A program made the position numbers and the translations under genes. Source: Sediminibacterium sp. (GTDB lineage: Bacteria; Bacteroidota; Bacteroidia; Chitinophagales; Chitinophagaceae). Taken from it: a stretch of DNA of 64,000 bases. The notes beneath the pieces are model-generated. The model ran no database searches and was not told the origin of the DNA. It was given only the letters and a program-made list of their open reading frames with translations. Of the stretch, positions 1-64,000 are shown one piece after another. The DNA lies in contig NZ_JAHVAA010000012.1 in NCBI RefSeq assembly GCF_019264485.1, positions 62,001 to 126,000 of the forward strand, in the 5' to 3' direction. Each line of letters opens with the position of its first letter. Positions within the stretch are counted from its first letter, which is position 1.

Positions 1-1605
1 CTGCGACGCATGTTTGAAAAAGTAATCAGCAAACTCGCTAAAGCAGGATATACAGCCGATATTGATGAAAGCTTTAGTAACGGCAGAAGGGTAGTAGCTG
101 TTTTTTCAGAACACAAACGCCAGGTTAAAGGCATTTTACATGGTGAAAGCGACAGCCGTAAAACAGCTTTTATAGAACCCGAAGAAACCATCGACCTGAA
201 TAACCAGGTATTCACACTGGAGAATGAAGAAACAAAAGAAGTACAGAGGGTCTTACGCCAGCTTACGGCTCGTATAGCTGTGTATGCCTCTTTACTGGAA
301 CAATACCTTATAATAGCAGGTGAATTCGATTTTATAAGGGCCAAGGCAAAACTGGCTGTTGAGATGAATGGTCAGTTACCGGAATTATCAGACAAAGCCC
401 ATATTCATCTCGTAAATGCATATCATCCTTTATTATACCTCTATAATAAAACGGCGGGCAAAAATACCATACCCGTTACCCTTACACTGGATGATAAAAA
501 CAGGATTCTGGTAATCAGTGGCCCCAACGCCGGTGGTAAAACCGTTACCATGAAAACCATCGGATTGAACCAGCTCTTGCTGCAAAGCGGTTTGTTGGTA
601 CCGGTAAGTCCCGATTCGCAGATGGGTATTTTTAAACAATTATTTATTCATATCGGTGATACCCAAAACCTGGAATTTGAATTAAGTACCTATAGCAGCC
701 ACCTGCTGCACATGAAATATTTTATCGAATCGGCCAATGGTAAAACCATGTTCTTTATTGATGAACTGGGTAGTGGTAGTGATCCCAATCTGGGTGGTGC
801 TTTTGCAGAAGTGATCATGGAAGAACTGGCCAGGCGGCATTCTTTTGGTGTGGTAACCACGCATTACCTCAACCTTAAAGTAATGGCCAACCGTACCCAG
901 GGCATCATCAACGGCGCCATGCAGTTTGATGAAGTAAACCTGCAACCTATGTATAAACTCATCGTGGGTAAGCCCGGTAGTTCCTACACATTTGCCATTG
1001 CAGAAAGAATTGGTTTGCCACAACACCTGATTAACCGTGCCAGAAAACTGGTAGATGAGGATCATTTCAAACTGGATCGTTTATTGAACCGCACCGAACA
1101 GGACCTGCAACAACTGGAACAGGAGAAAAAACAGTTACATAAACTGCTGCGCGAAAATGATCGTCTCAAAAAAGAGATGGAAACGGTAATGGACAAGGAA
1201 AGACACCGTCAGCAGATAGAACTGTTAAAAAACCAGAACAAGGTTACTGAAGAAAGACTGGTTTACCTGAAAGACATGGAGAGAAAACTGAAACAGATTG
1301 TGCTTGATTGGAAAAAAGCAGAGAATAAACAGGATGTCATTAAAAACCTGCAAAACCTCCTGTTCAAACAGAAAGAAGCCATTGTGGTAAATAAACTCGC
1401 AAAAAAAGTAGACCTGAAATACAAGGAAATGAACCAGCACATTGAAGTAGGTTCATTGGTAAAACTCAAAAAAAATTACCAGGTAGGCGAAGTAAAAGAA
1501 ATAAGAGGGAAGAGGGCCATTGTTCAAATTGGTATCCTGCCCATGAATGTTGATCTGGTTGATCTGGTGGTAGTAGAAAAGCTCCCCGAACCAATATCGA
1601 AATAG
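1..1605 (+). CDS. mutS2: MutS2-family ATPase, 5'-truncated by window edge
   Basis: The reading frame is open to the first base, so the N-terminus lies outside the window; the first visible ATG is at 10. MutS2 proteins are DNA-structure-binding ATPases linked to suppression of homologous recombination or to rescue of collided ribosomes. The visible part has a Walker A motif (GPNAGGKT, about residue 174 from that ATG), a Walker B stretch (FFIDELGSGSDP), the MutS-type TTHY segment, a long Lys/Glu-rich coiled coil and a KOW-like C-terminal region. The protein ends directly after the KOW-like region, and the Smr nuclease domain usual at the MutS2 C-terminus is not visible. The TAG stop overlaps the first bases of a hairpin-forming heptad repeat. 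Family assignment is firm; the exact role in this lineage is not. Confidence 0.93.
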   Translation: MRRMFEKVISKLAKAGYTADIDESFSNGRRVVAVFSEHKRQVKGILHGESDSRKTAFIEPEETIDLNNQVFTLENEETKEVQRVLRQLTARIAVYASLLEQYLIIAGEFDFIRAKAKLAVEMNGQLPELSDKAHIHLVNAYHPLLYLYNKTAGKNTIPVTLTLDDKNRILVISGPNAGGKTVTMKTIGLNQLLLQSGLLVPVSPDSQMGIFKQLFIHIGDTQNLEFELSTYSSHLLHMKYFIESANGKTMFFIDELGSGSDPNLGGAFAEVIMEELARRHSFGVVTTHYLNLKVMANRTQGIINGAMQFDEVNLQPMYKLIVGKPGSSYTFAIAERIGLPQHLINRARKLVDEDHFKLDRLLNRTEQDLQQLEQEKKQLHKLLRENDRLKKEMETVMDKERHRQQIELLKNQNKVTEERLVYLKDMERKLKQIVLDWKKAENKQDVIKNLQNLLFKQKEAIVVNKLAKKVDLKYKEMNQHIEVGSLVKLKKNYQVGEVKEIRGKRAIVQIGILPMNVDLVDLVVVEKLPEPISK

Positions 1606-1657
1606 TGAGTAGTCAGTAGTGAGTAAATTCTCCCAGACTCACTACCGACTACTCACT
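1604..1657. repeat. Heptad-word hairpin, GTGAGTA family, copy 1
   Basis: The left arm (1604-1624) is three imperfect copies of the 7-mer GTGAGTA/GTCAGTA. The right arm (1637-1657) is its reverse complement with one mismatch in 21 bp, and the loop is 12 nt. It lies between the convergent mutS2 and the secreted-protein gene. The last two bases of the mutS2 TAG stop form the start of the stem. It could terminate both transcripts, but it has no clear T-tract. Confidence 0.85.
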
Positions 1658-1664
1658 CTATCAT

Positions 1665-2159
1665 TTATCCCTTTTTATAAACAGCTTTCGTGCTCATTTC
1701 TCCCTGAGGAGTTGTAATAGTGGAAGAAAGTGTCATGGTTTTCCCATCTGCACTGATTTCCCATTTTTCAATACCTGTCAAATCAAGACTTTGTCCCTGA
1801 AATTCGAGTGAGAGTTTTATATCCACTTTAAAACGCTGTTCGCCATCCCAGGTAAGGGTAGAAGATTTCTTGCTGTTCATGATACCCGTATTTTGCGACT
1901 CTTTCCCAATGGCATGTGTTTCTACTGTTTCAAAAGCACTTCCATCGAAGCCGGTACCTGTATAGGTCATTTTAAATGACTCGGCCGACTGGTCAATCAC
2001 GATTTTACTATAAGCACCTCTTGCGCCAAATTGTCCTAATTCACTGGCACTTTCATCAAGTGTCCAGGTGCCCGAAAAATTGGCGGCTTTGTAGGTAAAG
2101 GAGAATAATAATGTCACGCTCATCAGCGCGGCGGTAAAAAGGAATAGTTTACGATTCAT
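1665..2159 (-). CDS. Secreted lipocalin-like protein of unknown function
   Basis: This is a 164-residue protein with an N-terminal signal peptide (MNRKLFLF..., hydrophobic to about residue 22, cleavage near YKAAN), so it is probably exported to the periplasm or the surface. The mature part begins with a FSGTWTLDESASELG segment and then alternates polar and aromatic residues as expected for beta strands. It resembles Bacteroidota proteins with a lipocalin-like 'GTW' opening strand, but I see no catalytic motif and give no function. It converges on mutS2, with a hairpin between the two stops. The start is the ATG that places the signal peptide at the N-terminus. Confidence 0.8.
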   Translation of the reverse strand: MNRKLFLFTAALMSVTLLFSFTYKAANFSGTWTLDESASELGQFGARGAYSKIVIDQSAESFKMTYTGTGFDGSAFETVETHAIGKESQNTGIMNSKKSSTLTWDGEQRFKVDIKLSLEFQGQSLDLTGIEKWEISADGKTMTLSSTITTPQGEMSTKAVYKKG

Positions 2160-2300
2160 AGTGCTCAGTTTTTTATAAAAATAGGCAATAACATATTCAT
2201 TTTAATCATCAATAACAGTTTTCGGATAAACGGCGGTTATGGGGAATTGCCAGATAACTCCTTGTAAATCTGATTATTTTGGTCATCCTTTTGAATATTT

Positions 2301-2331
2301 TTTGGTAGAAATATTTCAAACCTTACTTTTG
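2301..2331 (+). promoter_or_regulatory. Bacteroidota-type promoter of tRNA-Ser
   Basis: TTTG at 2301-2304, a 19-bp spacer, then TACTTTTG at 2324-2331 match the Bacteroidota consensus TTTG-N19-TAnnTTTG. The tRNA begins 5 bp downstream, the expected distance to a transcription start at or just before the mature 5' end. Confidence 0.75.
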
Positions 2332-2335
2332 CCGC

Positions 2336-2420
2336 GGAGAGATGGCAGAGCGGTCGAATGCGGCGGTCTTGAAAACCGTTGACTGTCAAAGGTCCGGGGG
2401 TTCGAATCCCTCTCTCTCCG
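2336..2420 (+). tRNA. tRNA-Ser (anticodon TGA)
   Basis: All parts of a serine tRNA are visible. The 7-bp acceptor stem pairs GGAGAGA (2336-2342) with TCTCTCC (2413-2419), and the discriminator is G2420. The anticodon loop CTTGAAA has TGA at 2370-2372, which reads UCA codons. A long variable arm follows, typical of class II tRNA-Ser. The T arm has loop TTCGAAT. CCA is not encoded. An intrinsic terminator follows at once. Confidence 0.97.
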
Positions 2421-2423
2421 CGG

Positions 2424-2459
2424 AAAGGCTTAAGTATTACAAATACTTAGGCTTTTTTT
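2424..2459 (+). terminator. Intrinsic terminator after tRNA-Ser
   Basis: GCTTAAGTATT pairs with AATACTTAGGC around a 3-nt loop, with a single bulge, and is followed by seven T. An almost identical hairpin follows the broken second tRNA copy at about 2808-2843. The nuclease gene begins only 12 bp downstream, so it sits behind the tRNA terminator. Confidence 0.75.
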
Positions 2460-2471
2460 ATTTCCAAACCC

Positions 2472-2717
2472 ATGCTTTATTATACTTATATATTAAAAAG
2501 TTTGTCGGATAATGGCTACTACTATGGCCATACATCGGATATTGAAAACAGACTTAAGATGCATAACAATAAAAAAGTAAGAAGCACAAAATCAAGGATA
2601 CCATTGGTGCTTCATTATTTTGAAACATTTGATACTAAATCTGAAGCTTATCGTCAGGAAATATTTTTTAAATCGGCGGAGGGTAAGATTTACTTGAGGT
2701 TGAAAAAAATTATATAG
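2472..2717 (+). CDS. Small GIY-YIG nuclease domain protein
   Basis: This 81-residue protein is a single GIY-YIG nuclease domain, as found in homing endonucleases, UvrC and the stand-alone YhbQ/UPF0213 type. The first motif is YTYI (4-7) and the second YYG (17-19). The catalytic Arg is R27 (ENRLKMHN), and the expected metal-binding Glu is E63 in YRQEIFFK. It has no DNA-binding extension, so its substrate is unknown. The gene lies 51 bp after tRNA-Ser, and its stop codon abuts a second partial copy of the tRNA plus the first 14 codons of this same gene. That arrangement suggests that the tRNA 3' end and the nuclease gene duplicate or move as a unit. Confidence 0.88.
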   Translation: MLYYTYILKSLSDNGYYYGHTSDIENRLKMHNNKKVRSTKSRIPLVLHYFETFDTKSEAYRQEIFFKSAEGKIYLRLKKII

Positions 2718-2804
2718 CGTCGAATGCGGCGGTCTTGCCCGCAGGATCCTTTGGAAAAACCGTTGACTGTCAAAGGTCCGGGGGTTCGAATCCCTCTCTC
2801 TCCG
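2716..2804 (+). pseudogene. 5'-truncated tRNA-Ser copy with 18-bp anticodon-loop insertion
   Basis: This stretch repeats the tRNA-Ser sequence from 2349 to the 3' end but lacks the 5' acceptor strand and most of the D arm. It has one base deleted at its start. About 18 bp (2738-2755) are inserted between CTTG and AAAACC of the anticodon loop, and the insert has a palindromic core, AGGATCCT. Without the acceptor 5' strand it cannot fold as a tRNA. Identity outside the insertion is near complete, so the duplication is recent or maintained. Confidence 0.88.
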
Positions 2805-2855
2805 CAGAAAGGCTTAAGTATTATAAATACTTAGGCTTTTTTTATTTCCCAACCC

Positions 2856-2903
2856 ATGCTTTATTATACTTATATATTAAAAAGTTTGTCGGATAATATG
2901 TAA
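2856..2903 (+). pseudogene. 5' fragment of a second GIY-YIG gene copy
   Basis: After the broken tRNA and a second copy of its terminator hairpin, the first 14 codons of the GIY-YIG gene recur unchanged (MLYYTYILKSLSDN). The frame then ends as M-stop and similarity to the first copy ceases at 2897. It is the right end of a duplication with a period of 367 bp. Confidence 0.85.
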
Positions 2904-3012
2904 GTACCCCATGTTGGTGGCAGGCATTTTGTTGAGCGTATGAATTTTTTATTAAAAATAATAATCTAAAATATAAAATTGTTAAGCCGCATATATCCAA
3001 ATATTTGGAATT

Positions 3013-3372
3013 TCAATAAAATTGTTGGTCTACTGATTTTGTTATTGCCGATTTTATTTTACCTGTATGTTCAGTGGTTTTAGATTCAATAAGCATAAGT
3101 AAACATTCCTCTTCTGAGGAAACTCTGTGATTTCTTCCTTTATTTACAACAAACAGGTCACCTTTTTTTAATTTTACGTCTGGTTGATTTTCAATTTCCA
3201 TTAAAAGTACCCCTTTTGCAATGTAGAATAATTCATCTTCATTTTCGTGAATATGCCAAGGCACTTCTTGCCCTTTTATTTTTACAACTTTAATATATTG
3301 GTCATTTACTTCACCTATAATCCTTGGTGAAAAATAGTTGTCAAGACTTAAAAAAGCATCTTTCAAATTCAT
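3013..3372 (-). CDS. Cupin-domain protein
   Basis: This 119-residue protein is a single-domain cupin. The conserved metal-binding motif is seen as PWHIHENEDELFYIAKG (about residues 38-54; His and Glu ligands), and the second cupin motif as GDLFVVNKGRNHRV with the last His ligand. Such proteins bind a metal and act as small enzymes or sensors; the substrate cannot be told from sequence. The start codon overlaps the stop of the upstream CPBP protease gene (ATGA), so the two are translationally coupled in one transcript. The base composition here is AT-rich compared with the flanking housekeeping genes. Confidence 0.85.
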   Translation of the reverse strand: MNLKDAFLSLDNYFSPRIIGEVNDQYIKVVKIKGQEVPWHIHENEDELFYIAKGVLLMEIENQPDVKLKKGDLFVVNKGRNHRVSSEEECLLMLIESKTTEHTGKIKSAITKSVDQQFY

Positions 3373-4226
3373 CTTTTAAACAGGTTGCCTTTTACAATTT
3401 TGCCTTCTTTTTTTGCAAGATAATAAAGTGCTATTCCGATAAATAATAAAAAAGATTGAGTGATAATTGAATCTTCAATTCCAACAGCCCCACCTGTTAA
3501 TAGTTCAGGACCATTGAATTTTGATTGAATGATACTGCCCATATCATTTAGCCCAGAGAGATTTGAGCCATAAAAAGGCTGAGAAAAATTCCAGCCTAAA
3601 TGGAAGAAAAATGGCAGCCAAATTCTTTTAGTATAGACAAACATCATTGCCATAGTAAACCCCCAAATCAAAGTTAAAAAATGACTAAATAGGTTGAAAT
3701 TTGGATTATAAAAGTGTTGTTGCAATTCTACTAACATTGCAATGACAAGGGTTAGATGAGTACCTAACCAATTTTCACAGACACGAACTATTAACCCTCT
3801 ATGAAATAGGTCTTCAACTATGGCCGCAAACATTAGTACCGTGAAAAACTTTATGGGGTAGTGAGCTGTTGTAATACTAATAGCTTGATAATAACCTAAT
3901 AAGTATAAAATGAAAATAATTAATGATATTGTAAAAAAGCCGAAGAAAAATCCTCCAAACATTTCTTTCGGTAAATATTTTATGGATAACTCTGTTATTT
4001 TTCTTTTATCGTATACACGGAATAAATAGTAATAAGCGGCTAATAAAACTATAAAAGAAACACAGTGAATAATTGGGTCGGCAATACTTTTATCTTGAAT
4101 AATGTTATAAAAAAATGGTTTTAATACAAAGTTTTGAATTACGACAAATAGAGAAAAAGGAACGACAATTCCGATGATAATTTTTGTTATTGGAAAATGC
4201 AGCACTCTTTTGATAGTTACATTCAT
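3369..4226 (-). CDS. CPBP-family (CAAX-protease-like) membrane protein
   Basis: This polytopic membrane protein has about eight hydrophobic segments and the three signatures of CPBP/Abi intramembrane proteases. These are EDLFHR (family EExxxR, with Asp for the second Glu), a His in the second motif (ELQQH, lacking the usual Phe) and HLGWN (HxxxN). In bacteria, relatives mature peptides or give self-immunity to bacteriocins. The target here is unknown, and the altered motifs leave some doubt about activity. I start at ATG 4226; an in-frame GTG lies 9 bp upstream. The gene is co-transcribed with the cupin and divergent from an HxlR regulator, its probable controller. Confidence 0.82.
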   Translation of the reverse strand: MNVTIKRVLHFPITKIIIGIVVPFSLFVVIQNFVLKPFFYNIIQDKSIADPIIHCVSFIVLLAAYYYLFRVYDKRKITELSIKYLPKEMFGGFFFGFFTISLIIFILYLLGYYQAISITTAHYPIKFFTVLMFAAIVEDLFHRGLIVRVCENWLGTHLTLVIAMLVELQQHFYNPNFNLFSHFLTLIWGFTMAMMFVYTKRIWLPFFFHLGWNFSQPFYGSNLSGLNDMGSIIQSKFNGPELLTGGAVGIEDSIITQSFLLFIGIALYYLAKKEGKIVKGNLFKR

Positions 4227-4280
4227 AATTAACACTATTTAAAGTTTATGCAAATAAAAGTATTCGATACCTTTACAGCA

Positions 4281-4309
4281 AGTACATACAATAAAGTATG
4301 GTACATACT
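4281..4309. promoter_or_regulatory. Candidate operator between HxlR gene and CPBP-cupin operon
   Basis: The 8-mer GTACATAC occurs twice in direct orientation (4282-4289 and 4301-4308, 19 bp start to start). The second copy also forms a short palindrome, GTATG-GTA-CATAC (4296-4308). The site sits in the divergent intergenic region, where HxlR-family regulators usually bind. Assignment is by position and symmetry only. Confidence 0.5.
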
Positions 4310-4355
4310 AAAAACATAGTAAATCTGATTACCAATGGTTTAAGTTTTAAAAAAA

Positions 4356-4679
4356 ATGAAAAAAAATATTCAAAAGGCACATTGCGCTGTTGATTACGCA
4401 TTTCAAAGAATTGGCGGAAAATATAAAGGGCGGATTTTATGGGTATTGAGGGATGGCTTATTGAGATACGGTGAATTAAATAGGGCAATAGTGGGTATTA
4501 CACCAAAAATGCTTACCCAAACACTAAAAGAACTGGAAGCTGATGAACTAATTACGAGAAAAGTTTATTCTGAGGTTCCACCCAAAGTTGAATATTCACT
4601 TACCGAAACAGGAAAAGAATTAATTCCTTTTATTAGCCAAATGCGAAGTTGGGGGGAAAAGCAAATAGCAGCAAATTGA
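4356..4679 (+). CDS. HxlR-family winged-helix transcriptional regulator
   Basis: This 107-residue protein is a complete HxlR-type winged helix. The family opening is seen as HCAVDYAFQRIGGKYKGRILWVL, with Cys10 at the position that senses thiol or electrophile stress in some members. A recognition helix region follows (GITPKMLTQTLKELEADELI), then the wing VPPKVEYSLTETGKEL. These dimeric repressors or activators respond to aldehydes, quinones or disulfide stress. It is transcribed divergently from the CPBP-cupin pair and probably regulates it through the repeats at 4281-4309. The inducer is not predictable. Confidence 0.9.
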   Translation: MKKNIQKAHCAVDYAFQRIGGKYKGRILWVLRDGLLRYGELNRAIVGITPKMLTQTLKELEADELITRKVYSEVPPKVEYSLTETGKELIPFISQMRSWGEKQIAAN

Positions 4680-4742
4680 AACTGACATTTCGTTGGGTGT
4701 TGTGATATGCTTGTGTAAGCTTTCCAAAACTCCGGCCATTTG

Positions 4743-4766
4743 AAAGTTAACAAAACTGTTAACTTT
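4743..4766. promoter_or_regulatory. Perfect palindrome at the DUF6122 gene start
   Basis: Arms AAAGTTAACA (4743-4752) and TGTTAACTTT (4757-4766) are perfect complements around a 4-nt spacer and end 5 bp before the ATG. The right arm overlaps TAACTTTA, which resembles the -7 promoter element TAnnTTTG. It could be an operator over the promoter. Confidence 0.5.
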
Positions 4767-4771
4767 AGAAT

Positions 4772-5098
4772 ATGCATTTTCAGGCAATACTTCATTATTT
4801 TCTTCATTTCGGTTTACCTGTACTGATAGCGGGCTGGTTTTTTAAAAACAACTGGAAAAAAGTATCCCTTGTTTTCTGGCTCACCATGCTGGTAGATCTT
4901 GATCACCTGCTTGCCACACCTTTATTCGATGCATGCAGGTGTAGCATCAATTTTCACCCCTTACACAGCTATCCGGCTATCCTCATCTACGCGTTACTAT
5001 TATTTATTCCCAGGTGCAGAATCATCGCCATAGGATTGCTGATGCATATGGCTACCGATCAGGTAGATTGCCTCCTGAGTTTGAGGAGCTATAACTGA
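4772..5098 (+). CDS. DUF6122-like small integral membrane protein
   Basis: This is a 108-residue membrane protein with about four hydrophobic helices. It carries acidic and histidine residues within them (LVDLDHLLATPLFDA, HPLHSYP, LMHMATDQVD), a pattern like the YdjM-type putative membrane-bound metal-dependent hydrolases and the Bacteroidota family DUF6122. The D-x-D-H and H-x3-D spacing suggests metal binding, but no activity is known to me. The gene stands alone. A perfect 10-bp palindrome ends 5 bp before the start codon and may control it. Confidence 0.7.
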   Translation: MHFQAILHYFLHFGLPVLIAGWFFKNNWKKVSLVFWLTMLVDLDHLLATPLFDACRCSINFHPLHSYPAILIYALLLFIPRCRIIAIGLLMHMATDQVDCLLSLRSYN

Positions 5099-5131
5099 GG
5101 AAGTGATAGTAAGACAAAAATGTGGTACAAG

Positions 5132-5848
5132 TTATTTTACATACAAAGTCATCTCTTCGCAATCATGTTCGGCTATATAAAAGATGAAAGGCTCTTTTTT
5201 AATGAATGATAGCTCGCCTGCTTCGTCTATTTCGCGTATGGCTTTGTGCAGGAACAATCTCGACTGGTATTGATAAAACATCATTAAATGACTGCCCAGG
5301 TTCAGCAGGTCGTTATCTTCTTCTTCTTTTTCAATCAGCTCAGCGCAATCGGGCCATACGGCAGAGAAATCGGGACCCTTGCCAAAACCATCATAGTGAT
5401 CGGGAGGTAGTTCATGGTTGAGATAGCGGGGTTCCAGTATAATAGGGTAGCTAAACTGTTCCTTGAAAAAATTGATACCTGAATCGTAGTGAAAATACCA
5501 GTCGTAGGAAAACGATATGGCACCTGATTTGGAAAATTGCTGAATGGCGGCTTCCACTGTAAAACAAGAGCGGAGTTCAGAGGTGAGATAACTAACTGCT
5601 TTTGCTTCATCGATTATATTCGATTCCATAAACGCAGCATATTCATTGGCTGCACTTATATCATTGGCTTTCTCAATAAGCAGTTCTTCAATTCCTTCTG
5701 AGTCGGAAAACATAACCTGCCCTTCATGGTGCATCTTCAGTAGTTCGGCGTATTGCTGGAAAACTGGTCTTGTCAGTTGCTCCTGAATAGCTGTTACCTG
5801 TTCTTCCAGTTTTTCATAAATCAATCCGTTCAATGATGCGTTTGACAT
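5132..5848 (-). CDS. Uncharacterised 238-residue cytoplasmic protein
   Basis: I do not recognise a family. The protein has no signal peptide or membrane segment. It begins with a helical, Gln/Glu-rich region (about residues 1-60), has a central aromatic part (SYDWYFHYDSGINFFKEQF; YPIILEPRYLNHELPPDHYDGFGKGPDF) and ends in a short beta-like segment (FIFYIAEHDCEEMTLYV). The composition is acidic. It reads like an intracellular protein of general Bacteroidota type and lies upstream of ctlX on the same strand order (47 bp between ctlX start region and this gene's downstream side), but co-transcription is unproven. Confidence 0.65.
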   Translation of the reverse strand: MSNASLNGLIYEKLEEQVTAIQEQLTRPVFQQYAELLKMHHEGQVMFSDSEGIEELLIEKANDISAANEYAAFMESNIIDEAKAVSYLTSELRSCFTVEAAIQQFSKSGAISFSYDWYFHYDSGINFFKEQFSYPIILEPRYLNHELPPDHYDGFGKGPDFSAVWPDCAELIEKEEEDNDLLNLGSHLMMFYQYQSRLFLHKAIREIDEAGELSFIKKEPFIFYIAEHDCEEMTLYVK

Positions 5849-5894
5849 ATCGTTTATTTAGCAGACACTTAGGAATATAAAAACGCTGTATGCC

Positions 5895-6806
5895 CTATTT
5901 CAATGGCAGAAAAACCTCCGCCATCATACATCGGGCACTTCCACCACCATTGGTTTCAATGGTTTTTATATCGGAACGTAATATCGGGTTATAGGCTTCT
6001 ATACGGGATACCTGATCTGCAGTCAGACTCTGAAATGCCTGACTCGACATAACCAGATAGGGTTTACCCTCTTTATTCTGAACCTGCAACATATTACCGG
6101 CAAACTGATTCATCTGCTCAAAACTGATCGTAATAATATCTTTACCCGTACCTGAGAGCTGCTGTTCCACCAGATTACGTTCTGATTGATCGGGTATCGA
6201 ATCAAGACAAATAACGGCATACCGGTCTGCCACACACATCATTACATTGGTATGATAAATAGGAGAGCCGCTGCTGTCAACAGAAACAAAAGCAACAGTA
6301 TCGTATCCTGCTTTTGTTGCCCATTCGTTCAATACTTCAATAGCGGTTCTGGGCGATAAACAGGCATAGGCAATTTTATTGGTACGATCCAGTACCATAC
6401 TGCCCGTGCCTTCCAGAAACAATTGCTGTTCTTCATAGCCGGTAAGATCAATCGTATTGTTTACAGCAAATTTTTCCCTGATGGCCGCCAATACATGTGG
6501 TTTTCTTTCCTGTCTTCTATTGGTGGCAAACATGGGATAAAGAAAAACAGACCCATCACTATGAAAAGAAATCCAGTTATTGGGAAATACAGAATCGGGT
6601 GTATGAGGCTCTGCTGTGTCATTTACAACAGTCACATCAATACCTGCATGGGTTAGTATGGTAACAAACTGCTCAAATTCAAGGGTAGCTTTCTCTGCAA
6701 CAGCTTTATCATCGGAAGCCTGCTGAAAACTATTGTTCACTGCCGTTTCCGCATTAAAATCGAAACGAACAGGTTTTATCATGAGCAGGTGAGAAGTGGT
6801 TTGCAT
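5895..6806 (-). CDS. ctlX: Citrulline-utilisation hydrolase CtlX family (guanidino-group hydrolase)
   Basis: This 303-residue protein belongs to the pentein fold with the arginine deiminase/DDAH enzymes. The opening LMIKPVRFDFNAETAVNN and the motif SVFPNNWIS are typical of the CtlX group, which takes part in citrulline use. The catalytic Cys is C293 near the end (GGGSARCMMAEVFLP), and a His candidate is in GSPIYHTNVMM. Expected chemistry is hydrolysis at the guanidino or ureido carbon through a Cys-linked intermediate. It follows an arginine deiminase homologue on the same strand, with a heptad hairpin between them. The exact substrate remains an inference from family. Confidence 0.85.
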   Translation of the reverse strand: MQTTSHLLMIKPVRFDFNAETAVNNSFQQASDDKAVAEKATLEFEQFVTILTHAGIDVTVVNDTAEPHTPDSVFPNNWISFHSDGSVFLYPMFATNRRQERKPHVLAAIREKFAVNNTIDLTGYEEQQLFLEGTGSMVLDRTNKIAYACLSPRTAIEVLNEWATKAGYDTVAFVSVDSSGSPIYHTNVMMCVADRYAVICLDSIPDQSERNLVEQQLSGTGKDIITISFEQMNQFAGNMLQVQNKEGKPYLVMSSQAFQSLTADQVSRIEAYNPILRSDIKTIETNGGGSARCMMAEVFLPLK

Positions 6807-6836
6807 AAGTATTTTTTGAGTGTATGAATGGGAGGA

Positions 6837-6907
6837 GTGAGTAGTCAGTAGTCAGTGGTGAGCAGTGAGTAACAAAACATTTCTTTACTCACTATTCACT
6901 ACTGACT
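6837..6907. repeat. Heptad-word hairpin, GTGAGTA family, copy 2
   Basis: The left arm (6837-6872) is five imperfect GTGAGTA/GTCAGTA/GTCAGTG units. The right arm (6885-6907) complements its inner part at 20 of 23 positions. It lies between the tandem arginine deiminase and ctlX genes. The arginine deiminase stop codon TAG (minus strand) is formed by the outer edge of the right arm. Confidence 0.85.
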
Positions 6908-8336
6908 AAATTTCCTCCCTCCACAAAGGCATACTCATACAATGAAACCCGCCACGGGCACGCGATAATTCGGCAGATGGCATGAGTATCAAAGTATCTG
7001 TCATGGTTTGTGGGGAAATGGTGCCAGCTTCCAGTTGTGGCAATAAATCTTTTACATGTATAATGGTAAATCCGGCTTTACGGAAAGCTTCTGTTGTTTT
7101 ATCATTTCTGTCGTAACCCAGTACCACTCCTTCTTTCAAAGCAAGCAGGTTACAGGAGTCTGTCCATTGCTCACGTGCATTGTAAGGGAATTCATTGTTC
7201 CCGGAAAAAATAAAACGAACCTCGTTTTCACAATGCAGGTCATTGATACTGATGTCTACCAATAAATCTTCCAGGCTGTCGAAAAAGACAGGATTATCCG
7301 GACATTTTTTATGAAACTGTGTAATCTTGATCTTCTCTTCTTTTTTTACCTGTAAAATGCGTTCTACGGCATTATCGTCTTCATGTTTCACTGCCTTGCG
7401 CGAAAAATTACCCAGCATTACCCATACATCTCTTTTTACCTGGGTAAATACCGTATCAATATGCATGTAATCGCGTTTTTTAGGGATACGGACAATGGTC
7501 ACTTTATCCATCAAACCCTTCTCAAACATTACATTGGTAATCATGGCGGCAGCTTCGGCCGAGGTTCTTTCACTTACACCCACGAGCAGGTGATTAGCAC
7601 TCACCACCATAATATCGCCGCCTTCCAATGTTGTTTTACGATCATCTTCTTCCTCTTCAGGCATCAGGAAACTCTGGTTCGAATCGTTTAATTCTATGAT
7701 ATGCTTTTTCCATTGCGCAAACATGGGATGATAAAAGAAAATGTACTTAGAGAGCAATGCTTCTCTGGTACGTGCTTTTTTCGCAGGTTTATTAAGCAGT
7801 ACATGATCTTTGATGGTGATGCCAATATCTCTGGTGAAAATAAAATTGGGAATAGGTGCAAACAATAATTGTTTATCGATTGAAGTACCCGAGATAAAAG
7901 TTTTTGATAACTCATTGGCAGAATAATCAGCTAACTGCTGCTGTATTTCGAAGGTACAGCCTTCAATGGCAGCTACCGATGCAATGAGTTGAGAACGGAT
8001 CGCGGCATCGTCCAGCAATTCTGCGAGCAGCCATTGGAGTTCCACCACTTTATCTGACCTGTAAAAATCAGGAGAATCGGGCTTGAAAAACTGACGGTCA
8101 TTCTGATCTATCTCCAACAGTTTACCCTTTATTTTTTCCGGATCTAAAAAGTAAAGCAGGAGCTTGGTATAATAGTCGTACTCGTCTTTTCTGATGGTAT
8201 CCAGATGAACAATGTCTTCGAATAACCAGTCCTGTGCTTTTGAAGGCACTACTTTTCCGAGTCCGCTGTCTGGACTATGTACCAATAATCGTTTTAAAGT
8301 ACCTATTTCAGAGGTAACATGCAATGTATGTTCCAT
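6906..8336 (-). CDS. Arginine deiminase-family protein
   Basis: This 476-residue pentein-fold enzyme has all the landmarks of arginine deiminase: FTRD (167-170), EGGD, MHIDTVFT with the catalytic His, and the nucleophile Cys466 in RARGGFHCMSMPLWR close to the C-terminus. Arginine deiminase converts arginine to citrulline and ammonia. It is longer than ArcA (about 410 aa) because of an insert in the first third. No ornithine carbamoyltransferase or carbamate kinase gene is nearby, so it is not a classical arc operon. It may feed citrulline to the CtlX-type enzyme encoded next to it. Conservation makes activity likely; the substrate is inferred. Confidence 0.85.
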   Translation of the reverse strand: MEHTLHVTSEIGTLKRLLVHSPDSGLGKVVPSKAQDWLFEDIVHLDTIRKDEYDYYTKLLLYFLDPEKIKGKLLEIDQNDRQFFKPDSPDFYRSDKVVELQWLLAELLDDAAIRSQLIASVAAIEGCTFEIQQQLADYSANELSKTFISGTSIDKQLLFAPIPNFIFTRDIGITIKDHVLLNKPAKKARTREALLSKYIFFYHPMFAQWKKHIIELNDSNQSFLMPEEEEDDRKTTLEGGDIMVVSANHLLVGVSERTSAEAAAMITNVMFEKGLMDKVTIVRIPKKRDYMHIDTVFTQVKRDVWVMLGNFSRKAVKHEDDNAVERILQVKKEEKIKITQFHKKCPDNPVFFDSLEDLLVDISINDLHCENEVRFIFSGNNEFPYNAREQWTDSCNLLALKEGVVLGYDRNDKTTEAFRKAGFTIIHVKDLLPQLEAGTISPQTMTDTLILMPSAELSRARGGFHCMSMPLWREEI

Positions 8337-8491
8337 ACAAGATTTGTATTAAATGAATAAAGTGATCTTCGTCTTAAACGGGGATAATCAGCACTCAGTG
8401 ATCGGGCATGGAGTTCAGACCACGGTACATCCATGCAAAATGAGCAGTAAGAAAAGATATGGTCGAGCAATGATGCATTTGATCAGCAAAA

Positions 8492-9184
8492 CTAAGGATT
8501 TCTTTGTAACGGGTCTTCTCCCTTCAAACTACCCTCATTTTCAATGATTTGGAAACGTACAAACATTTCTTCACTATACCAGTTTTCCTGGCGTGTTTTA
8601 CGCACCACTTCAGCATGTTCATGCATACGGTAAGCGAAGTTTTTCATGGCTTCTTTTGATTCCCAGATGCTGAAAGTGGCCTGTTTAATCCAGGGTACTT
8701 CACCAATACCCACAGAACTGATAAAACCCGGAGCGGTACTCATTTTTTCAGCAACGCTGTCAACCTGTTTCCAGAAATGAGATAAACGACTCATCCGAAT
8801 AGTAGCCCTTGTAAGTATCGCGATCCTTCCATTATAATCACTCTGTTTCGGTAATGAACCAAATACTTCTTTTCCATCCCATAAACCATGGCCTTCGAGT
8901 GGTTTAAGCAGAAGGGTCCATTTTTCACAACCAAAGAAACGCCACCAGTTTTCTATCTGGGTGGGGTGCTGGTTGTATTGTAATTCATCCTCCCATATTT
9001 GCAGTATGGCCCATTGCCGCCAGTCGGGTGTTTTGTCAAAGCTTCCGTTACGTCCGCAACCCATCAGTTTCCAGAAGCCTGATTTTTTTTGTAACCATAA
9101 GGGCAAACGAAATAAAGCCATGGATAAAAAACCTGCCCATCCCATCCATCCCGGGTATCGTACAATTGTTAACCTTGCAATCAT
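8492..9184 (-). CDS. Spheroidene monooxygenase (CrtA)-like protein
   Basis: This 230-residue protein matches the CrtA group. The segment FWKLMGCGRNGSFDKTPDWRQWAILQIWE, followed by the C-terminal ferredoxin-like part (FISSVGIGEVPWIKQATFSIWES), is typical. In phototrophs CrtA is a haem-dependent carotenoid ketolase/hydroxylase. In many Bacteroidota without spheroidene the homologue has no known substrate. No other carotenoid gene is seen in this window. It is transcribed divergently from hutI, with a long hairpin repeat in the shared upstream region. Confidence 0.7.
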   Translation of the reverse strand: MIARLTIVRYPGWMGWAGFLSMALFRLPLWLQKKSGFWKLMGCGRNGSFDKTPDWRQWAILQIWEDELQYNQHPTQIENWWRFFGCEKWTLLLKPLEGHGLWDGKEVFGSLPKQSDYNGRIAILTRATIRMSRLSHFWKQVDSVAEKMSTAPGFISSVGIGEVPWIKQATFSIWESKEAMKNFAYRMHEHAEVVRKTRQENWYSEEMFVRFQIIENEGSLKGEDPLQRNP

Positions 9185-9225
9185 TAATGATAATAAAAGT
9201 TAGAAATCCATCTAATATACTACTA

Positions 9226-9318
9226 ACCCTGCGAAACCTCCGTTACCTCTTGTTCTCTGCGGTGAATATCCGAGTAAGTTCACTGCAGAGAACGAGATAG
9301 CACTGAGGTTTCGCTGAG
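9226..9318. repeat. Long imperfect hairpin, GTTCTCTGCGGTGAA family
   Basis: The left arm (9226-9274) and right arm (9279-9318) pair over about 40 bp with interruptions. The core is GTTCTCTGCGGTGAA against TTCACTGCAGAGAAC. It sits between the divergent crtA-like and hutI genes, so it cannot simply be a terminator. The same core recurs at 40436-40522. Confidence 0.8.
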
Positions 9319-9348
9319 GAGATTAACGTTTTTCCTTAATTTGCTGTT

Positions 9349-10590
9349 ATGACCCATCTGTTACTCACCAACATTCATCAACTCATTAATGTTCGCAAAC
9401 ATCCGGAATTATTAAGGGGAGAAGCATTAAAAGAATTGCCGGTATTAAATAATGCATGGTTACAAATTATCAATGGGCGTATTGCTGATTATGGCACGAT
9501 GGATATTTGTCCCGACGCCACTGATATATTGAACCTGAATGGTGCAAGTGTTTTACCCTGTTGGTGCGATAGTCATACCCACACTGTATTTGCTGCGAGC
9601 CGGGAAGATGAATTTGTAGATAAGCTAAAGGGACTCAGTTACGCAGAAATAGCTGCAAAAGGCGGCGGTATTTTAAACTCTGCGCAAAAACTGGCCCTCA
9701 CAACAGAAGATATATTGTTTGAACAGGCCAGAAAAAGAATTCATGAACTGATGGCATTAGGCACAGGCGCCATTGAAATTAAAAGTGGTTATGGATTGTC
9801 GTTGGATGCTGAACTGAAAATGCTGCGTGTTATAAAACGATTGAAAGAACAGTTGCCCATACCTGTTAAAGCTACTTTTTTAGGAGCGCATACCTATCCG
9901 GCTTTATTCAAAGAAGACCATGAAGCCTACATTGATCTGATCATCAACGATATGTTATCAGCTATTGATGCTGAGCAACTGGCAGACTATATAGATGTGT
10001 TTTGCGAAGAAGGTTTTTTCAGCGTGGCAGAAACCATACGTATCTGTGAAGCCGGAAAGCAGTATGGGTTAAAAGCAAAAATTCATGCCAACCAGTTACA
10101 CCTTTCCGGGGGTGTGCAGGCAGGTATTGAGCTCAATGCTTTATCGGTAGACCACCTGGAGACGATGGATACCTCAGCTATTGAGTCACTCGCAGCATCT
10201 GATACAATCGGTACGCTATTACCCACCGCCGCTTATTTTCTGAGAATGCCTTTTCAGCCTGCACGGAGTTTGATTGATGCAGGTGCCGCCATTGCGCTGG
10301 CTTCTGATTTTAACCCCGGTTCAAGTCCGAGCGGAAATATGAACACGGTTGTGTCCATGAGCTGCATACAAATGAAAATGCTACCCGAAGAAGCCATCAA
10401 CGCAGCCACTTTAAATGGTGCATTTGCCATGGGCGTTGAAAAGGAAGCCGGCAGCATCACCATCGGTAAAAGAGCCAACCTGATCATTACAAGACCCATC
10501 CCGTCGATAGCCTATATACCCTATGCATTTGGAACGAATTTGATTGACAAAGTGTTGATTAATGGGCAGCAGATAGCAGATAGTCGATAG
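9349..10590 (+). CDS. hutI: Imidazolonepropionase
   Basis: HutI hydrolyses imidazolonepropionate to N-formiminoglutamate in histidine degradation. The 413-residue protein has the amidohydrolase signature HTH (H76, H78 in CDSHTHTVFA), the substrate loop KGGGI, the metal His in KIHANQLHLSGG and the catalytic Asp in LASDFNPGSSP. Length and motif order are those of the family. It is followed by hutG, 119 bp away with a repeat hairpin between. Ammonia-lyase and urocanase genes are not in the window. The last residues (QIADSR-stop) are encoded by heptad units (GCAGATA, GTCGATA) of that downstream repeat, so the C-terminus seems partly derived from it. Confidence 0.95.
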   Translation: MTHLLLTNIHQLINVRKHPELLRGEALKELPVLNNAWLQIINGRIADYGTMDICPDATDILNLNGASVLPCWCDSHTHTVFAASREDEFVDKLKGLSYAEIAAKGGGILNSAQKLALTTEDILFEQARKRIHELMALGTGAIEIKSGYGLSLDAELKMLRVIKRLKEQLPIPVKATFLGAHTYPALFKEDHEAYIDLIINDMLSAIDAEQLADYIDVFCEEGFFSVAETIRICEAGKQYGLKAKIHANQLHLSGGVQAGIELNALSVDHLETMDTSAIESLAASDTIGTLLPTAAYFLRMPFQPARSLIDAGAAIALASDFNPGSSPSGNMNTVVSMSCIQMKMLPEEAINAATLNGAFAMGVEKEAGSITIGKRANLIITRPIPSIAYIPYAFGTNLIDKVLINGQQIADSR

Positions 10591-10679
10591 TCCATGGCCA
10601 TAGTCAATGGATAGAATAATCTGGTTTTACTGGCCTTAACTATTAACTATGGTCTATCGACTATAAACTATCAACTATT
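10570..10679. repeat. Heptad-word hairpin, GATAGTC family
   Basis: The left array (10570-10613) consists of 7-bp units such as GCAGATA, GTCGATA and GTCCATG and begins inside the hutI coding end, supplying its TAG stop. The right array (10636-10679) is the inverted complement of the same words (reading TATAGTC GATAGAC on the other strand). It lies between the tandem hutI and hutG. Confidence 0.8.
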
Positions 10680-10709
10680 CCGTATATTCAATCAACAAAA
10701 CCGAACGCC

Positions 10710-11771
10710 TTGCAACTGCCACATCTGAAAATATACAATAAGCAGGATATCCTGTCTGTAACCCGAATCCGTCGTTTTGAAACCAAAATAGGGGAGCGTG
10801 TACAGGTGCTGCAACATAATGGTGATCTGGAATCATCTATTCGCCAATCCAGTGCGCCTTTTGTTCTGGTAGGTATACCTGAAGATATCGGGGTTTTGGC
10901 CAACCAGGGTGTTGGTGGATGCGATTCGGCCTGGATTGCTTTTTTACAGGCTTTTCTGAATACACAGAGTAATGACTTTTTTGAAGGAAGCAGCATCCTG
11001 TTGATCGGTCATTTCGATTTTAATGATGCCAAGCAACTGATTGAAGGCAATGCTCAGAGCTACGACGAAAAAATTGCCGCCTATCGTCACGCAGTAAATA
11101 TGATTGATGATGAAGTAGAGCAGTTGATTCACATGATTACACAGAACCAGAAAATACCTGTGGTCATCGGTGGCGGACATAATAACGCTTACCCCTGCAT
11201 TAAAGGAGCTGCAAAAGGTTTGTATAAATCAGGACAAATACCTATTGCACAGATTAATGCCATTAACCTTGATGCACATGCCGATTTCAGACCCATGGAA
11301 GGCAGGCACAGTGGCAATGGATTTTCTTATGCTGAAGCCGACGGATACCTGGAGAAATATTGTGTACTTGGGTACCATGAAAATTATTTGCCACAGAATG
11401 TGTGGATGGATATGGTGAACAATCCTTTTATTGATTGTATCAGTTATGAAGATATTTTTCTTCATGAAAAAAGAACATTTCTTCAGGCAGTGGCCCACGC
11501 AACAGGTTTTACCGAAGACACTTATTGTGGAATTGAAGTAGACCTCGATGTGATTGAAAACAGTATCAGCAGTGCATCGAGCCCAGTTGGTATTTCACTC
11601 GCCCATGCACGGCAATTCATCAATTTTTCAGCTACAGACAGTAAAGTAGCTTATCTCCATATTTGTGAAGGTGCCATCCAGTTATCCGATGGCCGCAGCG
11701 GACATACAACCGGAAAAATGATCAGTTATCTGGTAACTGATTTTGTGAAAGCCATGTTTACAAGCAGGTGA
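10710..11771 (+). CDS. hutG: Formimidoylglutamase (arginase family)
   Basis: This 353-residue ureohydrolase-fold protein has the binuclear manganese motifs: GGGHNN (H157), NLDAHAD (D188, H190, D192) and VDLDVI near residue 273. Next to hutI this points to the formiminoglutamate hydrolase of the HutG type, releasing glutamate and formamide. No ATG lies before the conserved N-terminal region, so translation probably begins at TTG 10710. The HutG-type insert FRPMEGRHSGNGF supports this subgroup over agmatinase. It is probably co-transcribed with hutI despite the hairpin between them. Confidence 0.9.
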   Translation: MQLPHLKIYNKQDILSVTRIRRFETKIGERVQVLQHNGDLESSIRQSSAPFVLVGIPEDIGVLANQGVGGCDSAWIAFLQAFLNTQSNDFFEGSSILLIGHFDFNDAKQLIEGNAQSYDEKIAAYRHAVNMIDDEVEQLIHMITQNQKIPVVIGGGHNNAYPCIKGAAKGLYKSGQIPIAQINAINLDAHADFRPMEGRHSGNGFSYAEADGYLEKYCVLGYHENYLPQNVWMDMVNNPFIDCISYEDIFLHEKRTFLQAVAHATGFTEDTYCGIEVDLDVIENSISSASSPVGISLAHARQFINFSATDSKVAYLHICEGAIQLSDGRSGHTTGKMISYLVTDFVKAMFTSR

Positions 11772-11781
11772 TGGAGATGGG

Positions 11782-11857
11782 GAGTAGTGAGTAGTCAGTA
11801 GTGAATAGTGAGTATTTTCTACCCTCACTCACCACTGACTACTCACTACTCACTATC
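11782..11857. repeat. Heptad-word hairpin, GTGAGTA family, copy 3
   Basis: Left arm 11782-11814 and right arm 11824-11857 are long arrays of GTGAGTA, GTCAGTA and GTGAATA units and their complements, able to pair over about 30 bp. It lies between hutG and the next gene in the same direction. The right arm runs into the -7 promoter element of that gene. Confidence 0.87.
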
Positions 11858-11861
11858 TTTG
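11854..11861 (+). promoter_or_regulatory. -7 promoter element, possibly giving a leaderless mRNA
   Basis: TATCTTTG matches TAnnTTTG and ends 4 bp before the ATG at 11866, so the transcript would begin at or next to the start codon. No convincing -33 TTTG is seen because that region is the repeat arm. Confidence 0.5.
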
Positions 11862-11865
11862 ATCC

Positions 11866-13026
11866 ATGTTTCGAACCCGTTTTTTTTATCTCATATTGCT
11901 GATAGCCCCGATATTTGGTGCTGCAAAAAACAGGGATACACTCATTACTTACAAACTGCTGCAACGAATTGAGCAGTTACAACCAAAGGAAGATGGTGTT
12001 TTTCCTGGCGGATTATTTCCATCCTACCGCATTTATGCTTTGAATCAGTACCGGCAGAAAGCGGATGTTAATATTTTTTTTACAGGATTAATTGCATTTA
12101 CCCTGCGCGATATAGTAACCACATTAACTCCTTATCAACAACTAATCGCTCAACGGATTATCGATAAAAGTTTACCTGTTTCTGATAAATTTAAAAATAC
12201 AAAAGGAAGAAATACCTACCATTTCTGGCGAACCGATGACCCGCAGATATTTCCAAATGCGGGATGGCTGAACTGGTTTAATAAAAGTCAGTCATTACCC
12301 GACGATATGGACGATACGGCAATCATGCTGCTGGCGATGGCTGCAGAAGATACTGTGGTTAAGAATGTGCATAAGCTTATGCAGGGCTATACAAACAATG
12401 CCCAAAATCCTATTACCAATACCTATCCTGAATACAGGAAAATAGGTGCTTATTCTACCTGGTTTGGTGTGAAGATGCCGGTTGATTTTGATGTGTCTGT
12501 ATTAAGCAATGTATTGCTGATGGTACAACGGTATCAACTGGATTGGACCAACGCCGATTCTGCCAGCCTTGAGCTCATCGTAAAATCTATTCAGGCAAAC
12601 AGACATTTAACAGATGCCGCCTATATATCTCCGCATTACAGTAAGCCATCCATTATTCTGTATCATATATCCAGACTGATGGCTGTAAAAAAAATACCAG
12701 CCCTCGAAGCACTTAAAACCAAACTTGTTGATGATGCATTGCAGTTATTCCGTTCATCAGATTCGTTTATGGAGCAGGTTATTTTGTCAACTGCTTTACT
12801 GAAATGGGGGATACAGCCACCGGAAATAGCACCAAAAGAAACTGGTTCTTTGCAGGACTTGATTGAAGATGAATCTTTTTCCTTTTTTATTGCGAATATG
12901 GCTTCTATGCTCCCAGATGGATGGAAGAAAATAGTTGGTGCAGCCGGACTTGGCAAGTTTTATTATTTCTGTCCGGCCTATAATAATTTGCTCTTACTTG
13001 AATACCTTACCACAACTCAGCGATAG
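11866..13026 (+). CDS. Secreted all-helical protein with a DxDDTA motif
   Basis: This 386-residue protein starts with a signal peptide (hydrophobic residues 6-19, cleavage near GAAKN), so it is probably periplasmic. The rest is mainly helical, with aromatic loops (FWRTDDPQIFPNAGWLNWF), as in alpha/alpha-toroid proteins. Residues 146-152 read DDMDDTA, containing the DxDDTA string that marks class II terpene cyclases, where the middle Asp protonates the substrate. The protein is shorter than those enzymes and exported, and I see no QW repeats, so the match may reflect a shared fold only. It begins directly after a promoter-like TATCTTTG and precedes yggS. Function unknown. Confidence 0.65.
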   Translation: MFRTRFFYLILLIAPIFGAAKNRDTLITYKLLQRIEQLQPKEDGVFPGGLFPSYRIYALNQYRQKADVNIFFTGLIAFTLRDIVTTLTPYQQLIAQRIIDKSLPVSDKFKNTKGRNTYHFWRTDDPQIFPNAGWLNWFNKSQSLPDDMDDTAIMLLAMAAEDTVVKNVHKLMQGYTNNAQNPITNTYPEYRKIGAYSTWFGVKMPVDFDVSVLSNVLLMVQRYQLDWTNADSASLELIVKSIQANRHLTDAAYISPHYSKPSIILYHISRLMAVKKIPALEALKTKLVDDALQLFRSSDSFMEQVILSTALLKWGIQPPEIAPKETGSLQDLIEDESFSFFIANMASMLPDGWKKIVGAAGLGKFYYFCPAYNNLLLLEYLTTTQR

Positions 13027-13053
13027 CATGTAATTTCGCTTTAAATTTTCCAG

Positions 13054-13713
13054 ATGGGTATCAATCGTGAAATGTATGAACAGATAAACCTGGAGCTTAG
13101 AGCTAAGCAGGTAACACTCGTGGCTGTTAGCAAAACAAAACCAGTAGCAGATATTGAGGCCTTATACGCATTAGGACAGAGAGCGTTTGGAGAAAACTAT
13201 GTGCAGGAGCTTGTTGATAAACAGGCTTTGCTTCCTGCTGATATAGATTGGCATTTTATTGGTCACCTGCAAACCAATAAAGTGAAATATATTGCTCCCT
13301 TTGTACACCTGATACATGGGGTTGACAGTTTTAAACTCCTAAAAGAAATAGATAAACAGGCTGCCAGGCACAATAGGGTTATCAATTGTCTGTTACAAAT
13401 ACATATTGCCAGCGAAGAAACCAAGTTCGGTATGGATGAAAATGAATTGAAGGATGCCATGGCGCAACTTGATTCATTTCCGAATGTGAAGGTTTGTGGT
13501 TTAATGGGAATGGCTTCTTTCAGTGATGATGAAAGCAAAGTAAGGGGTGAGTTCAAAATACTTCGTGATCTTCTTAATGAATCGGCTATCAGCCATCAAC
13601 CATCAGCCATCCTGAGTATGGGTATGAGTGGTGATTATAAAATAGCCATCGAAGAGGGGAGTACGATGGTGAGGATCGGGAGCTTGTTATTTGGGGCAAG
13701 GGTTTATCAATAA
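13054..13713 (+). CDS. yggS: YggS-family pyridoxal-phosphate homeostasis protein
   Basis: The 219-residue protein is a single-domain PLP-binding TIM barrel. The cofactor Lys is K27 in AVSKTKP, and the family motifs FGENYVQE, WHFIGHLQTNK, KFG and GLMGMASF follow. Proteins of this group (YggS, PROSC/PLPBP) buffer PLP and influence amino-acid balance without a known reaction. Near the end the segment AISHQPSAI is encoded by three copies of the heptamer ATCAGCC/ATCAACC (about 13587-13610), a short in-frame example of the repeat type otherwise found between genes. It lies 27 bp after the preceding gene and may share its transcript. Confidence 0.93.
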   Translation: MGINREMYEQINLELRAKQVTLVAVSKTKPVADIEALYALGQRAFGENYVQELVDKQALLPADIDWHFIGHLQTNKVKYIAPFVHLIHGVDSFKLLKEIDKQAARHNRVINCLLQIHIASEETKFGMDENELKDAMAQLDSFPNVKVCGLMGMASFSDDESKVRGEFKILRDLLNESAISHQPSAILSMGMSGDYKIAIEEGSTMVRIGSLLFGARVYQ

Positions 13714-13757
13714 TATCCTTACACTTTGTAGAAATCGTTTAGCATTCGATATTTAAA

Positions 13758-13850
13758 AAAACTCCGTGCTACTCTGTGCAAAACACTGTGTAACTCTGTG
13801 GTTTAATTCTTACGACTTTTTAAACCACAGAGTTATACCGAGTTTCACAG
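13758..13850. repeat. Intergenic hairpin built from ACTCTGTG words
   Basis: The left arm (13758-13803) repeats ACTCTGTG and ACTGTGTA. The right arm (13822-13850) complements it, best over the AACTCTGTGGTTT end. It lies between convergent yggS and the M20 peptidase gene and could act as a two-way terminator. Short repeats of this wording are, from memory, widespread in Bacteroidota. Confidence 0.75.
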
Positions 13851-13853
13851 AAG

Positions 13854-15146
13854 TTATTTCTTAGCTTTTGCATAATCAAACACGAGCTGACAAAAAGCTT
13901 TCACACCTAAATCAAATCCGCTTTCATCGATATAAAAATCAGCTGTGTGGTGTTGAGGTGCTTTGTTTACATCCTGATTTTTGGGCATCCCGCCAAGATA
14001 AAAGAAAAAGGAAGGTGCTTTTTCACCGTAAAAAGAGAAATCTTCAGCGCCTGTATCCCAGTCGCGTACCACTACTTTCCCTTTACCGGCTGCTTTTTCC
14101 AGAAAGGGTAATGTAAGTTTCACCAGTTCAGGATCATTATAAGTAACCAGTGTTTTGGTATCAATCGTTACTTCCGCTTCAGTTCCGTTACTTGCTGCAA
14201 TATGTTTTGCTGTATTACGAATTCTCTCATGTACTTCTTTCTGCATTTTACTGTCTAAGGTTCTGATGGTTCCCAGCATTTCACAGGTTTCAGGAATAAT
14301 ATTATTTCTTACGCCGGCCTGAATGGCACCAACTGTAATTACTACCGGTGCTTTGGTTAATTCCATTTGTCTGCTTACAATATGCTGTAACCCCTCAATA
14401 ATTTGTGAAGCTGATGCAATAGGATCAATTGCTTTCCAGGGTTTAGAGCCGTGACCGCCCTGACCTTTTACTACAATTTTAAACCAATCTGAGGAAGCCA
14501 TAAAGGCACCGGTTTTATATTGAATTTCACCAACAGGAATAGTTGAATTAATGTGTAACCCAAACACAGCTTCTACTTTGGGATTATCCAATACACCTTC
14601 TTTCACCATCATTGAGGCACCGCCTTCTTCATTATTAGGTGCTCCTTCTTCTGCCGGTTGAAAAAGGAAAACAACAGTACCCGGTACATCCTGCTGCATT
14701 TTCTTCAGTATAGTTGCCGTACCCATAAGGATCGATGTATGCGAATCGTGTCCACAGGCATGCATTACACCTACTTTTTGACCATTAAAGTCAGTTGTAA
14801 CTTTAGAGGCAAAAGGAATATTCACCCGTTCAGTAACAGGTAAAGCATCAATATCGGCGCGTAATGCCACCACAGGGCCTGGTTTGCCACCTTTCAAGAT
14901 GGCTACAACACCTGTTTTGGCCACATTGGCTTTTACTTCGTAACCAATAGACCTTAAATAGTCTGCGATATAGGCACCCGTTTTGAATTCGCGGTTAGAC
15001 AGCTCAGGATTTTGGTGAAAATGTCTGCGCCATTCAACCAGTTTGGGTGTGATATCTTTTACAAGTTGAGGGTAGGCAACAGGAAGATCCTGTGCTGTTG
15101 CTAAGCTGCTGATAGCTAATGTTGCACTGAATAAAATGGTTCTCAT
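13854..15146 (-). CDS. Secreted M20-family amidohydrolase
   Basis: This metal-dependent aminoacylase/carboxypeptidase is of the M20D (amidohydrolase, hippurate hydrolase-like) group. Starting at ATG 15146 gives a 430-residue protein with a clean signal peptide (MRTILFSATLAISSLATAQ), so it should act in the periplasm; an upstream in-frame extension to 15200 would bury it. The metal motif HACGHD (about 129-134) is followed by QPAEEG with the catalytic Glu, and the dimerisation domain (GQGGHGSKPW) and C-terminal metal His (PQHHTADF) are present. The likely reaction is removal of an acyl group from an N-acyl amino acid; the substrate is unknown. Confidence 0.9.
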   Translation of the reverse strand: MRTILFSATLAISSLATAQDLPVAYPQLVKDITPKLVEWRRHFHQNPELSNREFKTGAYIADYLRSIGYEVKANVAKTGVVAILKGGKPGPVVALRADIDALPVTERVNIPFASKVTTDFNGQKVGVMHACGHDSHTSILMGTATILKKMQQDVPGTVVFLFQPAEEGAPNNEEGGASMMVKEGVLDNPKVEAVFGLHINSTIPVGEIQYKTGAFMASSDWFKIVVKGQGGHGSKPWKAIDPIASASQIIEGLQHIVSRQMELTKAPVVITVGAIQAGVRNNIIPETCEMLGTIRTLDSKMQKEVHERIRNTAKHIAASNGTEAEVTIDTKTLVTYNDPELVKLTLPFLEKAAGKGKVVVRDWDTGAEDFSFYGEKAPSFFFYLGGMPKNQDVNKAPQHHTADFYIDESGFDLGVKAFCQLVFDYAKAKK

Positions 15147-15265
15147 GTAATCCTTAAGGTTAAGGTGATCAATTAATATTTTGGTAACAGCAATATACAC
15201 AGACTTAATGACCTTTAATCATGTAAAGAAAAAGGCTTATATTCAATACTAAATCCAAACTGCAT

Positions 15266-15682
15266 ATGAAAAAAATCATAAACCTCCTGATGGCTGTCTC
15301 TATTTCCTTCGCAACTCAGGCCAGCGTGGTTACTGATCTTAGTTCAGGTCAGACGTCAACCACCATTGTTACGCCTGTTGTATTGAACGATGTAATTGTG
15401 GAAGATGCGTTACGTGAATTTAAAAGTCTTACCCGCACAGAACGCAAAGCGAAAATGAAAGAAGTAAAGAAAATGCTTCGCGAATACAAAGCCACCAAAA
15501 AAGCCGGCGGCGATGTAAGTACCAATCAGGTATTATTAGGAATTCTCTGTGTAATACTACCTCCACTGGCTGTAGCACTTCATCAGGGCGAAATAAACGG
15601 TAAATTCTGGCTCAGCCTGCTGCTTACACTCTTGTTCTGGCTGCCAGGAGTCATTTATGCGCTGATTGTGGTCTTCGGATAA
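15266..15682 (+). CDS. YqaE/Pmp3-type membrane protein with N-terminal extension
   Basis: The last 50 residues (LLGILCVILPPLAVALHQG...FWLPGVIYALIVVFG) are a full Pmp3/YqaE (UPF0057) domain of two membrane helices, known in stress-responsive small proteins of plants, fungi and bacteria. Unlike the usual 50-60-residue proteins, this one has an extra N-terminal part. It consists of a signal-like segment (MKKIINLLMAVSISFATQAS), a Thr-rich stretch and a highly charged helix (LTRTERKAKMKEVKKMLREYKATKK). Such extended forms occur in Bacteroidota. It is 119 bp from the divergent M20 gene. Function is not established. Confidence 0.85.
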   Translation: MKKIINLLMAVSISFATQASVVTDLSSGQTSTTIVTPVVLNDVIVEDALREFKSLTRTERKAKMKEVKKMLREYKATKKAGGDVSTNQVLLGILCVILPPLAVALHQGEINGKFWLSLLLTLLFWLPGVIYALIVVFG

Positions 15683-15803
15683 TTTGAAAATGTGCTAATT
15701 TGGAAATTTGGAAATGGAAAGAGTTGATATTTACTAGTTAATCTTAAAATATCAGCACACTCTTTTGCGTAGCAAAAGCTCCTGTCTTCATTTCCAAATT
15801 ATC
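15681..15803. repeat. Intergenic repeat with AATTTGG words and partial inverted arm
   Basis: The left part (15681-15723) repeats AATTTGA/AATTTGG/AAATGG words at 7-8 bp spacing and includes the stop of the Pmp3-like gene. The right part ends with the complement CATTTCCAAATT (15789-15800), touching the stop of the converging acetyltransferase gene. A second inner hairpin, CTTTTGCGTAGCAAAAG, lies at about 15762-15778. Confidence 0.65.
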
Positions 15804-16350
15804 TCCAATCCCAAACCACTACATTCCATTCATCCATATGATCATGATATGTATGTATGGTTTTGAAACCTGCTTTTTCATGTGCCCGCATAGAACGGTG
15901 ATTGGATGTGGAGACTTCTGTCAGGAGAATATCGTATTGACGACCGTAGCTGCTTCTGTGATGCTGGTATAATTTTTCAAATAAACCCTTACCCCGGTGT
16001 TCTTTGGCGATGCAGATTTGTCCCATCATGTAATACCGGTAATCATTTATCGGGCGACCGAGATAGGAGAGCGCCGAAAGGTTATCAAGCATCACTTTCA
16101 TCTCTTTATGTACTTCCGACATGGCATGGGTGGCAACAAGTGCATAACCAACAACTTCATTCTTATACATTGCAATTATACTTGGCGCAAATGCATGCAT
16201 TGCTTCCAATAACTCAGGTGTATATTCCCAGGTGAGAAAACCCTGGTCAAGTTTTGTCTCTTCATTAACCACTGATCGTAAATTAACAGAAGAGAGCTTT
16301 GCTATTTGCTGAAGCTGTACCGGGGTACTGACAAGTTCTATACTATACAT
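15799..16350 (-). CDS. GNAT-family N-acetyltransferase
   Basis: This protein of about 183 residues has the GNAT fold. A beta-bulge strand YMMGQICIAKEHRGKGLFEKLY contains the acetyl-CoA pyrophosphate loop (Q/RxxGxG/A as HRGKGL), and the last motif is EVSTSNHRSMRAHEKAGFKTIHTY. It transfers an acyl group to an amine, but the acceptor cannot be predicted. The ATG at 16350 (MYSIELV) is 8 bp beyond the stop of the upstream mutase gene. An in-frame TTG at 16374 would overlap that gene by 17 bp and is less likely. The two genes are probably co-transcribed. Confidence 0.87.
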   Translation of the reverse strand: MYSIELVSTPVQLQQIAKLSSVNLRSVVNEETKLDQGFLTWEYTPELLEAMHAFAPSIIAMYKNEVVGYALVATHAMSEVHKEMKVMLDNLSALSYLGRPINDYRYYMMGQICIAKEHRGKGLFEKLYQHHRSSYGRQYDILLTEVSTSNHRSMRAHEKAGFKTIHTYHDHMDEWNVVVWDWR

Positions 16351-16357
16351 CTTATGG

Positions 16358-17911
16358 CTATTGATATTCTCCAAACACTTCCCTTAAAGTATCTGCAATT
16401 TCTCCTAATGTAGCATATTGCTCAACGGCATCAATCACCAAGGGCATCAGGTTCTCTCCTGTAGTTGCTGCTTTACTGATGGCCGCAAGAGCGGTATCTA
16501 CTTGTTCCTTGTTCCTTTTTTCCTTGAGTACTTTCAGTTTATCTGACTGTATCTGTCGTATGCTGTCATCAATTTTAAATACAGGTGTAGTATTGGGTTC
16601 AGTTACCTGAAATTTGTTAACACCTACAATAATTTTTTCGCCACTTTCAATATTACGCTGGTATTCATAAGCACTTCTGGCAATTTCATCCTGCATAAAT
16701 CCTTCTTCAATGGCACTTACACTGCCACCCATGGCATCTATTTTTTGTACCAGTTGCAATGCTTTTTGTTCTACTTCATTGGTCAGGTTCTCAATAAAAT
16801 AACTTCCTGCCAGCGGATCCACCGTATCGGGTACACCACTTTCAAATGCCACAATCTGTTGTGTTCTCAATGCAATACGTGCGGCTTCTTCTGTAGGCAG
16901 ACTTAATGCTTCATCGTATCCGTTTGTATGCAGACTTTGTGTGCCACCCAATACAGCGGATAATGTTTGAATGGTAACACGACAAATATTATTCAGGGGT
17001 TGCTGAGCGGTTAGTGTAGCACCACCAGTTTGTGTATGAAAGCGCAACATCATGGCTTTTTCATCAGTAGCACCCAGTTCCTTCATCATCTGCGCCCACA
17101 TTCGACGGGCTGCACGAAACTTGGCCACTTCTTCAAACAGGTTATTATGTGCATTGAAGAAAAAAGAAAGTCGCTTACCGAATACATTAATATCAAGTCC
17201 CTTTTCCATGGCGGCCTTTACATAGGCTTTGCCATTACTGAGTGTAAATGCAATTTCCTGAACCGCTGTACTGCCCGCTTCACGGATATGATAACCCGAA
17301 ATAGAAATCGTATTCCATTTGGGTAGTTCTTTACTGCACCATTCAAAAATATCAGTAATAATCCGCATCGAAGGTTTTGGGGGATAGATATAAGTACCCC
17401 TTGCAGCATACTCTTTTAAAATATCATTCTGAATGGTGCCACTGATTTTTTTCAGATCAGCACCCTGCTTTTTGGCCAAAGCCACATAAAAAGCCAGCAA
17501 AATAAAACCAGTTGCATTGATGGTCATCGATGTACTTACCTGTTCTAACTGAATACCCTTAAACAGGGTTTCCATGTCTTCCAGGCTGTCAATAGCAACG
17601 CCTACTTTTCCTACTTCACCTTCCGCCAAAGCATGATCACTATCGTAACCAATTTGTGTGGGCAGGTCAAATGCCACACTCAAACCCATTACCCCCTGCG
17701 ACAATAAATAATGATACCGTTTATTACTTTCTTCTGCCGTAGAGAAACCGGCATACTGTCTCATCGTCCATAATTTGCCCCGATACATATCTGGCTGTAC
17801 ACCCCTTGTATAAGGAAATTCTCCGGGGTTCTCTGTAGATGAAACAGTATAATCGGAAGGATGATATACCTGTTTTATTTCTATTCCGCTGTCGGTGGTT
17901 ATTTTTTTCAT
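16358..17911 (-). CDS. Methylmalonyl-CoA mutase large (catalytic) subunit
   Basis: This is the substrate-binding TIM-barrel part of an adenosylcobalamin-dependent acyl-CoA mutase, interconverting methylmalonyl-CoA and succinyl-CoA. Family motifs include [35 protein letters not shown], the [10 protein letters not shown] segment and [16 protein letters not shown]. At 517 residues it lacks the C-terminal B12-binding domain, so a separate small subunit must exist elsewhere. I start at ATG 17911 ([11 protein letters not shown]). A longer frame to 17977 would translate the adjacent heptad repeat ([13 protein letters not shown]) and is rejected. An acetyltransferase gene follows in the same direction. 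Confidence 0.93.
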
Positions 17912-17926
17912 GGCAAGGAAATTTAT

Positions 17927-18010
17927 AGCAGTGAGTAGTGAGCAGTGAATAGTGAATAGTGAGTTTTTATTACTCACTGCTCACTACTGACTACTCACTA
18001 CTAACCACTC
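17927..18010. repeat. Heptad-word hairpin, GTGAGTA family, copy 4
   Basis: The left arm (17927-17964) is five units of GTGAGTA/GTGAGCA/GTGAATA. The right arm (17972-18010) is the complement of the same words. It lies between two genes read on the minus strand, 15 bp before the mutase start codon. An apparent N-terminal extension of the mutase frame is a translation of this repeat. Confidence 0.87.
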
Positions 18011-18015
18011 ATTCA

Positions 18016-18537
18016 TTACAATATTTTTTTAGCTTCATAACTTAATGCTTCACTCACTATTTCATGGAGGCCCGATTTAGGATCCTGCATAAGGTATTCC
18101 AGTATGGCGCGATTGAGGGTGGAAGCAGGGGCCAGACTGGAAACAGTTGAACCTACCTGGTGTATAATTGACAAATTGTGTTCTTTCAGGTTACGGATGG
18201 CGTTCCATACTTCAGGTGAAACATAAATCTGCTGTGAAATATTATAGTCAAACTCATCTTTAATGTGCTTGCTCAGTAAAAATTGCATTTCACTGGCCGA
18301 TACATCCGGATTCCCTAAACGGCTGATCAGGTTGGGTAAAGCAATACGGTCGGTGAGCAGGGCAAGTCGCTCATAAGCCTGTAACCTGAGTTGTACAGAA
18401 CCCTTTTGATCCTGGTTTTCTTCCCGCTGGTTTTTTCTTTGCAGGTAGAAAAGATAGCCTGCAAATCCCGCAATCATCAAACCAATAACCACTGTTAACA
18501 ACATCGTTGTATCTAACATTAAACTATATTTTGACAA
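18016..18537 (-). CDS. Membrane-anchored uncharacterised protein
   Basis: This 173-residue protein has one N-terminal membrane helix (about residues 12-32, LLTVVIGLMIAGFAGYLFYL) followed by a basic linker and a soluble, mostly helical domain (QLRLQAYERLALLTDRIALPNLISRLG...EVWNAIRNLKEHNLSIIHQV). The pattern is conserved in Bacteroidota as a hypothetical protein. I do not know a function. It lies upstream of the mutase gene on the same strand, separated by a heptad hairpin. Confidence 0.7.
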   Translation of the reverse strand: MSKYSLMLDTTMLLTVVIGLMIAGFAGYLFYLQRKNQREENQDQKGSVQLRLQAYERLALLTDRIALPNLISRLGNPDVSASEMQFLLSKHIKDEFDYNISQQIYVSPEVWNAIRNLKEHNLSIIHQVGSTVSSLAPASTLNRAILEYLMQDPKSGLHEIVSEALSYEAKKIL

Positions 18538-18661
18538 ATGTAATGCAGAAATACTTTCTCATACCCCAGGATATACTGCTGTGTTTAACAAGTATTTAAC
18601 CAGCCAGTTAATCAAACCGATTGTTTTGGTTGAAAGTTTGCAGCTATTTCGAAAAAATACC

Positions 18662-19060
18662 ATGAAATATCTTTTACAAATCTTTTTATACGGATGCTGT
18701 TTGATAAGCAGTTCTTATGGCCAGGAAAAGTCAAAAATACCTATGTCTATAGGCAAATTATCCACTTACAACCATATAATAGTATCCTACGATGAAGCAA
18801 GAGGGGGCATCTATGGTGCAAGCTTTTATTTAAACTTTAAAATTGAGGTAGATAATGTATACCATGATCAACTTGTTGATAGTTCGGGAAATTTTGTACA
18901 ATTATTAACCCCAATCAGAGCCATTAATTATTTTTATCAATTGGGATGGGAGCTTAAGTTTTATGAAACAAGTCATATTGCCAGCAAACCCGGCAGAGAG
19001 AGAGATGACGCCATTGATTCATATAACAGAGTCGTATTAATTTTCAGGCAGAAAAAATAG
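18662..19060 (+). CDS. Small secreted protein of unknown function
   Basis: Starting at ATG 18662 gives a protein of about 132 residues with a signal peptide (MKYLLQIFLYGCCLISSSYGQE). A longer frame begins at GTG 18581 but would place 27 residues ahead of the signal peptide. The mature domain is rich in Tyr and beta-type segments (YNHIIVSYDEARGGIYGASFYLNFKIEVD; VVLIFRQKK). I do not recognise a family. It is a single gene between a divergent membrane protein and the iron-sulfur assembly gene, and its lower GC suggests a lineage-specific gene. Confidence 0.65.
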   Translation: MKYLLQIFLYGCCLISSSYGQEKSKIPMSIGKLSTYNHIIVSYDEARGGIYGASFYLNFKIEVDNVYHDQLVDSSGNFVQLLTPIRAINYFYQLGWELKFYETSHIASKPGRERDDAIDSYNRVVLIFRQKK

Positions 19061-19119
19061 GGTGCAGTTGTTTTCCGGGTATCGAAACCCGGGTAAAGAG
19101 TCAATATTCAAATCATTCG

Positions 19120-19127
19120 TAGATTTG
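19120..19127 (+). promoter_or_regulatory. -7 promoter element before the IscA-type gene
   Basis: TAGATTTG matches TAnnTTTG and lies 18 bp before the start codon at 19146. No clear -33 TTTG is seen at the right distance. Confidence 0.4.
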
Positions 19128-19145
19128 TATGGATAAAACAGATGT

Positions 19146-19490
19146 ATGAGTACAATTACCAGTACCCCCGTGAGTTTAACAGAAGGGGCCATCAATGAAA
19201 TCCGCAGACTGATGGCTGAAGAAGGATTCGATCAGTCGCAGTTGCTCCGTGTAGGTGTTAAAGGCGGTGGCTGCAGCGGTATGACCTATATTTTAGGGTT
19301 TGATCAGCCAACAGAAGAAGATGAACGTTTTAATATTGAAGGAATACCCTGTATCATGAACAAGAGTCACCAATTATACCTCTACGGAATGGAAGTAGAC
19401 TGGCAGGGCGGACTCAATAGCAGGGGTTTTACATTTAGTAATCCCAATGCCAGTAAAACCTGTGGTTGCGGTACTTCTTTTGCCGTTTAA
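19146..19490 (+). CDS. HesB/IscA-family iron-sulfur assembly protein
   Basis: This 114-residue A-type carrier has the three conserved cysteines: one in KGGGCSGM (about residue 44) and two in the C-terminal CGCG (about 107-109). These bind an Fe-S cluster or iron for delivery to apoproteins. Length and layout are typical of the IscA/ErpA/SufA group; sequence alone does not say which. It has its own promoter-like element and a strong terminator, and no suf or isc genes adjoin it. Confidence 0.92.
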   Translation: MSTITSTPVSLTEGAINEIRRLMAEEGFDQSQLLRVGVKGGGCSGMTYILGFDQPTEEDERFNIEGIPCIMNKSHQLYLYGMEVDWQGGLNSRGFTFSNPNASKTCGCGTSFAV

Positions 19491-19507
19491 TTTTTTAAAC
19501 TTTTGCA

Positions 19508-19543
19508 TAAAAAAAACTCCTGAATAAATTCAGGAGTTTTTTT
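19508..19543. terminator. Bidirectional intrinsic terminator
   Basis: ACTCCTGAAT pairs perfectly with ATTCAGGAGT around AA, flanked by seven A on the left and seven T on the right. It therefore serves both the IscA-type gene and the convergent secDF. Confidence 0.9.
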
Positions 19544-19561
19544 ATGTCGGATTGTGACTAT

Positions 19562-22500
19562 TTATTTTTTATCGTCAGCTGATTTCCCCAATGGTTTATT
19601 TTTTGCAAAATCTACCAGGATGGGTGCAGCTACAAAGATCGATGAGTAAGAACCGGTGAATACACCAATTAACATTGCAAAAGCAAAACCTCTTGTTACT
19701 TCACCGCCAAAAAAGAAGAGGATCAATAAGGTGAGGAATACGGTTACTGATGTCATGATGGTACGGCTCAATGTTTCATTGATCGCTTTATTGATAATGA
19801 AACTATTGCTTTGACCTCTGAGCAATGTACTGTCTTCACGAATACGGTCATACACAATCACCGTATCGTTCATGGAGAAACCAATTACCGTAAGTATCGC
19901 AGCAATAAAGTGCTGGTCAATTTCAAGCGGGAACGGAACAAAATTACGGGCATAGCTAAACACGATCAAGGTTACAAAAACGTCGTGCATCAGCGAGAAA
20001 ATCGTACCCAGTGAATATCTCCAGTCGCGGAAACGGATGAAGATATATAAACAGATCACCAGCACTGCAAGGATGGTAGCTTTCGTAGCACCCGCTTTCA
20101 GGTCATCAGAGATCGTGGGCAATACCGTTTGTGAACTCTGTTTGTATTTGGTTTCAAAATCACGGAAAGAAAGTCCGGCAGGTAATTGTTTCTGTAAACC
20201 CGAAAACAATTTCTGCTCTACTTCTGCATCAACCGTATTACCTGTTTCTTTAATTTTATATGAAGTGGTAATATTTAACTGGCTATTGCTGTTTACGGTT
20301 TTGATGATCGGAGATTCGCCAAATGTTACTTTCAGCTGGTCACGTACTTCTTCTACATTTACCGGTTTGTCGAACTTGATGGTATAACTGCGACCACCTG
20401 AGAATTCAACACCCTGATCAAATCCGTTAAAGAAAGTAGAGATACCCAGTAAAAAAATGATGGCAGAAATTACATAAGCCACTTTTCTGTATTCAATAAA
20501 TCTGAATGCAGCTTTCTGGAATATTTTCTTAGAAAGATCCGTAAAGTAATCGAAGTGACGGTTTTTATTGGTGTACCAGTCGGTAATCAGACGAGATACA
20601 AGGATACCGCAGAACAATGATAATAAAATACCAATGATCTGTGTGGTAGCAAAACCTAATACAGGGCCAAGACCAAAATAGGCCAGGATAATGGCTGTAA
20701 GCAAGGTCGTGATGTGACCATCCAGTACAGGTGCCAATGAACGCTTATATCCATCATTCACGGCTGCCTGGTAGCCTTTACCTTTTGTGAGCTCTTCCTT
20801 GATACGTTCAAAGATGATTACGTTGGTATCTACCGCCATACCAATCGTTAATACCAGACCGGCAATACCGGGTGCAGTTAAAGTAAAACCTAATGCACTC
20901 AGGATACCGATGGTGAACAACAGGTTAAGGATAAGGGCAATATTGGCCACCCAACCACCGGTATTGAAGTATACCAGCATCAGGATGAATATGACAAGGA
21001 ATGAAATACCAAATGATAAAGCACCGCCTTTTACAGACTCACTACCCAGGGTAGGACCTACCTGCTGTTCCTGTACAATCTTGGCAGGAGCAGGCAGTTT
21101 ACCGCTTTCAAGAATCTCAGAAAGATCCTGTGCTTCTTTGAGGGTATAGCTACCGCTGATTTGTGAATTACCGGTTGTAATCGGATCGTTTACATTGGGA
21201 GCGGAATACACAAAATTATCCAGTACAATAGCAATGGGTTTGCCCACATTACGGGTGGTCATCTTAGCCCAGATATTGCTACCTACTTTATCCATATTCA
21301 TTTTGATGGCAATACGACCACGCTCATCAAAATCCTGTGAAGCACTTGAAATATGATCACCTTCCAGTTCAGCCTGACCATTATCGAGGGTCTTGATGGC
21401 ATAAAAAGCAAGTATCTCTTTCATACTGGCATCAGAAGATTCTGTTTTGCCATACATGAATGCGAGGTTAGAAGGGAATTTAGCTTTTACAAAATCAAGT
21501 TTCAGGTAATCGTTTAAAGTACCAGTGTCTTTAGATTGTATATAACCCAGTGCAGCAGGGAAGATGGTTCTTCCTGAAGCCTGATCGGCATAAGGCTGTG
21601 AAAACTGAATCAGTCGTGCAATCGGATTCTGGTTCAGACTGTCTTTCGGAACAGTGGTTTTAGCCGCTGTGGTACCGCTTTTATTGATACCTGAAAGAGT
21701 CGCTGTTTTAGTAGTATCTGTTGCATCTGTTGCAGCAGTAGTTACTGAAGCTGCAGCAGCACTTGTATCTGTTGGCTGTGTACCATTCAGGTAATCCTGA
21801 ACAGCTTTGTCGGCAGCTACCAATCCTTCCTGTAAATCGCGGCTCTCGAAAGTATACACTTCAAAGAACTGGAGGTTGGCGGTTGACTGCAAATAAGATC
21901 TTACGCGTTCTTTATCGTTTACACCTGCCAGTTCAATATTGATAATGCCTTTGGCAGGATCAGGGTTGATGGTAGGAGAAGCAACACCAAAACGGTCGAT
22001 ACGTGTACGGAGAATACGGAAAGTATTGTTGAAAGCAGCAGTAGCCTGTTCTTTCAGGTAATTACCTACTGCATCATCGGAGGCATCAAACTTTACTTTA
22101 CCGCCACTACGGGTGGCAAAGAATGGAGCCAGGTTACCGGATGGATTCAGTTTCTTGTATTCTTCACGGAAAAGTGTAATCAGATCGGCACCACTGTTGG
22201 CTTTACGGGCCACGGCAGCTTCAAGTGCTTTGTTGAATACAGCATCCTTACTATAATTGGCCAGTGATTTGATCAGACCATCGAGTCCTACTTCCATGGT
22301 TACACTCATACCGCCCTGCAGGTCAAGACCCAGCATCAGCTCTTTTTCTTTAGCGCTGCGGTAAGTAGTTAATCCAAAAGCCAGTTTGGTTTCCTTGGTA
22401 CTATCCAGTAAACGCTGTAGACGGTCTTTCTTTACTTCGGCAAGACTATCGGCATAAATGGCCTGGAGTTCTTTGTTACCTGGATATTTCTCTTCCGGTT

Positions 22501-22642
22501 TAGGGAAGCGTAAGATCCAGGCCTGGGCCTTTTCATCCATGGCTTTCTCATGGCTGCGAACAAACCAGGTAAAAGATAACTGGTAGAGGCAGATTAAAAT
22601 CAGGGCAATCGCAAAAAATCGCACTAAACCTTTCAGTTGCAT
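19562..22642 (-). CDS. secDF: Protein translocase subunit SecDF (fused)
   Basis: This 1026-residue inner-membrane protein fuses SecD and SecF, giving 12 membrane helices with large periplasmic loops. It uses proton motive force to complete Sec-dependent export. The SecD signature LGLDLQGGMSVTMEV is near residue 103, the RND-type helix region AVDTNVIIFERIKEEL is in the SecD half, and SecF has GVEFSGGRSYTIKF and SMNDTVIVYDRIRED. A low-complexity Thr/Ala insert (TDTSAAAASVTTAATDATDTT...) lies in the SecD periplasmic domain, where length varies in this phylum. A TATCTTTG element lies 33 bp before the start. Confidence 0.96.
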   Translation of the reverse strand: MQLKGLVRFFAIALILICLYQLSFTWFVRSHEKAMDEKAQAWILRFPKPEEKYPGNKELQAIYADSLAEVKKDRLQRLLDSTKETKLAFGLTTYRSAKEKELMLGLDLQGGMSVTMEVGLDGLIKSLANYSKDAVFNKALEAAVARKANSGADLITLFREEYKKLNPSGNLAPFFATRSGGKVKFDASDDAVGNYLKEQATAAFNNTFRILRTRIDRFGVASPTINPDPAKGIINIELAGVNDKERVRSYLQSTANLQFFEVYTFESRDLQEGLVAADKAVQDYLNGTQPTDTSAAAASVTTAATDATDTTKTATLSGINKSGTTAAKTTVPKDSLNQNPIARLIQFSQPYADQASGRTIFPAALGYIQSKDTGTLNDYLKLDFVKAKFPSNLAFMYGKTESSDASMKEILAFYAIKTLDNGQAELEGDHISSASQDFDERGRIAIKMNMDKVGSNIWAKMTTRNVGKPIAIVLDNFVYSAPNVNDPITTGNSQISGSYTLKEAQDLSEILESGKLPAPAKIVQEQQVGPTLGSESVKGGALSFGISFLVIFILMLVYFNTGGWVANIALILNLLFTIGILSALGFTLTAPGIAGLVLTIGMAVDTNVIIFERIKEELTKGKGYQAAVNDGYKRSLAPVLDGHITTLLTAIILAYFGLGPVLGFATTQIIGILLSLFCGILVSRLITDWYTNKNRHFDYFTDLSKKIFQKAAFRFIEYRKVAYVISAIIFLLGISTFFNGFDQGVEFSGGRSYTIKFDKPVNVEEVRDQLKVTFGESPIIKTVNSNSQLNITTSYKIKETGNTVDAEVEQKLFSGLQKQLPAGLSFRDFETKYKQSSQTVLPTISDDLKAGATKATILAVLVICLYIFIRFRDWRYSLGTIFSLMHDVFVTLIVFSYARNFVPFPLEIDQHFIAAILTVIGFSMNDTVIVYDRIREDSTLLRGQSNSFIINKAINETLSRTIMTSVTVFLTLLILFFFGGEVTRGFAFAMLIGVFTGSYSSIFVAAPILVDFAKNKPLGKSADDKK

Positions 22643-22675
22643 ATTAGTAAGGGTTTACAAAAAATTTTAGAGCGG

Positions 22676-22683
22676 CAAAGATA
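22676..22683 (-). promoter_or_regulatory. -7 promoter element of secDF
   Basis: On the minus strand this reads TATCTTTG, a match to TAnnTTTG, 33 bp before the secDF start codon. A -33 element is not evident. Confidence 0.45.
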
Positions 22684-22849
22684 GGGGAATGGTAATGAAA
22701 TTTACCAGTTCCGCCAAGTTTGGCTTTTGGGGATTGAAAAAAGGGGTAAACACTTGTCAGACAAGCTTTGGCGCAAGTTGTAATAGCCTGTTTACCCTGT
22801 CTTATGCACAGATGTTATAAAAAAGCCCCGGCATTGATACGGAACCGGT

Positions 22850-23314
22850 TTATTTAACATCTGTCAGTGTTACATCAAAAAACAAGGGGCTATTGGGCGG
22901 GATGGAACCCGATCCCGTACAGCTATATGCCAAAGCAGACGGGATGACCATTAATATACGACCACCTTTCTGGATCAGGGGGATGCCAATCTTCCAGCCT
23001 TCAATTACGCCACCAAGCGAAAAACTGATGGGGTTGGCTGTAGCATCGAAAGTTGTACCATTTAATAATTTACCTGTATAAACAGTAGATACTGTATTAT
23101 TCACTGTTGGAGTCATGCCAGAACCCTGGGTGATAATCTGGTAGAGAATACCACTGGAGTGTTCCGTATAATTAATACCATTAGCCGTACAATACGCTAT
23201 CATATCAACTTTCTCCGATGCCGGAGTTTTGGGCTGACAACCTGATTCCTGTTTGCCACAGGAAAGGAAAAGGGAAGAAACTACAACACTCACTAATAAC
23301 AAGGTTCTTTTCAT
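22850..23314 (-). CDS. FKBP-type peptidyl-prolyl isomerase lipoprotein
   Basis: Starting at ATG 23314, the protein has a lipoprotein signal (MKRTLLLVSVVVSSLFLSC, lipobox LFLSC), so it is anchored in a membrane facing the periplasm or outside. The C-terminal half is an FKBP domain with VYTGKLLNGTTFDAT, the ISFSLGGVIEGWKIGI segment and the closing IPPNSPLFFDVTL. The active-site aromatic residues are mostly kept (VYTGK; FDAT; VIEGW). FKBPs speed proline isomerisation in folding proteins. The longer frame from 23341 would put nine residues before the signal and is rejected. The gene lies downstream of secDF in orientation and may help fold its exported substrates. Confidence 0.9.
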   Translation of the reverse strand: MKRTLLLVSVVVSSLFLSCGKQESGCQPKTPASEKVDMIAYCTANGINYTEHSSGILYQIITQGSGMTPTVNNTVSTVYTGKLLNGTTFDATANPISFSLGGVIEGWKIGIPLIQKGGRILMVIPSALAYSCTGSGSIPPNSPLFFDVTLTDVK

Positions 23315-23451
23315 GTGTTTATTTTCATTGATTTTGGCCACATGGAATTCGCCGATAAATATTGTTCATTATTTCAACATTTGTCTTGGCTCATTTCATG
23401 GATAAATTCATCTGTTTGCGTATTAGACCATTTTTTAGCCCGTGGGGCTGC

Positions 23452-23778
23452 TTATCTGTTATTTTTTTCATGTGATTTTTTTCTGGCCAGCAATTCCCGG
23501 TAACGCTGTTCATTGGTTTCCCAGCGAAACTTACGGTACATAAAAGCCATAAAAAAGGAAATACCCAGTATGGCCAGTAAAAAGACCACAGAACTGAGTC
23601 TGGAATTGGCCACCATATTGGCCCTTTCATACCAGCCTGAAAAAACCACGGCAATCAGACTGATGCCCAGTACAAAACCGGCCGATAAACCGATCATAAA
23701 GGGTCGGGTACTGTGCTTTTGCTGTACACTGTTTTTTTCCCAGAACTGAATAAAAGCTTCTTCTTCCTTGGTTAACAT
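23452..23778 (-). CDS. Small two-helix membrane protein
   Basis: This 108-residue protein has a short acidic N-terminus (MLTKEEEAFIQFWEKN), two membrane helices (about 29-47 and 62-80) and a basic, Arg/Lys/Glu-rich C-terminal tail (YRKFRWETNEQRYRELLARKK). No known family is recognised. The topology (short loop between helices, charged tails inside) suggests an inner-membrane accessory protein. Its start lies 33 bp from the divergent long frame of the ABC exporter gene. Confidence 0.7.
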   Translation of the reverse strand: MLTKEEEAFIQFWEKNSVQQKHSTRPFMIGLSAGFVLGISLIAVVFSGWYERANMVANSRLSSVVFLLAILGISFFMAFMYRKFRWETNEQRYRELLARKKSHEKNNR

Positions 23779-23958
23779 GCCGCAAATGTAAGTGAGCTAT
23801 GTAAATATTACATGAATGCTGTTTGGATAAAAGGTAACTATTCCCCAATAAGCAGTCTTTATCTTTTGCGTTTTATGATAGCGCTAACATCCATTTATAA
23901 CAAATCGGGCGATACATGGAAACAGGGCTTTAATTTCGTGGCTAAATCGGCCATATTA

Positions 23959-25812
23959 GTGAAGCAACTTTCCTCAGTCAATAAATATTTCTGGAAATAC
24001 AGGCATCGGTTCTTCCTGGGTATTTTTTTTGTATTACTCTCCAACTATATTGCCGTACTGGCCCCGCAGATCACTGGCTATGTGGTGAACGCTGTACAGC
24101 AACAACTACCGGGTGCAAAAGCAGCCAGTGGCAGACCGGTTAATGACGGACTGGTTACCGCATTTATACAATGGGTAAGTCATGCACAATTCAGTTTTAC
24201 CTGGCTGGTAGCTGTTTGCAGCATCACCATATTAGTATTAGCCGTTCTGAGAGGTATTCTTATGTTTTTTATGCGACAGACCATTATCGTCATGAGCAGG
24301 CATATTGAATACGATCAGAAAAATGAAATTTTTAATCATTATCAGTTACTCGATACCGGTTTTTATAAAACACATAGTACCGGCGATCTGATGAGCAGGA
24401 TGACAGAAGATGTAAGCCGTGTAAGAATGTATACCGGACCCGCAGTCATGTACCTCATTAACCTCATCAGTCTGATTGGTTTTTGTGTGGTTAATATGTT
24501 ACGGAAAGATGCCATGCTTACTTTATATGTATTGGCTCCTCTGCCCATATTGGCCATTACTATTTACTGGGTGAATAGTATTATCAACAGAAAAAGCGAG
24601 CGAATACAGGCTTTACTCTCCAACCTTACCACCAATGCCCAGGAATCATATTCCGGTATCAGGGTGATCAAATCTTTTGTACAGGAGAAGGCAATGATGG
24701 GCTTTTTTGAGAAAAATAGCGAATCCTATAAGAAAAATGCTATTAGTTTGGCCAAAGTGGAAGCTATTTACTTTCCCAGCATGGCACTCATGATTGGACT
24801 GAGTACACTGGTTACCATTTTTGTAGGGGGTATGCAAGCCTTAGCAGACCCTACAAGGGTGGGTTTGGTGGTTGAATTTGTGATTTATATTAACATGCTC
24901 ACTTTTCCTGTGAGTGCCATTGGCTGGACAGCCAGTATGATTCAACGTGCTGCCGCTTCACAGAAAAGGCTGAATGAGTTTTTACAGACTCAACCTGTTA
25001 TCAGAGACGAAGAGGGGATTAAGGAAGAAAAAGTGAGCGGAGATATCGTCTTTAATAAAGTTTCCTTTACCTACCCGCATACAGGCATACAGGCCATCCG
25101 CGATCTTGATTTAACTATCCGGAAAGGAGAGAAGGTATTGGTATTGGGAAAAACAGGAAGCGGGAAAAGTACATTGGCGCAATTACTGCTTCGTTTCTAT
25201 AATCCTACCGATGGTACTATAGCAATCGGCGGAATGCCCATACAGCAAATGCCCTTACATATACTAAGATCGCAGATCAGTTATGTACAGCAGGATGTAT
25301 TCCTGTTCAGCGATAGTGTAAAAGACAATATTGGCTTTGGATTACCAGAGCCCGCCACAACAGCTATGGTGGAAGAAGCTGCCGGTTTTGCAAGTGTTCA
25401 CAAGGAAATACTTAAATTCAGCAAAGGCTACGACACGATGATAGGTGAGAGGGGTGTTACTTTAAGTGGCGGACAAAAACAAAGGATATCGATTGCAAGG
25501 GCCCTCATTAAAAACCCGGAGATCATAGTGTTCGACGACTGTTTGAGTGCAGTGGATGCCAAAACTGAATTCGAAATCATCAGTAATCTTTATCGGTTCC
25601 TGCACGATAAAACAGCCATCATCATTACACACCGAATTTTTTCCAGCTTCAAATTCGATAAGATTATTGTACTCGATAATGGTAAACTAAGTGAAACAGG
25701 TACCCATGATGAACTGATGATAAAGAATGGGTATTATGCAGAACTGTACAGACTTCAGTTAACAGATATAAAGGAAGACGCTCAGAAAGAACAGCTACTG
25801 ACCGACCAATAA
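23959..25812 (+). CDS. ABC exporter (fused permease-ATPase)
   Basis: One polypeptide carries six membrane helices and an ATPase domain. The motifs are Walker A GKTGSGKST, Q-loop YVQQDVFLF, signature LSGGQKQRIS, Walker B IIVFDDCLSAVD and the switch His in ITHR. It belongs to the MsbA/MdlAB-type exporters, which move lipids, peptides or drugs outward. The catalytic Glu after Walker B is Asp here (FDD), as in the degenerate half of many heterodimeric exporters, yet no partner gene adjoins. I favour GTG 23959 (VKQLSSVNKYF) as the start because homologues begin here; in-frame ATGs at 23875 and 23812 are alternatives. The substrate is unknown. Confidence 0.9.
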   Translation: MKQLSSVNKYFWKYRHRFFLGIFFVLLSNYIAVLAPQITGYVVNAVQQQLPGAKAASGRPVNDGLVTAFIQWVSHAQFSFTWLVAVCSITILVLAVLRGILMFFMRQTIIVMSRHIEYDQKNEIFNHYQLLDTGFYKTHSTGDLMSRMTEDVSRVRMYTGPAVMYLINLISLIGFCVVNMLRKDAMLTLYVLAPLPILAITIYWVNSIINRKSERIQALLSNLTTNAQESYSGIRVIKSFVQEKAMMGFFEKNSESYKKNAISLAKVEAIYFPSMALMIGLSTLVTIFVGGMQALADPTRVGLVVEFVIYINMLTFPVSAIGWTASMIQRAAASQKRLNEFLQTQPVIRDEEGIKEEKVSGDIVFNKVSFTYPHTGIQAIRDLDLTIRKGEKVLVLGKTGSGKSTLAQLLLRFYNPTDGTIAIGGMPIQQMPLHILRSQISYVQQDVFLFSDSVKDNIGFGLPEPATTAMVEEAAGFASVHKEILKFSKGYDTMIGERGVTLSGGQKQRISIARALIKNPEIIVFDDCLSAVDAKTEFEIISNLYRFLHDKTAIIITHRIFSSFKFDKIIVLDNGKLSETGTHDELMIKNGYYAELYRLQLTDIKEDAQKEQLLTDQ

Positions 25813-25886
25813 ACAAAGGATTCCTTTATTATTCAACGTTTTTAAAAATCTGAGGAATACCTCTAAATATCATAACCTGCCAAAGT

Positions 25887-25914
25887 CTTGTGCCTTGCAG
25901 CTTGTAGCCTGATA
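25887..25914. repeat. One-armed heptad array, CTTGTGC/CTTGCAG/CTTGTAG
   Basis: Four consecutive 7-bp units (CTTGTGC, CTTGCAG, CTTGTAG, CCTGATA) without an inverted partner lie in the gap between the ABC exporter gene and the PUR-protein promoter. This looks like a degenerate or half member of the heptad-word class. Confidence 0.6.
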
Positions 25915-25944
25915 CTCCCTTCTTTCATTTAGTTTTCAGAAAAT

Positions 25945-25974
25945 TTTGGTAATTCCGAAACATCCCTATATTTG
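25945..25974 (+). promoter_or_regulatory. Promoter of the PUR-domain gene
   Basis: TTTG at 25945-25948, an 18-bp spacer and TATATTTG at 25967-25974 fit the Bacteroidota consensus. An apparent TTG start at 25972 lies inside the -7 element, so translation must begin downstream. Confidence 0.75.
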
Positions 25975-26010
25975 TCAGGCATAAAATCAGAAAACCAAAA
26001 AACAACAACT

Positions 26011-26475
26011 GTGGCGTACGAGAACAACGACAAGAAAATGGAAAGTGTTTACAGCAAGCGAATCAGGGCTGGGAAAAGAAGAACCTATTTTTTTGATGTA
26101 AGAGCTACTCGTGGTAATGATTATTACCTCACTATTACAGAGAGCCGTAAGCGTTTTGATAACAATGGCTACGACAGACACAAAATTTTCCTGTACAAAG
26201 AAGATTTTAATAAGTTTATCAAGGCATTGGGAGAAGCGATTGATTATGTGAAGACAGATTTAATGCCCGATTTCGATTTCGACGCATTCAACCATGAATA
26301 CGATGATGCAGAGGGTGGTGAAGGTCAGACCGACAGCTTTGTAGCTGCCGCTGAAACTGAAACCGAAACGGTAGAAGAAGAAGTAATTGCTGCTCCGGTA
26401 GCTGTTGCGCCAACTCCAATAACCGATGCTGCTGCTGCATCAACCACTGCTTCAGAAGAAGTAGACAAATGGTAA
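26011..26475 (+). CDS. PUR-alpha-like (DUF3276) nucleic-acid-binding protein
   Basis: This protein of about 155 residues has an N-terminal PUR domain (VYSKRIRAGKRRTYFFDVRATRGNDYYLTITESRKRF...IFLYKEDFNKFIKALGEAIDYV), a beta-beta-beta-beta-alpha whirly fold that binds single-stranded nucleic acid. The rest is an acidic then Ala/Pro/Thr-rich flexible tail. In Bacteroidota this family is small, conserved and strongly expressed. The start is the GTG at 26011, because the upstream frame overlaps the promoter; ATG 26038 is a second choice. It is a single gene with a good promoter and a strong terminator. Confidence 0.88.
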   Translation: MAYENNDKKMESVYSKRIRAGKRRTYFFDVRATRGNDYYLTITESRKRFDNNGYDRHKIFLYKEDFNKFIKALGEAIDYVKTDLMPDFDFDAFNHEYDDAEGGEGQTDSFVAAAETETETVEEEVIAAPVAVAPTPITDAAAASTTASEEVDKW

Positions 26476-26492
26476 CAACCAAAACCAACTGT

Positions 26493-26520
26493 AAAAGCCG
26501 GTCTTTTGACCGGCTTTTTT
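26493..26520 (+). terminator. Intrinsic terminator of the PUR-domain gene
   Basis: AAAGCCGGTC pairs with GACCGGCTTT around a TTTT loop and is followed by a T-run. Confidence 0.88.
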
Positions 26521-26602
26521 AATAAGTAATAAGGAACATGAAATAGGAAATCAGAAAGTATGTATCCTGTCTTCACTTTCTGATTTCTTATTCCTTCTTT
26601 AT
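26521..26602. repeat. Heptad-word hairpin, TAATAAG/AAATCAG family
   Basis: The left arm (26521-26560) reads in units such as TAATAAG, AAATAGG and AAATCAG. The right arm (26574-26602) is the inverted complement, best over GGAAATCAGAAAGT. It follows the PUR terminator and ends at the stop codon of the converging acetyltransferase gene. Confidence 0.7.
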
Positions 26603-27087
26603 AATTTTCTAATCATCCAGATATCACATCCATTATGCCCGCTGTTGCCCATGGGGCCGGGGAGATAGGTAAAGCCAAATTTTTCATAGACACTGACTGC
26701 CTTCTTTAACTCAGGCATGGTTTCGAGGTAAATCTGCTGAAAGCCTTTTGCTTTCGCAGCTTCCATACACCTGTTAATCATAGACCTTCCAAGTCCTAAA
26801 CCACGGGCAGCAGGAGAGAGGTACATTTTTACCAGTTCACAAGTACCTGCAGGCAAAGCGTCGGTAGGGTAAATACCTGCTCCGCCAATTAAAACACCGT
26901 CTTTTTCTGCTACAAAATATTCACTCAGTGGCGCTGCGAGGAATAATTCATACAAATGATCGGTACTATCGTCGTAATAAACAGTACCCGGTTTATTGGC
27001 ACCAAATTCTGAAAGTGCATTTCTGATAATCAGGGCCATTGCCGCATTATCACGGGGTTCAATATGTCGCACAATAATCCCTTCCAT
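26599..27087 (-). CDS. GNAT-family N-acetyltransferase
   Basis: This protein of about 162 residues has clear GNAT motifs: ELVKMYLSPAARGLGLGRSMINRCMEAAKAKG (acetyl-CoA loop RGLGLG) and LETMPELKKAVSVYEKFGFTYL. The acceptor is unknown. The ATG at 27087 follows the pgi stop codon by 1 bp (TAA-G-ATG), so the gene is coupled to pgi. A longer frame to 27117 would overlap pgi and is rejected. Confidence 0.88.
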   Translation of the reverse strand: MEGIIVRHIEPRDNAAMALIIRNALSEFGANKPGTVYYDDSTDHLYELFLAAPLSEYFVAEKDGVLIGGAGIYPTDALPAGTCELVKMYLSPAARGLGLGRSMINRCMEAAKAKGFQQIYLETMPELKKAVSVYEKFGFTYLPGPMGNSGHNGCDIWMIRKL

Positions 27088-27088
27088 C

Positions 27089-28747
27089 TTATCCTTTTCT
27101 GAATTGTTTATAGGCATTGATCAATCCGTTGGTAGAACTGTCGTGTGAACTGATATCGGCTTCAGAAGACAATTCAGGTAATACCCGATTGGCTAATTGT
27201 TTACCCAGTTCAACACCCCACTGATCAAAACTGAATATATTCCAGATAACACCCTGTACAAATATTTTATGCTCATACAAAGCAATGAGTTTTCCCAGGT
27301 TAAAGGGATTGATTTCTTTAACCAGGATAGAATTGGTTGGTTTATTACCATCAAATATTTTAAAGGGCGATAGCTTCTTAATATCCTCCTGACTTTTATC
27401 TTCCTTCATCAGTTCAATTTTCACTTCATTCTCCGACTTGCCATTCATCAGCGCTTCTGTTTGTGCAAAGAAATTAGACAATAATTTCTGGTGATGGTCG
27501 CCGATGGGGTTATGACTGATAGCGGGTGCAATAAAATCGCTGGGTACCAATGGGGTACCCTGGTGTAATAACTGGTAAAAAGCATGTTGCCCGTTTGTAC
27601 CCGGCTCACCCCATATAACAGGGCCGGTACTGTAATTCACAGGGTTTCCGCTTCTGTCGATGCTTTTACCATTACTCTCCATATTTCCTTGCTGAAAATA
27701 AGCTGCAAAACGGTGCAGGTATTGGTCGTAGGGAAGAATGGCTTCGCTTTGTGCACCAAAAAAGTTGGTGTACCAGATACCAAGCAATGCCATCAGTACA
27801 GGAATATTCTTATCAAATTTTTCTTTCCTGAAATGTTCATCCGAAGCAGATGCTCCCTTTAATAATTGTTCAAAATGATCGTAGCCAATGGTTAAGGCAA
27901 TCGACAAGCCAATAGCACTCCACAACGAATAACGACCGCCCACCCAATCCCAGAATTCAAACATATTTTTCTTATCAATACCAAATGCCGTTACTTCTTT
28001 TTCGTTGGTACTGAGTGCCACAAAATGTTTGGCAATATGTTTTTCATCCACTGCTTTTTCAAGAAACCATTCACGGGCCGTATGGGCATTGGTCATGGTT
28101 TCCTGTGTGGTAAAGGTTTTGGATGCAACCAGGAATAAAGTTTCCTCCGGCCGAACCAGCTTTAATACCTCACTGATATGTGTACCATCAATATTGCTCA
28201 CAAAAAAAGTGTCGATCCCTTTTTTCCAGAAAGGTCTGAGGGCTTCGGTAACCATTACGGGACCAAGATCGCTGCCACCAATACCAATATTGACGATAAA
28301 GCGGATTTTTTTCCCGGTGTATCCTTTGTGTTTTCCGGAATGTACTTCTTCACAAAATGCTTTCATATGTGCCTGCACACGCTGCACATGGGGCATAATG
28401 TCTTTGCCATCTACCAGGATCGGGGTATCAGAAAAATTACGCAGGGCTGTATGTAATACAGAACGTTGTTCTGTTTCGTTGATTTTAATACCTGCAAACA
28501 TTTCATGAATGGCTTCTTTTAATTTACAGTCTTCTGCTAACTGTAATAAGAGCTGCAGGGTTTTCTGGTTGATGATATTTTTAGAATAGTCAAACAGAAT
28601 ATCACCTAAGCGGATGGAGAATTTTTTAAACCGGTCAGGTTCTGCGGCAAACAGATCCCGCATATGCCGGCGGTTCATTTCTTCCTCATAATGTTTCTGT
28701 AACAGGAACCATGCCTGGGTATTCGTAGGGTTAATCTTCGGTAACAT
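27089..28747 (-). CDS. pgi: Glucose-6-phosphate isomerase
   Basis: This 552-residue enzyme interconverts glucose-6-phosphate and fructose-6-phosphate in glycolysis and gluconeogenesis. The sugar-phosphate-binding motifs are present: [27 protein letters not shown], the [13 protein letters not shown] signature, [20 protein letters not shown] with the catalytic His, and the C-terminal signature [13 protein letters not shown]. Length and order fit the bacterial/eukaryotic-type PGI. A tightly linked acetyltransferase gene follows. Confidence 0.97.
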
Positions 28748-28800
28748 GTGCTTGCTTGCTCTTTTTATTTCATTTAATCCTGGCTTCTACTACAACCGTT

Positions 28801-29814
28801 CTAAAGGGCTTTCAAAACATTTAGGGTGTCCTGAATTTTGGCAGGAGTAATATCCAAATGCACCACCAGCCTGATCTGGATAGGAGATATGGCTATGGCA
28901 AGAATATTGGATCGTTGGAGAATGGTAACCAGATCGGGGGCTGTAAAGCGTCCCTTGACCTCAAAAATAATGATATTGGTTTCAACAGGGAGGATTTCTC
29001 CCACAAAATCTTTTTCTTTTAGTGCATCGGCCAGTATTTGCGCGTGCTCATGGTCTTCTTTCAATCTGGCTACCTGGTGCTCCAATGCATATAAACCTGC
29101 TGCAGCAATAAATCCCGCCTGTCGCATACCACCACCAAATACCTTACGGTAACGCCTTGCTTTTCGGATAAAATCTCCCGGACCAATCAATACACTTCCC
29201 ACCGGCGCGCCCAAACCCTTGCTTAAACAAATGGAAATGGTATCAAACACTTCTCCATATTGCTTACAGGTTTCATTTTTTGCCACCAGGGCATTGAATA
29301 AACGCGCACCGTCGAGGTGGAGTTTCAAATTATTTTTTAAGCAAACTTCTTTAATAGATTCAATATCACTGAAATGATAACAACTGCCACCACCTCTGTT
29401 AGCCGTATTTTCCAGTGATACCAATGTACTTACTGGTTTGTGAACATCATCCGGGTTGATGGCTGACAAAACCTGCTCCGCAGTTATTCTCCCACGATCG
29501 CCATGCAGGAGGCGAACAGAACAACCTGAATTAAAAGCAATACCACCACCTTCATACTGGTACACATGCGAGAGGTGATCGCAGATCACTTCATCACCGG
29601 GTTGGGTATGGCATTTAATGGCAATCTGGTTGGTCATGGTACCGCTTGGACAAAACAGTGCAGCTTCTTTACCAAAAAGCGAAGCAGATAATTTTTCCAG
29701 TTGGTTAACCGTTGGGTCTTCGCTAAAAACATCATCACCAACAGGTGCCGAAAACATGGCTTCTAACATACCCGGGGTAGGTCTTGTAACAGTGTCGCTC
29801 CGAAAATCAATCAT
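28801..29814 (-). CDS. ltaE: Low-specificity L-threonine aldolase
   Basis: This 337-residue fold-type I PLP enzyme splits threonine or allo-threonine into glycine and acetaldehyde. It opens with [17 protein letters not shown], the family hallmark. It has [12 protein letters not shown] for phosphate binding and [11 protein letters not shown] with the Asp that pairs with the pyridine nitrogen. The cofactor Lys is in [23 protein letters not shown] promoter element lies 7 bp before the ATG, so the mRNA has almost no leader. It is upstream of pgi on the same strand with a 53-bp gap. Confidence 0.94.
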
Positions 29815-29821
29815 AAGGTTT

Positions 29822-29829
29822 CAAATATA
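29822..29829 (-). promoter_or_regulatory. -7 promoter element of ltaE
   Basis: On the minus strand this reads TATATTTG, 7 bp upstream of the start codon. Transcription would begin within a few bases of the ATG. Confidence 0.5.
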
Positions 29830-30040
29830 AGGTCTTCAAAAGTGTGGGCTAAAAATGATTGCCCGTTCATCCAAATTATAACATAAATGACAAAATAATG
29901 TTGCAACTGTGATTTTTTCCTGTTTAACTTTACAGCCTCATTGTACAAATTACTATCTTTTGTATACTGTTGAACTCCTTGTGCTGCTGATATAACTGCC
30001 GGTTGCGTATAGCCATTCCAGAAAGCGAAAAGAAAAAATT

Positions 30041-31378
30041 ATGATGTTATCAATCCGTTCCTCTTACAGGATATACTTATTACATGCCTGTATGTTGTTG
30101 AGCTTTTTCTGTGCTGCACAGTCTGATCCCGACAGCAGCTCCTTACATAATGCCTCTCTCGATCAGGTTATTCAATATGCGCTAAAGCACCAGCCTGTAT
30201 TGAAACAGTCTGTTATTGATGAACAGATCGTGGAAACAACCCTGCGTAATAAACTCTCTGCCTGGTATCCGCAATTGAATTTTAATTACAGCCTCCAGCA
30301 CAATTTTCAGGTACCTACCAATATTATCGGTGGTAATCCTATTCGTCTGGGCGTAAATAATACATCAAACGCACAGTTTACCTTATCGCAGCATATTTTC
30401 AACCGCGATGTATTACTGGCCAACAGGAGCAAAGAAGATGTAAGAACACAGGCCCGGCAAAATACAGGCATCAATAAAGTGGAAGTAGTAACCGGTGTAT
30501 CAAAAGCTTTTTATGATGTACTGGCTACTTTGCAACAGATAAAAGTAGCAGATGAAAATATCATCCGTATACAGAACAGCCTGAAAGTGGCTACAAACCA
30601 ATATAAAGCAGGTATTGCCGATAAAACCGATTATAAAAGAGCCACTATTTTACTAAACAACACCAAAGCTACAAGGGCCGCTAATCAATCGGTACTTGAT
30701 GCTAAAATGAGCTACCTGAAAAACCTGATGGGTTACCCTGACAGTACTGCATTAAATATCAGTTACGATAGCCTGTTGCTGGAAAGAGAAATAATTCTTG
30801 ATACCATTCAGCAACCCGATATAACCAAAAGACCTGAGTTTGGGTTTCTACAAACACAACAGAAATTATTAAATGCGAGTCTGCAATATGAGAAATGGGC
30901 ATTTCTGCCACAGGTAAACCTGAACGGGGCCTATAACCTCAATTACCAGAATAACCAGTTTGGAAAATTGTACAGTAATAATTTCCCCAACTCTTTTGCC
31001 GCACTTACTCTTTCTTTTCCGATTGTGCAGGGTGGAAAACGAAAAGCCAATATTGACCAGGTGAACTGGCAGATCAAAAGAAATGCACTCGATATACTGC
31101 AGTTTAAACAAACAGTGAATACGCAATATGCTCAGGCATTGGCCGCCTATAAAAGCAGCTACAGCAATTACCTGGCACTGAAAGAAAACCTCGATCTGGC
31201 CAGAGAAGTGTACACGATCATTGACCTGCAGTATAAAGCCGGTGTAAAAACTTATCTCGAAGTAATTACAGCAGAAACCGATTTAAGGACTTCCCAAATC
31301 AATTATTACAATGCACTCTATCTGGTACTCGCCAGCAAAGTAGATGTAAAACGGGCATTGGGACAAATCAACTATTAA
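30041..31378 (+). CDS. TolC-family outer-membrane efflux channel
   Basis: This 445-residue protein has a signal peptide (hydrophobic residues 10-26, cleavage near CAAQSDP). It then has two outer-membrane efflux protein repeats of long helices, with typical segments such as ISLIG-like strands, ATEVVTGVSKAFYDVLA and a closing YKAGVKTYLEVITAETDLRTSQINYYNALY. TolC proteins form trimeric tunnels through the outer membrane and periplasm. It is the first gene of a three-gene operon with the adaptor (23 bp on) and the RND pump, so the full tripartite exporter is encoded here. The 226-bp region upstream contains TAACTTTA, a possible weak -7 element. Confidence 0.93.
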   Translation: MMLSIRSSYRIYLLHACMLLSFFCAAQSDPDSSSLHNASLDQVIQYALKHQPVLKQSVIDEQIVETTLRNKLSAWYPQLNFNYSLQHNFQVPTNIIGGNPIRLGVNNTSNAQFTLSQHIFNRDVLLANRSKEDVRTQARQNTGINKVEVVTGVSKAFYDVLATLQQIKVADENIIRIQNSLKVATNQYKAGIADKTDYKRATILLNNTKATRAANQSVLDAKMSYLKNLMGYPDSTALNISYDSLLLEREIILDTIQQPDITKRPEFGFLQTQQKLLNASLQYEKWAFLPQVNLNGAYNLNYQNNQFGKLYSNNFPNSFAALTLSFPIVQGGKRKANIDQVNWQIKRNALDILQFKQTVNTQYAQALAAYKSSYSNYLALKENLDLAREVYTIIDLQYKAGVKTYLEVITAETDLRTSQINYYNALYLVLASKVDVKRALGQINY

Positions 31379-31401
31379 TTCATTTCATTTAATTACATAC
31401 T

Positions 31402-32511
31402 ATGTTTTCCAATTACAAATCATACTGCATTCTCATACCTGCACTGCTCTTGGTAACAGCCTGTACCAATCAGCCCACTGTTACACAGCCAACTGCGCCG
31501 CCTGCTGTAGCTATAACGGTTGATACAGTGGAAGAAACAACTGCGGTTTACCATGATGAATATCCGGGTACGGTAGTAGCTTTAAACCAAACCGATCTCA
31601 GGGCACAGGTAAGCGGTTATATTACAGGTGTTTTTTTCAGGGATGGAGATCGCGTGCAGAAAGGGCAGAAATTATATGCGATCGATGCACAGGTGTATAA
31701 TGCCAATTACCAACAGGCACAGGCCAATTTACAGGTACAGGAAACCAATCTTTTAAAGGCCCAGAAAGATGCAGACCGTTATCATGAACTGGATAAAAAT
31801 GACGCCATTGCCAAACAGCAGGTTGATTATGCAGATGCAGCACTGGCCGCAGCCAAAAAACAGGTAGAAGCAGCCAGAGCGGCATTGAACAGTGTAAAAA
31901 GCAGCGTGAATTTTGCTACCATCTATGCGCCTTTTTCAGGAACCATCGGTATTTCACAAGTGAAAGAAGGAACGGCTGTTGTGGCTGGACAAACCATTTT
32001 AAATACCATCTCCACCAACGATCCGATTGCTGTTGATTTCGAAGTGAACCAGCAGGACCTGTATCGCTTTACACAATTACAACAACAAAAGCAGACCGAT
32101 TCAACATTCACCCTTGCTTTTGGAAATGAGATCTATCCGTATACAGGGAAAATAAGCCTGATCGACAGGGCGGTAAATCCGCAGACAGGTACCATCAAAA
32201 CCAGGCTAAGTTTTAACAATGCAAAAGATATGTTGAAACCGGGTATGACCACACTTGTAAGGGTATTGAATAAACAAAATAAAACTGCTGTCATCATTCC
32301 ATATAAAGCCATTACCGAGCAACTGGGTGAGTTCTTTGTGTATGTGGTAACCGACAGCAGTACGGTGAACCAGCGAAAATTGAAACTCAGTAAACAGATT
32401 GGCAAAAATATTATTGTTACAGAAGGTCTCACAGCAGGAGAGAAGATTGCTGTAGAAGGTGTACAAAGCCTGCGCGAAGGAGCAAAAGTTACCATACCCG
32501 CCAAACAATAA
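31402..32511 (+). CDS. RND efflux periplasmic adaptor lipoprotein
   Basis: This 369-residue membrane-fusion protein of the AcrA/MexA type links the pump to the TolC channel. It has a lipoprotein signal (lipobox VTAC, Cys about residue 21), a split biotinyl-lipoyl-like domain (GTVVALNQTDLRAQVSGYITGVFFRDGDRVQKGQKLYAID and FATIYAPFSGTIGISQVKEGTAV), an alpha-helical hairpin rich in Ala/Gln between them, and C-terminal beta-barrel and membrane-proximal domains. The gene sits between the channel and the pump with short spacers. Confidence 0.94.
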   Translation: MFSNYKSYCILIPALLLVTACTNQPTVTQPTAPPAVAITVDTVEETTAVYHDEYPGTVVALNQTDLRAQVSGYITGVFFRDGDRVQKGQKLYAIDAQVYNANYQQAQANLQVQETNLLKAQKDADRYHELDKNDAIAKQQVDYADAALAAAKKQVEAARAALNSVKSSVNFATIYAPFSGTIGISQVKEGTAVVAGQTILNTISTNDPIAVDFEVNQQDLYRFTQLQQQKQTDSTFTLAFGNEIYPYTGKISLIDRAVNPQTGTIKTRLSFNNAKDMLKPGMTTLVRVLNKQNKTAVIIPYKAITEQLGEFFVYVVTDSSTVNQRKLKLSKQIGKNIIVTEGLTAGEKIAVEGVQSLREGAKVTIPAKQ

Positions 32512-32534
32512 AAGCATCCCTTAAAACAGAAAGA

Positions 32535-35500
32535 ATGATTGCAGATATATTTATAAAAAGACCGGTTACTGCCATCGTGGTTTCGATTGTGATTGTATTG
32601 GTGGGACTTATCTCACTCAGTACATTACCCGTGGCCCAGTACCCGGATATTACACCACCTACTTTTGCCATCAGCGGTAACTATTTTGGTGCCGATGCAC
32701 AAACAGTAGAGCAAACCACAACAACGGCTATTGAATCGCAGGTGAATGGAACACCGGGTATGACATTCATCAACAGTAACAGTACTGGAAGTGGGCAAAG
32801 CAGTATTACTGTTTCTTTTGAAGTAGGTACCAATATTGACCTGGCTACGCTTGATGTACAGAACCGGGTGGCTGTGGCAGAACCCAGTTTACCGGATGCA
32901 GTAAAACGACTTGGTTTAACCACCAGGAAAAGAAATCCGAGTATCATGATTGCGCTGGCCCTGTATTCGCCCAATGGCACGCATGATGCATTGTTCCTGG
33001 GTAACTATGCCAATATTTATTTGAAAGATGCGTTGCTTCGTGTAAAAGGTGTGGGAGATATTGTAGCGCGTGCCGATGATTTTGGTATGCGTATCTGGCT
33101 CGACCCTCAGAAACTCGCCGCACTATCACTTACCCCGGCCGATATTAATGCTGCACTCACAGAACAGAACCTACAGATTGCTGCGGGAACCGTGGGGGGT
33201 AATCCACAACCCGGCGTACAGGTATTTGAATACAGTGTACTCACCAACAGCCGGATCAATACCAAGGAACAGTTTGAAAAAATAATAGTCCGCACACAAC
33301 CCGCCAGCGGTAGTATAGTCTACCTGAAAGATGTGGCACGTGTTGAATTGGGAAAATTTGATTATGCCACCAATGCATTCGTTAATGGTAAACCCTGTGC
33401 CTTTATTTTGATTTATCAGGCACCGGGTGCCAATGCACTCGATACTTATAATGGAGTGGTAGCTGCATTGGAAAACATGCGGAAAACATTTCCCAAAGAT
33501 ATCGATTACCTGATGCCGCTCGAGACTGCATCGGTAGTAAAAGTATCGATCAGTGAAGTACTGGATACATTGATGGAAGCATTGCTGTTAGTGGTATTTG
33601 TGGTCTTTCTGTTTCTTCAGAACTGGCGCGCCACATTGATTCCTGTGTTGGCTATTCCCGTTTCATTGATTGGTACTTTTATTTTCTTTATCCCATTTGG
33701 GTTTACCATCAACACGCTTACGCTGTTTGCTTTTGTACTCGCAATCGGTATTGTGGTAGATGATGCCATTGTAGTAGTGGAAGCAGTTCAGCACAATATT
33801 GATCATGGGAAAATGTCGCCGAAAGAAGCCACTAAAAAAGCCATGAAAGAAATTTCAGGTCCTGTTATTGCTATTGCATTGATATTGGCGGCTGTATTTA
33901 TTCCTGTTGGATTTATTCCCGGCATCGTAGGAAGATTATACCAGCAGTTTGCCATTACCATTGCGGTATCGGTTTTAATTTCTGCATTCGTAGCACTTTC
34001 GCTAACTCCGGCACTTTGCAGTATCATGTTAAAACCCTCTAAAGAGGCAGATGCAAAGAAAAACTGGTTAGAACGTTTCTTTATCAGTTTTAATAAAGGT
34101 TTTGAACGGGTTACCAGAGGTTATGGAAGAAGTGTAGGCAAATGGATCAAAGCAACACCCTATGTATTGGTGATGATGGTTTGTTTATTTGCGGGCTTGT
34201 ACCTGCTGTTCAAAAACAAACCATCAGGTTTTATACCCACCGAAGATGAGGGCCGTTTATTTGTAACGTATGAAATGCCCGAAGGTACATCCACCACCAG
34301 GAATATTGCCATGATGAAAGAACTACAGGCGCGTATTGTATCGATACCCGCGGTAAAAGTAGCAGGCGGACTGGCAGGATTGAATTTCATCAGTTTTTCT
34401 AACAAATCAAATACGGGCACCATATTTATCAGTCTCAAACCCTGGGATCAGCGTAAATCAAAAGAATTACAGGTACAAGGCGTAATAGCATCCATCCAGA
34501 AAAAAGTAGCAGATATTAAAGAAGCCAGGATATTGCCCATTTCACCACCTGCTATTCCGGGTCTGGGACAAACATCCGGATTTAGTTTTGTGTTACAGCA
34601 GACTACCAGTACCGATAGTATTCAGCAATTTGAAGCTGTGGCGCGGAAATTTATAGGTGCGTTGAATCAAAGACCCGAGATCGGATCAGCCTATACTTTT
34701 TTCTCCACCAAAACCCCCGGGTACAGGGTCGATGTTGATAAGGAAAAAGCAAAAAAATTAGGAGTCTCCATTGCAGAAGTCTATACAACCATCTCAACCT
34801 TATTGGGTAGCACTTATGTGAATGATTTTAATTTATATGGCCGCAACTTCAGGGTAGTGGCACAGGCAGATAGTAATTTCAGGTCATCCGTTGCACAATT
34901 ATCTAATTACTATGTACGCAACAGTCAGGGTAGTATGATACCTGTTTCCTCATTGGTTACAACAACGGTTATCGAGAACCCTGCTTTGATTACCCATTTC
35001 AATTTATACAGATCTGTAGACATCAACGGCACGCCCAAACCCGGTTTCAGCAGCGGACAAGCAATTGAAGCCATCAAACAGGTAGCGGAGAAAGAATTAC
35101 CTGCCGGTTATGGATATGAGTTTACCGGTATGAGTCGCGAAGAGATAAAAGCCGGCGGAAGCAGCACTTATATTTTTGCTATTTCAATTGTATTTGTGTT
35201 TCTTTTCCTCGCGGCGCTCTACGAAAGCTGGTCCATTCCATTCTCAGTATTGTTTGCTGTACCCATTGGCGCTTTCGGGTCGATACTGACGCTCACTTTC
35301 CTGCCATCTATCAGTAATAATATTTATGCCCAGATAGGTTTGATAACACTGATAGGGCTGGCGGCCAAAAATGCCATCCTCATTGTGGAATTTGCCAAAG
35401 AAAGGGTTGATAAAGGGGTAGAAGTGGTGCAAGCTACTTTACAGGCCGTAGAACTGCGTTTGAGACCCATTATCATGACTTCTTTTGCCTTTATTCTTGG

Positions 35501-35732
35501 GGTGCTGCCCCTGGTATTTGCAAGCGGGGCGGCGGCGGAGTCGAGGAAAACGATTGGGTGGACAGTATTTGGGGGTATGCTGGCAGCCACCACACTGGCC
35601 ATTTTTGTGGTACCGGTGCTTTTTGTGCTGTTTACCAAAATAGCCTATGGCCGCAAACTGAGAAGGTTAAGAGAAGAGCATAAAACAGAAGAGGCTGTTG
35701 ATCAATCGATTGCAGAGGGTAGAATCAGTTAA
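32535..35732 (+). CDS. RND multidrug efflux permease (HAE1/AcrB type)
   Basis: This 1065-residue pump has 12 membrane helices and two large periplasmic loops. The opening MIADIFIKRPVTAIVVSIVIV, the proton-relay Asp pair in helix 4 (GIVVDDAIVVVEAV), the helix-10 Lys region (GLAAKNAILIVEFAKE) and GxSREE-like porter segments match the hydrophobe/amphiphile exporters of the AcrB group rather than metal pumps. It trimerises with the adaptor and TolC-like products of the two upstream genes. Substrates such as bile salts, dyes or antibiotics cannot be told apart. No local regulator gene is seen. Confidence 0.95.
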   Translation: MIADIFIKRPVTAIVVSIVIVLVGLISLSTLPVAQYPDITPPTFAISGNYFGADAQTVEQTTTTAIESQVNGTPGMTFINSNSTGSGQSSITVSFEVGTNIDLATLDVQNRVAVAEPSLPDAVKRLGLTTRKRNPSIMIALALYSPNGTHDALFLGNYANIYLKDALLRVKGVGDIVARADDFGMRIWLDPQKLAALSLTPADINAALTEQNLQIAAGTVGGNPQPGVQVFEYSVLTNSRINTKEQFEKIIVRTQPASGSIVYLKDVARVELGKFDYATNAFVNGKPCAFILIYQAPGANALDTYNGVVAALENMRKTFPKDIDYLMPLETASVVKVSISEVLDTLMEALLLVVFVVFLFLQNWRATLIPVLAIPVSLIGTFIFFIPFGFTINTLTLFAFVLAIGIVVDDAIVVVEAVQHNIDHGKMSPKEATKKAMKEISGPVIAIALILAAVFIPVGFIPGIVGRLYQQFAITIAVSVLISAFVALSLTPALCSIMLKPSKEADAKKNWLERFFISFNKGFERVTRGYGRSVGKWIKATPYVLVMMVCLFAGLYLLFKNKPSGFIPTEDEGRLFVTYEMPEGTSTTRNIAMMKELQARIVSIPAVKVAGGLAGLNFISFSNKSNTGTIFISLKPWDQRKSKELQVQGVIASIQKKVADIKEARILPISPPAIPGLGQTSGFSFVLQQTTSTDSIQQFEAVARKFIGALNQRPEIGSAYTFFSTKTPGYRVDVDKEKAKKLGVSIAEVYTTISTLLGSTYVNDFNLYGRNFRVVAQADSNFRSSVAQLSNYYVRNSQGSMIPVSSLVTTTVIENPALITHFNLYRSVDINGTPKPGFSSGQAIEAIKQVAEKELPAGYGYEFTGMSREEIKAGGSSTYIFAISIVFVFLFLAALYESWSIPFSVLFAVPIGAFGSILTLTFLPSISNNIYAQIGLITLIGLAAKNAILIVEFAKERVDKGVEVVQATLQAVELRLRPIIMTSFAFILGVLPLVFASGAAAESRKTIGWTVFGGMLAATTLAIFVVPVLFVLFTKIAYGRKLRRLREEHKTEEAVDQSIAEGRIS

Positions 35733-35800
35733 AGTGCAGGAAATTTTGCCCATTTATGTAAGTTTTTCCACAAAAACTGGCATATTCCGAGGCTGAGTCG

Positions 35801-35808
35801 TACTTTTG
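35801..35808 (+). promoter_or_regulatory. -7 promoter element of rpoD
   Basis: TACTTTTG matches TAnnTTTG and is identical to the element before tRNA-Ser. It gives a leader of about 100 nt to the sigma-factor gene. A -33 TTTG is not clear. Confidence 0.5.
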
Positions 35809-35916
35809 CACGCTTCTGAAAGCCGGTTTGCTGCTAAATTTTAACGAAACAGTTGACAGCTTTTATGCAACATTCAGGGTCTAATATTCGTTTATATAAA
35901 TAGATAACAGCACAAC

Positions 35917-36774
35917 ATGAGGCAGCTCAAAATTGCAACACAGATTACCAATCGCGATTCTCAGGCCGTTGAGAAGTACTTACAGGAGATCTCTAAAATT
36001 CCGATGATCACACCTGAAGAGGAAACAACACTGGCTCAAAGAATCAAAATGGGTGATCAGCGAGCACTCGACAAACTGGTGCAGGCCAACTTACGTTTCG
36101 TGGTATCTGTTGCTAAGCAGTACCAACACCAGGGCCTATCTCTTAGCGATCTGATCAACGAGGGTAACCTCGGTTTGATAAAAGCAGCCCAGCGTTTCGA
36201 TGAAACCAAGGGTTTTAAGTTCATCTCATACGCCGTATGGTGGATTCGCCAGTCTATCTTACAAGCGTTGGCAGAGCAGGGCAGATTAGTCCGCCTGCCT
36301 CAAAACAAAATTGGCACTTATAACAAAGCTAATAAAGCCTATATGGCTTTTGAACAGGAACATGAGCGCGAGCCTTCAACAGAAGAGCTGGCTGAAATCC
36401 TGGAAATGAGCGAAACCGAGATCAACAACATTTTCCAGAGCAACACCCGTCACACTTCACTCGATGCACCTGTGCACGAAGCAGAAGACGTGGCCATGGG
36501 CGACCTGTTGGAAGGTAGCGATGATACCGATGATGATGTGATGAAAGATTCACTGCGTGAAGAAATTCGCCGCGTACTCAAATCACTCAGCCCACGTGAA
36601 GCCGAAATCGTAAATGCGTATTTTGGTCTCGACGGTGAAAATGGAGTAACCATTGAGCAGATTGGCATGAAATACGATCTTACCAAAGAACGTATCCGCC
36701 AGATCAAAGAAAGGGCCATCAAACGTTTACAGAAAGCGCGTTACAGCAACGCACTGAAAGCGTACCTCGGTTAA
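35917..36774 (+). CDS. rpoD: Primary sigma factor RpoD/SigA (short Bacteroidota form)
   Basis: This 285-residue sigma-70 factor directs RNA polymerase to housekeeping promoters. Region 1.2 starts near residue 18 (QAVEKYLQEISKIPMIT). Region 2 has the core-binding and -10 motifs (DLINEGNLGLIKAAQRFDETKGFKFISYAVWWIRQSI), then region 3 and region 4 with the helix-turn-helix (VTIEQIGMKYDLTKERIRQIKERAIKRLQ). It lacks region 1.1 and the non-conserved insert, as usual for primary sigma factors in this phylum. That fits the unusual TTTG/TAnnTTTG promoters seen in the window. It is a single gene with a strong terminator. Confidence 0.96.
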   Translation: MRQLKIATQITNRDSQAVEKYLQEISKIPMITPEEETTLAQRIKMGDQRALDKLVQANLRFVVSVAKQYQHQGLSLSDLINEGNLGLIKAAQRFDETKGFKFISYAVWWIRQSILQALAEQGRLVRLPQNKIGTYNKANKAYMAFEQEHEREPSTEELAEILEMSETEINNIFQSNTRHTSLDAPVHEAEDVAMGDLLEGSDDTDDDVMKDSLREEIRRVLKSLSPREAEIVNAYFGLDGENGVTIEQIGMKYDLTKERIRQIKERAIKRLQKARYSNALKAYLG

Positions 36775-36792
36775 TTCAACCCAAAACTCACA

Positions 36793-36824
36793 AAAGCCTC
36801 CCGTAAAACCGGGGGGCTTTTTTA
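36793..36824 (+). terminator. Intrinsic terminator of rpoD
   Basis: AAAGCCTCCC pairs with GGGGGGCTTT (one G-T pair) around a short loop, followed by a T-run. Confidence 0.88.
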
Positions 36825-36830
36825 TAACAT

Positions 36831-36858
36831 TTTGATCACCCAATTTGGGATAAATTTG
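36831..36858 (+). promoter_or_regulatory. Promoter of the DUF4249 lipoprotein gene
   Basis: TTTG (36831-36834), a 16-bp spacer and TAAATTTG (36851-36858). The ATG is only 4 bp after the -7 element, so the mRNA is likely leaderless. Confidence 0.55.
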
Positions 36859-36862
36859 CACC

Positions 36863-37744
36863 ATGAAACGATGGACAGGATTTTTGATGATCATTATTTT
36901 ATTGACAGCCTGTGAAAGAGATATTTCAATAGTTCCCACCGCTTCTGCACCTAAATTAGTGGTGGATGCTGAAATAGAAAACAATCGTCCACCCTTTATT
37001 CTGTTGAGCCGCTCTCTTAATTTTTTCTCCAGCATCGATTCTGCAGAACTGGCCAATTCTTTTGTACACAATGCTACAGTAAGCATACAGGAAGGTAATA
37101 CTGTTTATCCGATGAAAGAATTTGAACTGCGGGGAGCCAATGGTAACCGCATCTTTTATTATAGTAACGACCCGTTATATCCGCAACAACTGTTTGGGCA
37201 ACAGGGCAGAAAATACAAACTCACGATTACAGTAGACGGGAAACTGTACACCAGCGAAACAGAAATACCCCTGCTCACCAAAACCATGGACTCACTCTGG
37301 TGGAAAAAAGCACCAAATAATGAGGATACGACCAAAGTGGTTTTAATGGGTCGTGTAACCGACCCACCGGGCCTGGGTAATTATATCCGGTATTTTACCA
37401 GTGTAAATAACCAGCCTTTTCTGCCTGGCGGAAACAGCGTGTTTGATGATAATATAATTGATGGTAAAACCTATGAGATACAGATTGATAAAGGCGTAAA
37501 CAGGAATGAAGAAATTGAATTTGAAGAATATGGCTTTTTTAAAAGAGGAGACACGGCCACAGTAAAACTCTGTAATATTACAAAGCCTACTTATGATTTC
37601 TGGCGCACCTGGGAATTCAATTTTCAATCCATCGGAAACCCCTTTTCATCACCGGGTAAAGTCATTGGTAATATCAGCAATGGAGCATTGGGTGCGTTTT
37701 GTGGTTATGCCGCACAGTACCGCAGCCTGATTATCCCCAAATAA
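36863..37744 (+). CDS. DUF4249-family surface lipoprotein
   Basis: This 293-residue protein has a lipoprotein signal (MKRWTGFLMIIILLTAC) and the DUF4249 layout. That is an N-terminal beta-sandwich-like domain (LVVDAEIENNRPPFILLSRSLNFF), a central domain with YKLTITVDGKLYTSETEIP and a conserved C-terminal part (EIEFEEYGFFKRGDTATVKLCNITKPTYDFWRTWE). These proteins usually sit next to a TonB-dependent receptor and are thought to help nutrient uptake at the outer membrane. Here the gene stands alone between rpoD and trxB, which is unusual. The start and the promoter are nearly contiguous. Confidence 0.88.
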   Translation: MKRWTGFLMIIILLTACERDISIVPTASAPKLVVDAEIENNRPPFILLSRSLNFFSSIDSAELANSFVHNATVSIQEGNTVYPMKEFELRGANGNRIFYYSNDPLYPQQLFGQQGRKYKLTITVDGKLYTSETEIPLLTKTMDSLWWKKAPNNEDTTKVVLMGRVTDPPGLGNYIRYFTSVNNQPFLPGGNSVFDDNIIDGKTYEIQIDKGVNRNEEIEFEEYGFFKRGDTATVKLCNITKPTYDFWRTWEFNFQSIGNPFSSPGKVIGNISNGALGAFCGYAAQYRSLIIPK

Positions 37745-37823
37745 ACCCTTATTGTGTAAAACGGAAAAGTATTAACTGCAAGGGTTATATAAATTTGTTC
37801 GTCTAAATAGTAAAACAACAAGT

Positions 37824-38771
37824 ATGGCAAGTGAAGCAACAGAAAAAGTACATGTATTGATTATCGGTTCGGGTCCGGCTGGTTATACCGCAGCCATTTA
37901 TGCTGCCCGTGCAAATATGAAACCAGTTTTATACCAGGGTATCCAACCCGGAGGTCAGCTCACCATCACCACAGAGGTAGAAAATTACCCCGGTTATCCG
38001 GAAGGAATTCAGGGTCCTGAAATGATGGTGCATTTTGAAAAACAGGCGGCCCGTATGGGCGCAGATATCAGGTATGGATTGGCTACCAAAGTAGATTTCA
38101 GCAAACAACCCTATCGTGTGGAAATTGATGAAGAAAAATGGATTGAAGCCGATTCAGTGATCATCAGTACCGGTGCATCAGCCAAATGGCTGGGACTGGA
38201 AAGCGAGCAGCGTTTGAATGGTTTTGGCGTAAGTGCCTGCGCCGTTTGCGATGGCTTTTTCTTTAAAGGAAAAGAAGTGGCCATCGTAGGAGCAGGAGAT
38301 ACGGCTGCTGAAGAAGCCTTGTATTTATCAAAACTCTGTACAAACGTACACATGTTCATCCGCCGCGATCAGATGCGCGCCAGTAAAGTAATGCAGGATC
38401 GCGTAATGAATGCACCCAATATAAAAGTGTACTGGAATACCGATACAGATGAAATACTGGGTGAGAAAAAAGTAGAAGCGGTACGTATAAAAAACAACCA
38501 GACCAATGAAACACAGGAAATACCCATCAGCGGTTTCTTTGTAGCCATTGGTCACCAGCCCAACAGCGATATTTTCAAAGGTTGGATTGATATGGATGAA
38601 ACAGGCTATATAAAAACGGTACCCGGTACTACTAAAACCAATGTAGAAGGCGTATTTGCAGCAGGCGATGTACAGGATAAAAACTACCGCCAGGCCGTAA
38701 CCGCCGCCGGCAGTGGCTGTATGGCCGCACTCGATGCAGAACGCTACCTTACTTCGAAAGGACTGGCTTGA
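37824..38771 (+). CDS. trxB: Thioredoxin reductase
   Basis: This 315-residue FAD enzyme passes electrons from NADPH to thioredoxin. The FAD-binding GSGPAG is near residue 15, the redox pair is C139/C142 (CAVCDG), the NADPH-binding motif is GAGDTAAEE, and the C-terminal FAD motif is GVFAAGDVQDKNYRQAVTAAGSG. Length and order are those of bacterial low-molecular-weight TrxB. TAAATTTG at 37790-37797 may be its -7 element. It is followed, after a heptad-type repeat, by folB. Confidence 0.96.
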   Translation: MASEATEKVHVLIIGSGPAGYTAAIYAARANMKPVLYQGIQPGGQLTITTEVENYPGYPEGIQGPEMMVHFEKQAARMGADIRYGLATKVDFSKQPYRVEIDEEKWIEADSVIISTGASAKWLGLESEQRLNGFGVSACAVCDGFFFKGKEVAIVGAGDTAAEEALYLSKLCTNVHMFIRRDQMRASKVMQDRVMNAPNIKVYWNTDTDEILGEKKVEAVRIKNNQTNETQEIPISGFFVAIGHQPNSDIFKGWIDMDETGYIKTVPGTTKTNVEGVFAAGDVQDKNYRQAVTAAGSGCMAALDAERYLTSKGLA

Positions 38772-38901
38772 GAAACAGCGAAACAGAGAAATATCGAATA
38801 AGGAACAGAGGAATCTGGAAGTGGTGATAGGCGTTTTTTCATTATAATATTTCTCCTTACTTTCTCATTCCTTATTTCTTATTCCTTATTTCATATTTTC
38901 C
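38772..38901. repeat. Heptad-word repeat, CTTATTT/CTTATTC family
   Basis: The right array (38856-38901) is a run of 7-bp units CTCATTC, CTTATTT, CTTATTC, CTTATTT, CATATTT. The left array (38772-38821) carries the loosely complementary AGGAAC/GAATAAGG words at 7-8 bp spacing. It lies between the tandem trxB and folB and ends directly before the folB start. Confidence 0.65.
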
Positions 38902-38903
38902 CC

Positions 38904-39266
38904 ATGCTTTCAGTTCATCTCCATCAGTTACAAATACACGCATACCATGGGTTGTATGCGGAAGAGAAAGTGTTGGGGAATGATTTCCTCATTGACCTTA
39001 CTGTTCAGTACCAGCCTGCCTCTTTACCCATAGAACAGATAGAAGAAACCATCAACTATGTTACCCTCTACGAACTGGTAAAAAAACATATGGCGATAGC
39101 CACTCCATTACTGGAAACAGTGGTCTCAAATATGGCCATGGATATTCTGGCACAATTTTCTCTGTCTGAAGAGGTACATATTTCTATCCGGAAAATGCAT
39201 CCTCCGATTGCACAATTTACAGGTGCTACCGGCGTATCAATTTCCCTGAACCGAAAAGACCTATAG
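38904..39266 (+). CDS. folB: Dihydroneopterin aldolase
   Basis: This 120-residue tunnelling-fold protein catalyses a folate-pathway step, 7,8-dihydroneopterin to 6-hydroxymethyl-dihydropterin. The family opening HLHQLQIHAYHGLYAEEKVLGNDFLIDLTV holds the active-site region, with NYVTLYELVKK and the C-terminal Glu/Lys motif (VHISIRKMHPPI). Length fits FolB. A TPR-protein gene follows after 2 bp, so the two are co-transcribed. Confidence 0.92.
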   Translation: MLSVHLHQLQIHAYHGLYAEEKVLGNDFLIDLTVQYQPASLPIEQIEETINYVTLYELVKKHMAIATPLLETVVSNMAMDILAQFSLSEEVHISIRKMHPPIAQFTGATGVSISLNRKDL

Positions 39267-39268
39267 TC

Positions 39269-40033
39269 ATGAAAAGAATCTTGCAATACAGTCTCTTTGT
39301 TTGTTTTTTGTTTTGCCATAACCTGTCTTCTGCTCAGGATATCAATATTCTCCTTAAAGAAGCCAGTAACCTGGAAAGGGTACAGAAAGACAATGAGGCG
39401 CTGGAAAAATACAAACAGGTGCTGGCCCTGGAACCAACCCACCTCAAAGCACTGGTACGTTCTGCAGAACTAAGCGCCTCCATCGGTGGAAAACTGAACG
39501 ATAAAAACAGCAAACGGCTGTATTATGAAACCGCACTTGCGTATGCAAAAAGAGCCTGGCAGGCCGACAGTAATCAGGCTGATGCACCTTATGCCATGGC
39601 TATGGCATCGGGTAAAATGACGGATGTGGAAACGGAAAACAAACAGATTGTGGCTTATGTAAAAGACATCAAACACTATTCCGATAAAGCTTTATCAATA
39701 AACCCCGATCATGCCCGCGCCAATTATACCATGGGTAAATGGCATTATGAAATGGTCACTTTATCGGGATTAAAGAAAGCAGCCGTGAAATTATTGTACG
39801 GCGGACTACCTCCCAGCGATCTGGATAAAGCCATTCAATACATGGAGAAATGCAGAACACTGGATCCTTATTTTGTAGCCAATTATCTTGATCTGGCAAA
39901 AGCATACAAGGAAAGCCGTCAGCCTGCCAAAGCCATAGAAGTGTTGAATAAGCTCGTGAAATTACCCACGCGTACAGGAGATGATATTGCACTGAAAGCA
40001 GAGGGGGCTAAATTGTTAGAGTCGATGTTGTAA
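39269..40033 (+). CDS. Secreted TPR-repeat protein
   Basis: This 254-residue protein has a signal peptide (MKRILQYSLFVCFLFCHNLSSAQD) followed by several tetratricopeptide repeats (for example NLERVQKDNEALEKYKQVLALEPTHLKALVRSAEL and PDHARANYTMGKWHYEM). TPRs form helical scaffolds for protein contacts, here in the periplasm. The partner is unknown. It begins 2 bp after folB, which points to co-transcription rather than a shared pathway. Confidence 0.87.
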   Translation: MKRILQYSLFVCFLFCHNLSSAQDINILLKEASNLERVQKDNEALEKYKQVLALEPTHLKALVRSAELSASIGGKLNDKNSKRLYYETALAYAKRAWQADSNQADAPYAMAMASGKMTDVETENKQIVAYVKDIKHYSDKALSINPDHARANYTMGKWHYEMVTLSGLKKAAVKLLYGGLPPSDLDKAIQYMEKCRTLDPYFVANYLDLAKAYKESRQPAKAIEVLNKLVKLPTRTGDDIALKAEGAKLLESML

Positions 40034-40055
40034 TCTTTGATTGGGTGTTCGTAGA

Positions 40056-40145
40056 ACTCCTTTGGAGACCTTTGATTTTTCGATTTATAAAAAGAAGGAA
40101 TCAAGAAACGAAATATCTTTAATAGCGAATGAAACTCCGTTGGAG
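40056..40145. repeat. Pair of ACTCCNTTGGAG mini-palindromes
   Basis: ACTCCTTTGGAG (40056-40067) and ACTCCGTTGGAG (40134-40145) stand 78 bp apart in the gap before the acyl-CoA-binding protein gene, each in a similar GA/GAA context. Such motifs are familiar to me as dispersed Bacteroidota repeats; their function is unknown. Confidence 0.55.
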
Positions 40146-40165
40146 CCTTCAATAAAAATAAAACC

Positions 40166-40426
40166 ATGTCATTACAGGAAATATTTACCACAGCTGTTGC
40201 CAACAGCAAAACATTAACAGAGAAACCCGATAATGAAACTTTACTGAAACTATACTCGCTTTATAAACAGGCAACAGAAGGTGACAATACCGGTGCTGCA
40301 CCGGAAAATATGTTCGATTTTGTAGCCAAATTTAAACATGAAGCATGGGAGAAGTTAAAGGGGGTGAGTAAAGAAGATGCCATGCAGCAATACATAGACC
40401 TTGTGAACAAACTAAAGGGAGCTTAA
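40166..40426 (+). CDS. Acyl-CoA-binding protein
   Basis: This 86-residue protein is a complete ACBP four-helix bundle. The signature region LLKLYSLYKQATEGDNTGAAP (residues about 26-46) is followed by FDFVAKFKHEAWEKLKGVSKEDAMQQYIDLVNKL, with the conserved Tyr and Lys residues that bind the CoA 3'-phosphate and acyl chain. ACBPs buffer and carry long-chain acyl-CoA esters. They are common in eukaryotes and in a subset of bacteria including this phylum. It is a single gene with a long hairpin repeat downstream. Confidence 0.93.
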   Translation: MSLQEIFTTAVANSKTLTEKPDNETLLKLYSLYKQATEGDNTGAAPENMFDFVAKFKHEAWEKLKGVSKEDAMQQYIDLVNKLKGA

Positions 40427-40435
40427 AAATACCCC

Positions 40436-40522
40436 GCGAAATCTCTGTTGTCTCTCGTTCTCTGCGGTGAATGGTCAATGTAACTTCACCGCAGAGAACG
40501 AGAGGGAAGGAGTTTACACAGA
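40436..40522. repeat. Long hairpin, GTTCTCTGCGGTGAA family, second copy
   Basis: The left arm (40436-40471) and right arm (40484-40522) pair perfectly over CTCGTTCTCTGCGGTGAA and less well outside. It shares this core with the repeat at 9226-9318. It lies between the convergent acyl-CoA-binding protein and outer-membrane protein genes. Confidence 0.82.
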
Positions 40523-40529
40523 GAGTAAG

Positions 40530-41216
40530 TTATTTTTTTCTTGGAATAATGTAGCCGAAACCTACCGATAAATCTCCCAATGCTCTTGCGCCGATTCCTG
40601 AAGTAAGATTGAATGAATTGGAACGAAAAGAGGGATTCTGCAATACCCCATTCACATAACCATCAAACTTGGTGGTACTATATCCCACACTGGCCAAATC
40701 AGGTAAGGATAAAGTTAATACCCAACGTTTATTGAGTTGATATAATAATCCTGCGCTAACTCCTGCGGATACCGTAAATCCTTTCGATCGGTTTTCTATC
40801 GTTGCTCCAGATTGTTCAACAGAAGAAGAAGTAAATCCCGTACTCAGATTAAACGGAAAATTGAGGTACAAAGATTTGGCAAGGGGTAATAATTTCGCAC
40901 GGCTGAAAGCTAATCCGTAATTCAGCCCTGTACTTACATAGGCATTGGAAGGATTATTCAGATTGGTTTTTGAAACATTATGTGAAACATAAAAGCTAAC
41001 AGTATTTCGTACCAGGTTTGAGCTAAATGTTGAGCCGGCAATACTCAGTAAAATTCCAGACCCTTTTGATCTGTCTGCCGGACTGCCCGTAGTAGCTTTG
41101 TAAGCACTTGAGTTTAATCCAAAACTACCACTTACTAAATGATCGCCTTTACTAAACTGAGCAAATGTAATAGTTGACATAAGCATACCACCAATCAGGA
41201 GTGTTGTTTTCATCAT
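40530..41216 (-). CDS. Outer-membrane beta-barrel protein
   Basis: Starting at the ATG pair near 41216, the protein has a signal peptide (MKTTLLIGGMLMSTITFAQ) and about 228 residues in total. The mature sequence alternates hydrophobic and polar residues in amphipathic strands (GDHLVSGSFGLNSSAY; RNTVSFYVSHNVSKT; SLYLNFPFNLSTGF) and ends with LSVGFGYIIPRK, as in small 8-10-strand barrels. The function is unknown. A longer frame to 41267 would precede the signal and is rejected. It converges on the acyl-CoA-binding protein gene. Confidence 0.82.
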   Translation of the reverse strand: MMKTTLLIGGMLMSTITFAQFSKGDHLVSGSFGLNSSAYKATTGSPADRSKGSGILLSIAGSTFSSNLVRNTVSFYVSHNVSKTNLNNPSNAYVSTGLNYGLAFSRAKLLPLAKSLYLNFPFNLSTGFTSSSVEQSGATIENRSKGFTVSAGVSAGLLYQLNKRWVLTLSLPDLASVGYSTTKFDGYVNGVLQNPSFRSNSFNLTSGIGARALGDLSVGFGYIIPRKK

Positions 41217-41340
41217 ATAGTTTTTTGCATAGATAAATGAGTGAATAAAATAGCTGCGTGGCTTCAACTTAGTTTAACAAAGCTGATAAAAAAGGCTGTT
41301 AAAATGAAGAAGGATGATTAAAAATAAAGAAATCCGCTCT

Positions 41341-42699
41341 TTACATTTTATAAGTTTTCCATCTTCCGCTTTTCATATACCAAAATGAGGGAACTAAAAG
41401 AGTAATCCAGTAAATTCCTTCACTGGCCCAGCCCCATTCAATAGGTAATTGCAGTTTTTCGAGAACAATATAAACATAGATACAGTAAAGAAAAATAGCA
41501 GCGAACTCACTATAGAGGTTAACCTGTGTATTACCGGTTCCGGTAACTGCGTTCAGCCAGATCACAGAAACAGACATCAGTACCAGCGCCAGCGAAACGA
41601 TACGCATAACCGGTATGGCCGCTTCAATAAATGCATCCCCTTGTCCATACACCGATAAAAATGCATGAGGAAACAGGTTCAGTAACAAACAAACCAATAT
41701 CGCAAATCCAACACTCCAGGTCATAATTTTATTTACCAGTTCTGTAACACGGTGTTGTAACCCCTGACCAATTATATTACTCACCATACTATTGGTAGTG
41801 GCGCCAAAAGCCCAGGTAAAACAACCAAAAAAACCAAAAATATTCCGCATGGTATTCGATACGGCGAGGTCCTGCTCGCCATGGTGCTCAATCAGGATAT
41901 AAAAAAATTCCCAGCTGATGATACTGATGGCCAGTTGCAAAATAACAGGGGAGGAGATGCGTAATATCAGTTTAATATTCTTCCAGTCATATCCAATATT
42001 CCTGAACAGTTCAAGTCTTTTGCCGATGCCCTGTATATGTATCACCAGAAAAATAACAACCAGACCGGCAAATTCTGCAATAATGGATGCATAGGCTGCA
42101 CCATTAAAACCGAGTTTAGGCATGCCCAGTTTGCCATAAATCATTCCATAATCAAAATAAACATTGGCGATGGCTTCTACCGCAGTACCTATAATCAGGT
42201 ATCGGCTTTGGTTGGTGCCTACCAGTAAGGCATTACGCATCTGGTACACATATAAAAAGGGCAGACCCAGTATCCGGATATTTAAAAAATCTACGGCCAT
42301 ATTTACCCTTTCTGTATCGTGCAGGGCAAAACGAAATAAAACAGGGGCCAGGAACCAGGTAAGTAAAATACCCACTATGGCAAAAACCAGCGAAATCCTG
42401 ATACCCTGTGAAAAAAGGTTACCGATCTGATCCACCCGGTTTTCACCTGCTCTTCGCGAAATAAGCGCCTGTAAGCCATTGTTCAGTCCATGACCAATCA
42501 CCGCAAAAATCAGGTAGTAAACACCAGTAATACCCGCCACCCCCAGTTCTTTCTGACCAAGTCCACCCAGAAAAATATTATTCGTAATGAAATTAATCTG
42601 TGGCACTACAATGGAAGCGGTAATAGGCAGGGCAATACTTAATATCTGCCTGTTGGTAATAGAAACTTGTAAATTGATATTTGAACTATTGGCTGCCAT
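41341..42699 (-). CDS. MATE-family efflux transporter
   Basis: This protein of about 452 residues has 12 membrane helices and the two-fold pseudo-symmetry of MATE transporters (QILSIALPITASIVVPQINFITNN in the first half; LKLILRISSPVILQLAISIISW in the second). It exports cationic compounds or metabolites by proton or sodium antiport; the substrate is unknown. The ATG at 42699 is chosen because the upstream TTG at 42711 lies within the -7 promoter element (42709-42716). It is transcribed divergently from the DUF3822 gene. Confidence 0.92.
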   Translation of the reverse strand: MAANSSNINLQVSITNRQILSIALPITASIVVPQINFITNNIFLGGLGQKELGVAGITGVYYLIFAVIGHGLNNGLQALISRRAGENRVDQIGNLFSQGIRISLVFAIVGILLTWFLAPVLFRFALHDTERVNMAVDFLNIRILGLPFLYVYQMRNALLVGTNQSRYLIIGTAVEAIANVYFDYGMIYGKLGMPKLGFNGAAYASIIAEFAGLVVIFLVIHIQGIGKRLELFRNIGYDWKNIKLILRISSPVILQLAISIISWEFFYILIEHHGEQDLAVSNTMRNIFGFFGCFTWAFGATTNSMVSNIIGQGLQHRVTELVNKIMTWSVGFAILVCLLLNLFPHAFLSVYGQGDAFIEAAIPVMRIVSLALVLMSVSVIWLNAVTGTGNTQVNLYSEFAAIFLYCIYVYIVLEKLQLPIEWGWASEGIYWITLLVPSFWYMKSGRWKTYKM

Positions 42700-42708
42700 C
42701 AACGGGCG

Positions 42709-42736
42709 CAAATCTACTACTTAAACTCTTGTGCAA
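42709..42736 (-). promoter_or_regulatory. Promoter of the MATE transporter gene
   Basis: On the minus strand, TTG (42734-42736), a 17-bp spacer and TAGATTTG (42709-42716) fit the Bacteroidota consensus. The start codon is 9 bp after the -7 element. Confidence 0.6.
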
Positions 42737-42778
42737 CTCAGTGGCTTTTTTTATATCATTGCAAACAATATCGACCCA

Positions 42779-43615
42779 ATGGCAAGAAAAACAATGGCAT
42801 TCTATCCACCCACACCACTGCTCCAGGAACAGGGGCGTAAGCTTCGTGTGGAAATAGGTTCGCTGTATGTTGCCTGTTCCATTACCGATAAAGACCAATC
42901 ACTGGCATTTGAATTTTTTGAGTTGGAGAATGATATCAATGACTGGAGCGATGTTTTTTTTGAAATAAAAAGCAATTCACAGATATTAAATAAATACACA
43001 GGCAGCGTTGATATTTTGTACAATTTTCAGGAAGTGCTATTGGTTCCTATGGAGAAATTGAGCAGTGCTGCTGCATCAGATTATCTTACCCTCATTTATG
43101 GTGATTCACCTAAGTATGAAATTAAACATGATAAACTTGCTGATCCATTAGGCATCATCATGATATACCGGGTAAAAACCAGCATTATAGACCAGGCAGT
43201 ACGTCATTTTCATTTGTTCCAGGCACAACATCTTTATACCAGTATTATAAAACGTCTAACTGCAAGAACCGATTTGCCGGTTAATTTTCTCAAAGTACAG
43301 GTATACCCATACTCATTCATTGCAGTGCTCATGATAAATCAGCAACTACAGATGATTCAGACTTTCGCATTTAAAACAACAGAAGATGTCTGTTTTTATC
43401 TTTTATCGATGTTAAAAGAACATGGTATTACACCAGCAGAAACGCAAATAGAAATGAGTGGCTTTATTGAACCACATGGCGATCTGCATAGAAGGCTCCA
43501 ACAATTATTTACCAACAGACATTTTCATAATCTACCCGAAGAATCATTATTACCGGGTATGCTGGAAGAATACCATCCACATACATTCACCCCATTTTTT
43601 AATACGGTAGCATGA
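42779..43615 (+). CDS. DUF3822-family protein
   Basis: This 279-residue protein matches the Bacteroidota family DUF3822. Paired segments (LRVEIGSLYVACSITDKDQSLAFEFFEL; LKVQVYPYSFIAVLMINQQLQMIQTFAFKTTEDVCFYLLSML) suggest a split actin-like/ASKHA ATPase fold, but I see no clear phosphate motifs. It overlaps the start of rsmD by 4 bp (ATGA), a neighbourhood I recall as frequent in this group, so a link to ribosome assembly is possible. The start at ATG 42779 (MARKTMAF) avoids translating the upstream promoter region. No direct function is known. Confidence 0.83.
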   Translation: MARKTMAFYPPTPLLQEQGRKLRVEIGSLYVACSITDKDQSLAFEFFELENDINDWSDVFFEIKSNSQILNKYTGSVDILYNFQEVLLVPMEKLSSAAASDYLTLIYGDSPKYEIKHDKLADPLGIIMIYRVKTSIIDQAVRHFHLFQAQHLYTSIIKRLTARTDLPVNFLKVQVYPYSFIAVLMINQQLQMIQTFAFKTTEDVCFYLLSMLKEHGITPAETQIEMSGFIEPHGDLHRRLQQLFTNRHFHNLPEESLLPGMLEEYHPHTFTPFFNTVA

Positions 43616-44151
43616 GGATTATTTCAGGAAAATGGGGAGGCAGGAGGGTGAGTCCGCCAGCCAATATGCCACATACAAGGCCAACCACTGATATAGCCAA
43701 AGAGGGACTATTCAATATTCTCCAGAACAGGATGAATTTTGAGAACAGCAAAACACTAGACCTTTTTGGGGGAACAGGATGTATCAGTTATGAACTGGCA
43801 TCAAGAGGTGCAGCCGATCTTACTATTGTGGAAAAAGATACCGTTATGCATGGCTTTATAAAAAAGAATGCTGAAATGCTGGGTATGCAAAACCATAAGA
43901 TTCTGAAGATGGATGTATTTGCTTACCTGAATACCTGTACCGAAGATTTTGATTTTATCTTTGCCGGTCCTCCTTATGCATTGGGCCCCATCGATGAAAT
44001 TCCCAAAATCATAGTAGCGAAGAAAATGATCCGCAAAGCCGGCTTTTTTGTATTGGAACATACCCCAAGAAATAACTATGAAAAATTTGAAGGGTTCAGC
44101 TTTCAACGAAATTATGGAACAACCTTATTTTCTTTTTTTATAAACGAATAA
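43612..44151 (+). CDS. rsmD: 16S rRNA (guanine-966-N2)-methyltransferase RsmD family, with altered catalytic motif
   Basis: This 179-residue Rossmann-fold methyltransferase carries the RsmD N-terminus (MRIISGKWGGRRVSPP, RPTTDIAKEGLFNIL) and the SAM-binding LDLFGGTGCISYELASRGA. RsmD methylates G966 of 16S rRNA. The catalytic motif IV, normally DPPY, reads GPPY here (G119 in FIFAGPPYAL; GGT codon at 43966-43968, one base from GAT). The Asp normally holds the target amino group, so activity may be lost or reduced. The rest of the gene is intact and it overlaps the DUF3822 gene by 4 bp. Confidence 0.9.
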   Translation: MRIISGKWGGRRVSPPANMPHTRPTTDIAKEGLFNILQNRMNFENSKTLDLFGGTGCISYELASRGAADLTIVEKDTVMHGFIKKNAEMLGMQNHKILKMDVFAYLNTCTEDFDFIFAGPPYALGPIDEIPKIIVAKKMIRKAGFFVLEHTPRNNYEKFEGFSFQRNYGTTLFSFFINE

Positions 44152-44156
44152 TGCGA

Positions 44157-44237
44157 GGTGAATGGTCAATGGTCAATGGTGAATGGTGAATAAAACGTTT
44201 CCCATTCACCATTCACCATTCCCGATTCACCATTCAC
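44157..44237. repeat. Heptad-word hairpin, GGTGAAT family
   Basis: The left arm (44157-44191) is five units of GGTGAAT/GGTCAAT. The right arm (44204-44237) is the complementary ATTCACC array. The stem is about 33 bp with few mismatches and the loop about 12 nt. It lies between tandem rsmD and bioD and ends 3 bp before the bioD ATG, so it would occlude the bioD start in a read-through transcript. Confidence 0.88.
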
Positions 44238-44240
44238 ATC

Positions 44241-44894
44241 ATGCCCCACCCAATCCTCATCACCGGAATAGGTACCGATATCGGTAAAACACTGGTTGCC
44301 GCCATTGTAACAGAAGCATTGGGGGCCGATTATTGGAAACCGGTACAGGCCGGTTATGAAACAGGTACCGATGCTCAGACAGTGGCTTCATTAATCAGTA
44401 ATCCCGATACGGTTATTCATAAAGAATCATATTGTCTCTCGATGCCCGCATCACCACATATAGCTGCTGAGAAAGAAGGAGTGGAGATTGACTTGTTGAA
44501 ACTAAAGAAAGATTGTAAAAATATTGTAGACAGTATCGGCCATAAACCATTGGTGGTAGAAGGAGCCGGCGGTTTACTGGTGCCATTGAATAAAAAAGAA
44601 ACAGTAGCCGATCTCGCCAAAGCCATTGAGGCGCGTGTAATTTTAGTAAGCAGGAACTACCTGGGCAGTATCAACCATTCCAGACTCACTGCCGCTTATT
44701 GCCAGCAGGCCCGACTCAATATAAGCGGATGGATATTCAATGACCAGTACCTCGACTATGAAAAAGAAATCGTGGAATGGACGGGTTATCCTTCACTTGG
44801 AACAATTGCGTATCTTGAAAGGAAAGATCCTGAAACGATTCGCGTATATGCGGATCGGTTAAGGGAATCATTACAAAAAATGATAGCAGGGTGA
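44241..44894 (+). CDS. bioD: Dethiobiotin synthetase
   Basis: This 217-residue P-loop enzyme closes the ureido ring of biotin's precursor using ATP and CO2. The P-loop GIGTDIGKT (residues 9-17), the Lys in WKPVQAG, the substrate segment PHIAAEKE and VEGAGGLLVPLN are all present. Other biotin genes are not in the window, so bioD is detached from a bio operon. It begins right after a stable GGTGAAT hairpin and leads into the 5-FCL/lpxK/rnr chain (1-bp gap), suggesting one operon from bioD to rnr. Confidence 0.94.
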   Translation: MPHPILITGIGTDIGKTLVAAIVTEALGADYWKPVQAGYETGTDAQTVASLISNPDTVIHKESYCLSMPASPHIAAEKEGVEIDLLKLKKDCKNIVDSIGHKPLVVEGAGGLLVPLNKKETVADLAKAIEARVILVSRNYLGSINHSRLTAAYCQQARLNISGWIFNDQYLDYEKEIVEWTGYPSLGTIAYLERKDPETIRVYADRLRESLQKMIAG

Positions 44895-44895
44895 T

Positions 44896-45465
44896 ATGAC
44901 CAAACAGGAGTTAAGACAACAATTAAAAGCTGAACGGCAACAGTTTTCCGCAAGGGACAGGTTGGTGATGGATGACCTGATGCTGATTCAGTTTCAGCGT
45001 TTGCCCCTGGGTTACTGGCAAACAGTATTGAGTTATGCGCCGATGGAGCAAAACGGAGAACCGAATATCTCACTTTTTGAAGCCTATCTTGAACATTTTA
45101 TCCCTCAGGTACAATTTGCTTACCCCGTAAGCGATTTACAGCAACATACCATAACGGCTCATCTCGTAAACGCAGCTACTATATTTCAAAAAAATGAATG
45201 GGGTATAGAAGAACCCCTGTACGAACCGGTACTCGATCCTGTTCAGATTGATCTTGTTTTTGTACCCATGCTTATCTGTGATGAAAAAGGGTATAGGGTT
45301 GGGTATGGAAAGGGATTTTATGATCGTTTTCTTCCGCAATGCAGACCTGATACTGTTAAAATAGGATTCAGCTATTTTGAACCTGTTGCTGCCATCACAG
45401 ACACCCACGAATTTGATGTACCTTTGAACTACTGTATCACACCGAAGGATATCTATGAATTTTAA
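44896..45465 (+). CDS. 5-formyltetrahydrofolate cyclo-ligase
   Basis: This 189-residue enzyme converts 5-formyl-THF to 5,10-methenyl-THF with ATP. The family motifs are the N-terminal KQELRQQLKAERQQF, a Pro/Tyr-rich middle (LSYAPMEQNGEPN) and the C-terminal nucleotide-binding YRVGYGKGFYDRFL. It starts 1 bp after the bioD stop and overlaps lpxK by 11 bp, so it is translated in a coupled chain. Confidence 0.92.
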   Translation: MTKQELRQQLKAERQQFSARDRLVMDDLMLIQFQRLPLGYWQTVLSYAPMEQNGEPNISLFEAYLEHFIPQVQFAYPVSDLQQHTITAHLVNAATIFQKNEWGIEEPLYEPVLDPVQIDLVFVPMLICDEKGYRVGYGKGFYDRFLPQCRPDTVKIGFSYFEPVAAITDTHEFDVPLNYCITPKDIYEF

Positions 45466-46540
45466 TACCCTTTTTCTCAAATCATTTCGTGTGTTGCTTT
45501 TACCTGTTGCATTTATCTATGCACTGGTAATCCGCATCAGGAACTGGATGTTTGATAAGCATTATTTAAAATCGGCCAGTTTTAATTTCCCGCTTATTTG
45601 TGTGGGTAACCTGGCTGTTGGGGGTACAGGTAAATCGCCCATGGTAGAATACCTCCTGCACCTGCTCAACCCGCAGTTCAAAGTGGGTACATTAAGCAGG
45701 GGTTATAAAAGAAAAACCAAAGGTTATGCATTGGCCAATGTTAATACCACTGCGCTTGAAATAGGCGATGAGCCCATGTTATTTCACATGAAATTTCCAA
45801 TGGTGCCTGTTGCCGTGGGGGAAGAAAGACTGGTGGCTATTCCACAATTATTACAGGATATTCCCGATCTGCAGGCCATTATACTGGATGATGCCTTCCA
45901 ACACAGGTCTATCAATGCAGGGTTTAATATCCTCCTTACAGAATACAGCAATATTTATGTACAGGATTTTTACCTGCCCACCGGCGACCTGCGCGATGAA
46001 AAAGCATCGGCTAAAAGGGCATCCGTTATTATCGTAACAAAATGTCCGCAAGACCTGGGCAATGAAAAAAAACAACAAATTATACGCAGCCTGAAGCCGA
46101 GGGCCGACCAGCAGGTATTTTTTACCCGTATTGCATACGGAGTACCTTACCATATTTTCAATTACGACGATGAATGGATGCTCACGCCACGCGATGAAGT
46201 ATTACTGGTATGTGGTATTGCCAACCCTAAACCCCTGAAAGATTACCTGCACGAAACAACACATACTTATTACCAGCAGGATTATTCGGATCATCATATT
46301 TTTTCCATCGATGACCTGAATGAAATCCGCGAAAAATTTAATCAGATACACGCTAAAGATAAAATCATACTCACTACTGAGAAAGATGCGGTCAGACTCA
46401 TGAAATTTCGTGATGAACTGGCTAACCTGCCCATGTATGTATTGCCCATCCGTCACGAATTTTTGTTCGGAGAAGGTGAACAATTTAATACCATGGTTAC
46501 TGATTTTATCAGGAACTTTAGCTTCAAGTCAATGACATGA
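45455..46540 (+). CDS. lpxK: Tetraacyldisaccharide 4'-kinase
   Basis: LpxK phosphorylates the 4' position of the lipid A precursor at the inner membrane. The 361-residue protein has an N-terminal membrane-associated helix (FRVLLLPVAFIYALVIRI), the P-loop VGNLAVGGTGKSP (about 50-62) and the family segments LSRGYKRKTKGY, DEPMLF and LDDAFQHR. This supports a Gram-negative outer membrane with lipid A. It overlaps the genes on both sides (11 and 4 bp). Confidence 0.95.
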   Translation: MNFNTLFLKSFRVLLLPVAFIYALVIRIRNWMFDKHYLKSASFNFPLICVGNLAVGGTGKSPMVEYLLHLLNPQFKVGTLSRGYKRKTKGYALANVNTTALEIGDEPMLFHMKFPMVPVAVGEERLVAIPQLLQDIPDLQAIILDDAFQHRSINAGFNILLTEYSNIYVQDFYLPTGDLRDEKASAKRASVIIVTKCPQDLGNEKKQQIIRSLKPRADQQVFFTRIAYGVPYHIFNYDDEWMLTPRDEVLLVCGIANPKPLKDYLHETTHTYYQQDYSDHHIFSIDDLNEIREKFNQIHAKDKIILTTEKDAVRLMKFRDELANLPMYVLPIRHEFLFGEGEQFNTMVTDFIRNFSFKSMT

Positions 46541-48552
46541 GCAAAAAACCATCCAAACAAAAACAAAAGCAAAAACAGAAAAATAAATCCTCACAGGTAC
46601 AGGTACTGAAAGGCAAACTTGAAGTAACCCGTTCAGGTATGGGATATGTGGTGATTGATAACGGAACCGGTGATGTACTGGTACGTCCGGGCGATTTTAT
46701 GAATGCACTCAATGGCGATATTGTTCGTGTAAAAGTGGTGAAAGAAAATGGAAGAACCGGAAAAAAAGAAGGCAAGATTACAGAAGTGGTTACAAGACGA
46801 CAAACAGAATTCATCGGCTATGTACAACTCTCTACCAATTTCGCTTTTTTTGTACCCGATACCGATAAACCCATGCCCGATCTGTTTATTCCATTGTCAT
46901 CACTAAATGGAGCCAAACACAAAGACAGGGTAGTAGCCCGACTCGTTAAATGGGACAAGGATGATAAAAAACCAGTGGGTGAAATTATAAACATCATGCA
47001 ACCCGAAGACGAGAACGATGCAGCCATGAAAGAATTACTGGCACAGGCAGGGTTCCCGCTTTTCTTTTCGGAAGATGTGCTCGAAGAAGCAGAACGGTTA
47101 CCCGATGTGCTCGATCAGGAAGAATTGAAAAAAAGAAAAGACTGCCGCGATATCCTCACCTTTACCATCGACCCGGTTGATGCCAAAGATTTTGACGACG
47201 CCTTGTCTATCCGTTTACTCTCCAATGGTATATATGAGATTGGCGTGCATATTGCAGATGTAAGTTATTATGTTGAGCCCGATACAGAACTGGACGAAGA
47301 AGCCTATAAAAGGGCAACTTCTGTGTACCTGCCCGATCGTGTAAACCCCATGTTACCCGAACGCATCTCCAATGAACTTTGTTCCTTACGTCCACATGAA
47401 GATAAGTTTACCTTCTCCGCCATTTTCCAGATGAATACAAAGGGTGAGATTAAACAATACTGGCTGGGCAGAACAGCCATTCACTCAAATCATCGCTATA
47501 CCTATGAAGATGTGCAGGAAGTGATAGAAAAGAAAGAAGGTAAATATGCAGATGAAATTCTCCTCCTGAATGACCTTGCGCAACGAATGCGCAAAAAACG
47601 CTTCAGCAAAGGCGCCATTAATTTTTCTTCACAGGAAGTACGCTTTAAACTCGATGAAAAAGGAAAGCCAATTGGCATCGTAGTAAAAGAAAGCAAAGAA
47701 GCACACCAGTTGATTGAAGAGTTCATGTTATTAGCCAACAGAACAGTAGCCGAGAATATTGCTAAAATTCAGATCAACAAAAAAGGCATTCCATTTCCAT
47801 ACCGCGTACACGACCAGCCGGATGCAGAAAAACTGGCACCATTCATGGATTTTGCAAAAAAATATGGCCACAAATTCGACCTGGGTTCACCCGAATCCAT
47901 CGCGCGCAGTTTTAACAGTATGCTCGAAGCCGTAAGGGGAAAACCGGAGCAGCATGTGCTGGAACAATTAGGTATACGCACCATGGCCAAAGCTGTATAC
48001 ACGACAGAAAATATTGGGCACTATGGTCTGGCTTTTGAACATTATTGTCATTTTACTTCACCCATCAGAAGGTATCCTGATGTGCTGGTACACCGGGTAC
48101 TCGAATCGGTTTTACAGGGAAAGCCTGCAATCGATAAAAAAATGGAAGAGAAATGTAAACACAGCAGCGATAGGGAACGAGCCGCGATGGAATGTGAAAG
48201 AGCAGGCAATAAATACAAACAGGTAGAATATATGCGCGATTACCTCGGTGAAATGTTTGAAGGAGTGGTAAGCGGCGTTTCCAGTTTTGGTTTTTGGGTA
48301 GAAACAGTGGCGCATAAATGCGAAGGACTCGTAAGCCTGGTGAGTTTATCGGATTACGATGATTTCAGACTGGTTGAAAGCGATTACAGTTTAGTAGGCA
48401 GCAGAAGCGGCAGAACATTCCGCATGGGCGATAAAGTAACCATCAAAGTAATAGCGGCTAATCTTGAAAAAAGACAATTGGATTATGAGTGGGTATTGGG
48501 GGAGGAGAAAAGTGAAAAGGGAAAAGTGAAAAGTCAAAAGGGGAAGAAGTGA
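46537..48552 (+). CDS. rnr: Ribonuclease R
   Basis: This 671-residue 3'-5' exoribonuclease degrades structured RNA. A Lys/Gln-rich N-terminal tail (KQKQKQKQKNKSS) precedes cold-shock domains, the RNB catalytic domain with its Asp cluster (TIDPVDAKDFDDAL, about 207-221), the HIADVSYYVEP and GLAFEHYCHFTSPIRRYPD motifs, and a C-terminal S1 domain (FEGVVSGVSSFGFWVE). The basic C-terminal tail (EKSEKGKVKSQKGKK) is encoded by AAAAGTG-type heptad units that continue into the repeat after the gene, so it may have arisen from the repeat. Such basic tails aid RNA binding in other RNase R proteins. Confidence 0.95.
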   Translation: MSKKPSKQKQKQKQKNKSSQVQVLKGKLEVTRSGMGYVVIDNGTGDVLVRPGDFMNALNGDIVRVKVVKENGRTGKKEGKITEVVTRRQTEFIGYVQLSTNFAFFVPDTDKPMPDLFIPLSSLNGAKHKDRVVARLVKWDKDDKKPVGEIINIMQPEDENDAAMKELLAQAGFPLFFSEDVLEEAERLPDVLDQEELKKRKDCRDILTFTIDPVDAKDFDDALSIRLLSNGIYEIGVHIADVSYYVEPDTELDEEAYKRATSVYLPDRVNPMLPERISNELCSLRPHEDKFTFSAIFQMNTKGEIKQYWLGRTAIHSNHRYTYEDVQEVIEKKEGKYADEILLLNDLAQRMRKKRFSKGAINFSSQEVRFKLDEKGKPIGIVVKESKEAHQLIEEFMLLANRTVAENIAKIQINKKGIPFPYRVHDQPDAEKLAPFMDFAKKYGHKFDLGSPESIARSFNSMLEAVRGKPEQHVLEQLGIRTMAKAVYTTENIGHYGLAFEHYCHFTSPIRRYPDVLVHRVLESVLQGKPAIDKKMEEKCKHSSDRERAAMECERAGNKYKQVEYMRDYLGEMFEGVVSGVSSFGFWVETVAHKCEGLVSLVSLSDYDDFRLVESDYSLVGSRSGRTFRMGDKVTIKVIAANLEKRQLDYEWVLGEEKSEKGKVKSQKGKK

Positions 48553-48630
48553 TTTTTGATTTTTTGATCTTTGATTTTTTGATTTGGGTTGATCAATCAT
48601 ACTTCAAAAAATCAAAGATCAAAAAATCAA
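48506..48630. repeat. Heptad array in rnr tail plus TTTTTGA-word hairpin
   Basis: From 48506 to 48547 the coding end of rnr is five to six AAAAGTG/AAAAGGG/AAAAGTC units. A separate word, TTTTTGAT, then forms a perfect 27-bp inverted repeat (48556-48582 against 48604-48630). The convergent saccharopine-dehydrogenase-like gene takes its TGA stop from the right arm. Confidence 0.85.
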
Positions 48631-49937
48631 CCTTCATGAAAAATAATTCCTTCTTTTCCTAAAATAGCCAGAACAGGTTCATAAATAGAAGGGATGATGG
48701 GAATATGGAGACCTCTTTCTTTTAATTTCCCTTCGGCAATTAATACCGCAGCCATCGCCAATGGTAAGCCAACCGTTTTAGCCATAGCAGTTCGAAGATG
48801 GTCTTCGCCTTTTACGACCAGGCTGCTTTTTATTTCATGCTGTTGCCCGTTTTGAGAATAGGTAATTTCATGCAACATCACAATCATATCCTTATCCTCT
48901 TTTTTTAATACCCAGCTTTGTTCCATCCGCCATTGCAGGATATCGGCGGCGCTGCATCGTCCCTTATTGATAAGTGTATCGCTAAACAAACCCAGAAAGG
49001 TAAACTGTGTATGGATCAGTTGATCATTCATCAGTTCATTAAAAGAATCTTGAAGCTGATGATGCTGTATATGTTGCAGCAGAAAATCATGTACCGTTAA
49101 TCCATCCGTATCATATACCACCGTTTCATCCGTTAATTGCAAGGCAACAATCGCTGCCCATCCTTTACAAAAATCAGGATGTCTGACTGTGGTTCTGAGA
49201 AAATCTTTTGTATCGGGTAAATCATATACATCAATATAACTCAAAGAGTCGCGGTTGGCGTAATAGGAGAGCAACCCCAATGAAGGAATAGCTACTGTTG
49301 TACCCTGTTGAAATAAATGGCTATACGTAATTTTTTTCTCGGCTCCATTCTCCCGATAAACAGCTCCGGCTTTACCCGCCAAAACTACATTTCTCGGGTT
49401 CCAGCTTATTTTATAATGCCAGGGATTATCGTCACTCTCGGGTGCCACCAGACCACCACAATGAGAATGAAAGGATTGAATATGTCCACCTGCATTTTTA
49501 ATCCGGTGAATCAGTTGCATGGCACTCATATGATCGATACCCGGATCCAATCCCATTTCACACAAAAACAAAATGCCTTTTTCCTTAATGGCATCAGCCA
49601 TGGCACTGATTTTCGGATCCACATAGGAGGCAGTGAGTAAATGTTTTCCGAGTGAGAGACAATCTGCTGCAATGGGCAGGTGCAGTGAAGGTGGCATTAA
49701 AGAAATGACCACATCAGATTGCTTTATAAGGGCCGTTCTTTTTTCAGCATCCAGAATATCCAGTTGTACCGCTGCTGTACCCGGAGCATTGCCTAATTTT
49801 TGCTGCACCGTCTCCAGATGACCGTCTGCTACAGTAAGTTTCCATTGCTTCTCAGCTACTATTTTTTTCAGGTAATCAATCAATACCGTAGCAGATTTCC
49901 CTGCACCAAAAACCAGCAAATGTTGGGTAGTTAACAT
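48627..49937 (-). CDS. Saccharopine dehydrogenase-like oxidoreductase
   Basis: This 436-residue NAD(P)-binding protein begins with a Rossmann motif (LVFGAGKSATVLIDYL), then DVVISLMPPSLHLPIAADCL, TASYVDPKISAMADAIKEKGILFLCEMGLDPGIDHMSAMQLI and the SFHSHCGGLVAPESDDNPWHYKISWNPRNV signature typical of the glutamate-forming saccharopine dehydrogenase/reductase (LYS9-like) group. In lysine metabolism such enzymes act on saccharopine; in bacteria related proteins also act on carboxynorspermidine or opine-like compounds. No lysine genes adjoin it, so the substrate is open. Confidence 0.88.
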   Translation of the reverse strand: MLTTQHLLVFGAGKSATVLIDYLKKIVAEKQWKLTVADGHLETVQQKLGNAPGTAAVQLDILDAEKRTALIKQSDVVISLMPPSLHLPIAADCLSLGKHLLTASYVDPKISAMADAIKEKGILFLCEMGLDPGIDHMSAMQLIHRIKNAGGHIQSFHSHCGGLVAPESDDNPWHYKISWNPRNVVLAGKAGAVYRENGAEKKITYSHLFQQGTTVAIPSLGLLSYYANRDSLSYIDVYDLPDTKDFLRTTVRHPDFCKGWAAIVALQLTDETVVYDTDGLTVHDFLLQHIQHHQLQDSFNELMNDQLIHTQFTFLGLFSDTLINKGRCSAADILQWRMEQSWVLKKEDKDMIVMLHEITYSQNGQQHEIKSSLVVKGEDHLRTAMAKTVGLPLAMAAVLIAEGKLKERGLHIPIIPSIYEPVLAILGKEGIIFHEG

Positions 49938-49951
49938 GGGCGCAAGCTAAA

Positions 49952-50049
49952 GAAAGTCAGGGAAGTCCGGAAGTCGGAAAGTCCGAAAGTAGATATGGTT
50001 GAAGCAAACTGTCTTCCGGTCTTTCGGACTCCCCGTCTTTCGGACTTTC
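49952..50049. repeat. Octad-word hairpin, AAGTCCGN family
   Basis: The left arm (49952-49992) has 8-bp units (AAGTCCGG, AAGTCGGA, AAGTCCGA). The right arm (50013-50049) has the complement (TTTCGGAC, TCCCCGTC). It lies between divergent genes (saccharopine-dehydrogenase-like and GIN-domain), where a terminator is not expected. Apparent coding 5' of the GIN-domain start is a translation of this repeat. Confidence 0.8.
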
Positions 50050-50100
50050 CCCCCAACTGTAACATTCCCCGGTCATCTACGTTTAAAAGAAAAAACCAGC

Positions 50101-50829
50101 ATGAAAAAACTATTCACTTTATTGATGGCTTGTTCCCTGCTCTGCGGACAGGCCTGGTCGCAAAAGACCATCCGGGATGCCAATGCGCAGAAAAGAAACC
50201 TGAAAAATTTCCATGCCATACAGGTATCGCATGGAATTGACCTCTACCTCACCCAGTCTGCCGAAGAAGCCGTGGCTGTTAGTGCAGAAAAAGAGGAGTA
50301 CAGGGATAAAATTATTACGGAAGTGGAAGATGGTGTGTTGAAGATTTACTATGAAAAAGAAAATAATAACTGGAGCTGGGGAAACAATTGGGGTAATAAA
50401 AAACTGAAAGCCTATGTATCTGTTAAAACACTGGATAAACTGCATGCATCAGGTGGTTCAGATGTGTTTTGTGAGGATATGATCAAGGCCAATGAGCTAA
50501 AAGTGCATATTTCAGGAGGTTCCGACCTGAAAGGCAATTTCTCCTGTAATCTCCTGTCTATTAGTGCCAGTGGTGGCAGCGATGCTGACTTAAAAGGAAA
50601 GGCCACCAATTTAAAGATCAATGCATCGGGTGGAAGTGATGTAGATGCGTATGAATTAAGCAGTGAAACCTGTCAGGTTCATTCGTCTGGCGGAAGCGAC
50701 GTAAACGTAAATGTGAGTAAGTCGATTGATGCGCATGCCAGTGGCGGAAGCGATATTCATTATAAAGGTGCTCCCCCCGAAACAAAAACCAGTAAAAGTG
50801 GTAGCTCCGATATAAGAAAAGTACTGTAA
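50101..50829 (+). CDS. Secreted GIN-domain (DUF2807) protein
   Basis: Starting at ATG 50101 (not the in-frame ATG at 49999, which would translate the upstream repeat) gives a 242-residue protein with a signal peptide (MKKLFTLLMACSLLCGQAWSQK). The rest is a right-handed beta-helix of the head-GIN type: FHAIQVSHGIDLYLTQS, then at least five rungs ending in SGGSD (ASGGSDVFCED, ISGGSDLKGN, ASGGSDADLKG, SGGSDVNVN, ASGGSDIHYKG). The function is unknown; such proteins are exported and often stress-linked in this phylum. Confidence 0.88.
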   Translation: MKKLFTLLMACSLLCGQAWSQKTIRDANAQKRNLKNFHAIQVSHGIDLYLTQSAEEAVAVSAEKEEYRDKIITEVEDGVLKIYYEKENNNWSWGNNWGNKKLKAYVSVKTLDKLHASGGSDVFCEDMIKANELKVHISGGSDLKGNFSCNLLSISASGGSDADLKGKATNLKINASGGSDVDAYELSSETCQVHSSGGSDVNVNVSKSIDAHASGGSDIHYKGAPPETKTSKSGSSDIRKVL

Positions 50830-50852
50830 ACAGACCGTTTTAGGTATAGAAG

Positions 50853-50901
50853 CGGCCCCGGATCGAATGCCAAAAAAGCAATAGATTCCGGGGTTCTTTT
50901 T
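50853..50901 (+). terminator. Intrinsic terminator of the GIN-domain gene
   Basis: CCCCGGA (50856-50862) pairs with TCCGGGG (50887-50893) with a long loop, followed by a T-run. Confidence 0.65.
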
Positions 50902-51048
50902 TTATGCAGTTTTGTGGATAAAACCCCTTAAAAAACAAGCATTTTAACCCCCTTTTCACCCGTAAAAAAACTATCTTCGCCAACCGGCAAATTTTGATCA
51001 TTATACCTGCCGGAAAGAACTCAAAAAATCAGTACGAGATCAGCGAAT

Positions 51049-53706
51049 ATGGAAGAAAATCTGTTACCGGAACAAACTAGCGATAACGATCGGATTATAC
51101 AGGTCAATATCGAGGAACAAATGAAAACGGCTTACATCGATTATTCGATGTCGGTAATCGTTGGACGAGCTTTACCCGATGCACGAGATGGTTTTAAACC
51201 TGTACACCGCAGGGTGCTGTATGCCATGAATGAACTGGGCAATAACAGCAATAAACCGTATAAAAAATCGGCCCGTATTGTTGGGGAAGTAATGGGTAAA
51301 TACCACCCGCATGGTGATTCATCCATTTATGATACCCTTGTTCGTATGGCGCAGGACTGGACGATGCGCTATACACTGGTAGATGGCCAGGGTAACTTTG
51401 GTAACCAGGATGGAGATCCACCCGCTGCCATGCGTTATACGGAAGCCCGTTTACAGAAAGTAGCAGAAGCCATGCTGGATGATATTGAGAAAGAAACAGT
51501 AGACTTTCAGCTCAATTTCGATGACTCACTCAAAGAACCCACGGTACTCCCATCCCGTATCCCACAATTGCTCATCAATGGCTCATCAGGTATTGCCGTA
51601 GGTATGGCCACCAATATGATGCCCCATAACCTGAGTGAAGTGGTAGACGGATGTGTGGCCTATATCGACAATAAAGAAATTACCGGCGAAGAACTGATTG
51701 CCTATGTAAAAGCACCCGATTTCCCTACCGGAGGTGTTATCTATGGCATGGAAGGGGTAAAACAGGCATTATTAACCGGTCGCGGAAGAGTAGTGGTAAG
51801 AGGTAAATGTCATGTTGATACCAAAGCCAGCGGACGTGAGCAGATTGTGATTACCGAAGTACCTTACCAGGTAAACAGGGATCAGTTAACAGACCGTATT
51901 GGTCAGCTCGTGGTAGATAAAACCATTGAAGGCATTGCCCATGTAAACAATGAAAGTAATAAACGTGAAGGTACCCGTATTGTTCTCGACCTGAAACGTG
52001 ATGCAGTGGCACAGGTGGTGATTAACCAGTTGTACAAATACACAGAATTGCAAACCAGTTATGGTATCAATAATGTGGCACTGACCAAGGGTAAGCCAAA
52101 AATCATGAACCTTCGCGACCTGATCGTGGAGTTTATTGATTTCAGGATGGAAGTGGTGATTCGCCGCGCAAAATTTGAACTCAGAAAAGCAGAAGAACGG
52201 GCCCATATTTTAGAAGGCTACTTAAAAGCACTGGATCACCTCGATGAAGTAATCAGACTCATCCGTGCCAGCAGAACACCCGATGAAGCCAAAGAAAGCC
52301 TGATACAGAAAAGTAAAGAAGGCAAATGGTTACTCAAACAGGAACTGTTCAGCGATCTTACCAATGAATTGTATACACAGGTCGAAGGTTTATCAGAGGC
52401 ACAGGCCAAAGCCATCCTGGAACTGCGTTTACAACGTTTAACAGGAATGGAGCGTGATAAGATCATTGAAGAATTCAATGGCCTGATCAATACCATCAAA
52501 GACCTGAAAGCTTTATTGGCCAGCGAAGAACTGCGTTATGCACTCATTCGTTCAGAACTGCTCGAAGTAAAAGAACTGTTCGGCGATGCACGTAAAAGTG
52601 AAATACAATACCTGGCAGATGAAATGCGTATTGAAGACCTGATTGAAGAAGAAGATGTGGTCATCACCATTTCTCACTTAGGTTATATCAAACGTACTTC
52701 AGCAACAGAATACCGCCAGCAGCGAAGAGGCGGAAGAGGTGCTGTAGGTTCCAAAACAAGAGACGAAGATTATGTGGAACACCTCTTTGTAGCTTCTACA
52801 CATGATACCATGATGTTCTTTACCGAAAAAGGGCGTTGTTACTGGATGCGTGTATACGAAATACCGGAAGGTGAAAAACAAAGTAAGGGAAGGGCCATAC
52901 AGAACCTGATACAATTACCCGGTGATGATAAGGTGAAAGCCATTATTGATGTGAAGAACCTGGCCGATAAAGATTTTGTACAGCAACATTATATTGTACT
53001 TTGTACCAAGAAAGGAATCATCAAGAAAACATCCCTGGAAGATTTCAGCCGCCCAAGGGCCAATGGTGTAAATGCCATTACTATTATTGAAGGCGATGAA
53101 TTACTGGAAGCACGTATGACCGATGGTAAATCGGAAATTATGCTGGCAGTGAAGAGCGGAAGGGCCATTCGTTTTGAAGAAGAGAAAGTAAGGGCTACCG
53201 GAAGAGGTGCCATCGGAGTAGCAGGTATTGAGGTAGAAGATGAGAAAGATGAAGTGATTGGCATGATCTGTGTAAATAAGGAAGATACCAGCAGAACCAT
53301 ACTCGTAGTAAGCGAGAAAGGTTTTGGCAAGAGAACAGCCATCGATGAATACCGTATTACCAACAGAGGTGGTAAAGGTGTTAAAACCATTAATGTTACC
53401 GATAAAACAGGAAGTTTAGTCGGCATTCTCTATGTAACTGAAAAAGAAGATCTTATCATTACATGCAAATCAGGAATTACCATCCGAACAGGTATTATCG
53501 ATATCCGTGAAGCAGGCAGGGCCACACAGGGTGTAAAACTGATTCGTATTGATGAGGGGGATGAAATTGCAGCGATATCTCAGATAGAAGAAGAAGAGCT
53601 GATTGAACCGGTAGCTGAATCAGCAGAAACAACTGCTACTGATGAAACAGCCGGTGAACAAACACCCGATACAAACGAAACCAACTCAAACGAAAACCAA
53701 GAATAA
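51049..53706 (+). CDS. gyrA: DNA gyrase subunit A
   Basis: This 885-residue type II topoisomerase subunit breaks and rejoins DNA for negative supercoiling. The catalytic Tyr is Y130 ([10 protein letters not shown]). The quinolone-determining region reads [10 protein letters not shown] (88-97 region) with Ser and Asp at the E. coli 83 and 87 positions (S91, D95), so no target-site resistance change is seen. The GyrA box QRRGGRG in the C-terminal beta-pinwheel identifies it as GyrA rather than ParC. The tail is acidic. TATCTTCG at 50972-50979 may be its -7 element. A TPR-like gene follows after 11 bp. Confidence 0.97.
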
Positions 53707-53717
53707 AACCTCCCGTT

Positions 53718-55091
53718 ATGAAGAAGCTTTTATTGCTTTCCATCTTTGCCATGTCACTGCAGATTGCAACTGCACAGGATTATAAAAAAGTAAAAAATGC
53801 TGTTTTATTAGGCAGAATAGAAGATGCGAAAACAGAAATCGACAAATTAATCGCAGACCCCAAAACACCGGTGAAAGCCGAAACCTATATGTGGAAGGGC
53901 AGGATTTATGCTGCGATTTTCAAGAACCAGCAACTCAATGCCAAATTCGCCAATGCAGAAGCAGAAGCAGAAGCCGCACTGAGAAAGTATGAAGAGCTTG
54001 ACCCAACTTATGCAGTGGCCATAGCCAATGACGGTATTAGTTCCTATTTCGATATGTATACCTCGTTTATTGCCCAGGGCAGTAAAAGATTCGAACAGAA
54101 AGACTGGGCCAATGCAGGTCAGTCATTTGTAAACGGTATTAAATACATTGATCAGATTATTGCCAATAAATGGACAAGTAATACCATACCGATGGATACT
54201 ACTTCTATCCTGTATGCGGCTATCTGTTTTCAAAATGCAAAAGAACTCGAAAAAGCATCTTTATACTACAAAAAAATTGCTGATAATAAAGTAAACGATA
54301 CCAACTATGTAGATGTATACCGTTTTCTGGTTGATTATTATACACGCGGTAAAAAAGACGAAGCCCAGTTCTACAAATACCTTGGACTATCCAGAGAAGT
54401 ATTTCCTGCCTTCAATGAAGAATGGGAAAGCTATGAAATGGATTTCATTGACACATACGACCTGAAAGCAAAAACAGACCTGTATGCAAAAGAAGAAGCA
54501 GCCGGCACACTTACTGAAAATAAATACATCCAGTACGGAAGTGCATTTGCCAATGCTAAAATGAAAGATGACCTCGACAGTACCACGGCTGCCATGTATA
54601 ACAGCAAAGCCCTCGAAGCTTTCAAGAAAGCCTATGCAAAAAATGAAAAGAATGCCATTGCAGCCTTCAATACAGGGGTGATACACTATAATAATTTTGG
54701 TGAACTGGATGATAAAGTGCGCGACAATATCAGAACTGTACAGCGTATTAATTCAGAGAAACCAATAGAAAAAGATCCAAAGAAGAAAGCAGCAGCCGAG
54801 GCCAAAGTAAAAGCAGAAACTGAGCCATACCTCAAAGCCAATGCCGCACTCGAAGCACCCATTGCAAAAGAAGTAGACCAGGCTGTAGAATGGTTAGAAA
54901 AAGCCTATATTTTATTAAAAGACAAAGCCACCAGAACCAATAATGAAAGAAGCGTCATCAACAAATCGGTTGACTGGCTGGCCAATTTATACAGCTATAA
55001 ACGCGATAAAGTAAGGGGTAAAGACAATGCTGCATTTGATAAATATGAAGCCAAGTTTAAAGAATTCGATGCCTTACACAGTAAATTCTAA
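53718..55091 (+). CDS. Secreted TPR-like protein
   Basis: This 457-residue protein has a signal peptide (MKKLLLLSIFAMSLQIATAQD) and is otherwise mostly helical with loose tetratricopeptide repeats (AEAEAEAALRKYEELDPTYAVAIANDG; NAKELEKASLYYKKIADNKVND; SKALEAFKKAYAKNEKNAIAAFNTGVIHYNN). It is Lys- and Ala-rich. A periplasmic scaffold role is likely; the partner is unknown. It starts 11 bp after gyrA, so it is probably co-transcribed, and it ends with a strong terminator. Confidence 0.85.
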   Translation: MKKLLLLSIFAMSLQIATAQDYKKVKNAVLLGRIEDAKTEIDKLIADPKTPVKAETYMWKGRIYAAIFKNQQLNAKFANAEAEAEAALRKYEELDPTYAVAIANDGISSYFDMYTSFIAQGSKRFEQKDWANAGQSFVNGIKYIDQIIANKWTSNTIPMDTTSILYAAICFQNAKELEKASLYYKKIADNKVNDTNYVDVYRFLVDYYTRGKKDEAQFYKYLGLSREVFPAFNEEWESYEMDFIDTYDLKAKTDLYAKEEAAGTLTENKYIQYGSAFANAKMKDDLDSTTAAMYNSKALEAFKKAYAKNEKNAIAAFNTGVIHYNNFGELDDKVRDNIRTVQRINSEKPIEKDPKKKAAAEAKVKAETEPYLKANAALEAPIAKEVDQAVEWLEKAYILLKDKATRTNNERSVINKSVDWLANLYSYKRDKVRGKDNAAFDKYEAKFKEFDALHSKF

Positions 55092-55112
55092 TCACTTTCT
55101 GAAATAATCATC

Positions 55113-55143
55113 AAAGCTCCGTTAAAAATAACGGAGCTTTTTT
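55113..55143 (+). terminator. Intrinsic terminator after the gyrA operon
   Basis: AAAGCTCCGTTA pairs with TAACGGAGCTTT around AAAA or a short A-loop, followed by T. Confidence 0.9.
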
Positions 55144-55205
55144 GTTGCTGAAAACTATCAGTATATTTATAGACGCTATTTTGCCAACCATTTTTATTCC
55201 TTCTT

Positions 55206-56366
55206 ATGCTACCCAAATTACAAACACTCATACCTGTACTCAGCTTTGTTATTGTACTGGGTTCCTGTAAAGGATCGGCCGATACCAAAACCGAAACACC
55301 CGTAGCCGGTACACCTAACCTGAAGACAACCGTATTGGTGAATAACCATGAAATCATCTGGGGCATGGATTTTCTTCCCAATGGCGACCTCCTGTTTACC
55401 GAAAAACGCGGACGTATTTACCGCTATACCAGTACAGGCATTACCCAGGAACTCACAGGTGTACCTGCAGGTATTAATACCAGCGGACAGGGTGGATTAC
55501 TCGATATAAAAGTACATCCTTCCTATGCCAGCAATGGGTGGATATATATATCGTATGCCATGAATAATGCCGGCGGTGGAAGCCTGCTGCGCCTAACAAG
55601 ATTTAAACTCAATGGCAATGCCATTACCGGTGCCGAAAATATTTTCACCAGTACAACTGCCAATACCTGGTACGGACATTATGGAAGCCGTATTGTTTTC
55701 GACAATGCAGGTATGTTATACCTGAGTATAGGAGAGGGAGGCTCCACCAGTTATGGTGGTGCAGGCAGCAGCAACCAGAATGCACAGAATACCAAAAGCG
55801 ATTGGGGTAAAGTACATCGTATGACGGATGCCGGCGCCATACCAGCCGATAACCCCATTTTACCCGGTAATACAAGTGCTACAACCATCTATTCCTATGG
55901 ACACCGCAACCCACAGGGAATGATTTTCGATCCATTGACCAACCGCATCTGGGAAAACGAACATGGTCCCATGGGAGGTGATGAAATTAACCTGGTAGAA
56001 AAAGGAAAAAACTATGGCTGGCCCCTGGTATGTTATGGCAAGAACTACGATGGCGTGGCCGTGTCGGCCAGTCCAACAGCACCCGGCATAACCAACCCCG
56101 CCAAATATTGGGATCCATCGATTGCACCCAGTGGTCTTGCGCTGATCACCAGCAATAATTTTAAAAGCTGGAAGGGAAGTTTACTCACCGGCTCATTAAA
56201 ATTCAGTCATGTAAGCAGGGCAGTGGTAGAGGGAGATAAAATTGTAAGTGAAGAAAAAATACTCGAAGGCATCGGTCGAGTACGCAATGTAAAACAAGGC
56301 CCCGATGGCAATATCTATGTAGCTGTTGAAGGCCCGGGGAGGATTATAAAAGTAACAGCAGAATAG
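55206..56366 (+). CDS. PQQ-dependent soluble sugar dehydrogenase-like lipoprotein
   Basis: This 386-residue protein has a lipoprotein signal (lipobox VLGSC) and a six-bladed beta-propeller of the soluble glucose/aldose dehydrogenase family. Key segments are WGMDFLPNGDLLFTEKRGRIYRY, HPSYASNGWIYISYA, YGHYGSRIVFD, YSYGHRNPQGMIFDP with the PQQ-site His and Arg, and WENEHGPMGGDEINLVEKGKNYGWP with calcium ligands. It would oxidise sugars in the periplasm with pyrroloquinoline quinone, if the cofactor is available; pqq genes are not in the window. Family assignment is strong; the substrate is not known. Confidence 0.92.
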   Translation: MLPKLQTLIPVLSFVIVLGSCKGSADTKTETPVAGTPNLKTTVLVNNHEIIWGMDFLPNGDLLFTEKRGRIYRYTSTGITQELTGVPAGINTSGQGGLLDIKVHPSYASNGWIYISYAMNNAGGGSLLRLTRFKLNGNAITGAENIFTSTTANTWYGHYGSRIVFDNAGMLYLSIGEGGSTSYGGAGSSNQNAQNTKSDWGKVHRMTDAGAIPADNPILPGNTSATTIYSYGHRNPQGMIFDPLTNRIWENEHGPMGGDEINLVEKGKNYGWPLVCYGKNYDGVAVSASPTAPGITNPAKYWDPSIAPSGLALITSNNFKSWKGSLLTGSLKFSHVSRAVVEGDKIVSEEKILEGIGRVRNVKQGPDGNIYVAVEGPGRIIKVTAE

Positions 56367-56370
56367 AGAG

Positions 56371-56462
56371 GATGTCAGATGGCTGATGTCAGATGTCTGA
56401 TTTTATTTTTGTAGACAATTTCCTAAAAAAAATCTGCCATCTGCCATCTGACATCATACATC
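56371..56462. repeat. Heptad-word hairpin, ATGTCAG family
   Basis: The left arm (56371-56401) has units ATGTCAG, ATGGCTG, ATGTCAG, ATGTCTG. The right arm (56432-56462) is the complement (ATCTGCC, ATCTGAC, ATCATAC). It lies between the convergent PQQ dehydrogenase and rlpA genes and overlaps the rlpA stop codon. Confidence 0.82.
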
Positions 56463-56862
56463 ATTTCTTCCGGTATTTAAGTGTAACCTCCGCCACACCC
56501 TGCTGGCGCATGTTTATTTTTTTTGCCGCTTTTTCGCTAAGGTCAATGATACGGCCTTTTACAAAGGGGCCACGATCGTTGATACGAACTTTAACGGTTT
56601 GTCCATTACCCAGGTTCTTCACTTTCACAATGGTACCAAAGGGTAATGTTTTATGTGCTGCGGTAAGTTTGTTCTTGTTAAAAGTTTCGCCGTTGGCTGT
56701 TTTTCTCCCATTATACCCATCACCAGCACCATAGAAAGAAGCCATACCCGATTCTGTTATCTTTCTCGAACAGCCTGAGCCAATGAGAATAACAGCTATT
56801 ACAAAGCAGAAACGCTTGACTATATGCCATCTGTTACTATTCAAACGGAAGGAATTTTTCAT
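56461..56862 (-). CDS. rlpA: RlpA-family septal-ring lytic transglycosylase-like lipoprotein
   Basis: This 133-residue protein has a lipoprotein signal (lipobox GSGC) and a double-psi beta-barrel domain typical of Rlp[40 protein letters not shown], then [25 protein letters not shown] with the conserved Asp. RlpA cleaves or binds peptidoglycan strands lacking stem peptides. The usual C-terminal SPOR domain is absent, so septal targeting would have to come from elsewhere. Its start overlaps the 3' end of the glycosyltransferase gene by 26 bp, so the two are coupled. Confidence 0.92.
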
Positions 56863-57823
56863 ATTGTATTTCTTTCAAAACGGGGGGATGGGTATTTAAA
56901 GTATATCCGTTTAATACTTTTTCATATTTCGAAAGATAAGACCGCATCATAATAGCAGAAGAAAAATAAGCCATAGCATAGTCGTGGCAATACCGGGGTT
57001 GATAAGCATCTATATGCGCTAAAGCATCTACCAGTTCGGTTGATTTCGCGGATAAAAAACCAATATCAGCCTGCACAATTTCTGGCAGCGACCCATAAGG
57101 CGTTCCAAAAACAGGGCAACCGAAATAAAGACTTTCAATCAGTGCCAGTCCAAAAGGTTCATGCCAGCGAACAGGAAATAAAAAAGCTTTTGAGCCACGC
57201 AGTATTTCATTTTTCTCTTCACCACCTTTCATGCCATGAAAATGTACATGACGATCAAACGTAAGCCGTATTCCCTGGTTGAAATTAAAACGATGACCTC
57301 CGATTACATGTAAAGACAGCCCTGCATTTCGCGACACGTTAATGGCACCCTGTACATTTTTAATGCGCCAGGCAGCATCACCCAGGAAATGAATATAGGA
57401 ACGGGAGCGGGAGAGGGCAGGATCACCATAATCATCCGGATCAATACCATTGTGTACAAACGAATCGGAACAGAAACGTTCGGCATGGTTACGCGATACA
57501 AATATGGTGTTAAGCGGCAGCGGAAACTGTTCGTTCAGGTTACCGTGTAAAGTCATAACAGAAGGCAGCAAAGGCGTTTCATTCACCGTATGATTGAGGT
57601 GAATAAGGTCAATACCTTTATTGGCTGGTACCTGGGTATTAAAAGGGAGAGAAGGGTTAAAAGGATATACGTCTGCAAATGAACAACTGGAGCCTGCAGG
57701 TACGAGATAAGAAACCTTATGTCCTGCTTTCACCAATGCCTTACCCAACCACCAGATCACACGTTCGGTGCCGCCATATTTTAAAGCAGGGATGGGTGTG
57801 TTGTTGACGATAAGAATATGCAT
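56837..57823 (-). CDS. GT4-type glycosyltransferase
   Basis: This 328-residue GT-B fold protein starts at ATG 57823 ([40 protein letters not shown]), with the Gly-rich acceptor loop. The nucleotide-sugar half has [22 protein letters not shown] and the E-x7-E-like [34 protein letters not shown] signature. It probably adds a sugar to a cell-surface glycan or lipid. A longer frame to 58003 would run through a heptad repeat and other non-conserved sequence and is rejected. It is coupled to rlpA. The product cannot be predicted. Confidence 0.88.
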
Positions 57824-57848
57824 GGGTGTAAAAATACGGAAGGGAGGG

Positions 57849-57888
57849 CAGATCTCAGATGTAGGATGTAGGATGTCTGATGTCGGAT
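57849..57888. repeat. One-armed heptad array, GGATGTA/TGATGTC
   Basis: Units of 7 bp (AGATGTA, GGATGTA, GGATGTC, TGATGTC) run over about 40 bp just upstream of the glycosyltransferase start. No inverted partner is evident. The wording is close to the ATGTCAG hairpin at 56371, 1.4 kb away. Confidence 0.65.
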
Positions 57889-58002
57889 TTGGATAGATAT
57901 AGTGTGTTTTTTTATTCTTCAAACACCTTATCAGATGGACAGTTTGTGCTTTGCGTACACGACTCAGGTATTGATAAGGCAGGGGAAAAAGCTGGTCAGC
58001 CA

Positions 58003-58110
58003 TTAATTTGGCAGGCGTTTTAACTGAACAGCCTTATTTTTTTGAAGCCACTTTTGAGCGGCTTTTTCATTTTCAATAATGAACAAGTTATTAATCTGAT
58101 CGATAACCAT
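58003..58110 (-). CDS. Possible 35-residue protein or gene remnant
   Basis: A short frame reads MVIDQINNLFIIENEKAAQKWL and ends with KLKRLPN-like residues (QLKRLPN). Its composition looks protein-like (amphipathic, Lys/Glu/Asn balanced). Its TAA overlaps an ATG (TTAATGG) that opens another frame toward the glycosyltransferase gene. It may be a genuine small protein, a remnant of a deleted gene or chance. It is divergent from the DUF3800 gene. Confidence 0.25.
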   Translation of the reverse strand: MVIDQINNLFIIENEKAAQKWLQKNKAVQLKRLPN

Positions 58111-58212
58111 GTTGTTGCATCAGGTATAAATACGGATAAAGATGCTGTATTCCCCGCATATTTATTGGATGGCGTTGGATGCAAAGAATACACATCTTAT
58201 TTTCAGTAAAAA

Positions 58213-58890
58213 ATGTATTTGATGTATGTTGATGAAAGTGGCGATCCTGGCATTAGCGAGGGTTCATCGGAACATTATATTCTGGCAGCCTTGGTTATTC
58301 ATCATGCGGAATGGGAACAGCATTTATTGCGTCTAAAACAATTCAGGAAACAAGTACAACAATTATACGGAATAGGTTTACATACCGAAATTCATGCAAC
58401 AGACCTCATCAGGATCAAAAAACAAGAGACGTATAAAAGCATCACAAAAAAACAGCGCATCAATATTCTAGCCGCTTATGCGAATTGTTTAACAGAAATA
58501 TTTCCTACAGGGTCATTGATTACTATTCATCTTGATAAAGCATCCTACTGTAGCAATAAAACCATCAGCGAAGCTGCCTGGCAGAAATTATTGATAAAAT
58601 ACCATGAATATTTACAACAACAACAGGAGAGAGGAATGGTAATTGCTGACGAAGGCAATGAAACAACCTTAAGATATTTGTTGAGAAATTTACGCAGAGA
58701 TAAATCGCTGCAGTATATCGTTGAAGACTTTTCGCACCGCAGTTCAAAGAGTTCTTATTTTATACAGACAGTGGATGTGATTGCATTTTTGTTGTATAAA
58801 AAAATGTATCCAAAAGGAGCAGCGAAAAAATATAACCTCGATGTATTATTCGATCGATTTAGTTCGCTTGTTTCGAGCGCTTATGTATAA
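58213..58890 (+). CDS. DUF3800-domain protein (RNase H-like fold)
   Basis: This 225-residue protein opens with MYLMYVDESGDPG, the DUF3800 signature, with Asp7/Glu8 as likely metal ligands. It continues with HTEIHATDLIRIK and a second acidic motif (VIADEGN), ending in YFIQTVDVIAFLLYKKM. The family is predicted to have an RNase H-like fold and is scattered in mobile and accessory regions; some members accompany defence genes. No partner defence genes are visible here. The gene is AT-rich, alone, and followed by a weak hairpin, consistent with gain by transfer. Confidence 0.87.
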   Translation: MYLMYVDESGDPGISEGSSEHYILAALVIHHAEWEQHLLRLKQFRKQVQQLYGIGLHTEIHATDLIRIKKQETYKSITKKQRINILAAYANCLTEIFPTGSLITIHLDKASYCSNKTISEAAWQKLLIKYHEYLQQQQERGMVIADEGNETTLRYLLRNLRRDKSLQYIVEDFSHRSSKSSYFIQTVDVIAFLLYKKMYPKGAAKKYNLDVLFDRFSSLVSSAYV

Positions 58891-58903
58891 GTAAAAAAGA
58901 AAA

Positions 58904-58924
58904 GCCCCGGTTACAAACCGAGGC
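58904..58924 (+). terminator. Hairpin after the DUF3800 gene
   Basis: GCCCCGGTT pairs with AACCGAGGC (one mismatch) around ACA. The downstream sequence is only weakly T-rich, so termination is uncertain. Confidence 0.5.
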
Positions 58925-59334
58925 TCAAATAATTTTGATTTTTACTACCCGATAGAGGCATGTGGCCAAACCCGGCAGTACAACAAAACTAAAAATATTT
59001 TCTGTATTTCAAATATTATTTTCAGTTTTTTAGTTAAAAATATTTGACACTTCGCTTGATGTGAAGTACACTCTGCCTTGGGTTATAACGGCAATCTCAT
59101 CCACACAATAACCGACCCCCAATCGTGCGTTCGTGCGCAGAAATAGACAGACCATTGAAAAACAATTATAACTCAATATTATGTTACTTCGGTAGCCTCT
59201 GTGTAGGGGCTTTTGTATTTTTTAGCGTAGCGATACAAAAGCCCCGATGTGAGCAGAAAAGTAGAAAGAAAAAAAAGGAATAGGGAAGCGAGAGTAGCGA
59301 GCAACTGGTGTATATTGGAGTAAAACTAACTACG
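58925..59334. other. Gene-free AT-rich gap
   Basis: No conserved coding sequence is seen. It contains a nested imperfect hairpin near 58948-58983, an A/T-rich inverted stretch (AAAATATTT words) near 58990-59045, and a perfect 13-bp inverted repeat at 59206-59245. The composition differs from the housekeeping regions. It may be the edge of an inserted segment. Confidence 0.45.
59206..59245. repeat. Perfect 13-bp inverted repeat, GGGGCTTTTGTAT
   Basis: Arms GGGGCTTTTGTAT (59206-59218) and ATACAAAAGCCCC (59233-59245) are perfect complements around a 14-nt loop that contains a doubled TAGCG. It lies 90 bp before the next gene. It could be a terminator, a leader hairpin or a recombination end; nothing else identifies it. 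Confidence 0.7.
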
Positions 59335-59868
59335 ATGGAGTATCGAGATCATTTGGCTGAATGTGATAAAATAATACCTGAGTTTTTAAATACAAATTTT
59401 ATAGCCAGAGACCCCCGCCAAGTTATTGAGATTAACCTTGACCCAAGAACAATAGCAATAGACCAATTCATTGCCGACGGTTTTTTAGTAGAAAGGCGTA
59501 ATAAACAAGGAATATACGATTTAACTGCCCATGGGAGAGATTTTATAAGAAGAGGAGGATACAAGGCAAGATTTGAAGAGGAAGAAAAGTTAAAAAAGAT
59601 AAATAAAGATCAGATACAATCTATTATTGATACGAATAGGTCTGTTATAAAAACAAACACTATACAAAAATGGTCTCTAATTATTACGTGCGTAATAATC
59701 GGTCTTAGCTGTTATTATCAGTATCAATCTTTTAACTTACAGAGAAAGCAAGATAACCAACAAACATTGCGATTGCAATCTGACAGCTTAAAAGAAGTCT
59801 ATCTAATGGTGAAAATTCACTCCATTCAGAAACAGCTTGATTCCATGCAGAAACAAAAAACTCCCTAA
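59335..59868 (+). CDS. Uncharacterised protein with winged-helix-like N-terminus and one membrane helix
   Basis: The preferred start is ATG 59335 (MEYRDHLAECD); an in-frame upstream start at 59308 is possible. The protein is about 177 residues. The N-terminal 80 residues resemble a winged helix (IDQFIADGFLVERRNKQGIYDLTAHGRDFI). A charged helix follows, then one membrane segment (WSLIITCVIIGLSCYYQYQ, about residue 113-131) and a Gln/Ser-rich coiled tail (HSIQKQLDSMQKQ). I do not know a function. It is isolated, AT-rich and unlike its neighbours in base use. Confidence 0.65.
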   Translation: MEYRDHLAECDKIIPEFLNTNFIARDPRQVIEINLDPRTIAIDQFIADGFLVERRNKQGIYDLTAHGRDFIRRGGYKARFEEEEKLKKINKDQIQSIIDTNRSVIKTNTIQKWSLIITCVIIGLSCYYQYQSFNLQRKQDNQQTLRLQSDSLKEVYLMVKIHSIQKQLDSMQKQKTP

Positions 59869-59990
59869 TACTCGCACCAATAAAAAACAGAAGCGTTGGC
59901 CGTTTTCTTTTTTACTCGTATTTCGCTGTGCTCTATTTAACATAATGTTAATTATAGGAAAATTATTAGTTTTCGAAATAGACTTGGCTG

Positions 59991-60054
59991 ATCGTATAAC
60001 TCACTGATAATGTTATACATATAATAATATATAGCTGGCAATCAGTTATACGAT
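59991..60054. repeat. Inverted repeat ATCGTATAACT ... AGTTATACGAT
   Basis: Two perfect 11-bp arms (59991-60001 and 60044-60054) enclose 42 bp of very AT-rich DNA with a further TGTTATAC copy inside. It lies 19 bp beyond the stop of the minus-strand gene at 60073. It has the look of a protein-binding or recombination site rather than a terminator, but this is not shown. Confidence 0.6.
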
Positions 60055-60072
60055 TGATGAACCGGCCTTATT

Positions 60073-60873
60073 TCAGCATGCAGCGAGTATCCTGGCCGTA
60101 GAAGCATATTTGACCGGATTAATTTCACCAAACAAACCAGCTTGTCCCATCTGTATCCCGATGGCTCCCAATAAGCTTGTTGTTTCCTGTTGCAGTAATT
60201 CGGGGTTTGGTAGCCTGATCATCATACTATGCGCATTTACTTTTTTGCCCGACGGCATCCAGTCGCTGTACACAGTTGCATTTGGCAGCAGCGTTTGCTG
60301 GTGTCGTTTATCGTATCCTTTGTCTGTAAAATGTAAATCTTCAATGGCACCCATACAGCCGATGATCCTGAAATACGCTTTGTTCCAGGGCTGGTAAAAA
60401 TTAAACCCCGGCACTAACTCGTTCAATTGAATATGCAGTTCCGCTTTTTCCCTCAACAGTTCAGCCACCGGTCTTTGCTTAAAAATCGAGTCAAAATGGT
60501 ATTGTTTCGTAAAAACCAAAGAACCAAAAGCTTCCTTGTGTGTAGAAAAACAGATGGCTCTTTGCCCCCGTTTGCCCCATGTATCACGTTGTTGAATGGC
60601 TCTACAGAAACTATTGAGCGCTGGTGTCATGTTATAGTCGGCCAGCTGCATCAATGGCCCCAATGCCATTCTCACCATTTTCCCGGCATAGGCAGCACCC
60701 GTGAATTCAGCACTGTTCTGTCGCATGGCCGCATACTGAGGTGCTTTTTTATACGCATCTTTTGAAATAAAAGGTTTTCGGCGCACAATAATCTTGTCGC
60801 TGTGCTTCGTTTTATAGGCAATAAGTTCATCAAGGGTACCGGTGAACTGAATGGGGCCTTTTAAGGTTGGCAT
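60073..60873 (-). CDS. Conserved Bacteroidota protein of unknown function
   Basis: This 266-residue soluble protein opens with MPTLKGPIQFTGTLDELIAYK, followed by DKIIVRRKPFISKDAYKKAPQYAAMRQNSAEFTGAAYAGK and MALGPLMQLADYNMTPALNSFCRAIQQRD. This layout recurs in hypothetical proteins of this phylum as I remember them. No signal peptide, membrane helix or catalytic motif is seen; it is basic and may bind nucleic acid or a protein partner. Inverted repeats lie close downstream. The function is not assigned. Confidence 0.7.
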   Translation of the reverse strand: MPTLKGPIQFTGTLDELIAYKTKHSDKIIVRRKPFISKDAYKKAPQYAAMRQNSAEFTGAAYAGKMVRMALGPLMQLADYNMTPALNSFCRAIQQRDTWGKRGQRAICFSTHKEAFGSLVFTKQYHFDSIFKQRPVAELLREKAELHIQLNELVPGFNFYQPWNKAYFRIIGCMGAIEDLHFTDKGYDKRHQQTLLPNATVYSDWMPSGKKVNAHSMMIRLPNPELLQQETTSLLGAIGIQMGQAGLFGEINPVKYASTARILAAC

Positions 60874-61285
60874 ATGCTTGTATTTTTGTTTTTAAGATAT
60901 GTAATAATTTGCATATATCCAAGCCATTTGCGAGTTAATTTTCCGGCATAGTTGTCGCATATCCTGTAAAATGTGCGTCTGCAATGCGACAGTATTGCGA
61001 CAGCTATGGGATAGCTATGCGACAGACCATGGTTAAAGCCTTCAGCACTTATTAAGAACTAACCAGTAAAATACTGTTGTTCATAGCGGTTAGTAAAAGG
61101 GATAAATAGGTTCTCCCTCACCTTTCGAGCACAGGTTAAATACTTAGAGCGTTTTCATCTCTTTTAGATATTGTGTAACAAGCTTTACTTCATTATTTCT
61201 TCATACAGCAGTAATAATTCCTTTATCGCTATTTCACAATCAGTTTATGTCGGCAGGATAGTTTTACATAACTAACCTGTTGATC
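60874..61285. other. Gene-free gap between divergent genes
   Basis: No coding sequence is supported. The gap holds four 11-bp tandem copies of TGCGACAG-NNN (60985-61028) and an inverted TTGTCGCAT about 25 bp to their left (60952-60960). The rest is AT-rich without recognisable signals. It probably contains the promoters of both flanking genes. Confidence 0.5.
60985..61028. repeat. Four-copy 11-bp tandem repeat, TGCGACAGNNN
   Basis: Copies begin at 60985, 60996, 61007 (degenerate, TGGGATAG) and 61018. The period of 11 bp places them on one face of the DNA helix. A reverse copy (TTGTCGCAT) lies at 60952-60960. It could be a cluster of regulator-binding sites or a small minisatellite. Confidence 0.7.
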
Positions 61286-62230
61286 ATGACCATCCAAACT
61301 GTAATCATAAGATTTATAGGGTTTGTATTGTCTATACTTTTGTTTTCCTGTCAGCAAATTGCTGTACAGGGACAAGATTCTTCCCCGGGCCCCGTTGCTC
61401 AGGCAGCAGTAAAAACAAATGCAAATGCACTGGTTCCATTGAGTCAGGCTTATGCACATAATGATTACTGGCACAAGCGTCCGCTTTTCGATGCCCTTGA
61501 TAATGGTTACACCTATATAGAAGTAGATATTTTTAAAGTAGGTGATGAATTTGTGGTGGCGCATCTTTTCCCTTTTTTCCGCCAGGGTAAAACACTGGAG
61601 AGTTTGTACCTGCGTCCGATATATGAACATATTGTCAAAAACCGTGGATATATATACCCCGGTTATGAAGAACCCGTTACTTTAATGATCGATATTAAAC
61701 TTAGTGGCGAAAACACTTACCGTGCACTCAAACGCCTGCTGAAAAAATATGAGTCTATTTTAACAAGTTATGAAAACGGACAACTCATAAAAAAACAGGT
61801 AACTATTGTTTTATCGGGCAGTAAACCATTTTCAGGTATCCGGGGTGAGCAGAAAAGACTGGCGTTTATTGATGAAGACCTTAAAAAAATTGAAACAAGT
61901 AAGTTCACTATCAACACCTGCCCTATTGCCAGTTCAAATTATCGTTCCTTGTTCAACTGGAATGGCGATGGTGAAATGCCTACAGAAGAAAAGAAAAAAC
62001 TATTGGACTATGTAAACAAAGCACATGAACAAGGAAAAAAAGTAAGACTATGGGCTTCTCCTGAAAAAGAAAAAGTGTGGGCAGCATTATTGGAGTGCGG
62101 GGTTGACCTGATCAATACTGATGAGTTGGTTTCGCTGAAGACTTTTCTGCTGAACAAAGCCAAGTTCGACAAAATGGCTGTAGTAAGCATAGACCATGCG
62201 TCCCCAGCCATACTGGCAAATCGTAAATGA
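61286..62230 (+). CDS. PLC-like/glycerophosphodiesterase-like phosphodiesterase lipoprotein
   Basis: This protein of about 314 residues has a lipoprotein signal (lipobox LFSC) and a PLC-like TIM barrel. Key segments are LSQAYAHNDYWHKRPLFDALDNGYTYIEVDIFKVGDEFVVAH (catalytic His and metal-binding Glu/Asp), VTLMIDIKL and the closing VRLWASPEKEKVWAALLECGVDLINTDEL. It resembles the AIM6-like branch of the PI-PLC/GDPD superfamily, whose substrates are poorly known. I start at ATG 61286. The 3' end overlaps the converging glycosyltransferase gene by 144 bp, although both C-terminal sequences look conserved. Confidence 0.88.
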   Translation: MTIQTVIIRFIGFVLSILLFSCQQIAVQGQDSSPGPVAQAAVKTNANALVPLSQAYAHNDYWHKRPLFDALDNGYTYIEVDIFKVGDEFVVAHLFPFFRQGKTLESLYLRPIYEHIVKNRGYIYPGYEEPVTLMIDIKLSGENTYRALKRLLKKYESILTSYENGQLIKKQVTIVLSGSKPFSGIRGEQKRLAFIDEDLKKIETSKFTINTCPIASSNYRSLFNWNGDGEMPTEEKKKLLDYVNKAHEQGKKVRLWASPEKEKVWAALLECGVDLINTDELVSLKTFLLNKAKFDKMAVVSIDHASPAILANRK

Positions 62231-63316
62231 CCTGGCATTGCCCAGTTTTTCTTTTACAAGTGGTTGTTTACTGAAATAAGCATTTAAAGATCCTGCCCAG
62301 GTAACGGCATCACCTGCCGGCAATAATAATCCGTTTACGCCATGCCGTATAGCCTGTTTTATACCACCACTTGCAGAAGCAAAAACAGTAGCCCCGCTTA
62401 AAGCAGCTTCCAGACATACCAGCCCAAATCCTTCCATATCGCCTTCTACTTCAATATTGGGTACCAGAAAGGCATCGCTATGAGTCCACAGTTCCTGTAG
62501 ATCTGTAAATGCAAGGCGACCCAGGTGTTGCACATGTCTGGCGAATACTTCATCCTCAAGCAATCTTTTCAAAGCATGTGAATCAGAAGGCCAACCCAGC
62601 AAGAGTTCGATTGATTTTCTGAGTCTGCCCGGCAGCATTCGTATAATGATACCTGACATGCTTTTGGGTTGAAAAGGTCCTGCAACAAGTACCAGTACAT
62701 CGCCTTTCAGGTGCGGTAATACCTGTTCAATGAACCAGGAGAATCCTTTACGTTTTACTGGTCTTCCAAGCAAGAGTAATATTTTTTTTTGTGCTGCGTC
62801 GATGCCCCATCTTTCTTTAAAAAAATCAGCACGTGAATATTTGCTTGAAAAATCGGCGAGTGTATGGTCTACCCCATTATGAATAACACTGAGTTTGGTG
62901 GCATCAATCCCTCTTTCAATACAGGCTTCGGCGGTAGCTTCACTTACTGCAATGATGCTATCATAAGCATTGAATGCCGGTAATATATATCGTTGGTAAA
63001 TCCTGTTGGGGAAAACCACATCCAGTCCATGCAGCGTAATTACCCTTGCAAGATGTGAATAGCTTCTATGCCATAAACAAACAGCAGCGAGTAAGCCATC
63101 ATTAAAATGTACCACACTGATTCCCGGATTTTTTTTACAGATAAGCCTGATTTTTCTTTCGAGCGACAAAAAGAATAATAGCTTACTGCCCTTCCCTGTA
63201 TAAATTAAAGTATGTACCCGGGCATACTGGTGCATGCCTTTTACCAATTCATAACTCTGTTTTTCCATACCACCTGTTGCGGGTGGATGTTTATGACTCA
63301 CGAATAATACTTCCAT
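62087..63316 (-). CDS. GT4-type glycosyltransferase
   Basis: This 409-residue GT-B glycosyltransferase opens with MEVLFVSHKHPPATGGMEKQSYELVKGM (acceptor loop). It has the donor-site RPVKRKGFSWFIEQVLPHL and the E-x7-E-like EVEGDMEGFGLVCLEAALSG, with ASGGIKQAIRHGVNGLLLP. It probably builds a surface glycan or glycolipid. It overlaps the upstream flippase-like gene by 26 bp, so the two form a unit, perhaps sugar addition plus transport or charge change of a lipid. Its last 48 codons are antisense to the end of the phosphodiesterase gene. Confidence 0.9.
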   Translation of the reverse strand: MEVLFVSHKHPPATGGMEKQSYELVKGMHQYARVHTLIYTGKGSKLLFFLSLERKIRLICKKNPGISVVHFNDGLLAAVCLWHRSYSHLARVITLHGLDVVFPNRIYQRYILPAFNAYDSIIAVSEATAEACIERGIDATKLSVIHNGVDHTLADFSSKYSRADFFKERWGIDAAQKKILLLLGRPVKRKGFSWFIEQVLPHLKGDVLVLVAGPFQPKSMSGIIIRMLPGRLRKSIELLLGWPSDSHALKRLLEDEVFARHVQHLGRLAFTDLQELWTHSDAFLVPNIEVEGDMEGFGLVCLEAALSGATVFASASGGIKQAIRHGVNGLLLPAGDAVTWAGSLNAYFSKQPLVKEKLGNARSFTICQYGWGRMVYAYYSHFVELGFVQQKSLQRNQLISIDQVNPALQ

Positions 63317-64000
63317 CTGGCAGGATTTTAGCGTCTGTTATTTTTTTTCGAACCATTATATAAAAGAGAATACCCAATACTATCCAGCAAATTTGTCGCC
63401 CCCTTCGTAATAAGGAAGCTGTGATCCATATTTCCGGATCGGTAATTTCAATTGATGCCAGCATCATTTTATTACCCAGTTCCTCCACGCCTACCTGTCC
63501 GGGTACAAATGCACCTGCTGTTTTAAAAAATACTACCCCGAGATCAATCATTAGTGCTGACGCTATCGAAACATTGTATTGCAATAGCTGAAGTATGATA
63601 TAAAATTCAAGTCCGCCAAACACCCAATGCAATAGGGCATACAAACTGGAATAGAAAATGGCTTTGGGCTGTTCTGTAAAAAAACGGATAGACTGCGTCC
63701 AAACCTGCTGCAGTTTTATACCGTATCGTACCCACCAGTTTTGCTCATGTGGGGGTAATACCAGTGCCTTGCTACCAGGGTTTTTACGGATGAAGAACCC
63801 TGATACAACCACGGTCAATAAGAGAAAGATCGTTAATCCCCAAAGCAGTTGCTGCATCAGTAATGGGAAACGGATTCCCTGCACCAATAAAAAAACTACT
63901 GCTGCAAAAAAGCAAATCAACTGGGTATAAATAAGAACAATTCTTGCAATTAGTATTGAACTGGCAGCAGCGGGTTTGGGGATATTGTATTGTTGTTCGA
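63291..64000 (-). CDS. Flippase-like membrane protein (LPG synthase transmembrane family), truncated at window edge
   Basis: The frame is open to the right edge of the window (reading EQQYNIPKPAAAS before the first visible TTG at 63920), so the N-terminus is missing. The visible part has about five membrane helices and the family segments ALLHWVFGGLEFYIIL and FFKTAGAFVPGQVGVEELGNKMML. These are typical of the lysylphosphatidylglycerol synthase transmembrane/UPF0104 family, which may move lipid-linked sugars or modify lipids. It overlaps the next glycosyltransferase by 26 bp. Confidence 0.87.
   Translation of the reverse strand, partial: EQQYNIPKPAAASSILIARIVLIYTQLICFFAAVVFLLVQGIRFPLLMQQLLWGLTIFLLLTVVVSGFFIRKNPGSKALVLPPHEQNWWVRYGIKLQQVWTQSIRFFTEQPKAIFYSSLYALLHWVFGGLEFYIILQLLQYNVSIASALMIDLGVVFFKTAGAFVPGQVGVEELGNKMMLASIEITDPEIWITASLLRRGRQICWIVLGILFYIMVRKKITDAKILPDGSIIRES

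Follow-up and report, generated by a model that had tools for sequence, protein, structure and literature searches.

The motif (N/D)PP(Y/F), or motif IV, is routinely used to call amino-methyltransferases active or dead. The mechanistic model for these enzymes is RlmJ, a DPPY protein that methylates N6 of an adenine in 23S rRNA (m6A2030) and in which activation of the target amine is ascribed to the catalytic Asp and the carbonyl of the first Pro (PMC3814359). The target-base pocket of RlmJ is lined by the motif VI residues W195 and P197, and the D164A mutant is inactive, as are the equivalent mutants of EcoDam and EcoRV (PMC3814359). RsmD (YhhF), the 16S rRNA (guanine966-N2)-methyltransferase, is represented by structures from Mycobacterium tuberculosis (6m1c and 3p9n) and Escherichia coli (2fpo). 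Here, we analyzed an rsmD gene found in a 64,000-nucleotide stretch of DNA from Sediminibacterium sp. (contig NZ_JAHVAA010000012.1, positions 62,001 to 126,000; hereafter, the window). The gene is an ordinary single-copy rsmD of Chitinophagales/Saprospirales-type Bacteroidota, in which motif IV has changed from DPPY to GPPY throughout the lineage and is maintained in that form by selection.

An intact RsmD with Gly in place of the motif IV Asp

The rsmD open reading frame (ORF) occupies positions 43612 to 44151 on the forward strand and encodes a protein of 179 residues that contains FDFIFAGPPYALG. The product matches PF03602 over residues 1 to 176 with 131 bits (cut-off of 24), i.e., over its full length, and its best NCBIfam match is TIGR00095, at 106.2 bits slightly below that model's own cut-off of 117.5 bits. 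An AlphaFold2 model built from a 90-sequence alignment reached a pLDDT of 96.2, and its nearest structure was that of M. tuberculosis RsmD (6m1c; Z 26.8, rmsd 1.6, 175 residues aligned), followed by 3p9n and then 1ws6, 2fpo, 2fhp, and 2ift (Z 21.7 to 26.8), with E. coli YhhF (2fpo) at Z 24.2. The three-dimensional fold is thus that of RsmD, shared over the full length with the M. tuberculosis and E. coli enzymes (Z 24 to 27, 172 to 175 residues). Since the 3.64-Mb genome encodes no other full-length PF03602 protein, no second RsmD is available as a stand-in, and a backup copy elsewhere in the genome was rejected as an explanation.

Motifs X and I are likewise intact. In the motif X region (R23-P24-T25-T26-D27, positions 43678 to 43692, forward strand), the first four residues are invariant and D27 nearly so among the Gly-type sequences of the order, and in the SAM-binding motif I (L49-D50-L51-F52-G53-G54-T55-G56, positions 43756 to 43779, forward strand), D50, F52, G54, and G56 are invariant in the same set. 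Single copy number, conserved motifs I and X, and a conserved target G966 are all shared with RsmD (YhhF), from which the Sediminibacterium protein, whose activity is predicted, differs by a Gly for Asp in motif IV and by Pro152 in the motif VI loop. Motif IV itself (A118-G119-P120-P121-Y122) lies at positions 43963 to 43977 on the forward strand, directly after strand 4 of the model, and reads GCC GGT CCT CCT TAT, with the Gly119 codon GGT at positions 43966 to 43968. The original prediction of GPPY in an otherwise intact RsmD was therefore correct. The motif departs from (D/N)PP(Y/F) at its first residue and keeps the PPY part, which is invariant among the Gly-type proteins of the order. This departure lowers the claim that the chemistry is identical to that of RsmD, while homology to RsmD rests on the whole sequence and on the fold.

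Two neighboring features were also recorded. Upstream, a DUF3822 (PF12864) gene (positions 42731 to 43615, forward strand) overlaps the start of rsmD by four bases (ATGA), and a relative adjoins rsmD in 29 of 29 close relatives; a literature search found no mention of DUF3822, and its product may cooperate functionally with RsmD in Bacteroidota. Downstream, between rsmD and bioD, positions 44155 to 44240 form an imperfect hairpin of 7-base TGAATGG-type units, with an RNA folding energy of -42.4 kcal/mol (z -7.25). The genome contains 39 occurrences of the unit pattern, compared to 0 of the reversed control, and these units are a dispersed repeat family.

Distribution and history of Gly119

Gly119 was universal in the window's RsmD and its 29 closest homologues, which together use all four Gly codons. 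The original prediction had presented this residue as exceptional, which is accurate with respect to the RsmD family at large and inaccurate with respect to near relatives; the alignment of such relatives that it had proposed revealed a clade-wide Gly, which is one half of the contrary evidence that it had itself named, a clade-wide Gly with demonstrated methylation. Its suggestion that G966 is unmethylated in this particular strain is rejected as far as a single strain is concerned, given that Gly characterizes the lineage and most of the order.

To delimit this distribution, 225 RsmD proteins were aligned, 156 from the window's order (censused as Chitinophagaceae plus Saprospiraceae/Lewinellaceae) and 69 from elsewhere in the class. 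GPPY was present in 135 of the 156 order proteins, and Asp was present in 68 of the 69 others. Of the 398 order genomes covered by a DNA-pattern census, 325 contained F-A-G-P-P-Y, including all 14 genomes of the window's genus. DPPY or DPPF was found in each of 30 genomes sampled from the phylum's other classes; Asp thus occupies this position in nearly all remaining Bacteroidota sampled. Among named records, Gly-type RsmD was found in Sediminibacterium, Hydrotalea, Ferruginibacter, Puia, Ilyomonas, Chitinophaga, Saprospiraceae, and Lewinella, and Asp-type RsmD in Bacteroidales, Flavobacteriales, and Sphingobacteriaceae and, within the order, in Flavipsychrobacter and some Saprospiraceae; motif IV is GPPY in L395 and DPPY in L446. 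The Asp-type proteins of Bacteroidales, Flavobacteriales, and Sphingobacteriaceae have the same length as the window's RsmD, share approximately 40 to 52% identity and the E149-H150 core of motif VI with it, and differ by DPPY or DPPF at motif IV and by a residue 152 that is mostly S, K, A, or T and seldom Pro. None of the papers listed in our literature search contains GPPY, and the papers searched yielded no previous account of this form of RsmD.

Outside the order, Gly was present in two small groups, with GPPF in family f64 (L206, L319, and L320) and GPPY in one f72 genome (L324). In these proteins motif VI reads EHP or EHDK, and they are probably independent occurrences that lack Pro152. 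Further unusual forms of motif IV in RsmD of the class include DAPY or DAPF, with Ala as second residue, and DPPH (L204, L214, L215, and L328; L070 and L075).

The Gly codons used at position 119 in the 225-protein set were GGA (44), GGT (41), GGC (30), and GGG (21). On the tree of these proteins, codon 119 underwent 73 third-base changes within the Gly rows and 9 second-base changes, which indicates that Gly119 is under purifying selection. GGT and GGC are a single transition away from Asp codons, and 16 to 17 Gly/Asp state changes were counted in total once more Asp-type members had been added to the tree. In the gene trees, Asp lineages are nested within the Gly clade, suggesting that the remainder of the active site has retained its competence. 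As the outgroups carry Asp, the most parsimonious scenario is that Gly arose at or close to the base of the order and then reverted to Asp several times; the exact order of these events is uncertain, the gene tree being weakly supported at many branches. Altogether, GPPY appears to be a re-tuned active site of ancient origin rather than an error.

Covariation of Pro152 with Gly119

A column-by-column comparison of Gly-type and Asp-type proteins singled out position 152. This residue belongs to the motif VI loop (E149-H150-T151-P152, positions 44056 to 44067, forward strand), which directly follows strand 5 in the model and has the pattern LEH[TNSD]P in company with Gly119. Pro152 was present in 125 of the 135 Gly-type proteins of the order, compared to 2 of its 46 Asp-type proteins and 6 of 84 Asp-type proteins from other orders. 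Pro152 is neither necessary nor sufficient, since ten Gly-type proteins of the order and all four Gly-type proteins outside it lack this residue, and eight Asp-type proteins have it.

To control for kinship, Gly and Asp proteins were paired along tree paths that share no branch. On the first tree, Pro152 was restricted to the Gly member in 13 of 16 such pairs and to the Asp member in none, corresponding to an exact family-wise p of 0.00024 (all 65,536 sign flips, 1033 column-residue traits). On a second tree, made with a different program and with suspect columns excluded, the score was 14 of 15 pairs with none in reverse (p of approximately 0.0001). Both tests took all branches of the two trees, including many with weak support; a separate pair test built into the tree program and restricted to strongly supported branches gave approximately 3.4 of 5 pairs in favor and almost none against, too few for significance. 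Among eight traits fitted in a Pagel test of correlated evolution, Pro152 had the highest likelihood ratio (58.2), a ranking that covers these eight traits and not all columns. The association is also visible within a single genus, where the Gly-type L038 has EHTPR and the Asp-type L279 has EHTQQ. Pro152 is thus a statistically firm second-site partner of Gly119.

Other candidate partners fared less well. At residue 151, all 135 Gly-type proteins of the order have T, N, S, D, or H, yet this residue is polar in most of the order's Asp-type proteins too and was rejected, taken alone, as unspecific. Gly32, located in the motif X helix, had a good score on one tree (10:0) but a weak one on the other (7:1) and was not relied on. 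The acidic IDE residues that follow motif IV were rejected as a general source of compensation: Asp128 is present in 92 of 135 Gly-type proteins of the order and varies among the others.

The target base and a candidate remodelled acceptor site

The 16S rRNA of the Sediminibacterium sp. genome contains TTCGATGATACGCG, including the base that we take to be G966 by E. coli 16S numbering. The surrounding context is preserved in the window's genome as well as in 11 further genomes of the Gly type and 6 of the Asp type, and in these 18 genomes with readable 16S the target base was neither lost nor altered. A looser pattern applied to 34 genomes, most of them unmatched by the stricter one, returned chance-like matches only, and the relation between residue 119 and h31 was thus assessed on the 18 genomes. 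No paper listed in a literature search dealt with m2G966 in Chitinophaga.

Class I methyltransferases have strands 4 and 5 side by side in the sheet. The AlphaFold2 model places these strands at residues 113 to 118 and 140 to 150, making residues 119 and 151-152 the first after them, and the two loops are thus predicted to face one pocket. This arrangement would parallel RlmJ, in which motifs IV and VI both line the target-base pocket and which differs in methylating adenine N6 with an essential catalytic Asp164, a position equivalent to the Gly in Sediminibacterium RsmD. H150-x-P152 of RsmD is spaced in the same way as W195-x-P197 of RlmJ, a possible parallel drawn in this analysis. We propose that the GPPY RsmD most likely still methylates N2 of 16S G966 and that a remodelled loop of motif VI, [T/N/S/D]151-Pro152, beside motif IV compensates for the side-chain acceptor lost at residue 119. 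This loop would supply or position a substitute acceptor next to the backbone carbonyl of Pro120, itself unchanged, and the two may work together. The original prediction had offered compensation by another residue as one possibility; the Pro152-Gly119 covariation gives that idea direct support. We consider it probable that the gene encodes a selected, active m2G966 methyltransferase with an acceptor site remodelled through motif VI. The broader claim, that most of the order relies on an active guanine-N2 RNA methyltransferase devoid of the motif IV Asp/Asn and with the acceptor moved to the motif VI [T/N/S/D]-Pro, is put forward more tentatively, as plausible but somewhat short of even chances.

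The best-surviving alternative, which we judge rather unlikely, is that the Pro120 carbonyl alone is enough in RsmD, so that Asp is dispensable and Pro152 is simply allowed once Asp is gone; for example, Asp119 might need the backbone NH of residue 152, which is absent in proline. A Pro152 that follows Gly and rescues nothing would also account for the covariation, and the ten Gly-type proteins of the order and four from outside it that lack Pro152 fit this reading, as does the repeated interchange of Gly and Asp. However, the prevalence of Pro152 in the order's Gly-type proteins (125 of 135) is above what mere permission predicts.

Loss of catalysis is a live rival as well because Asp-to-Ala replacement kills related enzymes, the catalytic Asp being essential in RlmJ, EcoDam, and EcoRV (PMC3814359). 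GPPY RsmD would then be dead clade-wide and kept as a 30S assembly factor that binds h31, with G966 unmodified. The E. coli rsmD knockout is viable and grew well among the rRNA methyltransferase knockouts compared (PMC7056703), indicating that the m2G966 mark can be dispensable. We nonetheless hold this reading to be unlikely, as a dead enzyme need not keep motif I and PPY invariant across the order's Gly-type proteins, Asp reappears in several lineages within the Gly clade, and a coupled change at Pro152 is more natural in a working pocket.

It is more improbable still that GPPY RsmD acts on another base or another atom. Motif IV composition is tied to product type elsewhere, e.g., in the dimethylating KsgA/Erm enzymes with their differing motif (PMC3814359), but G966 is kept in every readable 16S of both Gly-type and Asp-type genomes and Gly and Asp are interchanged inside one genus (L038 and L279), both of which make a changed target less likely, and the fold and N-terminal motif are unaltered. 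Finally, a sequencing or assembly error at codon 119, the wrong base call entertained in the original prediction and favored only by the one-base distance from GAT, is refuted by the four Gly codons used across independent genomes and by the order-wide census (325 of 398 genomes).

The preferred reading, that of an active and remodelled GPPY RsmD, bears on how motif IV is interpreted. These results caution against labelling GPPY RsmD inactive and, equally, against assuming an unmeasured m2G966 in these organisms. Positions 119 and 152, taken as a pair, make a direct mutational test possible, and the natural Gly/Asp pairs found in one genus provide test material for the activation of exocyclic amines. 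A selected, clade-wide GPPY with a coupled residue at a second site would demonstrate that the (N/D)PP(Y/F) rule can fail and, if the proposal is true, it would represent a natural relocation of a catalytic role that is usually held fixed in (N/D)PP(Y/F) enzymes.
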